A DNA stretch of 34,669 nucleotides. Origin: an uncultured Pseudomonadota bacterium (GTDB lineage Bacteria; Pseudomonadota; Alphaproteobacteria; RF32; CAG-239). The translations under genes were made by a program, and so were the position numbers. This document shows, one piece after another, positions 1 through 34,669 of this stretch. Where the stretch lies: NCBI GenBank assembly GCA_902785935.1, contig CADAAN010000015.1:1-34669 (forward strand), in the 5' to 3' direction. Position 1 is the stretch's first letter, and each line of letters opens with the position of its first letter. A model generated the notes under the pieces. The model made no database searches. It was not told the DNA's origin and saw only the letters and a list, made by a program, of their open reading frames with translations.

Positions 1-1
1 C

Positions 2-577
2 ACCTCAATCACGAAAGAGATTATGAAGAATGCTTTGGCGCAAGCACATGAAGGACGTATTCATATCTTGGGTGAAATGGCTAAAGCGATTGAAACGCCG
101 CGTTCAAAAGTTTCGGAATTGGCACCGCGTATTATTACGCTTAAAATTCCGACAGACAAAATCCGCGAGGTTATCGGTACGGGTGGTAAAGTTATCCGTG
201 ACATTATTGACAGAACAAATACAAAAATTGATATCTCAGATGATGGTATTGTTAAAATTGCTTCTGTCAATACAAAAGATGGTGAAGCCGCACTTGATAT
301 CATTATGGATATCGTAGCCGAGCCGGAAGAAGGTATCATTTATCAAGGCACAATCACAAAGATTATGGACTTTGGGGCATTTGTCCGTTTTGTTGGTTCG
401 ACAGAAGGTTTGGTTCATATCTCTGAGATTAAGGACGACAGAATCGCATCCGTCAATGATTTTTATCGCGAAGGTGATAAAATTTGGGTCAAATGCATGG
501 GTGTTGACAACCGCGGTAAGTGGAAATTGTCGGCAAAACACATTGATCAACAAACAGGCGAAGAAACGAAAAAATAG
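2..577 (+). CDS. pnp: Polyribonucleotide nucleotidyltransferase (PNPase), C-terminal part only
   Basis: PNPase degrades RNA 3' to 5' by phosphorolysis and works in the cytoplasm, often with the RNA degradosome. Only the last 191 or so codons are present; the reading frame is open to the window edge, so the gene starts outside. The stretch begins with the end of the second RNase PH core ([17 protein letters not shown]), then a KH domain with the [10 protein letters not shown] loop (about residues 45-65 of this fragment), then an S1 RNA-binding domain ([28 protein letters not shown]) up to a short basic tail. Domain order matches the family exactly. A strong intrinsic terminator follows 20 bases after the stop, so the unit ends here. 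Confidence 0.96.
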
Positions 578-597
578 CCTTTTGTAATTTGTGAAGT

Positions 598-640
598 CAA
601 CAGCCTCTCCGGTATTGAGGGGCTGTTGATTTTTTTGTTT
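598..640 (+). terminator. Intrinsic terminator of pnp
   Basis: A 12-bp stem (598-609 with 617-628, starting CAACAGCC and ending GGCTGTTG, one G-T pair) closes a 7-base loop and is followed by a run of T from 630 to 637. Confidence 0.9.
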
Positions 641-667
641 GACATTTGATTTTTTATGTGCTTAAAT
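639..667 (+). promoter_or_regulatory. Sigma70-type promoter for the leader RNA and LRR gene
   Basis: TTGACA at 639-644 is followed after 17 bases by TTAAAT at 662-667 (or TAAATA after 18). It overlaps the T-run of the pnp terminator. A start near 674 would give the structured RNA described next. Confidence 0.6.
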
Positions 668-673
668 AAATAT

Positions 674-834
674 GTAACCAAAATGGTTGCGGTGTCTAAT
701 AAACACGTTTCAATGCATAACTCCTTTGAAAGAGGAGTTTCCGAGATAAGCGTATTTTACGACGAATAAAGAAGGCTGTGCATTGACAGTTTATTAGCTC
801 CTCCGTTTTAGGTTATTTAAGACGGAATTTTTTT
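674..834 (+). ncRNA. Structured leader RNA or small RNA ending in a terminator
   Basis: No open frame fits here, but the plus strand folds well. CTAATAAAC (696-704) pairs perfectly with GTTTATTAG (789-797). Inside it CAATGCA (711-717) pairs perfectly with TGCATTG (779-785). Inside that are a 9-bp hairpin (719-739, AACTCC with GGAGTT) and a 4-bp hairpin (751-761). An intrinsic terminator follows at 802-834: stem 802-810 with 818-826, then seven T. The terminator ends 10 bases before the ribosome binding site of the LRR gene, so this could be a riboswitch-like attenuator or an independent small RNA. GAGGAG (732-737) can alternatively pair with CTCCTC (798-803). I do not recognise the family. 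Confidence 0.6.
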
Positions 835-854
835 ATAGAAAATGGAGAATAGAT

Positions 855-1856
855 ATGAAAAATTGGGTTTTGATTATTAGCTTAATAACGGCTTTTAGCG
901 CAAATGCTGAAGATTCGTACCAAAATTGCTATGGTGCAAAAAATTGTATGACGGCAACTGAATATGCTTATCAATATGCCTCAAAACATCCCGAGGTGGT
1001 TGAAGGTTTATATGGGTCACTTGAAGAGTATTTGACTGCCATTACGTCAAGCAGAACTTATACCATAGAAAAAACAGATGACAATGGCGAGTTTTATGAG
1101 GTGACATATACAAATGATTTTTATTTTTCGCTTTCTGATGATGGAAAAAATATGGTCATATATGGACCTAAGGATAATGGAGAACATTATGTGGGTGTAT
1201 ATGGAAATACCACATTCGAATTTAATGACATCATTTGGGATCCCGGGTCGGGAGGATATAGTGTAAATCCTTTTGAAGGAATCGAAGCACTATCATTTGA
1301 AGGAAATTTTGAGACCGTGGATTTATCTTCACATTATCTGCCAAATTTGGAAAGTTTAACTATTCCAGATTCTGTCAATAAAATGTCACCTTCTTCTTTG
1401 AATGGTTTTAAGTCGCTGACAGACCTCACGATATCTGATAAATTACCCATAGCTTGGACGGTATGGGAAACAAGAGATGAAGAAATTGATAGTCTCGAAC
1501 GATTAGAGGAATTAAAATCATATTTTAGTGAAGAAGAATATCAAGAACTTCATCAGCAATTAGAAGATTGCCATAAACAGTACAATTGGTGTTCGGTTTG
1601 GCCGACTTATGAGGGAGAATTTACTTATAATTTACTTGAGAATCTCGACTTAAACAAAGTCAATATTCATTGCTCGGGTGATACTAACAAATGTAAAGAA
1701 AATATGGCTCAAGCCGGTTATGAGGAAGGCTCATATAATATGGTTTCAACGAATGTAGCGAAAAATCAAAAGAAAAATGTCAAGCGTATCTATACCATCG
1801 ATGAAGCAAATCAGGTGGCAGGCAAGTCAAATCATGTCAAAATAAGGTATCGATGA
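855..1856 (+). CDS. Secreted leucine-rich-repeat (BspA-like) protein
   Basis: The product has a clear signal peptide (residues 1-18, cleavage after SANA) and is probably exported. Residues about 145-200 carry leucine-rich-repeat spacing of the BspA/LRR_5 kind (LPNLESLTIPDSV, FKSLTDLTISDKL). There are several cysteines, a Glu-rich segment near 205-235, and a basic end (KRIYTIDEANQVAG) that looks like a conserved tail. Function is unknown; such proteins are usually surface or envelope binding proteins. The start is supported by GGAG 7 bases upstream. It is preceded by a structured RNA with its own terminator, so expression may be set by read-through. It stands alone, converging with the next gene. 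Confidence 0.75.
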   Translation: MKNWVLIISLITAFSANAEDSYQNCYGAKNCMTATEYAYQYASKHPEVVEGLYGSLEEYLTAITSSRTYTIEKTDDNGEFYEVTYTNDFYFSLSDDGKNMVIYGPKDNGEHYVGVYGNTTFEFNDIIWDPGSGGYSVNPFEGIEALSFEGNFETVDLSSHYLPNLESLTIPDSVNKMSPSSLNGFKSLTDLTISDKLPIAWTVWETRDEEIDSLERLEELKSYFSEEEYQELHQQLEDCHKQYNWCSVWPTYEGEFTYNLLENLDLNKVNIHCSGDTNKCKENMAQAGYEEGSYNMVSTNVAKNQKKNVKRIYTIDEANQVAGKSNHVKIRYR

Positions 1857-1917
1857 AATTAATAAGACAAAACGATTCATAACAAATTAAAGTCAGCGAA
1901 GTGCCGGCTTTAGTTTG

Positions 1918-2613
1918 TTATTTAGAGTCTATTTTACGTGCTTTTTTCAGGGTAAAGGCATGGCTTTTATCAACAAGACTTAAAAGTTCATCATCGCTTA
2001 AAGTATCATCTAAGGTTATGGTTATCCAATTTTTTTTATTCATATGATAAGCTGGATAAAAACCGTTGCGCATAAGCAGGCTTTCAATTTCATCAGGGTC
2101 AAGTTTAATATTGATTATTTCAACGTCACCTGATTTTTGTGTATCAAGTTTTTCGTATTTTAAGGGCATAATCAGAGCGTACCATTTTTTGTTGTCAGGA
2201 TTTTTAAAAACGCCGAAGCCTTCATATTTTTCCCACGGAAAATCAGGTCTATCATCGTAATTTTTAAAAATCATATCACAAAGACGATTTGTCTGTTGTG
2301 AGGTAAAGTATTTTTGATAAAAACAATGCGCCCTGATATCTTCCAAAATTTTTTGATATTGAGCCTGAACCCTTAAAACATAAGCTGTTTGAGGATTTTT
2401 AAGGCTTAAGGCAAGATAAACGTCATCACAGGCTGTATCCCAAACCAAACCGGAAATATGGCCTTTTGAATCAATGGTAATAATGGCACAAAATGCATCA
2501 TTAAAAAAATTTTGCCGATATACCCATTTATCTTGTATTTTTTGAAAACCATAGGCCTCTAGTCTGTCAAAACAAACGTTTGCACGTTTAAATATATCAG
2601 CTTCAATACACAT
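1918..2613 (-). CDS. MmcQ/YjbR family protein
   Basis: The C-terminal half (about residues 135-220) matches the MmcQ/YjbR (DUF419) fold: PWEKYEGFGVFKNPDNKKWYALIM, then a Met-Asn-Lys-Lys-Asn-Trp stretch followed by TLDDTLSDDELLSLVDKSH. The family has a winged CyaY-like fold and is often called DNA-binding, but its role is not established. The N-terminal 120 residues look like a second, more diverged copy or a family-specific extension. The ATG at 2613 is chosen over a TTG one codon upstream; the ribosome binding site is weak (GAGAG). It is convergent with the LRR gene and divergent from the next one. Confidence 0.8.
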   Translation of the reverse strand: MCIEADIFKRANVCFDRLEAYGFQKIQDKWVYRQNFFNDAFCAIITIDSKGHISGLVWDTACDDVYLALSLKNPQTAYVLRVQAQYQKILEDIRAHCFYQKYFTSQQTNRLCDMIFKNYDDRPDFPWEKYEGFGVFKNPDNKKWYALIMPLKYEKLDTQKSGDVEIINIKLDPDEIESLLMRNGFYPAYHMNKKNWITITLDDTLSDDELLSLVDKSHAFTLKKARKIDSK

Positions 2614-2698
2614 CAATCATCTCTCAAAAGAAAATTTTATGAGCGTGATTATGCTTTGTGTATTTTTAAAAGTCAAGTGCAGACGCAAAAAAGTGGCA

Positions 2699-2727
2699 TT
2701 GACAAAGTCTTTTTTTTAGCGCATAAT
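2699..2727 (+). promoter_or_regulatory. Sigma70-type promoter
   Basis: TTGACA at 2699-2704 and CATAAT at 2722-2727 are separated by exactly 17 bases. The start would be near 2734, about 17 bases before the TTG start codon of the next gene. Confidence 0.75.
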
Positions 2728-2750
2728 GGGGCAAAATTGAGGCTTATAAA

Positions 2751-3614
2751 TTGGATACGGAAGATAAAAACAGCAAAAAAAATTTCCCAAAACCTGATAA
2801 AAAAGGTTTTGATATGCGTGAGCATATGTCGCTTCGCATTGATGCGATTGAGGCTGAAAAACACCAAGAGCGTATGGCACGCGGAACGCTTAAAAATTCG
2901 ACTTCCATCTCAAAGACTTTGCCGCTCGGCATCCAAAAGCTCAAGAAAAAAGTACGCGAAGTTTATGACGATGATGAGGAGGATGAAGATAATTATAGCT
3001 ATACGTTTTTACAGATGCCGACCATTGAATATGAAGAGGAAAATCGCCTTCTTTTCGGCTTAAGCGATGATGAAAAACGAGCATTGAAAATCAAAGAAAC
3101 AAATGATGTTGTTCGCTCACAGCAAAATGCCGGCAAAATGGAAGCACTCCATATCGCGCATATGATGGCTAAAGATGTGGGGCTTGAAGGGTTGAGCATG
3201 AAAGGTGCAGCTGAAGGCATGCAGAGTGCTTTGTTTGAACCGCAAAAGATTCAGGAAAAAACTGTCAAAAAAGAAATCTCAAAAAAGCTTGGTATTAAGG
3301 GTAAAATTGAGGACGGAAAGATTATTCAGGCCGCACGCGGTATTAAAAAAATTGAGAGCCTTGGTGGGCAAAGGGCGGCTAAAAACCTTGATATGAAAGA
3401 TGTTATTAAAGCAGGTGAGCAAAAGCTCGATGAAATAAAATTGGCAGAACTGATTTTGAAAAAATCTGGTCAGAATGTGAAAAAACGTAAGCAAAAACTC
3501 TCTCAAAGTAAAGATAAACTTGAGCTCAAAAATCTTGAAAATCAACCTAAAAAAGATGAAAAAAAGCCCAAACGGCCGAAAATGATTGAAAAAAATAACG
3601 ATTTCGGACGATAA
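2751..3614 (+). CDS. Unrecognised charged, Lys/Glu-rich protein
   Basis: I do not recognise the family. The 287-residue product is very hydrophilic, has no signal peptide or membrane segment, and looks partly disordered: an acidic patch (DDDEEDEDN) near residue 78 and a long Lys-rich C-terminus (from about 230). A more ordered helical part lies between about residues 85 and 215. The start is a TTG with GAGG 8 bases upstream, only 17 bases after the predicted transcription start; an ATG at 2814 is possible but has a poorer binding site. It sits alone under its own promoter, just upstream of the PTS operon, but nothing ties it to PTS function. Confidence 0.6.
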   Translation: MDTEDKNSKKNFPKPDKKGFDMREHMSLRIDAIEAEKHQERMARGTLKNSTSISKTLPLGIQKLKKKVREVYDDDEEDEDNYSYTFLQMPTIEYEEENRLLFGLSDDEKRALKIKETNDVVRSQQNAGKMEALHIAHMMAKDVGLEGLSMKGAAEGMQSALFEPQKIQEKTVKKEISKKLGIKGKIEDGKIIQAARGIKKIESLGGQRAAKNLDMKDVIKAGEQKLDEIKLAELILKKSGQNVKKRKQKLSQSKDKLELKNLENQPKKDEKKPKRPKMIEKNNDFGR

Positions 3615-3628
3615 GTCGTTTTGAGGAT

Positions 3629-3657
3629 TTGACAGATGTTAAAACACACCTTAATAT
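3629..3657 (+). promoter_or_regulatory. Sigma70-type promoter of the PTS operon
   Basis: TTGACA at 3629-3634, 17-base spacer, TAATAT at 3652-3657. It lies 34 bases upstream of the first ATG of the unknown-EIIA-HPr operon. Confidence 0.75.
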
Positions 3658-3690
3658 AAAAACAAATAACTTTTGGAAAAGGAAATCTTT

Positions 3691-4107
3691 ATGGAAACGC
3701 AATATTATACGATTATCGAAAAACAAGATTTTTACGAAATGATTGAAAATAAATATGGTGAGCTCGCGATTTTTATCGATTCGCGCCCGGGGACACCTAT
3801 TGATCCGGTTTTGGAATTTGATGGTAAAAAAACGGCGTTGCTTAAGCGTGATGAACGGCTTGCCGTGCGTTTAGACAATATTGATACTGAAACAAAAAAT
3901 ATTTTGGCTGAGCGTGAAGTCGTGATGATTGTGGAATTAAATGGTGAAGAAGTTGATCGCGTGTATGGTGTTCCGGTTGAAAATGTTGAAGAAATCGTGT
4001 TTACCGGCCGTCAGACAAGAGCCGATGAACTTGTTAAAGCCAAAAGCAAGGCCGATGTCATCAGTGCTTTTGGTGCCGTTAAGTCATGGGTGGGTGGCCA
4101 AAAGTAA
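3691..4107 (+). CDS. Small protein of unknown function, first gene of the PTS operon
   Basis: The 138-residue product has no signal peptide or membrane segment and I do not recognise a domain. It has a mixed strand/helix pattern and an acidic middle (VVMIVELNGEEVDRVYGVPVENVEEIVF). ATG 3691 is chosen because AAAGGA lies 7 bases upstream; a TTG at 3673 is in frame but has no binding site. The stop codon directly abuts the ATG of the EIIA gene (zero spacing), so the two are probably translated together. In alphaproteobacteria the genes next to EIIA and HPr are often regulatory (for example HPr kinase), but this protein shows no P-loop and is not HPr kinase. Confidence 0.7.
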   Translation: METQYYTIIEKQDFYEMIENKYGELAIFIDSRPGTPIDPVLEFDGKKTALLKRDERLAVRLDNIDTETKNILAEREVVMIVELNGEEVDRVYGVPVENVEEIVFTGRQTRADELVKAKSKADVISAFGAVKSWVGGQK

Positions 4108-4506
4108 ATGATTGGTCTTGTTTTGGTGACACACGGCGCTTTGGCTCAAGAATTTTTGGCGGCGGTGGAGTATATCGTCGGGCCGCAAAAGCAAGTCGAA
4201 ACCGTTTGTTTTATGCCAAATGATGACATCAAAGCGCGTCGTGAAGAAATTTTGCAAAAAGTACATCGTACGGATTCGGGACAGGGGGTTTTGATTTTGA
4301 CCGATATGTTCGGCGGAACACCGTCTAATTTGTCGATTTCACTTTTAGATAAAGAAAATATCGAAGTTGTCGCCGGGCTTAATCTACCGATGCTTGTCAG
4401 ACTGGTTGGCCTAAGAACAAATGTTGATTTAAAAAATGCAGCTTTAAGTGCTGAAGAGGCCGGCAAAAAATATATCAATATCGCATCTAAGATTCTGGAG
4501 GGGTGA
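4108..4506 (+). CDS. PTS EIIA component, mannose family (regulatory)
   Basis: This is a stand-alone mannose-type EIIA domain of 132 residues. The phosphoryl-accepting histidine is His9 in LVLVTHGALA, and the DMFGGTPSN motif near residue 67 is typical of the family. With no EIIB, EIIC or EIID genes nearby, it probably passes signals rather than transporting sugar, as known for the alphaproteobacterial PTS, in which HPr phosphorylates a soluble EIIA-Man. It begins right after the stop of the upstream gene and is followed one base later by HPr. Enzyme I and HPr kinase are not in the window. Confidence 0.93.
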   Translation: MIGLVLVTHGALAQEFLAAVEYIVGPQKQVETVCFMPNDDIKARREEILQKVHRTDSGQGVLILTDMFGGTPSNLSISLLDKENIEVVAGLNLPMLVRLVGLRTNVDLKNAALSAEEAGKKYINIASKILEG

Positions 4507-4507
4507 T

Positions 4508-4786
4508 ATGCCGGACGATTTTTTAACAAAAGATTTGACCATCAAAAACACAAAAGGTTTGCACGCACGTGCGGCGGCCTCTTTTGTAAAAACGATTGAA
4601 GATGTTGATGCTGAAGTTTTTGTAACAAAGTCAGGACAAACCGTCAGCGGCGATTCGATTATGGGACTAATGATGCTTGCGGCTTCAAAAGACAGTGTGA
4701 TACACATTGAAGCTAAGGGAAAAGAGGCGCAAAAGGCATTGGATGCGCTTACAAATTTAATCGATTCTAAATTTGGTGAAGAGTAG
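4508..4786 (+). CDS. ptsH: Phosphocarrier protein HPr
   Basis: HPr carries phosphate from enzyme I to EIIA proteins in the cytoplasm. The 92-residue product shows the active-site motif KGLHARAAA with His19, and the GDSIMGLMMLA segment in which Ser50 occupies the place of the regulatory serine phosphorylated by HPr kinase in organisms that have it. Start ATG 4508 lies one base after the EIIA stop, with GGAGGGG just upstream inside the EIIA gene; an upstream in-frame start inside the EIIA gene is rejected because it adds unrelated sequence. Confidence 0.95.
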   Translation: MPDDFLTKDLTIKNTKGLHARAAASFVKTIEDVDAEVFVTKSGQTVSGDSIMGLMMLAASKDSVIHIEAKGKEAQKALDALTNLIDSKFGEE

Positions 4787-4804
4787 TTTATGCTGTTTTA
4801 AGTC

Positions 4805-4835
4805 TTGAGATGAGCTCAAAAAAATTCTATATAAT
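4805..4835 (+). promoter_or_regulatory. Probable ftsH promoter
   Basis: TTGAGA at 4805-4810 with TATATA at 4828-4833 (17 bases) or the overlapping TATAAT at 4830-4835 (19 bases). The leader to the ftsH ATG is short. Confidence 0.6.
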
Positions 4836-4867
4836 AGTCAAAACAAAACGAGAAGGATTGTGATTAT

Positions 4868-6733
4868 ATGAAAATGAATAAAAATTTTTTAATTTGGGCG
4901 TTGATTTTTTTCGGTCTGTTTTTGGCAGTGAATTTGTCGGGTGGCGGAAATTATCACGAACAGCAACAAAAGCTTGCTTTTTCTGATTTTATGAATGAGG
5001 CTGAAAATAAGCACGTTTCAGAAGTCACGATTGTTGGCAATTCTATTTCAGGACAGATGATTGACGGGACAAAGTTCAACACATATGCCCCGTTTGATCC
5101 GTCGATGATTGAAACGCTTCGCAAAAACAATGTTAAGGTTGATGCAAAGCCTGTTGAAACAGGTTCTGCTGCATTTTGGAGTGTCTTTGTTTCGTGGTTC
5201 CCGATGCTTTTATTAATCGGCGTTTGGGTGTTTTTCTTCCGTCAGGCCAATTCAAGCAATAACAAAGCCATGAGTTTCGGCAAATCACGCGCGAGGCTGA
5301 TTGAAAGTACAAAAAAAGTGACTTTTGCAGATGTTGCCGGCGCTGATGAATCAAAACAGGAATTGGAAGAAGTTGTTGACTTTTTAAAAGATCCGAAAAA
5401 ATTTTCGCGTCTTGGCGGACGCATTCCAAAGGGTGTCTTGCTTGTAGGCCCTCCGGGTACGGGCAAAACATTGCTTGCAAAAGCTGTTGCCGGTGAGGCA
5501 AATGTGCCGTTTTTTTCTATTTCAGGTTCTGACTTTGTTGAAATGTTTGTCGGTGTCGGTGCCTCGAGGGTGCGCGATATGTTTGCACAGGCCAAGAAAA
5601 ATGCACCATGCCTTTTGTTTATTGATGAAATTGATGCGGTCGGTCGTCACAGGGGCGCAGGTTTAGGGGGCGGCAATGATGAGCGCGAGCAGACGTTAAA
5701 TCAGCTCCTTGTTGAAATGGATGGTTTTGAAGAAAATGAAAACATCATTTTGATTGCGGCAACCAACAGACCTGATGTCTTGGATCCGGCATTATTGCGT
5801 CCGGGGCGCTTTGATAGACAAGTTGTTGTGACCAATCCGGATATCAAAGGTCGTGAAGAAATTTTGAATGTTCATGTCAAAAAAGTGCCTTTGGCTAAAG
5901 ATGTCGATTTGTCGATTGTGGCGCGCGGTACACCGGGATTTTCAGGCGCGGATTTGGCCAATCTTGTCAATGAAGCCGCTTTGCTGGCGGCACGCAAAGA
6001 CAAGCGCAAAGTCACCATGCAGGATTTTGATGAGGCCAAAGACAAGGTTTTGATGGGCAATGAGCGCAAATCCATGGCTATGGATGAAAAAGAAAAAATG
6101 CTGACGGCTTATCATGAGGCAGGTCACGCCATTTGTTCATTAAATGTCAAAGAAACAGACCCTATCCACAAGGCAACAATTATCCCAAGGGGGAGGGCAC
6201 TCGGTATGGTTCAACAACTGCCTGAAAAGGATCAATATTCCTACACGCGTGCTAAAATGCTTTCAAGGCTTACAATTTTAATGGGCGGACGTGCTGCCGA
6301 AGAGTTGAAATTCGGTTATGACGCGGTGACTTCGGGGGCATCCTCAGATATTGCAGGTGCAACGAATTTGGCTCGTTCAATGGTGACTGAATGGGGCATG
6401 AGCGATATTTTGGGTCCTGTTCAGTATGCAGATAATTCAAACGAAGTGTTTTTGGGGCGCTCGGTGACACAAAATCAGAACATGAGCGAAGAAACCGCCC
6501 GCCTTGTCGATGCTGAAATCAAACGTTTGGTGACAGAAGCGCATGAACAGGCTTTGAACATCTTGAAAACAAAGAAAAAAGATTGGGAAAAGCTTGCCAA
6601 AGCGATGATTGAATATGAAACGCTGACTGGCGATGAAATTAATGCCATACTAAAAGGCGAAAAAATCGACAGATCAAAAGAAAAGCCCGTCGCGGCGGAA
6701 AAAAAGACAAAGGCTTCCGTCCCCGAGGCTTAA
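4868..6733 (+). CDS. ftsH: ATP-dependent zinc metalloprotease FtsH
   Basis: FtsH is the membrane-bound AAA+ protease that extracts and degrades membrane and regulatory proteins. At 621 residues the length is normal. Two membrane segments (about 7-24 and 103-124) flank a periplasmic domain. The AAA domain has Walker A GPPGTGKT (194-201), Walker B FIDEID (251-256) and the second region of homology ending RPGRFDR. The zinc-protease motif HEAGH is at 416-420. The start is ATG 4868 with AAGGA about 11 bases upstream; an ATG two codons later is less well spaced. In many proteobacteria ftsH follows tilS; here it follows the PTS operon. Confidence 0.97.
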
Positions 6734-6750
6734 TAATGCTTGAAGAAAAA

Positions 6751-6785
6751 AATATCCTTCGATTTATCGGAGGATATTTTTTTAA
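6751..6785 (+). terminator. Intrinsic terminator of ftsH
   Basis: A perfect or near-perfect 12-bp stem (6751-6762 with 6767-6778; arms AATATCCTTCGA and TCGGAGGATATT, one G-T pair) with a TTTA loop, followed by T. Confidence 0.9.
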
Positions 6786-6927
6786 AAGTGAGTGATATGC
6801 TGATAAATTGGCGTTTTTTTATTGTAACATATTAAAAAAAATAATGTTTCATTAAAGTCATTTTAAACATTTTGTGCTAGAAAAAAACATATTATTTGCA
6901 CTTAACTGAAAATATGAGGAAATTGGT

Positions 6928-7674
6928 ATGGAAACAGAAGTTTTATCAGATGCCGTCAATGCGGCTTCAAATCCATCGCTTTGGGATATGGTTTGGGCAT
7001 CTGATTCAGTAACAAAAATCGTGATGATAGGCCTTATTGCGGCCTCGGTTTGGTCATGGGCAATTATTTTTGAAAAAATGGCGGCCTTGCGGCGTGTGAA
7101 ACGTACAACCAAAAAATTTGAAGAGGCATTTTGGTCGGGCGGATCACTTGACAGGCTTTATGACGGCATCGGAAACAGCCCGAGAGACCCTATGTCTGCG
7201 ATGTTTGTTTCAGCCATGAAAGAGTGGCGCCGCACAAATATTATGAAATCAAAAACCGATCGCGGTTTGCGCGGTGTATCGCTTCAACAGCGTATTGAAA
7301 AAGCGATGGCCGTGACGATGGATAAAGAACTTGATGATTTAGATAAACGACTTGGTTTTTTGGCATCAACCGGATCTGTTGCGCCGCTTGTCGGTTTGTT
7401 CGGTACGGTTTGGGGCATCATCAACAGCTTTAACGCCATTGCGGTCACGCAAAGCAATTCTTTGTCAGCGATGGCCCCCGGTATTGCAGAGGCCTTGTTT
7501 ACGACAGCGTTTGGCTTGATTGCGGCTATTCCTGCCGTTTTGGCATACAATTCTATTTCAAGCGACAATGACCGATATGCCAAAAGACTGGAGAACTTTA
7601 TTGCGGAATTTTCATCTATCTTATCGCGTGAAATTGATGACACAACCATTCGTGCCGAGATTGCGGGAGAATAA
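6928..7674 (+). CDS. tolQ: Tol-Pal system proton channel subunit TolQ
   Basis: TolQ with TolR forms the inner-membrane proton-driven motor that energises TolA for outer-membrane constriction at division. Three membrane segments are seen: about 29-49, 143-166 and 185-209, with the family's conserved GLFGTVWGIINSF and AEALFTTAFGLIAAIPA stretches. The 248-residue length is normal. ATG 6928 has GAGGA about 8 bases upstream. ExbB is the main alternative, but the following TolR and the TolA with a long Pro/Lys linker favour TolQ. tolR begins 6 bases after the stop. Confidence 0.92.
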   Translation: METEVLSDAVNAASNPSLWDMVWASDSVTKIVMIGLIAASVWSWAIIFEKMAALRRVKRTTKKFEEAFWSGGSLDRLYDGIGNSPRDPMSAMFVSAMKEWRRTNIMKSKTDRGLRGVSLQQRIEKAMAVTMDKELDDLDKRLGFLASTGSVAPLVGLFGTVWGIINSFNAIAVTQSNSLSAMAPGIAEALFTTAFGLIAAIPAVLAYNSISSDNDRYAKRLENFIAEFSSILSREIDDTTIRAEIAGE

Positions 7675-7680
7675 CAAAAA

Positions 7681-8115
7681 ATGCAAAATTCGTTTCGATA
7701 TTCCTCACGGCGTCCGTCACGGCGCAATGCAAACATCAATATTACAAATTTGATGGATGTGATGATGGTGCTTTTGGTGGTATTTATGGTGGCCGCGCCT
7801 TTGATGACGTCGGGTATTTCATTAAATCTGCCTAAAGTCGGGGGTAAGGCCTTTGAGGGCAAAGAAACGTCAATCAATATCAGTGTTGATAAAGAAGGCC
7901 TGTATTACATCGGTAAAACCGAAGTCCCCGCTGATAAAATTGTAGCCAAGGTCAAAGCCATCAGGGGTGAAAATGATGAAGCGACCATCACCATTTCAGG
8001 CGACAGTCAATCATCTTACGGACGTGTGATTAATTTGATGGCGCTTTTAAAAGAAGCCGGTTTTGAAAGAGTTGGCTTAAAAACAGAACCAAGGCCGATT
8101 GAAAGAGGAAAATAG
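7681..8115 (+). CDS. tolR: Tol-Pal system protein TolR
   Basis: TolR is the ExbD-like partner of TolQ. The single membrane segment (about 24-43, NLMDVMMVLLVVFMVAAPL) contains the protonatable Asp26 needed for proton flow in the family. The remaining residues form the periplasmic domain (DKEGLYYIGKTEV, SYGRVINLMALLKEAGF). The 144-residue length is typical. It sits in the tight tolQ-tolR-tolA order, 6 bases after tolQ and 10 before tolA. Confidence 0.93.
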   Translation: MQNSFRYSSRRPSRRNANINITNLMDVMMVLLVVFMVAAPLMTSGISLNLPKVGGKAFEGKETSINISVDKEGLYYIGKTEVPADKIVAKVKAIRGENDEATITISGDSQSSYGRVINLMALLKEAGFERVGLKTEPRPIERGK

Positions 8116-8125
8116 CTTTTAAGAA

Positions 8126-9115
8126 ATGAACAAATATCTTTACAGATCAATTGCCTTGCATATCGCCGCATTTATTGTATTTGCGGTTGATTGGCCGATG
8201 TTTCACAAGCCAAAAATGACCATCGGACAGGCGCCGATTATCGTTGATTTGAAAGATGTTAAATTATCCGAGATGACAAACTTGCCGCCGAAAGCCGTTT
8301 TCGGTGAAGAAGAAAAAAAGGCAACCGTCGCAGAAAAAACACCGCCGAAGTTTACAAAAGAAGAAGCGGCGCCGAAACCTGAGCCGAAACCGGAACCTAA
8401 AAAAATCGAACAACCAAAAGAAAGTTTTGTTGCACCGGAGCCTGAAAAGAAACCCGAGCCTCAAAAAGATAAAAAACCGGATCCGAAACCGACGCCGAAA
8501 CCTGAACCCAAACCCGCACCGAAACCGGCTAAGAAGCCCACGCCGAAGCCCGAGCCGAAGCCTGAACCTAAGCCCGCACCGAAACCGGCTCCGAAAACTC
8601 AAGACAAGCCTCAAGAAGTCAAAACCGTCACAAACCCGTTAAAGAGTTTAATGGACAGTGTCAACGCCATGGAAAAAGAAATCGGTCAGCAAAATTCGCC
8701 TGCCGTGATTAAAACGGGGACAGAAGTTCAAAACATGGGTGTCGAGGGCGGCACTTCAGGTTCATATTTTTCAGAGCTGACCATTACCGAAACAGATGCC
8801 ATCGCGGGCAGACTTCGCGAATGTTGGAATTTAGACCCCGGTGCACGCGGTATTGAAAATATGATTATTGAAATTCGCGCATTTTTGAATCAAGACGGCA
8901 CAATCAGAGATGTTAAAATCGTGGATACGGCTCGCGCCAATTCAGACCCGCATTTCAGAGCAATTGCCGAAAGTGCAAGGCGCGCGGTGATTTCGTGCCA
9001 AAATCATAACAATGTTAATATTTATCGCATTTTTGCCGATAAGTACGCCGATAAGTACAAAATGTGGAACACGCTTTTGCTCAAATTCAATCCGATGGAC
9101 GCAAGCATACAATAA
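8126..9115 (+). CDS. tolA: TolA-like envelope-spanning protein
   Basis: TolA links the TolQR motor to the outer membrane. The product has one N-terminal membrane anchor (residues about 5-23), then a long Pro/Lys/Glu linker of repeated KPEPKP and KPAPKP units (about 70-165) that can span the periplasm. A C-terminal TonB/TolA-like domain follows (about 205-329, with RLRECWNLDPGARGIENMI and ISCQNHN). The two-Cys C-terminal domain and the tolQR context favour TolA over TonB. The linker is proline-rich rather than the helical Ala/Lys type of E. coli TolA. No tolB or pal follows; the next genes are on the other strand. Confidence 0.88.
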   Translation: MNKYLYRSIALHIAAFIVFAVDWPMFHKPKMTIGQAPIIVDLKDVKLSEMTNLPPKAVFGEEEKKATVAEKTPPKFTKEEAAPKPEPKPEPKKIEQPKESFVAPEPEKKPEPQKDKKPDPKPTPKPEPKPAPKPAKKPTPKPEPKPEPKPAPKPAPKTQDKPQEVKTVTNPLKSLMDSVNAMEKEIGQQNSPAVIKTGTEVQNMGVEGGTSGSYFSELTITETDAIAGRLRECWNLDPGARGIENMIIEIRAFLNQDGTIRDVKIVDTARANSDPHFRAIAESARRAVISCQNHNNVNIYRIFADKYADKYKMWNTLLLKFNPMDASIQ

Positions 9116-9139
9116 GTTTTTTAAAGGTTTGATTTCTGT

Positions 9140-9170
9140 AAAAAAAAACCGCGGGTGAGGAAACCCGCGG
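9140..9170 (-). terminator. Intrinsic terminator of the single pilin gene
   Basis: On the minus strand a perfect 7-bp GC-rich stem (CCGCGGG with CCCGCGG, 9149-9155 and 9164-9170) is followed by nine T (9140-9148). It lies 70 bases past the pilin stop. It has no T-run on the plus strand, so it does not end tolA transcription. Confidence 0.85.
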
Positions 9171-9239
9171 CGGATTACAATGTAATGAATTTTTAAGGAT
9201 CATAATAATTTTTGGTAAATCAAACTAAACCATAGTGGT

Positions 9240-9842
9240 TTAGTAGAAGTACCAAGAAACTGTTGCATTGTCCGCAACACCGTTTGCATTACATGCTGTA
9301 ATGGCTGCTGACATATCATAGGCTTTACCTTCATTAGAGCCGATATATCCGAGAGGTGTTGCAGGATGTGTAGCCCCAACGCCAACGCTGATAAAGCCTG
9401 AACCGGCACCCGAGCCGAAATCAGTCGTAGCAAGAGCAATACAAGCTTCCGTCGGTAATCCGCTGTAGCTGACAACAAAACCTGTTGGGTTTTCTGTATT
9501 CTCGGCACCTAAGTTTGCGGCACTATTGCCTCTGGCGTTAACCGTCGTAATTGTCACACCACCTTTGAAGGGGTTTGTTAAAGCATTCATTGCAGTGCCC
9601 ATCACCGAAGGAATGATGCCCAAATTAATGGCATCTGTTTGCAATCCTGAGTAGTTCCCTTGTGTGCCATACATTGTGCGAATATTCGTCACAAGCATTG
9701 TGATTTGATCCATGGTGGAGTTTAATTTGTGTTTGAACATTGCTTTAGAATAACCTGCCAAACCACCGGCTGACAAAACACCGATGATAGCCAAGACACC
9801 AAGCATTTCAACCATTGAACGACCATTTTCGTTATTTTTCAT
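9240..9842 (-). CDS. Type IV pilin-like protein (paralogue 1)
   Basis: The product begins with a class III (prepilin) signal: a short basic leader ending in Gly, then RSMVEMLGVLAIIGVLSAGG, a hydrophobic helix with Glu at position 5 after the Gly. A prepilin peptidase would cleave after that Gly; position 1 is Arg rather than the usual Phe. The rest is a globular domain with Cys in EACIAL and in TACNANG, likely a C-terminal disulfide loop, and the end WYFY. ATG 9842 has AAAGGA 7 bases upstream; a TTG two codons earlier is rejected. The same N-terminal 60 residues recur in two further genes of the window. Whether it builds a pilus or a pseudopilus (secretion) is unknown; no assembly genes are nearby. 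Confidence 0.88.
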   Translation of the reverse strand: MKNNENGRSMVEMLGVLAIIGVLSAGGLAGYSKAMFKHKLNSTMDQITMLVTNIRTMYGTQGNYSGLQTDAINLGIIPSVMGTAMNALTNPFKGGVTITTVNARGNSAANLGAENTENPTGFVVSYSGLPTEACIALATTDFGSGAGSGFISVGVGATHPATPLGYIGSNEGKAYDMSAAITACNANGVADNATVSWYFY

Positions 9843-9871
9843 TTTCAATTCCTTTTAAAAAAATTATTACG

Positions 9872-9896
9872 TAAAAACCGCCCCTAAAAGAGCGGT
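9872..9896 (-). terminator. Terminator hairpin just upstream of pilin 1
   Basis: Minus-strand stem ACCGCTC with GGGCGGT (9890-9896 and 9877-9883, one T-G pair), loop of six, then five T ending at 9873. It stands about 30 bases before the pilin start codon, with no promoter seen between, so pilin 1 expression appears to need read-through. Confidence 0.65.
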
Positions 9897-10127
9897 CGGA
9901 GAGTTGAGAAATCATGCCTTAGAAGATGACTCCGATAACCTTTAGGAAAAATCCCTGAACATTCGCTATCGGCTCCCCGACTATCTTTCGGGGATAATGT
10001 GCTATATTTAAAATAAAAAATAACACCACATCAATACAGTGTTATCCTCACTGTCTAAGGCCAATGAGCTTCTCACAGCTCCGCGCCCGTCTCAGGCACT
10101 TGATAGAAAAATTCCCTTTCCTATCCA
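9877..10127 (-). ncRNA. Long structured 5' leader of pilin 1 (or independent RNA)
   Basis: This 387-base gap holds no credible gene, but its minus strand is a chain of strong hairpins between a good promoter and a terminator: 10102-10125 (GATAG/CTATC extended to about 9 bp), 10083-10099 (GTGCCT/GGGCGC), 10066-10081 (GAGCT/AGCTC), 10036-10054 (ACAGTG/CACTGT), 9974-9994 (CCCCGA/TCGGGG plus one pair), a 6-bp closing stem CCGATA/TATCGG (9932-9937 with 9967-9972) over an inner hairpin, and GGAG/CTCC around 9898-9933. ATAACAC (10039-10045) can instead pair with GTGTTAT (10020-10026), excluding one of these hairpins. I tried tmRNA, RNase P, SRP, cobalamin and c-di-GMP signatures and found none. Confidence 0.6.
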
Positions 10128-10133
10128 ACCTTT

Positions 10134-10162
10134 ATTAGACAACACAAATGGTTAATTGTCAA
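10134..10162 (-). promoter_or_regulatory. Sigma70-type promoter of the pilin 1 leader
   Basis: Minus strand: TTGACA at 10162-10157, a 17-base spacer, then TCTAAT at 10139-10134. Transcription would start near 10127 and run through the structured leader toward pilin 1. Confidence 0.75.
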
Positions 10163-10208
10163 TTAAAAAAATCTATAACTTTAGTCATAGTCCGTTTCAA
10201 AACCTTAT

Positions 10209-10233
10209 AAAAAAAGAGCCGTTAAGGCTCTAT
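10209..10233 (-). terminator. Intrinsic terminator overlapping the topA stop codon
   Basis: Minus-strand stem AGAGCC/GGCTCT (10226-10231 with 10215-10220) starts within the TAG stop codon of topA and is followed by a run of T (10209-10215). Confidence 0.8.
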
Positions 10234-12686
10234 TTTTTAGCACTGATAATCTTTAAGGCTTCATCCAAGCTTAAATCCGGCTTGCGCTGTTTTGGCGGAA
10301 TGGCATAGTTTGTCTTGCCGCATTTGATGTACAATCCATAGCGTCCGGTTGCCAAAATGATATCTTCATTCGTTTTCGGGTTTTTGCCCAAAATTGCCGG
10401 CTCAGCTTTAGCTTTAACACCGCTTAAAATCTCTTCGGCACGCTCTTTTGTGATGTTAAAAATCGTGTCTGCGCCCGTCAATGATTTCGACTTCAAACCT
10501 TGCTTGATATAAGGACCGAATTTGCCGATGTTGACCTCAATACCATCGCCCAAATCTTTGGGTAGGCTTATCAAAGTTTGTGCCTCTTCAAAAGTCAAAT
10601 CTTCCGGTTTGATAAACTTCGGCAAAGCGACGCGCTTGGGCTTTTCCGTTAAAGCGGTTGCATCATCGCCCCATTGAACATAATACCCGTACGGGCCTTT
10701 TTTCAAATAGACATTTAAGGTTTGATAAACGCCTAACAGCCTGTCTTCCGGCTTTGGCGGTAAAGGTGCAGACGATGCTTGTTCTTCTTCATCTTTGGCA
10801 TCGGTTAAGGGTTTGGTATACTTGCATGTCGGATAATTCGAACAACCTAAAAAAGCACCGAATTTGCCGAGTTTGATGCTTAAATGCCCTTGATGACATT
10901 CTGGACAAAGCCTCGGGTCAGATCCGTCTTCTTTTGGCGGAAACAGGTGATGCGCCAAAACTTCATCAATTTTTTCAATCACATCGGCAACCTTTAACGG
11001 TGCGACCTGATCAACATTTTTGATAAACTTTGCCCAAAAACCTGAAAGCAACTTTTTCCAGTCCATCTCACCGTTTGAAACATTATCCAAAAATTCTTCA
11101 AGTTGTGCGGTAAAGTCATATTCTACATATTTTTTGAAATAATTTTCCAAAAAGACCGTCACAATCCGCCCTCTGTCTTCGGGGATAAAGCGCAGTTTTT
11201 CAACCTTGACATACTTGCGTTCTTGCAAAACGGCAATAATAGAAGCATATGTCGACGGACGGCCGATGCCGAGTTCTTCCAATTTTTTAACAAGACTTGC
11301 TTCCGTAAATCTCGGCGGCGGGGTTGTCATATGCTGTTCAGGCTTAATCTCACCCTTGTCGACTTGTTCTTTCTCGTTGACATTCGGCAAAATGCGGTTT
11401 TCGTCGTCTTCTTCATCATCTTTGCTTTCCTGATAAAGCTTCAAAAAGCCGTCAAACGCAATCACCTGACCGTTGGCACGAAGCAAAATCTGCTTGTCAT
11501 TTGAGGTTGAATCAATCGTCACCTTGTCAAAAATGGCCGGTGACATTTGGCACGCAACCGTGCGCTTCCAAATAAGCTCATAAAGTTTATAAGCATCTGA
11601 ATCAAGCTTTGCTTCCATCTTTTTTGGGGTGTTCATCACATCAGACGGACGAATGGCCTCGTGCGCTTCCTGCGCATTTTTCGATTTTGTTTTATAAATC
11701 TTGGGCGATGAAGGCAAATAAGGCTTGCCAAAATATTTTTCAATTGCCTCACGACAGGCGGCTATGGCCTCATTTGATAAATTGACGGCATCGGTACGCA
11801 TATATGTAATCAAACCGTCTTCATACAATTTTTGAGCAATCTGCATCGTCTTTTTAGCTGAAAAACGAAGCTTGCGCGCAGCTTCCTGTTGCAAAGTTGA
11901 GGTCGTAAAAGGTGGCGCCGGATAACGATTGGCCTTTTTGCGCTCGACAGATGATATCTCAAAATTTTGAGCCTCAATTTTAGCCTTGGCGTCCATGGCT
12001 TTTTCTTTGGTATTTAAGTCAAATTTTTCAAGCTTTTTGCCGTCAAGGTTGATTAAATGCGAGGGAATTAAAGCCTTTTGCTGTGTTATCAAATCAACAT
12101 CAATCGTCCAATATTCTTCCGCTTTAAAATTTTCAATCTCATTTTCGCGATCACAAATCAATCTTAAAGCCACACTTTGCACACGACCTGCCGATTTTGA
12201 ACCGGGCAATTTGCGCCACAACACGGGTGATAAGGTAAAACCGACCAAATAGTCAAGCGCGCGACGCCCCATATAGGCCGAAACAAGATTTTCATCAATC
12301 TGACGCGGATTTTTAATTGCTTCCGTTACCGCGGATTTTGTAATTTCGTGAAAGACGACACGCTCTATCTTTTTGCCGGCAATTTTTTTGCGTGCGGTCA
12401 ATTCTTCCAGAATATGCCAAGCAATTGCCTCACCCTCTCTATCCGGGTCAGAGGCCAAAATCAATGTGTCGGCATCTTTTAAGGCTGTAATGATATCATT
12501 AAGGCGCTTTTTGCCGCCTTGGCTCAGCTCCCAAGTCATTTCAAAATCTTTATCGGGTGCGACCGAACCGTCTTTTGAGGGCAAATCTCTGATATGTCCG
12601 AAACTTGCCAGAACCTTATAATCCGAGCCTAAATATTTGTTAATTGTTTTGGCTTTTGCCGGAGATTCAACCACTACGAGTTTCAT
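10230..12686 (-). CDS. topA: DNA topoisomerase I
   Basis: Type IA topoisomerase that relaxes negative supercoils. The N-terminal TOPRIM domain has the conserved MKLVVVESPAKA start, a Glu at residue 7 and DPDRE at 80-84. The catalytic tyrosine is Tyr295 in GLITYMRTDA. After the core come a four-Cys zinc ribbon (CPECHQGHLSIKLG then GCSNYPTCKY) and C-terminal repeats with GKFGPYI and GRYGLYI. The 818-residue length is normal for alphaproteobacterial enzymes. Its ATG overlaps the dprA stop by 4 bases (ATGA), so the two are translationally coupled, in the plsY-dprA-topA order. Confidence 0.97.
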   Translation of the reverse strand: MKLVVVESPAKAKTINKYLGSDYKVLASFGHIRDLPSKDGSVAPDKDFEMTWELSQGGKKRLNDIITALKDADTLILASDPDREGEAIAWHILEELTARKKIAGKKIERVVFHEITKSAVTEAIKNPRQIDENLVSAYMGRRALDYLVGFTLSPVLWRKLPGSKSAGRVQSVALRLICDRENEIENFKAEEYWTIDVDLITQQKALIPSHLINLDGKKLEKFDLNTKEKAMDAKAKIEAQNFEISSVERKKANRYPAPPFTTSTLQQEAARKLRFSAKKTMQIAQKLYEDGLITYMRTDAVNLSNEAIAACREAIEKYFGKPYLPSSPKIYKTKSKNAQEAHEAIRPSDVMNTPKKMEAKLDSDAYKLYELIWKRTVACQMSPAIFDKVTIDSTSNDKQILLRANGQVIAFDGFLKLYQESKDDEEDDENRILPNVNEKEQVDKGEIKPEQHMTTPPPRFTEASLVKKLEELGIGRPSTYASIIAVLQERKYVKVEKLRFIPEDRGRIVTVFLENYFKKYVEYDFTAQLEEFLDNVSNGEMDWKKLLSGFWAKFIKNVDQVAPLKVADVIEKIDEVLAHHLFPPKEDGSDPRLCPECHQGHLSIKLGKFGAFLGCSNYPTCKYTKPLTDAKDEEEQASSAPLPPKPEDRLLGVYQTLNVYLKKGPYGYYVQWGDDATALTEKPKRVALPKFIKPEDLTFEEAQTLISLPKDLGDGIEVNIGKFGPYIKQGLKSKSLTGADTIFNITKERAEEILSGVKAKAEPAILGKNPKTNEDIILATGRYGLYIKCGKTNYAIPPKQRKPDLSLDEALKIISAKK

Positions 12687-13819
12687 TTTATTTTTTTCAA
12701 TCCTTCCTTTGTTAACTTCAAAAAGCTGCCGTTCTGCCTTAAAACAAGACCCTCAAGCTCAAGTTCTGTGACCTTAATCAAGGCAGATTGCGTCGTCATA
12801 TTTAAATGGCGAATCATATCGTCCTGTTCAATGCCCGAAACACCGATTATATGTAAAATATCCGAATTTTCGGCATTTTGCGTTTTTGTTGTCTGCATCA
12901 TCTCTTTTTTTTCAAGATTGTCAAGAGGTTTTGCATTTAAGTCGACATTTTGATTGATTTTTAAGATTCTGTTTTGTGTCAGCGCAAGCGTATTTAATAT
13001 ATCTTCGGCCGATTGTGTTAAAATGGCTCCTTCTTTGATAAGCTTGTTGGCGCCGGCTGAAGAACTTTCAATCGGTGAGCCGGGTACGGCAAAAATATCT
13101 TTGCCTTGTTCAAGTCCCAAACGCACCGTAATCAATGAGCCTGAATTGAGTGACGCTTCGACCACCAAAACGCCTAAGCTCAAACCGGCGACAATCCTGT
13201 TTCGTCTCGGAAAATTGGACGCAACAGCCGTTTGTCCCAGCTTAAATTCAGAAATAAGCGCACCTTGATCGGCAATTTGATTGTACAAATCTTTGTTTTC
13301 ATCAGGATAACAGATATCAACACCCGTACCTAAAACAGCAATTGTCGGGCCTTTTTGATTTTTTGCATACATGGCGCCTTTGTGTGAGGCACTGTCAATA
13401 CCGCGTGCCATGCCCGAAACAATCAAAACATCGGCATTTGTTAAATCATAAGCAATGCGCGAGGCAATTTTGCGCCCGATGACAGAAGCATTGCGTGATC
13501 CGACGACGCATAAACTTGCCGGATAATTTAAAAGATCCGTGCGCCCTTTGACGTATAAAACAGGCGGCCTGTCATCAAGCTGTCTTAAAAGAGCCGGATA
13601 TTTTTTATCTTGATCAATAATGATTTCGACACCGAGTTTTTGTGCCGATTTAAGCTCATTTTCAGCGTCACTTCGCGAAAATATGCATTTTTTTGAAGAT
13701 AGAGCATCAAGTGCCGCCGATGCACTGCCGTATTTTTCTAAAAACTTAAAGAACGAGACGGGACCGACCCCGTCTGTGTTGATAAGCTGTATATAATCCA
13801 AAATCAGCGATTCGTTCAT
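12683..13819 (-). CDS. dprA: DNA-processing protein DprA (Smf)
   Basis: DprA binds incoming single-stranded DNA and loads RecA during transformation. A SAM-like N-terminal part is followed by the Rossmann domain with GSRNASVIGRK (about residue 107), VSGMARGIDSASHKGAM, VLGTGVDICYP, PRRNRIVAGLS and a C-terminal winged-helix (ILHIIGVSGIEQDDMIRHLNM to the end). The length, 378 residues, is typical. It starts one base after the plsY stop and overlaps topA by 4 bases. The presence of pilin genes on both sides is notable because type IV pilus-like fibres take up DNA, but no other competence genes are in view. Confidence 0.96.
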   Translation of the reverse strand: MNESLILDYIQLINTDGVGPVSFFKFLEKYGSASAALDALSSKKCIFSRSDAENELKSAQKLGVEIIIDQDKKYPALLRQLDDRPPVLYVKGRTDLLNYPASLCVVGSRNASVIGRKIASRIAYDLTNADVLIVSGMARGIDSASHKGAMYAKNQKGPTIAVLGTGVDICYPDENKDLYNQIADQGALISEFKLGQTAVASNFPRRNRIVAGLSLGVLVVEASLNSGSLITVRLGLEQGKDIFAVPGSPIESSSAGANKLIKEGAILTQSAEDILNTLALTQNRILKINQNVDLNAKPLDNLEKKEMMQTTKTQNAENSDILHIIGVSGIEQDDMIRHLNMTTQSALIKVTELELEGLVLRQNGSFLKLTKEGLKKIK

Positions 13820-13820
13820 C

Positions 13821-14468
13821 TTAAGCTTTCTTTTTAAATGAGATTTTGCTTTCTTGTCCCTTGATTAAACGCACAATGTTCGATTGGTGTTTGACAATGA
13901 CAAGCACCACAACGATTGTGTAAAAAAATACATAAACGGGCGGTGCCAAAAGGTATGTCACAAAAGGTACCAAAACAGCCGCCGTTAAAGCGGATAATGA
14001 AGAATATTTAAAGGTAAATGCCATGACAAGCCATATGACAAGTGCAATCACGCCGACTTGCCAATATGTTACAAGCAAAAATCCCAAAGCCGATGAAATG
14101 CCTTTTCCTCCCTTAAACTTGAGCCAAATCGGAAACATATGACCTAAAATGCCGCAAAGACCTGTTAAAAGCGAGGTAAAAACATTCAAATGAAGTGCAT
14201 ATCCGGCAAAATAAAATTCCGTATCTGCCACAAAATGATAAGCAAGCCATGCGCCAAAACCGGCCTTAAATGCGTCTAAAATCACGGTCAGCAAGGCAAG
14301 CGTCTTGTTGCCGGTACGCAAAACATTTGTTGCCCCGATGTTGCCCGAGCCGATTTTGCGGATATCGCCATAACCCGCAAGTCTTGTCAAAACAAGTCCG
14401 AACGGAACAGAGCCGAGCAAATAACCGATAAAACCCCAAAGTAAAAAGATTGGTGCAAAGTTTGACAT
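13821..14468 (-). CDS. plsY: Glycerol-3-phosphate acyltransferase PlsY
   Basis: PlsY transfers the acyl group of acyl-phosphate to glycerol-3-phosphate, the first step of phospholipid synthesis, in the inner membrane. Several membrane segments are seen, together with family motifs: GYLLGSVPFG near the N-terminus, GSGNIGATNVLR (about 41-52), and FKGGKGISSALG in the second loop. The 215-residue length is normal. ATG 14468 follows a GGGAG ribosome site and a good promoter. It is the first gene of the plsY-dprA-topA operon. Confidence 0.96.
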   Translation of the reverse strand: MSNFAPIFLLWGFIGYLLGSVPFGLVLTRLAGYGDIRKIGSGNIGATNVLRTGNKTLALLTVILDAFKAGFGAWLAYHFVADTEFYFAGYALHLNVFTSLLTGLCGILGHMFPIWLKFKGGKGISSALGFLLVTYWQVGVIALVIWLVMAFTFKYSSLSALTAAVLVPFVTYLLAPPVYVFFYTIVVVLVIVKHQSNIVRLIKGQESKISFKKKA

Positions 14469-14501
14469 TTTTTTATCTCCCGTTTTGGTTAATCTGTCCG
14501 C

Positions 14502-14530
14502 AGTATAAAAAAATTTTTTCAGCTTTGCAA
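14502..14530 (-). promoter_or_regulatory. Promoter of the plsY-dprA-topA operon
   Basis: Minus strand: TTGCAA at 14530-14525, 17-base spacer, TATACT at 14507-14502, about 34 bases before the plsY ATG. Confidence 0.75.
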
Positions 14531-14659
14531 TAAATTCCGTTTGGCATATGATTTGAGTTGTGCAAAAATAAAAACGCTTATCGTTATAACGGTGGTTGCG
14601 AGCATTGTTTTATAATAACAGACGCTGACCATAATAATGGCAAAACCAAAAGGGCGAGA

Positions 14660-14696
14660 TAAAAAGAGAGGCTTGAAAGTTGCCCTCCAAACCTCT
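14660..14696 (-). terminator. Intrinsic terminator after pilin 2
   Basis: Minus-strand stem AGAGGTTTG/CAAGCCTCT (14688-14696 with 14667-14675, one T-G pair), then CTTTTT. It lies 25 bases beyond the pilin 2 stop and ends the two-pilin unit. Confidence 0.75.
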
Positions 14697-14720
14697 TTGC
14701 TTCCAGTAAAAAAATGCTTT

Positions 14721-15326
14721 TTAGTAGAAATACCATGTAACATATGCTGTGGTACCTTTACATGCATTAATAGCTGAGCTCATTTCCAAAGCTTTGCCTT
14801 CATTGGTTCCAACGACTTTTGCAGTTGCAGCTGCTGTACCTGTTGTACCTTTTGCTTCAACACCGATAAAGCCTGAACCGGCACCTGAACCGAAATCAGC
14901 TGTTGATAATGCAATACAAGCCTCGGGAGGTAATCCATCGTACTTAACAGTAAAACCTGTATTACCGCTTTCAGCTGTTGAATCTGTTGCATTAATAAGC
15001 CCTAAGGTTACGCTACCCTTAAAGGGGTTTGTAAGTGTAACAGCTGTTTCTGCTCCCGCAGTTCCTTCTTTAGAAGCTACCATAACTTCTGGAATGATGC
15101 CAAGCTTATATGCTTTTAACTCACTTAAACCCGCATAATTGCTTTGGCTACCATACATTGTACGAATGTTTGTCACGAGCATTGTGACTTGATCCATTGT
15201 TGAATTCAATTTGTGTTTGAACATCGCTTTGGAATAACCAGCCAAACCGCCGGCTGACAAAACACCGATGATGGCAAGAACGCCGAGCATTTCGACCATT
15301 GAACGACCATTTTGATTGTTTTTCAT
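14721..15326 (-). CDS. Type IV pilin-like protein (paralogue 2)
   Basis: Same architecture as the other two pilins: seven-residue leader ending in Gly, then RSMVEMLGVLAIIGVLSAGG, a helix continuing through GYSKAMFKHKLNSTMDQ, and a variable globular domain. Shared islands are NPFKGSVT, LPPEACIAL and FGSGAGSGFIG, with a second Cys in NACKG and the end TWYFY. The middle (about residues 62-150) differs strongly from paralogues 1 and 3. ATG 15326 has AAAGGA upstream. It lies 98 bases downstream of paralogue 3 on the same strand, with a hairpin between them and a terminator behind it, suggesting one two-gene transcript. Confidence 0.88.
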   Translation of the reverse strand: MKNNQNGRSMVEMLGVLAIIGVLSAGGLAGYSKAMFKHKLNSTMDQVTMLVTNIRTMYGSQSNYAGLSELKAYKLGIIPEVMVASKEGTAGAETAVTLTNPFKGSVTLGLINATDSTAESGNTGFTVKYDGLPPEACIALSTADFGSGAGSGFIGVEAKGTTGTAAATAKVVGTNEGKALEMSSAINACKGTTAYVTWYFY

Positions 15327-15375
15327 TTTTGTAATCCTTTAAAAAATTGAATTGAAAATAAAGCATATTCCGCTC

Positions 15376-15406
15376 AAGCGTGCTTTTGATATCTTCAAGC
15401 ACGCTT
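15376..15406 (-). other. Perfect 10-bp hairpin between two pilin genes
   Basis: AAGCGTGCTT (15376-15385) and AAGCACGCTT (15397-15406) are perfect inverted arms around 11 bases. No T-run follows on the minus strand, so this is not a plain terminator. An mRNA-stabilising, processing or attenuation hairpin is likely, letting paralogue 3 be made in excess of paralogue 2. Confidence 0.6.
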
Positions 15407-15424
15407 ATGCAGGAAAGTTAAATA

Positions 15425-16060
15425 TTAATAAAATTTCCACGAAACAGATGATACACCTGAAGAACCACTGCACGCGCTAATAGCATCATCCATTGTGTAA
15501 GCGTCGCCTTCTCCACGTGCGCCTTGGCCACCTTGAACAGCAGCAACGCCGGTTCCAACGATAGCAGTCTTAGCTGTAGCAGCTGTGGTACCATTAGCAG
15601 CAACAACGCCTAAAAAGCCTGAACCTGCACCTGAACCGAAGTCAGCTGTTGCAAGTGCAATACAAGCTTCAACAGGAAGACCTGCATAAGTCACAATAAA
15701 AGCCGTTGCACCATCTGTTGCCGTAGATGCATCAGTATTTGCATCAGTTGCTTTTGCCTCATGAATTGTTACGCTTCCTTTGAATGGGTTTGTTAATGCA
15801 GAAACACTTGTCCCCATAACGGCAGGAATAATACCTAGATCAACAGCATCTGTAGATAAACCTTTATAATTACCTTGTGTTCCGTACATCGTGCGGATGT
15901 TGGTCACAAGCATGGTGATTTGTTCCATTGTGGAGTTGAGTTTGTGTTTGAACATGGCTTTTGAATAGCCGGCTAAACCGCCCGCTGACAAAACACCAAT
16001 AATGGCTAAAACGCCAAGCATTTCAACCATAGAACGACCTTTTTCATTCATTTTTTCCAT
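15425..16060 (-). CDS. Type IV pilin-like protein (paralogue 3)
   Basis: The leader MEKMNEKG is followed by the same class III signal and helix (RSMVEMLGVLAIIGVLSAGG) as the other two pilins. The globular part carries NPFKGSVT, LPVEACIAL, FGSGAGSGFLG, then a low-complexity Ala/Thr/Gly-rich insert (TTAATAKTAIVGTG, QGGQGARGEG) before the second Cys (SACSGSSG) and the end SWKFY. At 211 residues it is the longest of the three. ATG 16060 has AAAGGA upstream. It is the first gene of a likely two-pilin transcript with its own promoter and an 85-base leader. Confidence 0.88.
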   Translation of the reverse strand: MEKMNEKGRSMVEMLGVLAIIGVLSAGGLAGYSKAMFKHKLNSTMEQITMLVTNIRTMYGTQGNYKGLSTDAVDLGIIPAVMGTSVSALTNPFKGSVTIHEAKATDANTDASTATDGATAFIVTYAGLPVEACIALATADFGSGAGSGFLGVVAANGTTAATAKTAIVGTGVAAVQGGQGARGEGDAYTMDDAISACSGSSGVSSVSWKFY

Positions 16061-16151
16061 TTTTGTAATCCTTTTAAACTAATTAGTTGTTATAATATGG
16101 GGGCGAGCCCCGTTTATCAAAAGATACCTCCTCAAGTATCTCTTAACACCA

Positions 16152-16180
16152 AGATTAACCGACTTTTTTTTCAAAATCAA
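16152..16180 (-). promoter_or_regulatory. Promoter of the two-pilin unit
   Basis: Minus strand: TTGATT at 16180-16175, 17-base spacer, TAATCT at 16157-16152. The leader between about 16145 and 16060 contains a 6-bp hairpin (AGATAC/GTATCT, 16136-16141 with 16122-16127) displaying GAGGAG in its loop, and GGGGCTCGCCCC. Confidence 0.55.
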
Positions 16181-16272
16181 GTCAAAAAATCGATATATGA
16201 CTAAAGATATAGTTTTTAACTTTTTGTTTACTTTTGAGCTGTTTAAAAAATGCGATTATCAGGGCAGAAAAT

Positions 16273-18078
16273 TTATTTTGAAAGTTCTTCGGCCTTGATT
16301 TCAATTTCAAGCCAAAGAGTCTCTTTTTCTTCTTTTTGGCGTTTTGCAAGTTCAAGCGCGCTTGTCAGCTCGTCAAACTTTTGCGGATTTTTTGTGTATA
16401 AATCAACCTCATCAAAAAGCGTTTTTTCAATCGTTTTGATTTGTTCTTCCAAGGCTTCAATCTCTTGTGGCAATACTTCAAGCAATCTCTTATCTTTATA
16501 AGATAATTTATTGATATTGTTTTGTTTTTGCGTTTGAACTTCAGGTTTTTGTTTATGCTGAATTTGTGGCTTTTGTGGTTTGTTTTTAAGCTTTTCAAGC
16601 AGGTCGGTATACGACCCGACGTGCTCATAAATCGTGCCGTCACCTTTCATATACAAAAGCGAGGTTGTCACCTTGTCCATAAAATCTCGGTCGTGGCTGA
16701 TGATTAAAATCGTACCTTCGTAATTGTCCAAGACGTCTTCTAAAAGCTCTAAGGTATCCATGTCCAAATCGTTGGTCGGCTCATCTAAAACCAAAAAATT
16801 CGATTCTTTGGCTAAAGCTAAGGCAAGCATCAGGCGATTTTTTTCGCCGCCGGAAAGCGATGAAACGGGCATATCGGCTTGTTCGGGCTTAAATAAAAAG
16901 TCTTTCAAATACGCCACAACGTGCCTGAAATGTCCGCGTACAAAGATATGATCGCCCTCGTTGCAAAGCGTTTTCCATAAGGTTTTTTTAGGGTTTAAGG
17001 TCATACGATTTTGGTCAAAATATGCCTCGGTTAAATTTTTACCCATACGCACAAAACCGCTGTCGGGAGAAAGTTTTTTTGTTAAAAGCTTCAAAAGTGT
17101 CGTCTTGCCCGCCCCGTTCGGTCCGACAATGCCGAGGCGATTGCCCTTGATGATGCGGATTGAAAAATCTTTGACAAGCGCACGCCCTCCGAAAGACTTA
17201 AAAATATGCTTTGCTTCAATTACCATTTTTGATTTAAGCTCACCCGTTTCAATCTGGATATCCACGGAGCCTGTTTGCTTGATTTGCTCACGTCGTTCGG
17301 CACGCAATGCCTCAAGCCGGCGCAGTCTGCCCTGATTGCGCTTGCGTCGTGCCGTGACGCCTTTATGAAGCCATTCGACCTCTTCTTCGATTTTTTTGTT
17401 AAGGTATTTTTGCGCGATAATCTCTTGTTCTAAAATCTGTTCCTGCCATTCGTCAAAAAAAGCAAATCCCTTGTTGTTTGTGTACAAAAGCCCGCGATCA
17501 AGCCAAAAAGTCTTATCCGAAACGTGGTTTAAGAACATTTTATCGTGGCTGATGACCAAAACGGCGCCTGCAAAAGATTTAATCAGTTCTTCAAGCTTTT
17601 CAATCGTTTCGATATCAAGGTGGTTTGTCGGCTCATCAAGCAGCAAAACATCGGGTTCTGAAATGAGTGCGCGCGCAAGCATGGCTTTTTTTATCTCACC
17701 GCCCGAACTTTCAAGCGGAGATTGATGCTCTTTGATAGAAAAAGCATTGATTAAAATATCGGCACGATATTCAAAGGACGGGTCATATTTTTTAAGCCCC
17801 GAAAGCACAACATCGCGCAATGTTTTTTGTTCCATACAATCATTTTCTTGCGGCATATAGGCGACCTTTGTGCCGGGTTGAATAAAAATTTCGCCCTCAT
17901 CGGGTTCTAAAACGGAGGACAAAACTTTTAAAAGCGTCGATTTTCCGGAACCGTTTCGGCCGACAAGACAGATTTTATCGCCCTTTGAAATATTAAGCTC
18001 AAGACCCGTAAACAAAGGTTTGACACCAAAGGTGAGTTTGGCGTTTTTAATTGTTATAATCGGCGGTTCGGATGCCAT
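16273..18078 (-). CDS. uup: ABC-F family ATPase, Uup type
   Basis: ABC-F proteins have two ATP-binding cassettes and no membrane part; they act on the ribosome, and Uup also affects replication-related DNA structures. Cassette 1 has Walker A GRNGSGKST (40-48), signature ESSGGE (123-128, diverged from LSGGE) and DEPTNHLD. The linker (about 220-265) is rich in Arg/Lys (WLHKGVTARRKRNQGR), typical of Uup. Cassette 2 has Walker A GPNGAGKTT (319-327), LSGGEKNRL and DEPTNDLD. A charged C-terminal coiled coil (about 530-600) matches the Uup C-terminal domain. ATG 18078 has GGAG 7 bases upstream. Confidence 0.9.
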   Translation of the reverse strand: MASEPPIITIKNAKLTFGVKPLFTGLELNISKGDKICLVGRNGSGKSTLLKVLSSVLEPDEGEIFIQPGTKVAYMPQENDCMEQKTLRDVVLSGLKKYDPSFEYRADILINAFSIKEHQSPLESSGGEIKKAMLARALISEPDVLLLDEPTNHLDIETIEKLEELIKSFAGAVLVISHDKMFLNHVSDKTFWLDRGLLYTNNKGFAFFDEWQEQILEQEIIAQKYLNKKIEEEVEWLHKGVTARRKRNQGRLRRLEALRAERREQIKQTGSVDIQIETGELKSKMVIEAKHIFKSFGGRALVKDFSIRIIKGNRLGIVGPNGAGKTTLLKLLTKKLSPDSGFVRMGKNLTEAYFDQNRMTLNPKKTLWKTLCNEGDHIFVRGHFRHVVAYLKDFLFKPEQADMPVSSLSGGEKNRLMLALALAKESNFLVLDEPTNDLDMDTLELLEDVLDNYEGTILIISHDRDFMDKVTTSLLYMKGDGTIYEHVGSYTDLLEKLKNKPQKPQIQHKQKPEVQTQKQNNINKLSYKDKRLLEVLPQEIEALEEQIKTIEKTLFDEVDLYTKNPQKFDELTSALELAKRQKEEKETLWLEIEIKAEELSK

Positions 18079-18167
18079 ATTTTATCTCCGCATATTTTTT
18101 TTGATACAATACAGATTTTTTTTTAAACCTCAAGCATATTTTTTATTTACAAAGAGCAAAAAAATTA

Positions 18168-18196
18168 TTGACAACAAAATATTTTTTTTGTACAAT
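18168..18196 (+). promoter_or_regulatory. Sigma70-type promoter of the WG-repeat lipoprotein
   Basis: TTGACA at 18168-18173, 17-base spacer, TACAAT at 18191-18196; start near 18203. Confidence 0.75.
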
Positions 18197-18240
18197 TCTC
18201 ACAAATTCCAATTAGTATAACCCATTAATTTTTAAGATTT

Positions 18241-18936
18241 ATGAAAAATTTTGTTTTGACGGCATGCGTTGCTGTCTTGGCACTTTTTGACACATCGTGC
18301 TATCAATCTGAGGTCACCCCGATAGGGGACAACCTGGCCACGTTTACCAAACGCGCGGACAAAAACACGGAGCTTGTCGGTGTGAAAAGCACCTTCAACG
18401 ATATCGAAATTGTCGCGCCGGTATACGACGAAATCGTTTACAGCGACAGATTAATCGTCGCACGAAGGGGAGGTGAATATACTTTTTACAGCCCTTACGG
18501 CATCAAAAAGTATGAACATCTCAAAATTAACAAAGTCCGCTATATGGACGGCTATATGGAGTTTCAGGCCAATGAAGGAAAGTACATTTACATTCAAGGT
18601 CATGAGCTTTTCGGCGCATATACGGATTATCGTTACTACCCTGAAGACGATTTGATTATGTATTCCTTAGGCGGCGGGCATAATGGCGCATGCAGGCCGA
18701 TGCTTGAAGAAACTTTGGTCGAGCCGAGGTATTATCTGGTTGTCCGTGCCATTAATGAAGCAGGGCAGGAAGAATTTTACTTCGGCGATCAAAAGGTTGT
18801 TCAAAAACGCGTGCGTGGTAAAGAGGTTACGCTTTCAGCCAAACAATTGGCACAGCTCAAAAAAGAAGCGGAACTGAGTGGGACGCCTTGGCCTCAACGA
18901 GGTTATAGTGTTGTCTATGTCAAAAATCTGAAGTGA
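18241..18936 (+). CDS. Putative lipoprotein with WG-like repeats
   Basis: The 231-residue product has a hydrophobic N-terminus and Cys20 in LFDTSC, a possible but non-canonical lipobox (Asp at -3). The body contains repeats resembling WG beta repeats (IVAPVYDEIVYSDRLIVARRGGEYTFYSPYG; GYMEFQANEGKYIYIQGHELFG). It probably sits in the envelope; function unknown. The ATG at 18241 has only a weak ribosome site (TAAGA), so translation may be inefficient. It has its own promoter and an excellent terminator, making it a single-gene unit divergent from uup. Confidence 0.65.
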   Translation: MKNFVLTACVAVLALFDTSCYQSEVTPIGDNLATFTKRADKNTELVGVKSTFNDIEIVAPVYDEIVYSDRLIVARRGGEYTFYSPYGIKKYEHLKINKVRYMDGYMEFQANEGKYIYIQGHELFGAYTDYRYYPEDDLIMYSLGGGHNGACRPMLEETLVEPRYYLVVRAINEAGQEEFYFGDQKVVQKRVRGKEVTLSAKQLAQLKKEAELSGTPWPQRGYSVVYVKNLK

Positions 18937-18939
18937 TGC

Positions 18940-18972
18940 AAAACCCTTGCTTTAATGCAAGGGTTTTTTTTG
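18940..18972 (+). terminator. Intrinsic terminator of the WG-like lipoprotein gene
   Basis: Perfect 11-bp stem (AAAACCCTTGC/GCAAGGGTTTT) with a TTTAAT loop and eight T. It may also work, less well, for the converging ankyrin-like gene. Confidence 0.9.
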
Positions 18973-18987
18973 GTAATAAAGAAAAGA

Positions 18988-20472
18988 TTATTTTTTATGT
19001 TTTCTCTTTTCCAAAATCGCTTCTTTGATGATAGGCGAAAGCGTTTTGGCTTTTTCGGGCGTGACGATGCCGATGCTGTCGTGCATCTTAACCAATTCAT
19101 CATTGACAGCTAAACCTGAAACTTTGGCATCTGCTCCACCATTTTTATGCTCTTTTAAGCGCTTATCAATTTCCTTTCTTCGTTGTTCGACAAACGCCGT
19201 CGGATCAACTTTTTGAATAAACCTTTCTATTTCTGCAAGATTGGAATAAAAATCCTTTTTTGAATGATTCTCGTTTGTTTGATATTCTTGTGCACATTGA
19301 GCTTCAAACCGATAACCCCAAAGTACTTGCTCACAGTCGCTTTCAATCTTAGCTCCTGCTTTGATCAGGTGATTAATAACCTCAATTGGTACTTGTCTGT
19401 CCATTGCATCACATAATAAAGAATATGGCCCGTTATTGGTAGGGTCAACAAAATTTGGACACATTCTTTCAATAGGAATATTAATATCACATCCTGCTTT
19501 AGCCAAGAAATCAACCATTTCTGGCGTTTGAGCATACTTGAATAAATTTGTTGAATCATCAAGCATTTGTTCAACATCGTGTTTTTGAGTTTCTTTTAAA
19601 TCAACGCCATTTTCTTGAAGATATTCTAATCTGTCGATGTTATTTTGAGAGATACAATCCACAACAATTTTATCCATTAATGTGGCCTCTGTTGAATACT
19701 CTGTATAAATACTTTCACATTTTTTTAGACTTTTATGAAAATCTGAAAAAGGTTTCATTTCATTAATTAATTTTGATTCAATCAGACCTCCAATATTAAG
19801 AATTTCATCAGTAAGGACATATCCTGACCCTGTATCTACTTTTTCAAGTAAATCACAAGCCACTTTAACTTCTTCATCTGTTAAACTTCTATTTGTAGAA
19901 GAATCTAAAATGTTCTTTAGGTGGTACTCAATTTTTTGGTTATAAATTTTAGCGTGTTCATCAATTTCAGACCAATCATCAGCATCTATAGGCCCGAAAG
20001 GCATGAATGAAAAGTGCTCACCTGATCTATCTTGTTTTACAAATTCCTGAGCAGCTTGTAATGGATATTGTTCTTTCTTTAATTCTTCTTCCAATTCCAT
20101 TAGCGGATTTGTTAATTTTCTTCGATCATATAGAGATAAAAAATCATTAAAATCCATGTCTGGCATAGGATGATTTAAAAATTCTCTACTTTTGACAACA
20201 AATGATACCAAATCTTTCATTTCATCAGATACGCTCGTATTTTGATTTTTTTTATCTCTAATGTCAGATTCTAGAATTGCTTCAACAGTACTCAGCATAT
20301 CATCAGCAGCAAGCAAAGCATCTGTGTTCCCGAACGAGGAATGATCAAACCAGTTGAATAATTTCTCTCCATTAACCTCACTTTCTACAAGATCTCTAAT
20401 ACTTTTGACATCTTCATCTCTTAGAAAACCAACTTTTCCCCACATACTATCTAAAATTTCACTGTTATTCAT
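18988..20472 (-). CDS. Ankyrin-like repeat protein
   Basis: The 494-residue product has no signal peptide. Residues about 290-430 contain ankyrin-type units (NIDRLEYLQENGVDL, TPEMVDFLAKAGCDIN, PIEVINHLIKAGAKI); the N-terminal half is acidic and helical without a domain I recognise, and the C-terminus is charged (KEAILEKRKHKK). Ankyrin repeats bind proteins; the partner is unknown. The start is ATG 20472 with AAGGG about 9 bases upstream. A longer frame reaching 20547 would take its first residues from a repeat element and is rejected. An extended -10 (TG-T-TACAAT, 20518-20513) lies directly next to that element. Confidence 0.65.
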   Translation of the reverse strand: MNNSEILDSMWGKVGFLRDEDVKSIRDLVESEVNGEKLFNWFDHSSFGNTDALLAADDMLSTVEAILESDIRDKKNQNTSVSDEMKDLVSFVVKSREFLNHPMPDMDFNDFLSLYDRRKLTNPLMELEEELKKEQYPLQAAQEFVKQDRSGEHFSFMPFGPIDADDWSEIDEHAKIYNQKIEYHLKNILDSSTNRSLTDEEVKVACDLLEKVDTGSGYVLTDEILNIGGLIESKLINEMKPFSDFHKSLKKCESIYTEYSTEATLMDKIVVDCISQNNIDRLEYLQENGVDLKETQKHDVEQMLDDSTNLFKYAQTPEMVDFLAKAGCDINIPIERMCPNFVDPTNNGPYSLLCDAMDRQVPIEVINHLIKAGAKIESDCEQVLWGYRFEAQCAQEYQTNENHSKKDFYSNLAEIERFIQKVDPTAFVEQRRKEIDKRLKEHKNGGADAKVSGLAVNDELVKMHDSIGIVTPEKAKTLSPIIKEAILEKRKHKK

Positions 20473-20521
20473 CGCTTTGTCCCTTCTTGAAAATTTTGTA
20501 CCATTTTGTCTAATTGTAACA

Positions 20522-20619
20522 AAACCACCGTTTAATTTCACCAGCATTTAAAAAATCTAAAAAAATATTAACACATTGATTTTGCGATGTTGACTTTAAA
20601 CGGTGGTTTAAATTGACCA
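20522..20619. repeat. AT-rich repeat with terminal inverted repeats, left copy
   Basis: Perfect 14-bp inverted ends AAACCACCGTTTAA (20522-20535) and TTAAACGGTGGTTT (20596-20609) enclose an AT-rich core. Positions 20552-20589 and 20590-20619 are identical, in inverted orientation, to 34632-34669 and 34571-34600. The rest of the 292-base gap up to 20764 shows nothing I can name. Confidence 0.85.
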
Positions 20620-20764
20620 GCTTTAGCACCAAAAAATATTGTTATTTCAAATGGATAAAATTTTTTTCTGCAATAAAAAATGTCTTTAAAAATCATTTTT
20701 AAGCGAGATTTATAAAGTCAAAAGCATCTTATTTTTATTGTCATTTATGGGCTGTTTAACGGCT

Positions 20765-21073
20765 TTAATCCGCATTATTGCTGTCTTTTTGAAACAGTTC
20801 TAATACGCCTTTTCGGTAAATCCAAAGGTTGATAAGTCCCAAAATAACAGCCATAGAACCGAAAAGATATAAAAAATAATACCAGTTCATTTCACTTTCC
20901 TGCACCAAAACTGTTTGTTTTTCACTGCTGATGAACAGAATCGAAATTGCCGTGAGGGCAAATGCACTGACAAAGCCCAACAACCATACGCGACGAACAA
21001 TTAAATCAGGCACTGAAAAAGCCATCAAAATATAGATAAAAATCAATGCAGCAAACAAAAAAACTTCCATCAT
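20765..21073 (-). CDS. Small three-helix inner-membrane protein, unknown function
   Basis: The 102-residue product has three hydrophobic segments (about 3-22, 29-48 and 64-84) and a short polar C-terminus. It resembles no family I can name. The two adjacent ATG codons (21073, 21070) are both possible; AAAGG lies 4 bases before the first and 7 before the second, so the second may be used. It lies downstream of the TPR lipoprotein on the same strand, with 76 bases between them, and could be co-transcribed with it. Confidence 0.55.
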   Translation of the reverse strand: MMEVFLFAALIFIYILMAFSVPDLIVRRVWLLGFVSAFALTAISILFISSEKQTVLVQESEMNWYYFLYLFGSMAVILGLINLWIYRKGVLELFQKDSNNAD

Positions 21074-21149
21074 TCAACCTTTCAAAAATTTATTTTTGAA
21101 AGATATATGACATACTTTAAAAATTTCAATATTTAGAAAAAAGCGTCTT

Positions 21150-22940
21150 TTATTTTTGACCTTCAAATTTTTTCAAGCGCTCTAACAAAAGCGATTCGTC
21201 AAAGGTCACGGGATCCCTTTTTTCAAGGCCGTTTTCAATTTTCTGACGAACAAAGTTTTCATCTAAATCTTCTTTATCTTCCGTTGCCTGAAGCGCATGC
21301 CCCCATTGAAAACGAGCTTCGTTTTTACGCCCGGCATACCAATAAGCATCACCCAAATGGTCAAAAATAACGGCATTTGACGGCAAATATTCAGACGCAC
21401 GCTCCAAAACCTTGACGGCATCTTGATATTTACCCATTTTATATAAAGCCCAACCCAAGCTGTCTATGATATGTCCGTCTTCGGGCGCTTTATAATGTGC
21501 TTCAAATACCATAAAAATTGCCTCATCCGTATTGATGTCACGATCAAGCCATGAATACCCGAGATAATTTAATACAATCGGGTGACGATTGCTCAGTTCC
21601 AATGCTTTTTGAAAAGCATCTTCGGCTTTGTCCCATTGTTGCTGGCGCTCATAAGATATCCCCAAAGCATAATAAATCAGCCAACGATCTTTATCTTGCA
21701 ATGGCAATTTATCAAGCGTTTTGAGGTAATAATCAGTTGCTTGCAGATATTTGCCCATCACGCGGCTGAGTTCTCCCAAACGGAATGTGATTTGCTCGTT
21801 TGATGGATAATTTTTCAAAAGATTTGTCAGTGTTTCAAACGCTTTTTCCTGTTGCTTTATCTCGGCATAATTTGTTGCAATTTTAAGTTGTGCAACATAG
21901 TAAACCGGCGATGTCTCTTTAATTTTTAAGTATTCATCAATTGCGCGCTGATTGCGATGTGCCTGCTCATAAAGTTCTCCAAGCGAAACACGAGCCACAT
22001 CAAAATCGTCATTGAGGTATAAAACGAGCGATGTAAAAAGTTGTGCTGCCTCATTTTGAAAGCCTCTGAAAATTGTGCCGACATTGAACATAGCTTCAGC
22101 AAATCCCTTTTGCGGTGTATCAATATATTTTCTTAAACCTTCACTTTGTGCTTGTTCAAAACTTTGGACAAGAGATTCTAAAAGAGGCGTTTGCTGATTT
22201 TGGATTGAGTATTTGCGTGCAACATCAAGAATTTTATCCTTTTGGCCATTTCGAATATAAAAATTACCGATAATTTCCAAAAATCTGAACGAAAGAGGCA
22301 GAGCTTCATCATTAACAATAACCTCATAATCTGCGAAAGCTGCATCAGTATCGCCGAAATAATCATTAATCATACCTCTGTGCATGTGATAAAGCGGATG
22401 TAAAGATTTTTCTTTTTTTAATTTTTCCAAAATTTCAAGTGCTTCTTGTTTTTGATCCAGAGAGGCATAAATCCACGCTTGGAAAAGCGGTAAGATATTG
22501 TCTTTAAAAGGTTTATCTTCAATTAATTTTGTATTTTCAAGCGCTACGTCAAAACGATTTTGCTTCATATTCTCAGTCATTAAAATAAAGGCAATAAGGT
22601 TGCTTTTGTCGCCCGCTTGCTGTGCTTTTAAGGCGTATTCTGCCGATTTTGAAATATTTCCTTCAGATGCAAGAAGCAAATAGACATTGCTTACAAGGTC
22701 ATCTGATTTTGTACCGAGATTAAGCGATTTGATATAATATGCGGCAGCTGTATCATAACTTTGGCGCATATGAGCAATTCTTCCGGCCAAATATGTGCCG
22801 TAAACGTTATCAGGTCTTTTTTGTGCCTTTTTGATAATACGATATTCCTGCGTATTTGCACGATCAAAAACAACTTTTTCGCCACATGAATTAAAAAGCC
22901 CCATACTGACAAAAAGTGTTAAAATATAAATCAATTTCAT
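21150..22940 (-). CDS. Tetratricopeptide-repeat lipoprotein
   Basis: The 596-residue product starts with a lipoprotein-type signal peptide ending LFNSC (Cys19), so it is probably membrane-anchored in the periplasm. The rest is a chain of TPR units, for example GTYLAGRIAHMRQSYDTAAAYYIKSL, then units around residues 335-470 (RLGELSRVMGKYLQATDYYLK, ALGISYERQQQWDKAEDAFQKALEL) and LGDAYWYAGRKNEARFQWGHAL near the end. TPR lipoproteins scaffold envelope assembly complexes; the partner is unknown. ATG 22940 is chosen because an upstream extension is basic and lacks a ribosome site. TATAAT on the minus strand at 22977-22972 is a likely -10. Confidence 0.8.
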   Translation of the reverse strand: MKLIYILTLFVSMGLFNSCGEKVVFDRANTQEYRIIKKAQKRPDNVYGTYLAGRIAHMRQSYDTAAAYYIKSLNLGTKSDDLVSNVYLLLASEGNISKSAEYALKAQQAGDKSNLIAFILMTENMKQNRFDVALENTKLIEDKPFKDNILPLFQAWIYASLDQKQEALEILEKLKKEKSLHPLYHMHRGMINDYFGDTDAAFADYEVIVNDEALPLSFRFLEIIGNFYIRNGQKDKILDVARKYSIQNQQTPLLESLVQSFEQAQSEGLRKYIDTPQKGFAEAMFNVGTIFRGFQNEAAQLFTSLVLYLNDDFDVARVSLGELYEQAHRNQRAIDEYLKIKETSPVYYVAQLKIATNYAEIKQQEKAFETLTNLLKNYPSNEQITFRLGELSRVMGKYLQATDYYLKTLDKLPLQDKDRWLIYYALGISYERQQQWDKAEDAFQKALELSNRHPIVLNYLGYSWLDRDINTDEAIFMVFEAHYKAPEDGHIIDSLGWALYKMGKYQDAVKVLERASEYLPSNAVIFDHLGDAYWYAGRKNEARFQWGHALQATEDKEDLDENFVRQKIENGLEKRDPVTFDESLLLERLKKFEGQK

Positions 22941-22971
22941 CGCTTTTTTCTCTTTTTTTTGCTTTTTACGT

Positions 22972-22977
22972 ATTATA
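22972..22977 (-). promoter_or_regulatory. -10 element of the TPR lipoprotein gene
   Basis: Perfect TATAAT on the minus strand 32 bases before the ATG. No convincing -35 hexamer sits at 16-18 bases. Confidence 0.45.
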
Positions 22978-23058
22978 TGCGCAAAATAAATCAAACTTCA
23001 ATCAAAAAAAAGACTTAGAAACAAAAAAGAAAAAAAAGATAAAAATTTTTGTCAGAGA

Positions 23059-23372
23059 AGCCTTAAAAATCATAAAGGTTAAGCTCCAGATTTTTATCAA
23101 CATTTGTTGTTATTTTCAAGATAACGGCAGAATAAAATCGGCGACAATTCAATCATTGAAGCCGCCAGTGTGTAAGCTGCACTTGCCAATCTGACTTATC
23201 GTCAGCTTGGAATTTGCTTTCCATGAGCATGCGCCATAATCTCCCCGCCATGCGGGGAAATTTGATACAAAAAAACAGCATCAAATGTGACACTATTTCA
23301 TACGTATCACCAGTATAAAGAGCCTACGACAGCCCCGAACCTCTCGGTTCTATGATGAAATTTTTTTTCATC
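23059..23372. ncRNA. Hairpin-rich non-coding stretch, possible structured RNA, strand unclear
   Basis: The 528-base gap 22941-23468 has no credible gene but many perfect hairpins: CTGAC/GTCAG (about 23190-23204), TGGAA/TTCCA (about 23208-23223), CCCCGC/GCGGGG (about 23243-23257), TTTGAT/ATCAAA (about 23261-23285), GAACC/GGTTC (about 23337-23350) and GATGAAA/TTTCATC (about 23354-23371), plus a bulged GGCG/CGCC element at 23140-23166. A possible plus-strand promoter is TTGTCA near 23050 with CATAAA 16 bases on. No clear T-run follows on either strand. I could not match it to tmRNA, SRP RNA, RNase P or 6S RNA. Confidence 0.4.
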
Positions 23373-23421
23373 GTAATTTTACGGATAACAAATAAAATTT
23401 AGTTTGTAAGGAGAAAAAAAT

Positions 23422-23449
23422 TTGTTTATAAAGATTAAAAGAATATAAT
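23422..23449 (+). promoter_or_regulatory. Promoter of the dipeptidase gene
   Basis: TTGTTT at 23422-23427, 16-base spacer, perfect TATAAT at 23444-23449. The transcript would start about 12 bases before the ATG, leaving room only for the GAAAGGA ribosome site. Confidence 0.7.
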
Positions 23450-23468
23450 TTTTTGAAAGGAAAATTAC

Positions 23469-24146
23469 ATGAAACAGTTTTTATTGACCCTAATTTTAAT
23501 AATTAATATGACGATTCCTACAATGGCAGAAATAATCTCAGATGACAAATCTGATTTTGCCGAAATCAGTTCAATGATTGACGATGTTGCATTTGATATT
23601 CGTTATTATTCTTCTAATAATTTTACAGGGCATAAAATTGATGGTTATCACGCACCGCGTGCCTATTTAACCAAGAAAGCCTTAAAAGCATTGGCACTAG
23701 CGGCTGAAGATTTGCGTGCACAAGGTTATCGGTTGCTTATATGGGATTCGTATCGCCCGCAAAAAGCTGTTAATCATTTTGTAAAATGGATTAATGATCC
23801 GAATGATGCCGGTGACAAATCTTTTTATCCATCTTTAGAAAAATCAGACCTGCTTGCCGGAAACTACATCATGGCAAAATCAGGGCATACGAGAGGAAGT
23901 ACTGTTGATTTAACAATCATCAAAAAAAATGGCGATCCTGTCGATATGGGAGGCACTTTTGATTTGTTCAGCGAAATTTCTCACCCTGATTATGCAGGCC
24001 TGAGCGATGAACAAAAAAACAATCGCCGTATTTTGCATGATGCAATGATAAAAGCAGGTTTTAAAGGCTTGGATTCTGAATGGTGGCATTTTACTTTAGA
24101 AGATGAGCCCTACAAAGATATTTATTTTAATTTTGATGTAGAGTAA
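23469..24146 (+). CDS. Exported D-alanyl-D-alanine dipeptidase (VanX/DdpX family)
   Basis: A zinc dipeptidase of the M15D family, which hydrolyses D-Ala-D-Ala. The signature SGHTRGSTVDLT gives zinc ligands His140 and Asp147; EWWHF gives the catalytic Glu204 and zinc ligand His207; SYRP holds Arg96 of the active site. A signal peptide (residues 1-20, ending TMA) sends it to the periplasm, so it more likely recycles D-Ala-D-Ala from cell-wall turnover (DdpX-like) than confers vancomycin resistance (cytoplasmic VanX). No vanHA or dpp transport genes are near. It is monocistronic, with a good promoter and ribosome site. Confidence 0.9.
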   Translation: MKQFLLTLILIINMTIPTMAEIISDDKSDFAEISSMIDDVAFDIRYYSSNNFTGHKIDGYHAPRAYLTKKALKALALAAEDLRAQGYRLLIWDSYRPQKAVNHFVKWINDPNDAGDKSFYPSLEKSDLLAGNYIMAKSGHTRGSTVDLTIIKKNGDPVDMGGTFDLFSEISHPDYAGLSDEQKNNRRILHDAMIKAGFKGLDSEWWHFTLEDEPYKDIYFNFDVE

Positions 24147-24213
24147 ATAGCCTGTTTTTTAGTTTATGGTAATGCAAATAAACTACATTGCCAATACTGA
24201 TTTGTGTGATAGA

Positions 24214-24636
24214 CTATTTTTCAAACATACCTATGCCGCGCAAAATACCGATCATACCTTCGGCGGCGATGTCATTTATGACTTTGCCCTCGTCGTTGAA
24301 ATAATAAAAATTCATTACCGAAGTAGAAAAATGTTTGCCGGTGGCGGGCATTCCTATAAACGCACCTTTATGCGTGCCGGTTAATGTCCAACGCACAGCG
24401 ACAATATTGCCTTCGGCAACCATTTCTTCTAATTTCCATTGAACATCAGGAAAACTTTGGCGCATCCAGTGAACAACCGAAAGATAGCCTTCACCCCCGT
24501 AAAGTGGTGTCGGCGATGCCGGCGTATAAAATGGCGCATCATCGGCCACAAGTTCTTTGGCGATATTTGAATCTGCGGTGTTAATCATTGTTTCAAAGCG
24601 TTTCATCGCCGCTTTATGGTTTCCAAGTTTTTCCAT
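24214..24636 (-). CDS. SnoaL-like (NTF2-fold) protein
   Basis: The 140-residue product fits the SnoaL-like / ester cyclase branch of the NTF2 fold: a helical N-terminus, then ADDAPFYTPASPTPLYGGEGYLSVV, FPDVQWKLEEMVAEGNIVAVRWTLTGTHKG, GKHFSTSVMNFYYFNDEGKVI. Members are small alpha+beta barrels with varied or no enzyme activity; the substrate is unknown. ATG 24636 is chosen for AAGGAG 6-7 bases upstream; the frame extends 39 codons further but that part is Lys-rich and lacks a ribosome site. It is divergent from the metallothionein-like gene. Confidence 0.82.
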   Translation of the reverse strand: MEKLGNHKAAMKRFETMINTADSNIAKELVADDAPFYTPASPTPLYGGEGYLSVVHWMRQSFPDVQWKLEEMVAEGNIVAVRWTLTGTHKGAFIGMPATGKHFSTSVMNFYYFNDEGKVINDIAAEGMIGILRGIGMFEK

Positions 24637-24659
24637 GTTTATCTCCTTAAATCTGTTTG

Positions 24660-24688
24660 TATTTACTATATGTAATTTGGAATGTCCA
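24660..24688 (-). promoter_or_regulatory. Probable promoter of the SnoaL-like gene
   Basis: Minus strand: TGGACA at 24688-24683, 17-base spacer, TAAATA at 24665-24660. Confidence 0.5.
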
Positions 24689-24739
24689 GAGTTTAATTTT
24701 TTTTGATGATATTTGCTTTTTAATTTTTTAAATAATATC

Positions 24740-24770
24740 TTGACAAGATACATATAGGGGGTATATGTAT
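24740..24770 (+). promoter_or_regulatory. Promoter with CsoR-type operator in its spacer
   Basis: TTGACA at 24740-24745 is followed by a perfect palindrome: arms ATACATATA (24748-24756) and TATATGTAT (24762-24770) around GGGGG. The right arm holds the -10 (TATATG at 24762, 16-base spacer, or TATGTA at 24764). G-tract palindromes flanked by TA-rich arms overlapping the -10 are typical of CsoR/RcnR repressors, and a CsoR gene follows downstream. Confidence 0.8.
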
Positions 24771-24803
24771 ATTTAAAGATAATCTTTTAACAGGAGAATA
24801 AAA

Positions 24804-24983
24804 ATGGGAAAATGCAATAATCCGAATTGTACATGTGAAAATTGCCAATGTGGTGACAATTGCCAATGTGGTAAGAATGATAAAGAATGCCACTGTGGAG
24901 AAAAATGTACTTGCACAGATAACTGTGAGTGTACAAAAGAAAAAAAATGTTGCGATTCTTGTCATTGCGTCGATCATAAATAG
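24804..24983 (+). CDS. Cysteine-rich metallothionein-like protein
   Basis: A 59-residue protein with 17 cysteines, mostly as CxC pairs: CTCENCQCG, CQCGKN, CHCGEKCTC, CECTKE, then CCDSCHC, with His at 30 and 54. It has no aromatic residue and no signal peptide, as expected of a cytoplasmic metal-thiolate cluster protein. It lacks the usual layout of cyanobacterial or pseudomonad SmtA/BmtA as I remember it. The start is supported by CAGGAG 7 bases upstream. The CsoR operator in its promoter and the CsoR gene 8 bases downstream point to copper(I) binding and detoxification. The frame is short but unambiguous. Confidence 0.85.
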   Translation: MGKCNNPNCTCENCQCGDNCQCGKNDKECHCGEKCTCTDNCECTKEKKCCDSCHCVDHK

Positions 24984-24991
24984 GATAGGCA

Positions 24992-25273
24992 ATGGTTATA
25001 CTTCTAAAACCAAACCATTCAGAAAACTTACCCCGTCTTAACCGCATATCAGGGCAAATAGACGGGATTAAAAAGATGATAGAGGAAGAACGTTATTGCG
25101 TGGATATTGTCAACCAAATCAAGGCAGTACGTTCTGCTTTAAAAAGCGTTGAAAAAAATATTTTAAGTAAACATATCAAGCATTGTGTTGCCGCTTCGTT
25201 TAAGGCATCTGTTATAGAACAAGAGCACAAAATAGATGAGCTTATCCGCCTTTTTGATAAATCTGATGAATAA
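24992..25273 (+). CDS. csoR: CsoR-family copper-sensing repressor
   Basis: All-helical tetrameric repressors of this family release DNA on metal binding. The 93-residue product has RLNRISGQIDGIKKMI at the start and the Cu(I) ligand set Cys36, His61 and Cys65 (RYCVDIV, KHIKHC), which separates CsoR from RcnR (Ni/Co) and FrmR (formaldehyde). The numbering coincides with that of the characterised CsoR set. It is the second gene of a two-gene unit with the metallothionein-like protein, so it probably represses its own operon through the palindrome upstream. No copper ATPase or chaperone lies nearby. ATG 24992 has AGGATAGG just before it. Confidence 0.9.
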   Translation: MVILLKPNHSENLPRLNRISGQIDGIKKMIEEERYCVDIVNQIKAVRSALKSVEKNILSKHIKHCVAASFKASVIEQEHKIDELIRLFDKSDE

Positions 25274-25384
25274 AGATGCTGAAATTTATATTTTTAAATC
25301 AGATTAGTCTTTAAGCTCGATGGCTAGATGCGGCTTAAATTACACATTTTGAATTTAAAGCATTTTATAAAATTCTCTATTTGC

Positions 25385-25927
25385 TCAAATCAGTTCAGCG
25401 ATTTTTGCTTCCATCTCATTCATATCCGCAGTCGGTTCAAAACGCTCAACCACTTCACCATCACGATTAACTAAAAACTTGGTGAAATTCCACTTGATAT
25501 CCGAGCTTGAGGCCCAATCTTTATCTTTTTTAGCAAGCATTTCTTCTAAAAGTTTACTATACTGGTGTTCTCCAAATCCGGCAAAACCCTTTTGTGATTT
25601 TAAGTAGCCATAAAGCGGCAACTGATTTACACCGTTGACATTAGATTTTTTCATCTGCTCAAACATGGTATTGTAATGAAGCTGGCAAAATTCATGCACT
25701 TCGGCATCTGTCCCTGGAGTTTGATGACCGAACTGATTGCATGGAATATCTATCACCTCGAAACCTTTATCGTGATATTTTTCATAAAGAGCTTCTATTA
25801 CCTCATATTGCGGTGTAAATCCGCATCCGGTCGCTGTGTTCACAATCAGTAACACTTTGCCTTTGAAATCTGCAAGTTTTAGTTCTTTACCGTTTGGTTT
25901 TGGAATACTGTAATCATAAATGTTCAT
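25385..25927 (-). CDS. Glutathione peroxidase family protein (Cys type)
   Basis: Reduces hydrogen and lipid peroxides using thioredoxin or glutathione. The peroxidatic residue is Cys35 in NTATGCGFTPQY (Cys, not selenocysteine); PCNQFG and WNFTKFLV supply the conserved Gln and the Trp-Asn of the tetrad. Length 180 residues is standard. No signal peptide, so cytoplasmic. Last gene of the eight-gene redox operon; its ATG overlaps the stop of the 4Fe-4S gene by 4 bases (ATGA). Confidence 0.94.
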   Translation of the reverse strand: MNIYDYSIPKPNGKELKLADFKGKVLLIVNTATGCGFTPQYEVIEALYEKYHDKGFEVIDIPCNQFGHQTPGTDAEVHEFCQLHYNTMFEQMKKSNVNGVNQLPLYGYLKSQKGFAGFGEHQYSKLLEEMLAKKDKDWASSSDIKWNFTKFLVNRDGEVVERFEPTADMNEMEAKIAELI

Positions 25928-26628
25928 TTTTTCTCCTTTTTAAGATGAATATTCATTAAATTAAATTTTATACAGTTTTTAGGGCAAACACTCAAGCACT
26001 TCATACAATTAATGCAATTCAGATGTCGGACAAAAATTGTATTTTCCACCGGTACATTCATCGGGCATACTGTATCGCATAAATGGCAATGCACACACAT
26101 TTTGTTATTGCGCTTTATGCTGATCGGGCGAACAACGCTCATCAATCCGTCAGCCGCTCCTTTCATACAAAAATAATTACAAAACGGCCTGTCAAAAAAT
26201 AAGCTGATAATCAAAAAGGTTGCTAAAGTGATACCGCTTGTCCATGACAGCATATTATGCGTTAAATTATCCTGAAAATAAAACCGAGCATTTAAAAATG
26301 AAAAAGTTATTCCAAAAAACATTAGAGCAAAGAATATATAACGTGAAAATTGCAGATATCTTTGAATCTTGTGAGGCATTTTAAGACGCGGCAATTTACA
26401 TTTTTCTGCAATCCAACCGATCCAATCCTGAACTGCCCCGAAAGGACAGACCCAACCGCAAAAAAATACACCCACCGCCAACACCGTCCAAAAAAGATAG
26501 TGCGCCGCTGTTTCCGGATGAATTAAAGGCAAAAACAGACCTGCCATAAAACAGGCCTGCGTTATTGTTCTGAGCGGTTGGATTAACTGCTTTATTTTGT
26601 TGCTTCTTCCAAGCTTTTCTTTGCCCAT
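25924..26628 (-). CDS. NapH-like membrane protein with 4Fe-4S clusters
   Basis: An inner-membrane protein of the NapH/NosR/CcoG group that moves electrons between quinones and soluble carriers. Several membrane helices carry the two conserved cysteine pairs CGWVCP and CNYFC; the C-terminus has two ferredoxin motifs, CVHCHLCDTVCP and CINCMKCLSVCP, for two [4Fe-4S] clusters. ATG 26628 is used so that the first helix keeps its basic N-terminus; this overlaps the flavodoxin gene by 37 bases. A longer start at 26667 is possible. Placed between an exported flavodoxin and a peroxidase, it may pass electrons across the membrane. Confidence 0.85.
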   Translation of the reverse strand: MGKEKLGRSNKIKQLIQPLRTITQACFMAGLFLPLIHPETAAHYLFWTVLAVGVFFCGWVCPFGAVQDWIGWIAEKCKLPRLKMPHKIQRYLQFSRYIFFALMFFGITFSFLNARFYFQDNLTHNMLSWTSGITLATFLIISLFFDRPFCNYFCMKGAADGLMSVVRPISIKRNNKMCVHCHLCDTVCPMNVPVENTIFVRHLNCINCMKCLSVCPKNCIKFNLMNIHLKKEKK

Positions 26629-27128
26629 CTGCCCACACCCATTGTGATACTTCCGTAATTTGACCAACCGTCCGTAATAACGTTGCAGCCTTCACACAAT
26701 TTTGCCGTGTCGGCAAATGAATTATCGGCACCGCCACCTCCGTGTGTAACAAACGGAATAACGGTTTTGCCTTTAAGCACACCCGATGCCAAAAATGTTC
26801 TGACCGGTGTTGCCATTGTTCCCCACCAAACCGGTGAACCGACAAAAACAACATCATATTCGCCGATATTTTCCGGCCAAGGTTTAATTGCCGGCAAAGT
26901 GCCTTCAGACAATTCTTTTTTAGCGAGTTCTGTTTGCTCTTTATATTCTGACGGATACGGTGTAACCAATTCGATTTGATATAAATCCGCATTTGTTTCT
27001 TCGGCAATTATTTTTGCCGCTTTTTCCGTATTACCTGTTAAAGTAAAATATGCCACCAATGTTCTGGCTTTAGCGGTGTTTGCCATTAAAGCTCCACCTA
27101 TCAAAATTGCTAATAAAAGTTTTTTCAT
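26592..27128 (-). CDS. Exported flavodoxin
   Basis: Flavodoxins are FMN-binding electron carriers. The product has an N-terminal signal peptide (MKKLLLAILIGGALMANTAKA, 21 residues), which is unusual because most flavodoxins are cytoplasmic. The FMN phosphate loop TLTGNTEKAA (29-38) and the flavin-contact loop GSPVWWGTMATPVRTFL follow. The ATG at 27128 has AAAGGA 8 bases upstream; an in-frame ATG at 27146 would add six polar residues. Neighbours are an FMN reductase-like protein and the NapH-like protein, so it may carry electrons in the periplasm. Confidence 0.87.
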   Translation of the reverse strand: MKKLLLAILIGGALMANTAKARTLVAYFTLTGNTEKAAKIIAEETNADLYQIELVTPYPSEYKEQTELAKKELSEGTLPAIKPWPENIGEYDVVFVGSPVWWGTMATPVRTFLASGVLKGKTVIPFVTHGGGGADNSFADTAKLCEGCNVITDGWSNYGSITMGVGRWAKKSLEEATK

Positions 27129-27148
27129 TTTATATTTTCCTTTCATTT

Positions 27149-27775
27149 TTATTTTCCATCCGAAAAACTGGTAAATGTAATCGGTTCATATTCTGGTCTA
27201 TTAATACCATTTTTTTTCCCAATTTCAATACATTTTAAGAGCCATGCTATATTCTGTCCCAGTGTACGCATGGTTTGCAGGCCCTCTTTGTCTTTTCTGA
27301 CATCATCAGGTGTATGTCCATGTACCATATTCCAATATTGAGAGCTGACGACAATCATATTGTTCATTGTGAAGTATTTATTTAAGCGGTCAAAAGAGGC
27401 TGTTGCACCACCTCTGCGACAGGATACAACGGAAGCTCCCAATTTGCCGGCAAATTTTCCGAAATTAGAAAAGAAAAATCTGTCGCAAAATGCGCACATT
27501 TGCCCGGATGGTCCAGCGTAATAAACGGGGCTTCCCAAAATAATGCCGTCAAACTCATCCAATCGGGTACTAAGTTCATTGACACCATCATTAAAGACAC
27601 ATTTGCCGGTTTCGTGACATTTTCGGCAAGCGATACATCCGGATATAGGTTTGACCCCAATGTGATATATTTCCGTTTCAATACCGCTTTTATTGAGGGT
27701 ATTCGCCACTTCACTTAAAGCGGTAAATGTGCATCCACTTTTATGCGGGCTACCATTTATGAGCAATACTTTCAT
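27149..27775 (-). CDS. NADPH-dependent FMN reductase-like iron-sulfur flavoprotein (copy 1)
   Basis: Flavodoxin-fold protein of the NADPH-dependent FMN reductase / iron-sulfur flavoprotein group. The start LLINGSPHKSGCTF is the FMN phosphate loop. Cys47, Cys50, Cys53 and Cys59 (CIACRKCHETGKC) form the compact motif that binds a 4Fe-4S cluster in archaeal-type flavoproteins; the LGSPVYYAGPSGQM stretch contacts flavin. The 208-residue length is normal. Its ATG overlaps the metallophosphoesterase stop by 4 bases. A paralogue with the same cysteine spacing lies upstream in the same operon. Confidence 0.87.
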   Translation of the reverse strand: MKVLLINGSPHKSGCTFTALSEVANTLNKSGIETEIYHIGVKPISGCIACRKCHETGKCVFNDGVNELSTRLDEFDGIILGSPVYYAGPSGQMCAFCDRFFFSNFGKFAGKLGASVVSCRRGGATASFDRLNKYFTMNNMIVVSSQYWNMVHGHTPDDVRKDKEGLQTMRTLGQNIAWLLKCIEIGKKNGINRPEYEPITFTSFSDGK

Positions 27776-28902
27776 ATGTTTCTTCCTTTCTTTATATTAA
27801 TGATAACAAATTCTGATTTTGTTGCGGTTTTGAATTTAATCGCCCAATCGGATATACCGGAAGTGACAACAAAATCCGTATTTTTTCGTTTTTCATGACC
27901 ATATACTAAATCGTTGGCTTTTATCCATTGACCAATTTGGTTAAATGGAAACAATTGTCCTCCGTGTGTATGTCCGTTTAATACCAAATCAACTTTTGCC
28001 TCAGCTTCTTTGTTATATTCTACCGGTTGATGGTCTAAAATAATCATATATTTGCTCTTATCTAAATCCTTGCTTAATTCTTTTATGGTTTTTCGATGAC
28101 CGCCTTGTTCATGCTCAACAGAATAATCTTTTCGCCCGATGATATAAAACGAATTATCTATAAGAACGCTCTCATCTTGCAATATATTGATATCGTTTTT
28201 TTTAAGTTCATTAAACAAATTATCTTCCGAAAATCCTCGATGTAGCGCGCCATAATAGCCTTTGTCATGATTGCCGGAAACATAATAAATTCCATATTTT
28301 GTTTTTATTTGCCCTAATGTGCGGGTAGCATTTATCATTTGCTCTCTTGTTGTTCCATCGTCAACGTAATCACCGACAATAACCAATATATCCGGATTTT
28401 GTGCTTGAATGGCTTTGAGATGTTTTGCAAAGCCTTTATCATCAAAAGTTGTCCCGATATGTGAATCTGCAAACATCGCAATTTTTATATTTGGTATATT
28501 CTTGTTTGTTATTAATTCATAATTCGTTTGCCATACGTGATGGTCTAAGTACCATCCGATACTTAATACTATGATACTTAACAATAATGCTATCCAACCG
28601 GCATAATAGTGTGCATATGTAAAACCATTGATTTTCTGTAACAGCCAAAAAACAAAATCACTAACAACCCAAATCATAGCCAAATACATAACACAGACAA
28701 TTGCATTTATAAAATCAATGCAAAGTGCAATTATTCCGGCAAGCCCTAATGTTATCATCAAGCCTAAAGAAAATTGCTTAAATTTGCCCCATTCAGCGAA
28801 ATTAATAAATTCCAATAGATTTGGTATTCTTGCCCCGATATAAAATAATGTCGTTATAGCAAATGCAATGCTTACCCAGAAAATTATAATCCACATTGTC
28901 AT
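27772..28902 (-). CDS. Membrane-anchored metallophosphoesterase
   Basis: Calcineurin-like phosphoesterase of the YkuE/YaeI type. Residues 1-120 hold four or so membrane segments; the catalytic domain follows with FADSHIG (Asp146, His148), GDYVDDG (Asp178), GNHD (Asn211, His212), DHQP and GHTHGGQ, the complete set of di-metal ligands. The relatives YkuE and YaeI act on lipid-linked phosphates; the substrate here is unknown. The start is one of two ATG codons, 28902 or 28896. It is 16 bases downstream of the second flavoprotein and overlaps the first, so it is an integral member of the redox operon, which is unexpected for its activity. Confidence 0.87.
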   Translation of the reverse strand: MTMWIIIFWVSIAFAITTLFYIGARIPNLLEFINFAEWGKFKQFSLGLMITLGLAGIIALCIDFINAIVCVMYLAMIWVVSDFVFWLLQKINGFTYAHYYAGWIALLLSIIVLSIGWYLDHHVWQTNYELITNKNIPNIKIAMFADSHIGTTFDDKGFAKHLKAIQAQNPDILVIVGDYVDDGTTREQMINATRTLGQIKTKYGIYYVSGNHDKGYYGALHRGFSEDNLFNELKKNDINILQDESVLIDNSFYIIGRKDYSVEHEQGGHRKTIKELSKDLDKSKYMIILDHQPVEYNKEAEAKVDLVLNGHTHGGQLFPFNQIGQWIKANDLVYGHEKRKNTDFVVTSGISDWAIKFKTATKSEFVIINIKKGRNI

Positions 28903-28918
28903 AGAAATAGTCCGTAAG

Positions 28919-29458
28919 TTAAATATTTTTCCCCAGTTCATAAGCATTTTTGAGTAAATCTTCACGACTTGCGGCTGATTTCGGAGCATCTATACCTCCA
29001 CCTATCAATGCCCCTACAAAGCGGGATTGTTCAAAGCATTCTATCCAACCTTTAAGACCATTGATTGCTCTGTCTGCGGCTTTTTCAGAACTATCGTAGG
29101 CTGATGTTATTAAATAAACATCTTTAAACTTGTTTTCTTGCGAATATAACGGATTGCAACGATCTAAAAATGTTTTCAATTGTCCACTCATTTCGTAATA
29201 ATAAATCGGCGTTGCAAAAATGATGGCATCTGCATTTTGCACTTTGCCGATTAAATCTGCCATATCATCTTTCAAAATACATTTGTGGGTTTGCTGACAA
29301 CTTAAACAACCGATGCAAAACTTAATATCTTTGCCTTTAAGGCTTAGAAACTCAACAACATTACCGGCATCTTTTGCACCTCTTTCGGCCTCGTGCGCTA
29401 AAATCTCTGAATTACTCCCGCCACGCAAACTTGATGAAATTATCAATACATTCTTCAT
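28919..29458 (-). CDS. NADPH-dependent FMN reductase-like iron-sulfur flavoprotein (copy 2)
   Basis: Flavodoxin-fold paralogue of the other flavoprotein in the operon. It begins MKNVLIISSSLRGGSNSEIL (FMN loop), carries Cys48, Cys51, Cys54 and Cys60 in CIGCLSCQQTHKC with identical spacing, and has ATPIYYYEMSGQLKTFLDR for flavin contact. The 179-residue length is normal and there is no signal peptide. ATG 29458 has AAAGGA 7 bases upstream; the frame extends 7 codons further without a ribosome site. It lies 13 bases after the cyclophilin-like gene. Confidence 0.87.
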   Translation of the reverse strand: MKNVLIISSSLRGGSNSEILAHEAERGAKDAGNVVEFLSLKGKDIKFCIGCLSCQQTHKCILKDDMADLIGKVQNADAIIFATPIYYYEMSGQLKTFLDRCNPLYSQENKFKDVYLITSAYDSSEKAADRAINGLKGWIECFEQSRFVGALIGGGIDAPKSAASREDLLKNAYELGKNI

Positions 29459-29471
29459 TTTATTATCCTTT

Positions 29472-29894
29472 CTATTCAAAAGTTATGGTTACACTGCCAC
29501 GACCAAGTGTTTGCTCTAAATCAGCCGCATTTTCTATATGTCCTATACGTGTATATGAGTATGTTGTCTTAAAATCTTTGTAAAACACAACTAAACTGTC
29601 ATCACCAAACAGCATGATATCACCTGATTTTATTTGCCCAATGTGTTCAGGTCTGCTCGGCAATGAGTTGTGCAAAAGGTAATACTTTTCATTACCGTTA
29701 AATTCTGCCATTGTAACCGTCATTGGTAAGAGTTCTCGTAAGGCTTTTGTTGTGTTATTGTCATTCAAAACAACCGAATATGCTTTATCGCCTATCTTCA
29801 TTTGCATTGTTTCCGTCTCCAAAGCTAGTGCTGTTGATGCCGATAAAATAATTACCGACACCAACAGTCTTAATATTTGTTGCAATTCACGCAT
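29472..29894 (-). CDS. Exported cyclophilin-like protein
   Basis: The 140-residue product has a signal peptide (1-24, ending ALAL-E) and a small beta-barrel domain of the bacterial cyclophilin-like group: MKIGDKAYSVVLNDNNTTKALRELLPMTVTM, IKSGDIMLFGDDSLVVFYKDF, then SYTRIGHI. Members are often found next to flavodoxins and LysR regulators; prolyl isomerase activity has not been shown and the usual catalytic residues are not obvious. The ATG overlaps the hydrolase stop by one base (TAATG), a classic coupled start. Confidence 0.8.
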   Translation of the reverse strand: MRELQQILRLLVSVIILSASTALALETETMQMKIGDKAYSVVLNDNNTTKALRELLPMTVTMAEFNGNEKYYLLHNSLPSRPEHIGQIKSGDIMLFGDDSLVVFYKDFKTTYSYTRIGHIENAADLEQTLGRGSVTITFE

Positions 29895-30934
29895 TATTTC
29901 AAATTGGTCTTAAAGAACTGTTCCATTTTATCAAACGGTATAACATCCATCTTGTAATATAAATCAGTATGGTTTGCGTTCGGAATAATCATCAGTTCTT
30001 TGTTGTCACCTTTAAGCTTTTTGTATGCATCTTCCGAAAAATAACGGCTGTGAGCTTTTTGGCCATGTATCATCAATACCGGCGATTTAATGGTGTCAGC
30101 ATAAGCCAAAATCGGTTGCGTAATTAAAGATAATGCCGATGTAACATTCCAATGTCCGTTAGAATTGATAGAGCGAGGATGAAAACCGGTTTTTGTTTTA
30201 TAATAGTTGAAGTAGTCTTGAACGAACTGTGGCTCATCACCGGTTAATTTATCAGGTAGTCCCGGAGCGCCGGCAATCGGTGCACCTTGTGCTTCTCTTG
30301 TGCGTTGATTGTTTAAATCCTGGCGCATTTTATACAAATCTTCAGCAGACATAGAATCATTATAGCCGTGTGCCGTTACTCTTGTCATATCATACATTGT
30401 TGATGTAACAGTTGCCTTAATACGGGTATCTTGAGCTGCCGCATTCAAAGCAAATCCGCCCCAACCGCAGATGCCGACAATACCGATTTTGTTTTCATCA
30501 ACTTCCGGCAAAGTGGTCAGATAATCAATAGCCGCACTAAAATCATCTGTATTGATGTCCGGCGATGCCACATTACGAACTTCGCCACCTGATTCACCTG
30601 TAAATGACGGGTCAAACGCTAAGGTAACAAAACCTCTTTCTGCCAAAGTTTGCGCATAAAGTCCGGAAGATTGCTCTTTAACCGCACCAAAGGGGCCTGA
30701 AACAGCAATGGCTTGCATTTTTCCTTCAGGTTTTTCCTTCGGCTCATATAAGTCACCGACCAACTCAATGCCGAAACGATTTTTAAATGTTACTTTCTTC
30801 ACGTCAACATTATCAGATTGAGGAAAAACTTTATCCCAAGAAGCATCGGTTGATGAGCTAAAAGCATTATCCGGTGCGGCAAAAACCAAAGCTAATGTTG
30901 CCATACCGCATGTACAAAAAGTTTTCATATTCAT
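29894..30934 (-). CDS. Exported alpha/beta hydrolase with a cysteine nucleophile (dienelactone hydrolase-like)
   Basis: First gene of the redox operon. A signal peptide covers about residues 1-25. The alpha/beta-hydrolase core starts near residue 45 (VTFKNRFGIELVGDLYEP); the nucleophile elbow is GICGWGG with Cys156 in place of the usual Ser, as in dienelactone hydrolase, and NANHTDLY near the C-terminus gives the catalytic His. The 346-residue length and layout resemble the YcjY-like hydrolases. Substrate unknown; electrophilic esters or lactones would fit the operon. ATG 30934 has TAGGAG 6 bases upstream. Confidence 0.83.
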   Translation of the reverse strand: MNMKTFCTCGMATLALVFAAPDNAFSSSTDASWDKVFPQSDNVDVKKVTFKNRFGIELVGDLYEPKEKPEGKMQAIAVSGPFGAVKEQSSGLYAQTLAERGFVTLAFDPSFTGESGGEVRNVASPDINTDDFSAAIDYLTTLPEVDENKIGIVGICGWGGFALNAAAQDTRIKATVTSTMYDMTRVTAHGYNDSMSAEDLYKMRQDLNNQRTREAQGAPIAGAPGLPDKLTGDEPQFVQDYFNYYKTKTGFHPRSINSNGHWNVTSALSLITQPILAYADTIKSPVLMIHGQKAHSRYFSEDAYKKLKGDNKELMIIPNANHTDLYYKMDVIPFDKMEQFFKTNLK

Positions 30935-30966
30935 TATATTCTCCTATATTTGGTTTATCTGATATC

Positions 30967-30995
30967 AATATACTGTGTCCGTTTTAATATAGCAA
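30967..30995 (-). promoter_or_regulatory. Promoter of the redox operon
   Basis: Minus strand: TTGCTA at 30995-30990, 17-base spacer, TATATT at 30972-30967. The -35 abuts the repeated TACTTA half-sites of the regulator. Confidence 0.72.
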
Positions 30996-31009
30996 ATACT
31001 TATTATGAA

Positions 31010-31042
31010 TACTTAAATATACTTGACAGGCATATTTAAGTA
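31010..31042. promoter_or_regulatory. Operator: 11-bp perfect inverted repeat for the LysR regulator
   Basis: TACTTAAATAT (31010-31020) and ATATTTAAGTA (31032-31042) are perfect inverted arms, 11 bases apart. A further AATACTTA half-site lies at about 30996-31003, next to the -35 of the divergent operon. The palindrome covers the -35 and most of the spacer of the lysR promoter, as expected for autorepression with activation of the divergent genes. Confidence 0.78.
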
Positions 31043-31051
31043 TTGTATCTT
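31023..31051 (+). promoter_or_regulatory. lysR promoter, predicted to give a leaderless mRNA
   Basis: TTGACA at 31023-31028, 17-base spacer, TATCTT at 31046-31051. The expected start, about 7 bases on, coincides with the A of the ATG at 31058. There is no ribosome site before that ATG. Confidence 0.6.
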
Positions 31052-31057
31052 TTCCTC

Positions 31058-31948
31058 ATGGAAATAAGAGTTCTGAAATATTTTTTAGCTGTTGCCAACG
31101 AAGGAAGTATTACTGCTGCGGCAAATGCTTTACATCTAACTCAACCGACTTTAACCCGTCAGTTGCAAGATTTGGAATATGAACTCAAACAAAAGCTCTT
31201 TGTACGTGGAAAATACAAAATCACGCTGACCGATGAAGGTATGCTTCTAAAAGACCGTGCCGAAGAAATCATTGAAATGGTTGATAAAACCAAGAGGGAC
31301 ATCATTTCTTCGGGTGTTGACATTAAGGGCGATGTTTATATCGGTGGTGGCGAAACTGACGCCATGGAATATATTGCAGATGTTATCAAAGAAATACGCA
31401 TCACACACCCGAATATTACATTCCACCTCTATTCCGGTAATGCCGAAGATGTTATGGAAAAGCTGGATAAGAAACTTTTGGATTTCGGACTTTTGGTGCA
31501 ACATAACGATACATCAAAATATGATAGTGTTACCCTGCCGGTTGCTGATGTTTGGGGTGTTTTGATGCGTAAAGATTGTCCGTTGGCGCAATATAAATCA
31601 GTCAAACTTGAAGACTTAAAAGGCTTGCCTTTGATAAATTCTCGCCAAGCGATAAAGAAATCACCAAACAACGAGTTTTTTAAATGGTTTCATGGACAGT
31701 TTGACAGTTTGAATACCGTTGCAACATATAATTTGATATTTAATGCTGCCATAATGGTTAAATCAGGTATCGGATATGCGATAACCTTGGATAAATTGGC
31801 TGATACTTCTGATAAAAGCCCGCTTTGCTTCAGACCGCTTGAACCTAAAGTAGAAGCAAAATTAAATATTGTTTGGAACAAATCTTCCGTACGTTCTGCA
31901 GCAGCTAATCTGTTCTTACAGAAACTGCAAGAAAAATTTAGACATTAG
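31058..31948 (+). CDS. LysR-family transcriptional regulator
   Basis: The N-terminal helix-turn-helix (residues about 1-60: EIRVLKYFLAVANEGSITAAANALHLTQPTLTRQLQDLE) is classic for the family; the rest is the periplasmic-binding-protein-like effector domain. The 296-residue length is normal. The ATG at 31058 is the natural family start (MEIRVLKYF); a TTG 15 bases upstream is in frame but lies in the promoter. It is divergent from the redox operon and shares an operator region with it, so it most likely controls that operon and itself. The inducer is unknown; the operon suggests an electrophile, quinone or oxidised compound. Confidence 0.93.
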   Translation: MEIRVLKYFLAVANEGSITAAANALHLTQPTLTRQLQDLEYELKQKLFVRGKYKITLTDEGMLLKDRAEEIIEMVDKTKRDIISSGVDIKGDVYIGGGETDAMEYIADVIKEIRITHPNITFHLYSGNAEDVMEKLDKKLLDFGLLVQHNDTSKYDSVTLPVADVWGVLMRKDCPLAQYKSVKLEDLKGLPLINSRQAIKKSPNNEFFKWFHGQFDSLNTVATYNLIFNAAIMVKSGIGYAITLDKLADTSDKSPLCFRPLEPKVEAKLNIVWNKSSVRSAAANLFLQKLQEKFRH

Positions 31949-32004
31949 TAAAATCGCTTCACATATCATCACTTGTTTTATTAATAACTTGATTTGAGGC
32001 ATGT

Positions 32005-32167
32005 TTAATTCTTTTTCATATCAATCATTTCTCCGACTATTTTTGCATATCGGCAATACAAAATTTGATTTATTTTGGCTTGTTTTAAATCATAAGTGAG
32101 AGCTAATTTAGCTTCTTATCAATAAAGTCAACATCAGCAAGGTCAAATACAATAATTTATTTTTCAT
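32005..32167 (-). pseudogene. Possible frameshifted remnant of a small exported protein
   Basis: A 19-codon hydrophobic frame MKNKLLYLTLLMLTLLIRS starts at 32167, its ATG overlapping the GNAT stop by one base (TAATG), and stops at 32108. In a neighbouring frame, beginning at the same point, an open stretch reads AKLALTYDLKQAKINQI then LYCRYAKIVGEMIDMKKN and stops at 32005. Joined, they look like a signal peptide followed by a small helical protein, which suggests one indel. It may also be a chance pairing. I see nothing else in the gap 31949-32166. Confidence 0.3.
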
Positions 32168-32565
32168 TAAATCTTTGCAATCATTAATCGGCTTTCTTCA
32201 TCATAAATAAAACCGCATTTTTTATAAAAAGCGTCTGCACCGGCATACGAGGACACTATAAAATACAAAACTTTGTCTTTATGTTCATTCTTAAAACGGT
32301 TAATTAATTCATGTCCTATGCCAAGGCATTGATATTGCGGCAAAACGCATACAAAGGATACGTAAGCAACATCTCCTTTTGAATCAAGGCGGCGCACAAA
32401 ACCACTGATAAAACCGACAAGCTCTTGGTCTTTATAAGCGCAAATTTGCAATTGATTTTCATCAAAAAATTCTGATTTTGAACAGGGCACATCCCAACCG
32501 ACAGACTTAAAAATTTTGCGTGCATCATCTTCTCTTAAGCGATTTGTGCAAATATAGTCAATCAT
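32167..32565 (-). CDS. GNAT-family N-acetyltransferase
   Basis: Acetyl-CoA-dependent N-acetyltransferase fold. The acetyl-CoA loop is in VLPQYQCLGIGHELINRF (about residues 75-92; Q-x-x-G-I/L-G pattern), followed by FYKKCGFIYDEES near the C-terminus, the conserved strand-helix of the family. The 132-residue length is standard for single-domain members. Substrate unknown. ATG 32565 has AAGGA about 7 bases upstream. It lies downstream of the transferase on the same strand. Confidence 0.9.
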   Translation of the reverse strand: MIDYICTNRLREDDARKIFKSVGWDVPCSKSEFFDENQLQICAYKDQELVGFISGFVRRLDSKGDVAYVSFVCVLPQYQCLGIGHELINRFKNEHKDKVLYFIVSSYAGADAFYKKCGFIYDEESRLMIAKI

Positions 32566-32617
32566 GATTTTTCCTTATGATTAAGATTGAAATATGCAAA
32601 AATTTTGCAGGATTGCG

Positions 32618-34426
32618 CTATTTTTCATTGTCGTCTTTAATATATTTTTGCCCTTCAATGATGGTCAATTTATCGTATGGCATATGATAATGCATGGATG
32701 ATATATCAAAATGTTCGTTTTCTCCGGGAGCACCAAAAATACCTAATATATGGAGCATTTCATTATACAATAAATCGCTGGTCCAAGGCTTGTTTGCATT
32801 GCTTTCAAGAGCTTTGATAATGTCGACATGCTGGTTTGCAAATTTTTCAGAAAATATGCTGAAGAACGGAATATGTGCCATATTCCATGTGAATTTTGAA
32901 TAATCATGAGTCAACCCTTTGTCCGGATCTTCACCATGATCGGATAAAAACGTAAATGACATAAAATTGTCGTTATGAACTGCTTTTTCGTACAAAAGTG
33001 ACAGAACATAATCATTATACCTGACACAGTTGTCATATGCATCTACTCTTGCATCCAGTCCGTCTTTAAAAAATTCATAACTCTCAGGATAGCGATCATT
33101 ATAGACATTGTGGCAGCCCATCAAATGAAATATAACAAATGTTTTGCCATCTTGTTTGACATCAGGAAAATAATCCGCCAACTTTTCATCATAATACATG
33201 GTCAATAATTTATTTCCCCAAAATTCGTTGATATATACTTGATGATCTGCGCCGTTTCCTATTGTATTAATCGGTGTGTCGTAAGATTTATGATGCATCT
33301 GATTTGAAATCCAATAAGTATCATAACCAGCGGCAGATGCAACCTCCGTCACAGAATAGGCATCGGCTAAAACAGATTTATCGTATTGATTTTGTGAAGT
33401 CAGCGCAAATTGAACGGACATAACCGTTTGAATATTGTTTGAATAGGCTTTGGGATACAATACAACATTTTTACCGTCTTCTTTCAATTGATCAAGCCAA
33501 GGCGTCGTCTTTCTGTTATACCCGAAAGCCGATAAATGGTGGCTTACTGTTGATTCCCCCATCACCAACACATGAAGTTGAGGCTCTTCGTCATATTTAA
33601 TCACCGAACGAAGCTGTTCTATTCTTTTTGCGCGTGACGCACTTATTTTGTTGTATTCTTTATATTCCTGCAATGTATCAGAAACCCTTGCAATCATACC
33701 TATCACAAAACTTGAACTGAGCTTCGGAAATACAGAAATAACCATATATATCATGAGTATGATGTTGCAGGCTAATATCTTAAAATGATTGCCGTTTCTT
33801 TTGGTTTTGGAAAAAAGGTAATTTAAGAATGCTATAATAAAGATAATAGCCGAAACAGACAATACCCATAGTAAAATATTTTGTTCTACCAAATAAGAAA
33901 CAACTTCGTCATAATTTGTCTGAAACAGGGTCAGCAAAATATTTGCAGACAACATGTGTTTATCGCTGACGACATAATATCCGATGATCAACAACGGCGG
34001 CAACATTGCGAAAGAAAACATAATATTGTTGCATACATTTAAAGCACGGCAAAGCCACTTTTTCTTGATAAAGCTTATGCTATATCGAATGATGGAAAAA
34101 ATTGCATAAAAAGAGACACCGATTTCAATCGTTTGAACAATTTCGCGTTCTGTCAGCACCATCCCTGCACCTATTTTGCATAAAGCGGCAAGACTCCACA
34201 ATAACGATACAAGTACAAGCAAAATGATGTTTATGATATTATATTTCCACAATGCGCATATAAAAGCACACACCAAAGCAGATAAAATGTGATATCCCTG
34301 ATACCAAAAAAAATTTAACGAACTTGCCGTCGTAAACAGCCGAAAAACAGATATGAATAAGTAAAATCCGAAAAAACAAGAAAAAAACTTTGCGCTATCT
34401 GCTTTTATTTGACTAAACACTTTCAT
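32618..34426 (-). CDS. Phosphoethanolamine transferase-like membrane sulfatase-fold enzyme
   Basis: The product resembles the EptA/CptA/OpgE family, which adds phosphoethanolamine to lipid A, core sugars or glucans on the outer face of the inner membrane. Residues about 12-240 hold several membrane helices; the catalytic domain follows with the nucleophile Thr293 in MGESTVSHHLSAFGYNRKTTP, FHLMGCHNVY, and FLSDHGED for metal binding. The GEST form is closer to CptA/OpgE than to EptA (GETAR). Length 602 residues. Its target here is inferred only. Promoter on the minus strand, TTGAAA and TATAAT with 16 bases between. ATG 34426 has AAGGA 7 bases upstream. Confidence 0.87.
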   Translation of the reverse strand: MKVFSQIKADSAKFFSCFFGFYLFISVFRLFTTASSLNFFWYQGYHILSALVCAFICALWKYNIINIILLVLVSLLWSLAALCKIGAGMVLTEREIVQTIEIGVSFYAIFSIIRYSISFIKKKWLCRALNVCNNIMFSFAMLPPLLIIGYYVVSDKHMLSANILLTLFQTNYDEVVSYLVEQNILLWVLSVSAIIFIIAFLNYLFSKTKRNGNHFKILACNIILMIYMVISVFPKLSSSFVIGMIARVSDTLQEYKEYNKISASRAKRIEQLRSVIKYDEEPQLHVLVMGESTVSHHLSAFGYNRKTTPWLDQLKEDGKNVVLYPKAYSNNIQTVMSVQFALTSQNQYDKSVLADAYSVTEVASAAGYDTYWISNQMHHKSYDTPINTIGNGADHQVYINEFWGNKLLTMYYDEKLADYFPDVKQDGKTFVIFHLMGCHNVYNDRYPESYEFFKDGLDARVDAYDNCVRYNDYVLSLLYEKAVHNDNFMSFTFLSDHGEDPDKGLTHDYSKFTWNMAHIPFFSIFSEKFANQHVDIIKALESNANKPWTSDLLYNEMLHILGIFGAPGENEHFDISSMHYHMPYDKLTIIEGQKYIKDDNEK

Positions 34427-34459
34427 TCAATTTTCCTTAAAATATATAACATTTTGGGT

Positions 34460-34487
34460 ATTATAGCGGTGGATGCCGTAATTTCAA
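34460..34487 (-). promoter_or_regulatory. Promoter of the phosphoethanolamine transferase-like gene
   Basis: Minus strand: TTGAAA at 34487-34482, 16-base spacer, TATAAT at 34465-34460. Confidence 0.7.
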
Positions 34488-34570
34488 TCAATTTCGTAAT
34501 TTATAAACAGAAGCATTTTAAAAGAAAAATTTTATCCTTTTGAAACAGCGTTATTTTTTGAAACTTTAGT

Positions 34571-34669
34571 TGGTCAATTTAAACCACCGTTTAAAGTCAA
34601 CAACTTTTTTTGATTTTTTTAAAATTTTTTTCATCGCAAAATCAATGTGTTAATATTTTTTTAGATTTT
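34571..34669. repeat. AT-rich repeat, right copy (truncated by the window end)
   Basis: Inverted copy of the element at 20522-20619. 34571-34600 and 34632-34669 are identical to it in reverse complement; a 31-base T-rich insert (34601-34631) interrupts this copy. One 14-bp end, AAACCACCGTTTAA (34581-34594), is in view; the other would lie beyond the window. Confidence 0.85.

Follow-up and report, generated by a model that had tools for sequence, protein, structure and literature searches.

A structured RNA leader of 255 nt, here called class I, lies ahead of a type IV pilin-like gene in the genome of an uncultured gut alphaproteobacterium. About 70 copies stand before surface genes of this genome and relatives are spread across Alphaproteobacteria and found in some Acidobacteria, so that class I, an RNA family outside Rfam 15, probably represents an RNA switch of a new class. 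From comparison of the sequences, we consider it rather likely that the element is a cis-acting, riboswitch-like transcription attenuator that coordinates a surface-protein regulon and belongs to an undescribed family. The features on which this reading is built, located in the whole 34,669-nt stretch of DNA that was analysed (the window), are given in Table 1.

Table 1. Leaders, their parts and the associated genes in the window
Feature	Position	Strand	Basis
Near-consensus sigma-70-type promoter, TTGACA-17-TCTAAT	10134..10162	minus	read from sequence; kept at nearly all copies
Promoter boxes TTGACA and TCTAAT, 17-nt spacer	10157-10162 and 10134-10139	minus	sequence
Class I leader RNA, entire element (255 nt)	9872..10126	minus	R1 match, 246.8 bits
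P0, hairpin at 5' end	10102..10125	minus	predicted fold
P0b, hairpin GTGCC..GGGCGC	10083..10099	minus	covariation
P1', local hairpin, strand G1 (GGAGCT) with AGCTC	10066..10082	minus	covariation test
P1b, 5' strand TGAGAA (loop region of P1')	10070-10075	minus	
P1b, 3' strand TTCTCA (partner 10070-10075)	9905..9910	minus	covariation
P2, 5' strand (partner 9916-9923)	10054..10062	minus	covariation
P2, 3' strand (partner 10054-10062)	9916..9923	minus	covariation
P3, hairpin CAGTG..CACTG; second partner of 3' strand at 10021-10027	10037..10053	minus	
GGTGTTA, competitor of P3 and part of P4 5' strand	10021..10027	minus	conserved alternative pairing
P4	9999-10029	minus	
Strand C2 (TCCCCGA), 5' strand of P5	9988..9994	minus	permutation test
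Strand G3 (TCGGGGAG), partner C2 (P5) or C4	9973..9980	minus	permutation tests
P6, with near-invariant internal loop ATGTNCA / TAAAG	9932..9972	minus	covariation, sequence conservation
P6, sides of internal loop	9956-9966 and 9939-9944	minus	
Strand C4 (CTCTCCGA), partner of G3, overlapping first terminator bases	9896..9903	minus	covariation
Intrinsic terminator, hairpin plus U5	9873..9897	minus	sequence and covariation
Type IV pilin-like gene (Bundlin/PilS), presumed regulated; AUG at 9842	9243..9842	minus	
Pilin paralogues	9243-9842, 14721-15326, 15425-16060	minus	
Decayed class I copy, 3' half missing, upstream of TPR-like protein gene	23143..23373	minus	R1, 27.9 bits
Class II promoter	639..667	plus	sequence; conserved in 40 aligned copies
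Class II leader RNA	674..832	plus	fold z -6.3; 64 genome copies
Class II strand G3, strand C4 and terminator	731-739, 797-804 and 802-834	plus	
BspA/LRR-like gene downstream of class II leader	855-1856	plus	

A folded leader with its own promoter and terminator

A preliminary description of this DNA had placed a promoter at 10134-10162, followed by at least seven hairpins and a terminator ahead of the pilin gene. The two boxes and their 17-nt spacer lie exactly there, and the leader (9872-10126) holds at least seven hairpins or helices in addition to the terminator. Its RNA strand folds at -100.2 kcal/mol, compared to -68.8 ± 4.6 kcal/mol for dinucleotide shuffles (z = -6.8), and the U-tract of the terminator is retained in 71 of 73 copies; both results bear out the proposed chain of hairpins and its terminator. 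The protein encoded downstream matched the Pfam families PF05307 (E 4.6e-16) and PF08805 (E 2.1e-12).

About 70 copies in the home genome

A blastn search with the leader gave 41 places in the bacterium's own 1.46-Mb genome. A covariance model, R1, was built from an alignment of 38 own-genome copies and found 75 places, 71 of them above 100 bits. The single leader pictured in the preliminary description is instead one of a family of about 70 copies that reaches beyond pilins and beyond this bacterial family. The copies are about 70% alike in sequence and their layout is regular. Among the 53 best copies, the best-scoring promoter spacer measured 17 nt in 48 and the promoter ended 7-10 nt before the element in 45; in most class I copies a hairpin, P0 in the present leader, begins 7-10 nt past the -10 box. 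A same-strand ORF started within 330 nt of 66 of the 71 strong copies, with a median gap of 32 nt and most often a gap of 20-50 nt. At two loci, L046 (C3:57518-58244) and L045 (C59:4288-4793), class I leaders occur in tandem about 290-315 nt apart. Behind each of these tandem copies come a ribosome site and a short frame that enters the next copy, and the promoter part is altered.

Paired strands and their exchanges

RNAalifold predicted 48 pairs on the 38-copy alignment, of which 29 carried compensatory changes. Named helices were then compared with permutations of their 3' strands among the 38 copies, and compensatory changes back most of them. In this comparison, whose figures ignore the shared ancestry of the copies, P1b was 100% paired (71% permuted) with 57 double changes against 12.8, P2 98% paired (55% permuted) with 145 against 44.5, and the lower stem of P6 98% paired (80% permuted) with 79 against 22.1; P0b had 95% of its cells paired and 20 double changes against 8.6, and the terminator 14 against 5.5. 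P1' and P3 were 99% and 98% paired in the same copies, and P1' is a perfect GGGG..CCCC hairpin in GC-rich relatives. The internal loop of P6, ATGTNCA / TAAAG, is the most conserved sequence of the family.

Strand G3 has two candidate partners. Variable pairs of G3:C4 were 97% paired compared to 74% after permutation among the 38 copies (p 0.0005, kinship ignored), and were compensated as AG/CU, UG/CA, AA/UU and UA/UA. In a set of 92 members from diverse taxa, G3:C4 and C2:G3 (P5) both beat permuted partners, with z -9.9 and z -5.5 respectively, kinship again being ignored. On these scores G3 has two mutually exclusive partners, C2 and C4, and selection apparently acts on both. As it crosses P1b and P2, G3:C4 would be a pseudoknot if those helices persist. 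In this genome C4 shares 1-2 nt with the terminator, and in relatives up to 4 nt; with an overlap as short as that seen here, control of termination by G3:C4 is not obvious.

The preliminary description had also proposed mutually exclusive helices further upstream. P3 and the alternative pairing of TAACACT (10038-10044) with GGTGTTA (10021-10027) are indeed both present, and the exchange is conserved in 42 of 42 copies, the duplex of the P3 3' strand with the strand that follows it having a mean energy of -5.6 kcal/mol compared to -2.0 kcal/mol when shuffled. A second subtype keeps this exchange with a wholly different sequence (GGUAUC with GGAUGCC).

Other pairings behaved differently. P1a (G1:C4) gave p 0.07 once near-identical copies were left out and z -3.2 in the 92-member diverse set. 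Permutation supported G1:C2 neither in the 38 copies nor in the 92 diverse members, and no covariation was seen between the P3 loop GGATAA and TTATCC in the 38 copies. An antiterminator, AGGGUGC:CGCUCU, convincing in the single copies L030 and L032, was rejected as no better than permuted partners (p 0.55).

A second leader class

The home genome holds 64 copies of another leader, class II, which has a promoter in the style of class I and a terminator of its own and which was missed by the class I model R1. It was found in 17 of 37 other genomes searched, all within the same bacterial family. G3:C4 of class II covaries (p 0.0002), GAGGAG:CUCCUC being compensated as GGGAG:CUCCC in five copies; taken by itself, class II showed no significant covariation of C2:G3 (p 0.38). 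Judged by its strands, class II looks like a sister class of class I that shares the C2/G3/C4 logic. The clearest switch common to both leader classes is the pairing of G3 with either C2 or C4, an exchange absent from the preliminary description.

A proposed regulon of surface proteins

The proteins downstream of class I share no common homology. A scan of 64 gave 34 that matched LRR_5, and among the others were Bundlin/PilS pilins, SNase nucleases, a PLD nuclease and RHS-repeat proteins. The earlier reading of a pilin leader stood as regards its own promoter, competing helices and terminator; its restriction to pilins did not, the leader being strongly kept before other genes and common to a surface-protein regulon. 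The genome totals 80 LRR_5 genes, and a leader of either class precedes 72 of them (90%; 35 class I, 37 class II), compared to about 4% expected by chance. The same holds for 16 of 34 pilins (10 class I, 6 class II) against an expectation of about 1.5%. Together, the two classes amount to more than 130 copies and occupy 1.9% of the genome. The roughly 34 pilin paralogues, three in the window and about 31 at other loci, have N-termini that are very much alike (RSMVEMLGVLAIIGVLSAG) and divergent C-termini; 18 of them are without a leader of either class.

Relatives in other bacteria

R1 members were present in 31 of 57 genomes (the own genome and relatives), among them every genome from the genus and the majority from the family, with a match of 212.9 bits in a same-genus genome. 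A survey of 385 genomes of the class gave members in at least 30, a lower bound because five candidates were scored per genome. Searching the genome collection with a P6-core pattern returned at least 110 stretches, of which 80 were fetched and about 50 had an R1 match near 1e-8 or better. These came from records labelled Rhizobiales, Rhodobacterales, Sphingomonadales, Rickettsiales and Acidobacteria (Terriglobus and unnamed Acidobacteria MAGs). The shorter matches, e.g. in Granulicella and other rhizobia, partly echo the search pattern itself; in GC-rich members, the P1' hairpin and G3:C4 are retained independently of that pattern. A strict DNA pattern proved too strict, with 7 matches in the home genome, and gave no control matches in 684 genome searches. 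An origin in phages was considered and set aside, with two weak matches only, both in unannotated faecal contigs.

Related DNA was also found in 222 records of the plasmid collection, mostly conjugative and rhizobial. The element lies directly before traM in an Aminobacter plasmid (L245, about 2501-2727), and another plasmid element precedes an HTH regulator. TraM is the antiactivator of TraR in the quorum sensing of conjugation. A U-tract terminator was not seen in the GC-rich relatives, which have another conserved hairpin, with apex GCGGGGGCGYACCGC, downstream of C4 at the place where gut bacteria have the terminator. Hairpins with this apex range from Rhizobiales to Acidobacteria (e.g. L196, L204, L144 and L148). 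In a 3.7-Mb alphaproteobacterium (G042; L116, L124 and L131), a hairpin that follows the element apparently covers the Shine-Dalgarno sequence, again without a U-tract terminator.

Proposed mechanism and alternatives

The order of promoter, RNA with competing strands, terminator and ribosome site is that of attenuators, and for this reason attenuation was judged the best explanation. RNA polymerase would start at the dedicated promoter, make an RNA of about 250 nt with a likely pseudoknot, and then meet an intrinsic terminator some 30 nt short of the coding sequence. The polymerase would stop there or read on according to which of two exclusive arrangements of the RNA has formed: G3 may pair backward with C2 to give P5, or it may pair forward with C4, a strand adjoining the 5' arm of the terminator and overlapping it in part. 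A second exchange of strands, P3 against pairing of the P3 3' strand with the P4 5' strand, would operate upstream. We infer that termination is conditional and that the balance is set at all copies by one shared signal, which is most likely a small molecule and possibly a protein or an RNA. With one signal acting everywhere, LRR surface proteins, pilins and secreted nucleases would, we propose, be switched together. A wider proposal, which we advance tentatively as quite possible, is that two related and undescribed riboswitch classes, one of them extending through Alphaproteobacteria to Acidobacteria, bind one signal and jointly switch about 100 surface-protein and pilin genes within one genome of 1.5 Mb, rhizobial members standing before regulators of conjugation and quorum sensing (traM).

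The main rival concerns what is sensed. The leader could be an attenuator that answers a protein or a small RNA, for instance a NusG-like antitermination factor or an RNA-binding regulator, a sub-case of attenuation that is possible, if somewhat doubtful. Surface and conjugation genes such as those downstream are often under processive antitermination (EAR, ops and LoaP systems), GC-rich relatives carry the element before traM and HTH regulators, and the G-rich conserved hairpin loop of these members could be a protein site. However, the most conserved part of the RNA, the P6 loop, looks more like a ligand pocket than a loading site. Attenuation by a ribosome that translates a leader peptide from the ATG of this loop was rejected as exceedingly improbable: although ATGTNCA and the TAA that follows are nearly invariant, the ATG-TAA reading frame is random, the distances leaving remainders 0, 1 and 2 in 24, 26 and 16 own copies and in 24, 25 and 27 diverse members.

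Readings in which the gene downstream is not the target fared poorly against the placement of the copies. A dedicated promoter, a compactly folded RNA and a terminator make up every unit, as they would a free-standing gene for a trans-acting small RNA with a mere neighbour downstream, and many copies could raise its dosage. Such an RNA needs no fixed position close to a gene, whereas 66 of 71 strong copies are followed immediately by a gene on the same strand, mostly 20-50 nt away, and a leader precedes 90% of LRR_5 genes, which makes this reading unlikely. We regard as very unlikely a dispersed MITE- or REP-like repeat, or a mobile promoter module, spreading together with surface genes and devoid of any regulatory function of its own. 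The sheer number of copies of the two classes, more than 130 on 1.9% of the genome, and the existence of tandem and decayed copies would fit it, but copies differing by about 30% in sequence have kept their pairs by compensatory changes, their strand and spacing relative to the gene hardly vary, and in other orders the RNA stands before regulatory genes of an unrelated kind. No terminal repeats flanking the element were seen when 9700-10300 was searched for inverted repeats, and an invertible promoter or transposon ends were rejected in the absence of framing inverted repeats in that interval.

Should the leader prove to be an attenuator, RNA would be the shared control point for almost all LRR surface proteins of this uncultured gut alphaproteobacterium and a direct handle on how the bacterium remodels its surface. 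The approximately 135 strong leaders of the two classes (about 2% of the genome) exceed, to our knowledge, any known riboswitch regulon. As the same RNA stands before traM and other regulators on laboratory-tractable rhizobial plasmids, its signal can be sought experimentally now.

Relation to known RNA families

By now, few structured RNA families present in more than one bacterial phylum would be expected to remain outside Rfam. The preliminary description had seen no consensus motif of the c-di-GMP or cGAMP riboswitches in the leader, and in Rfam 15 no family reached its gathering score in the window, in 12 own-copy loci or in the elements of relatives and GC-rich members. The motif was absent from the open-access literature searched, subscription papers and supplements lying outside this scope, and the text of PMC8632094 and PMC11109978 held nothing resembling the class I element. 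As expected of a riboswitch, the leader has a conserved folded 5' domain with covariation across species. On the side of the expression platform, the terminator is conserved and C2:G3 excludes G3:C4, and the coupling of G3:C4 to the terminator is only partial.

One close likeness is to the c-di-GMP-I/II and cGAMP (GEMM) riboswitches, which are structured leaders before pilin and adhesin genes, with several per genome forming a regulon. These share with class I a structured leader with a terminator before pilin or surface genes and a multi-copy regulon. In contrast to them, class I matches no Rfam riboswitch model, has a likely G3:C4 pseudoknot and exchanging strands, and is present, with class II, in about 70 + 64 copies per genome. 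Attenuators of the trp type and riboswitches of the terminator/antiterminator type likewise place an intrinsic terminator immediately ahead of the gene, preceded by helices that exclude each other. Class I differs from the trp type in having no leader peptide, and a simple antiterminator is unsupported; its competing strand C4 lies beside the terminator, whereas that of classical attenuators lies inside it. EAR and LoaP-type antitermination RNAs are also RNA structures that govern surface genes, but they work in long surface-polysaccharide operons on distant terminators, while each class I leader has its own terminator, adjoins one gene and has no Rfam match.

Comparative searches have yielded other candidate structured RNAs of Alphaproteobacteria, among them odc1, HRC-8-4 and uORFC-8-2, tied to ornithine decarboxylase, cco operons and cysS (PMC8632094). 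Each of these is associated with a single gene type, unlike class I, which precedes genes that are not homologous to one another.
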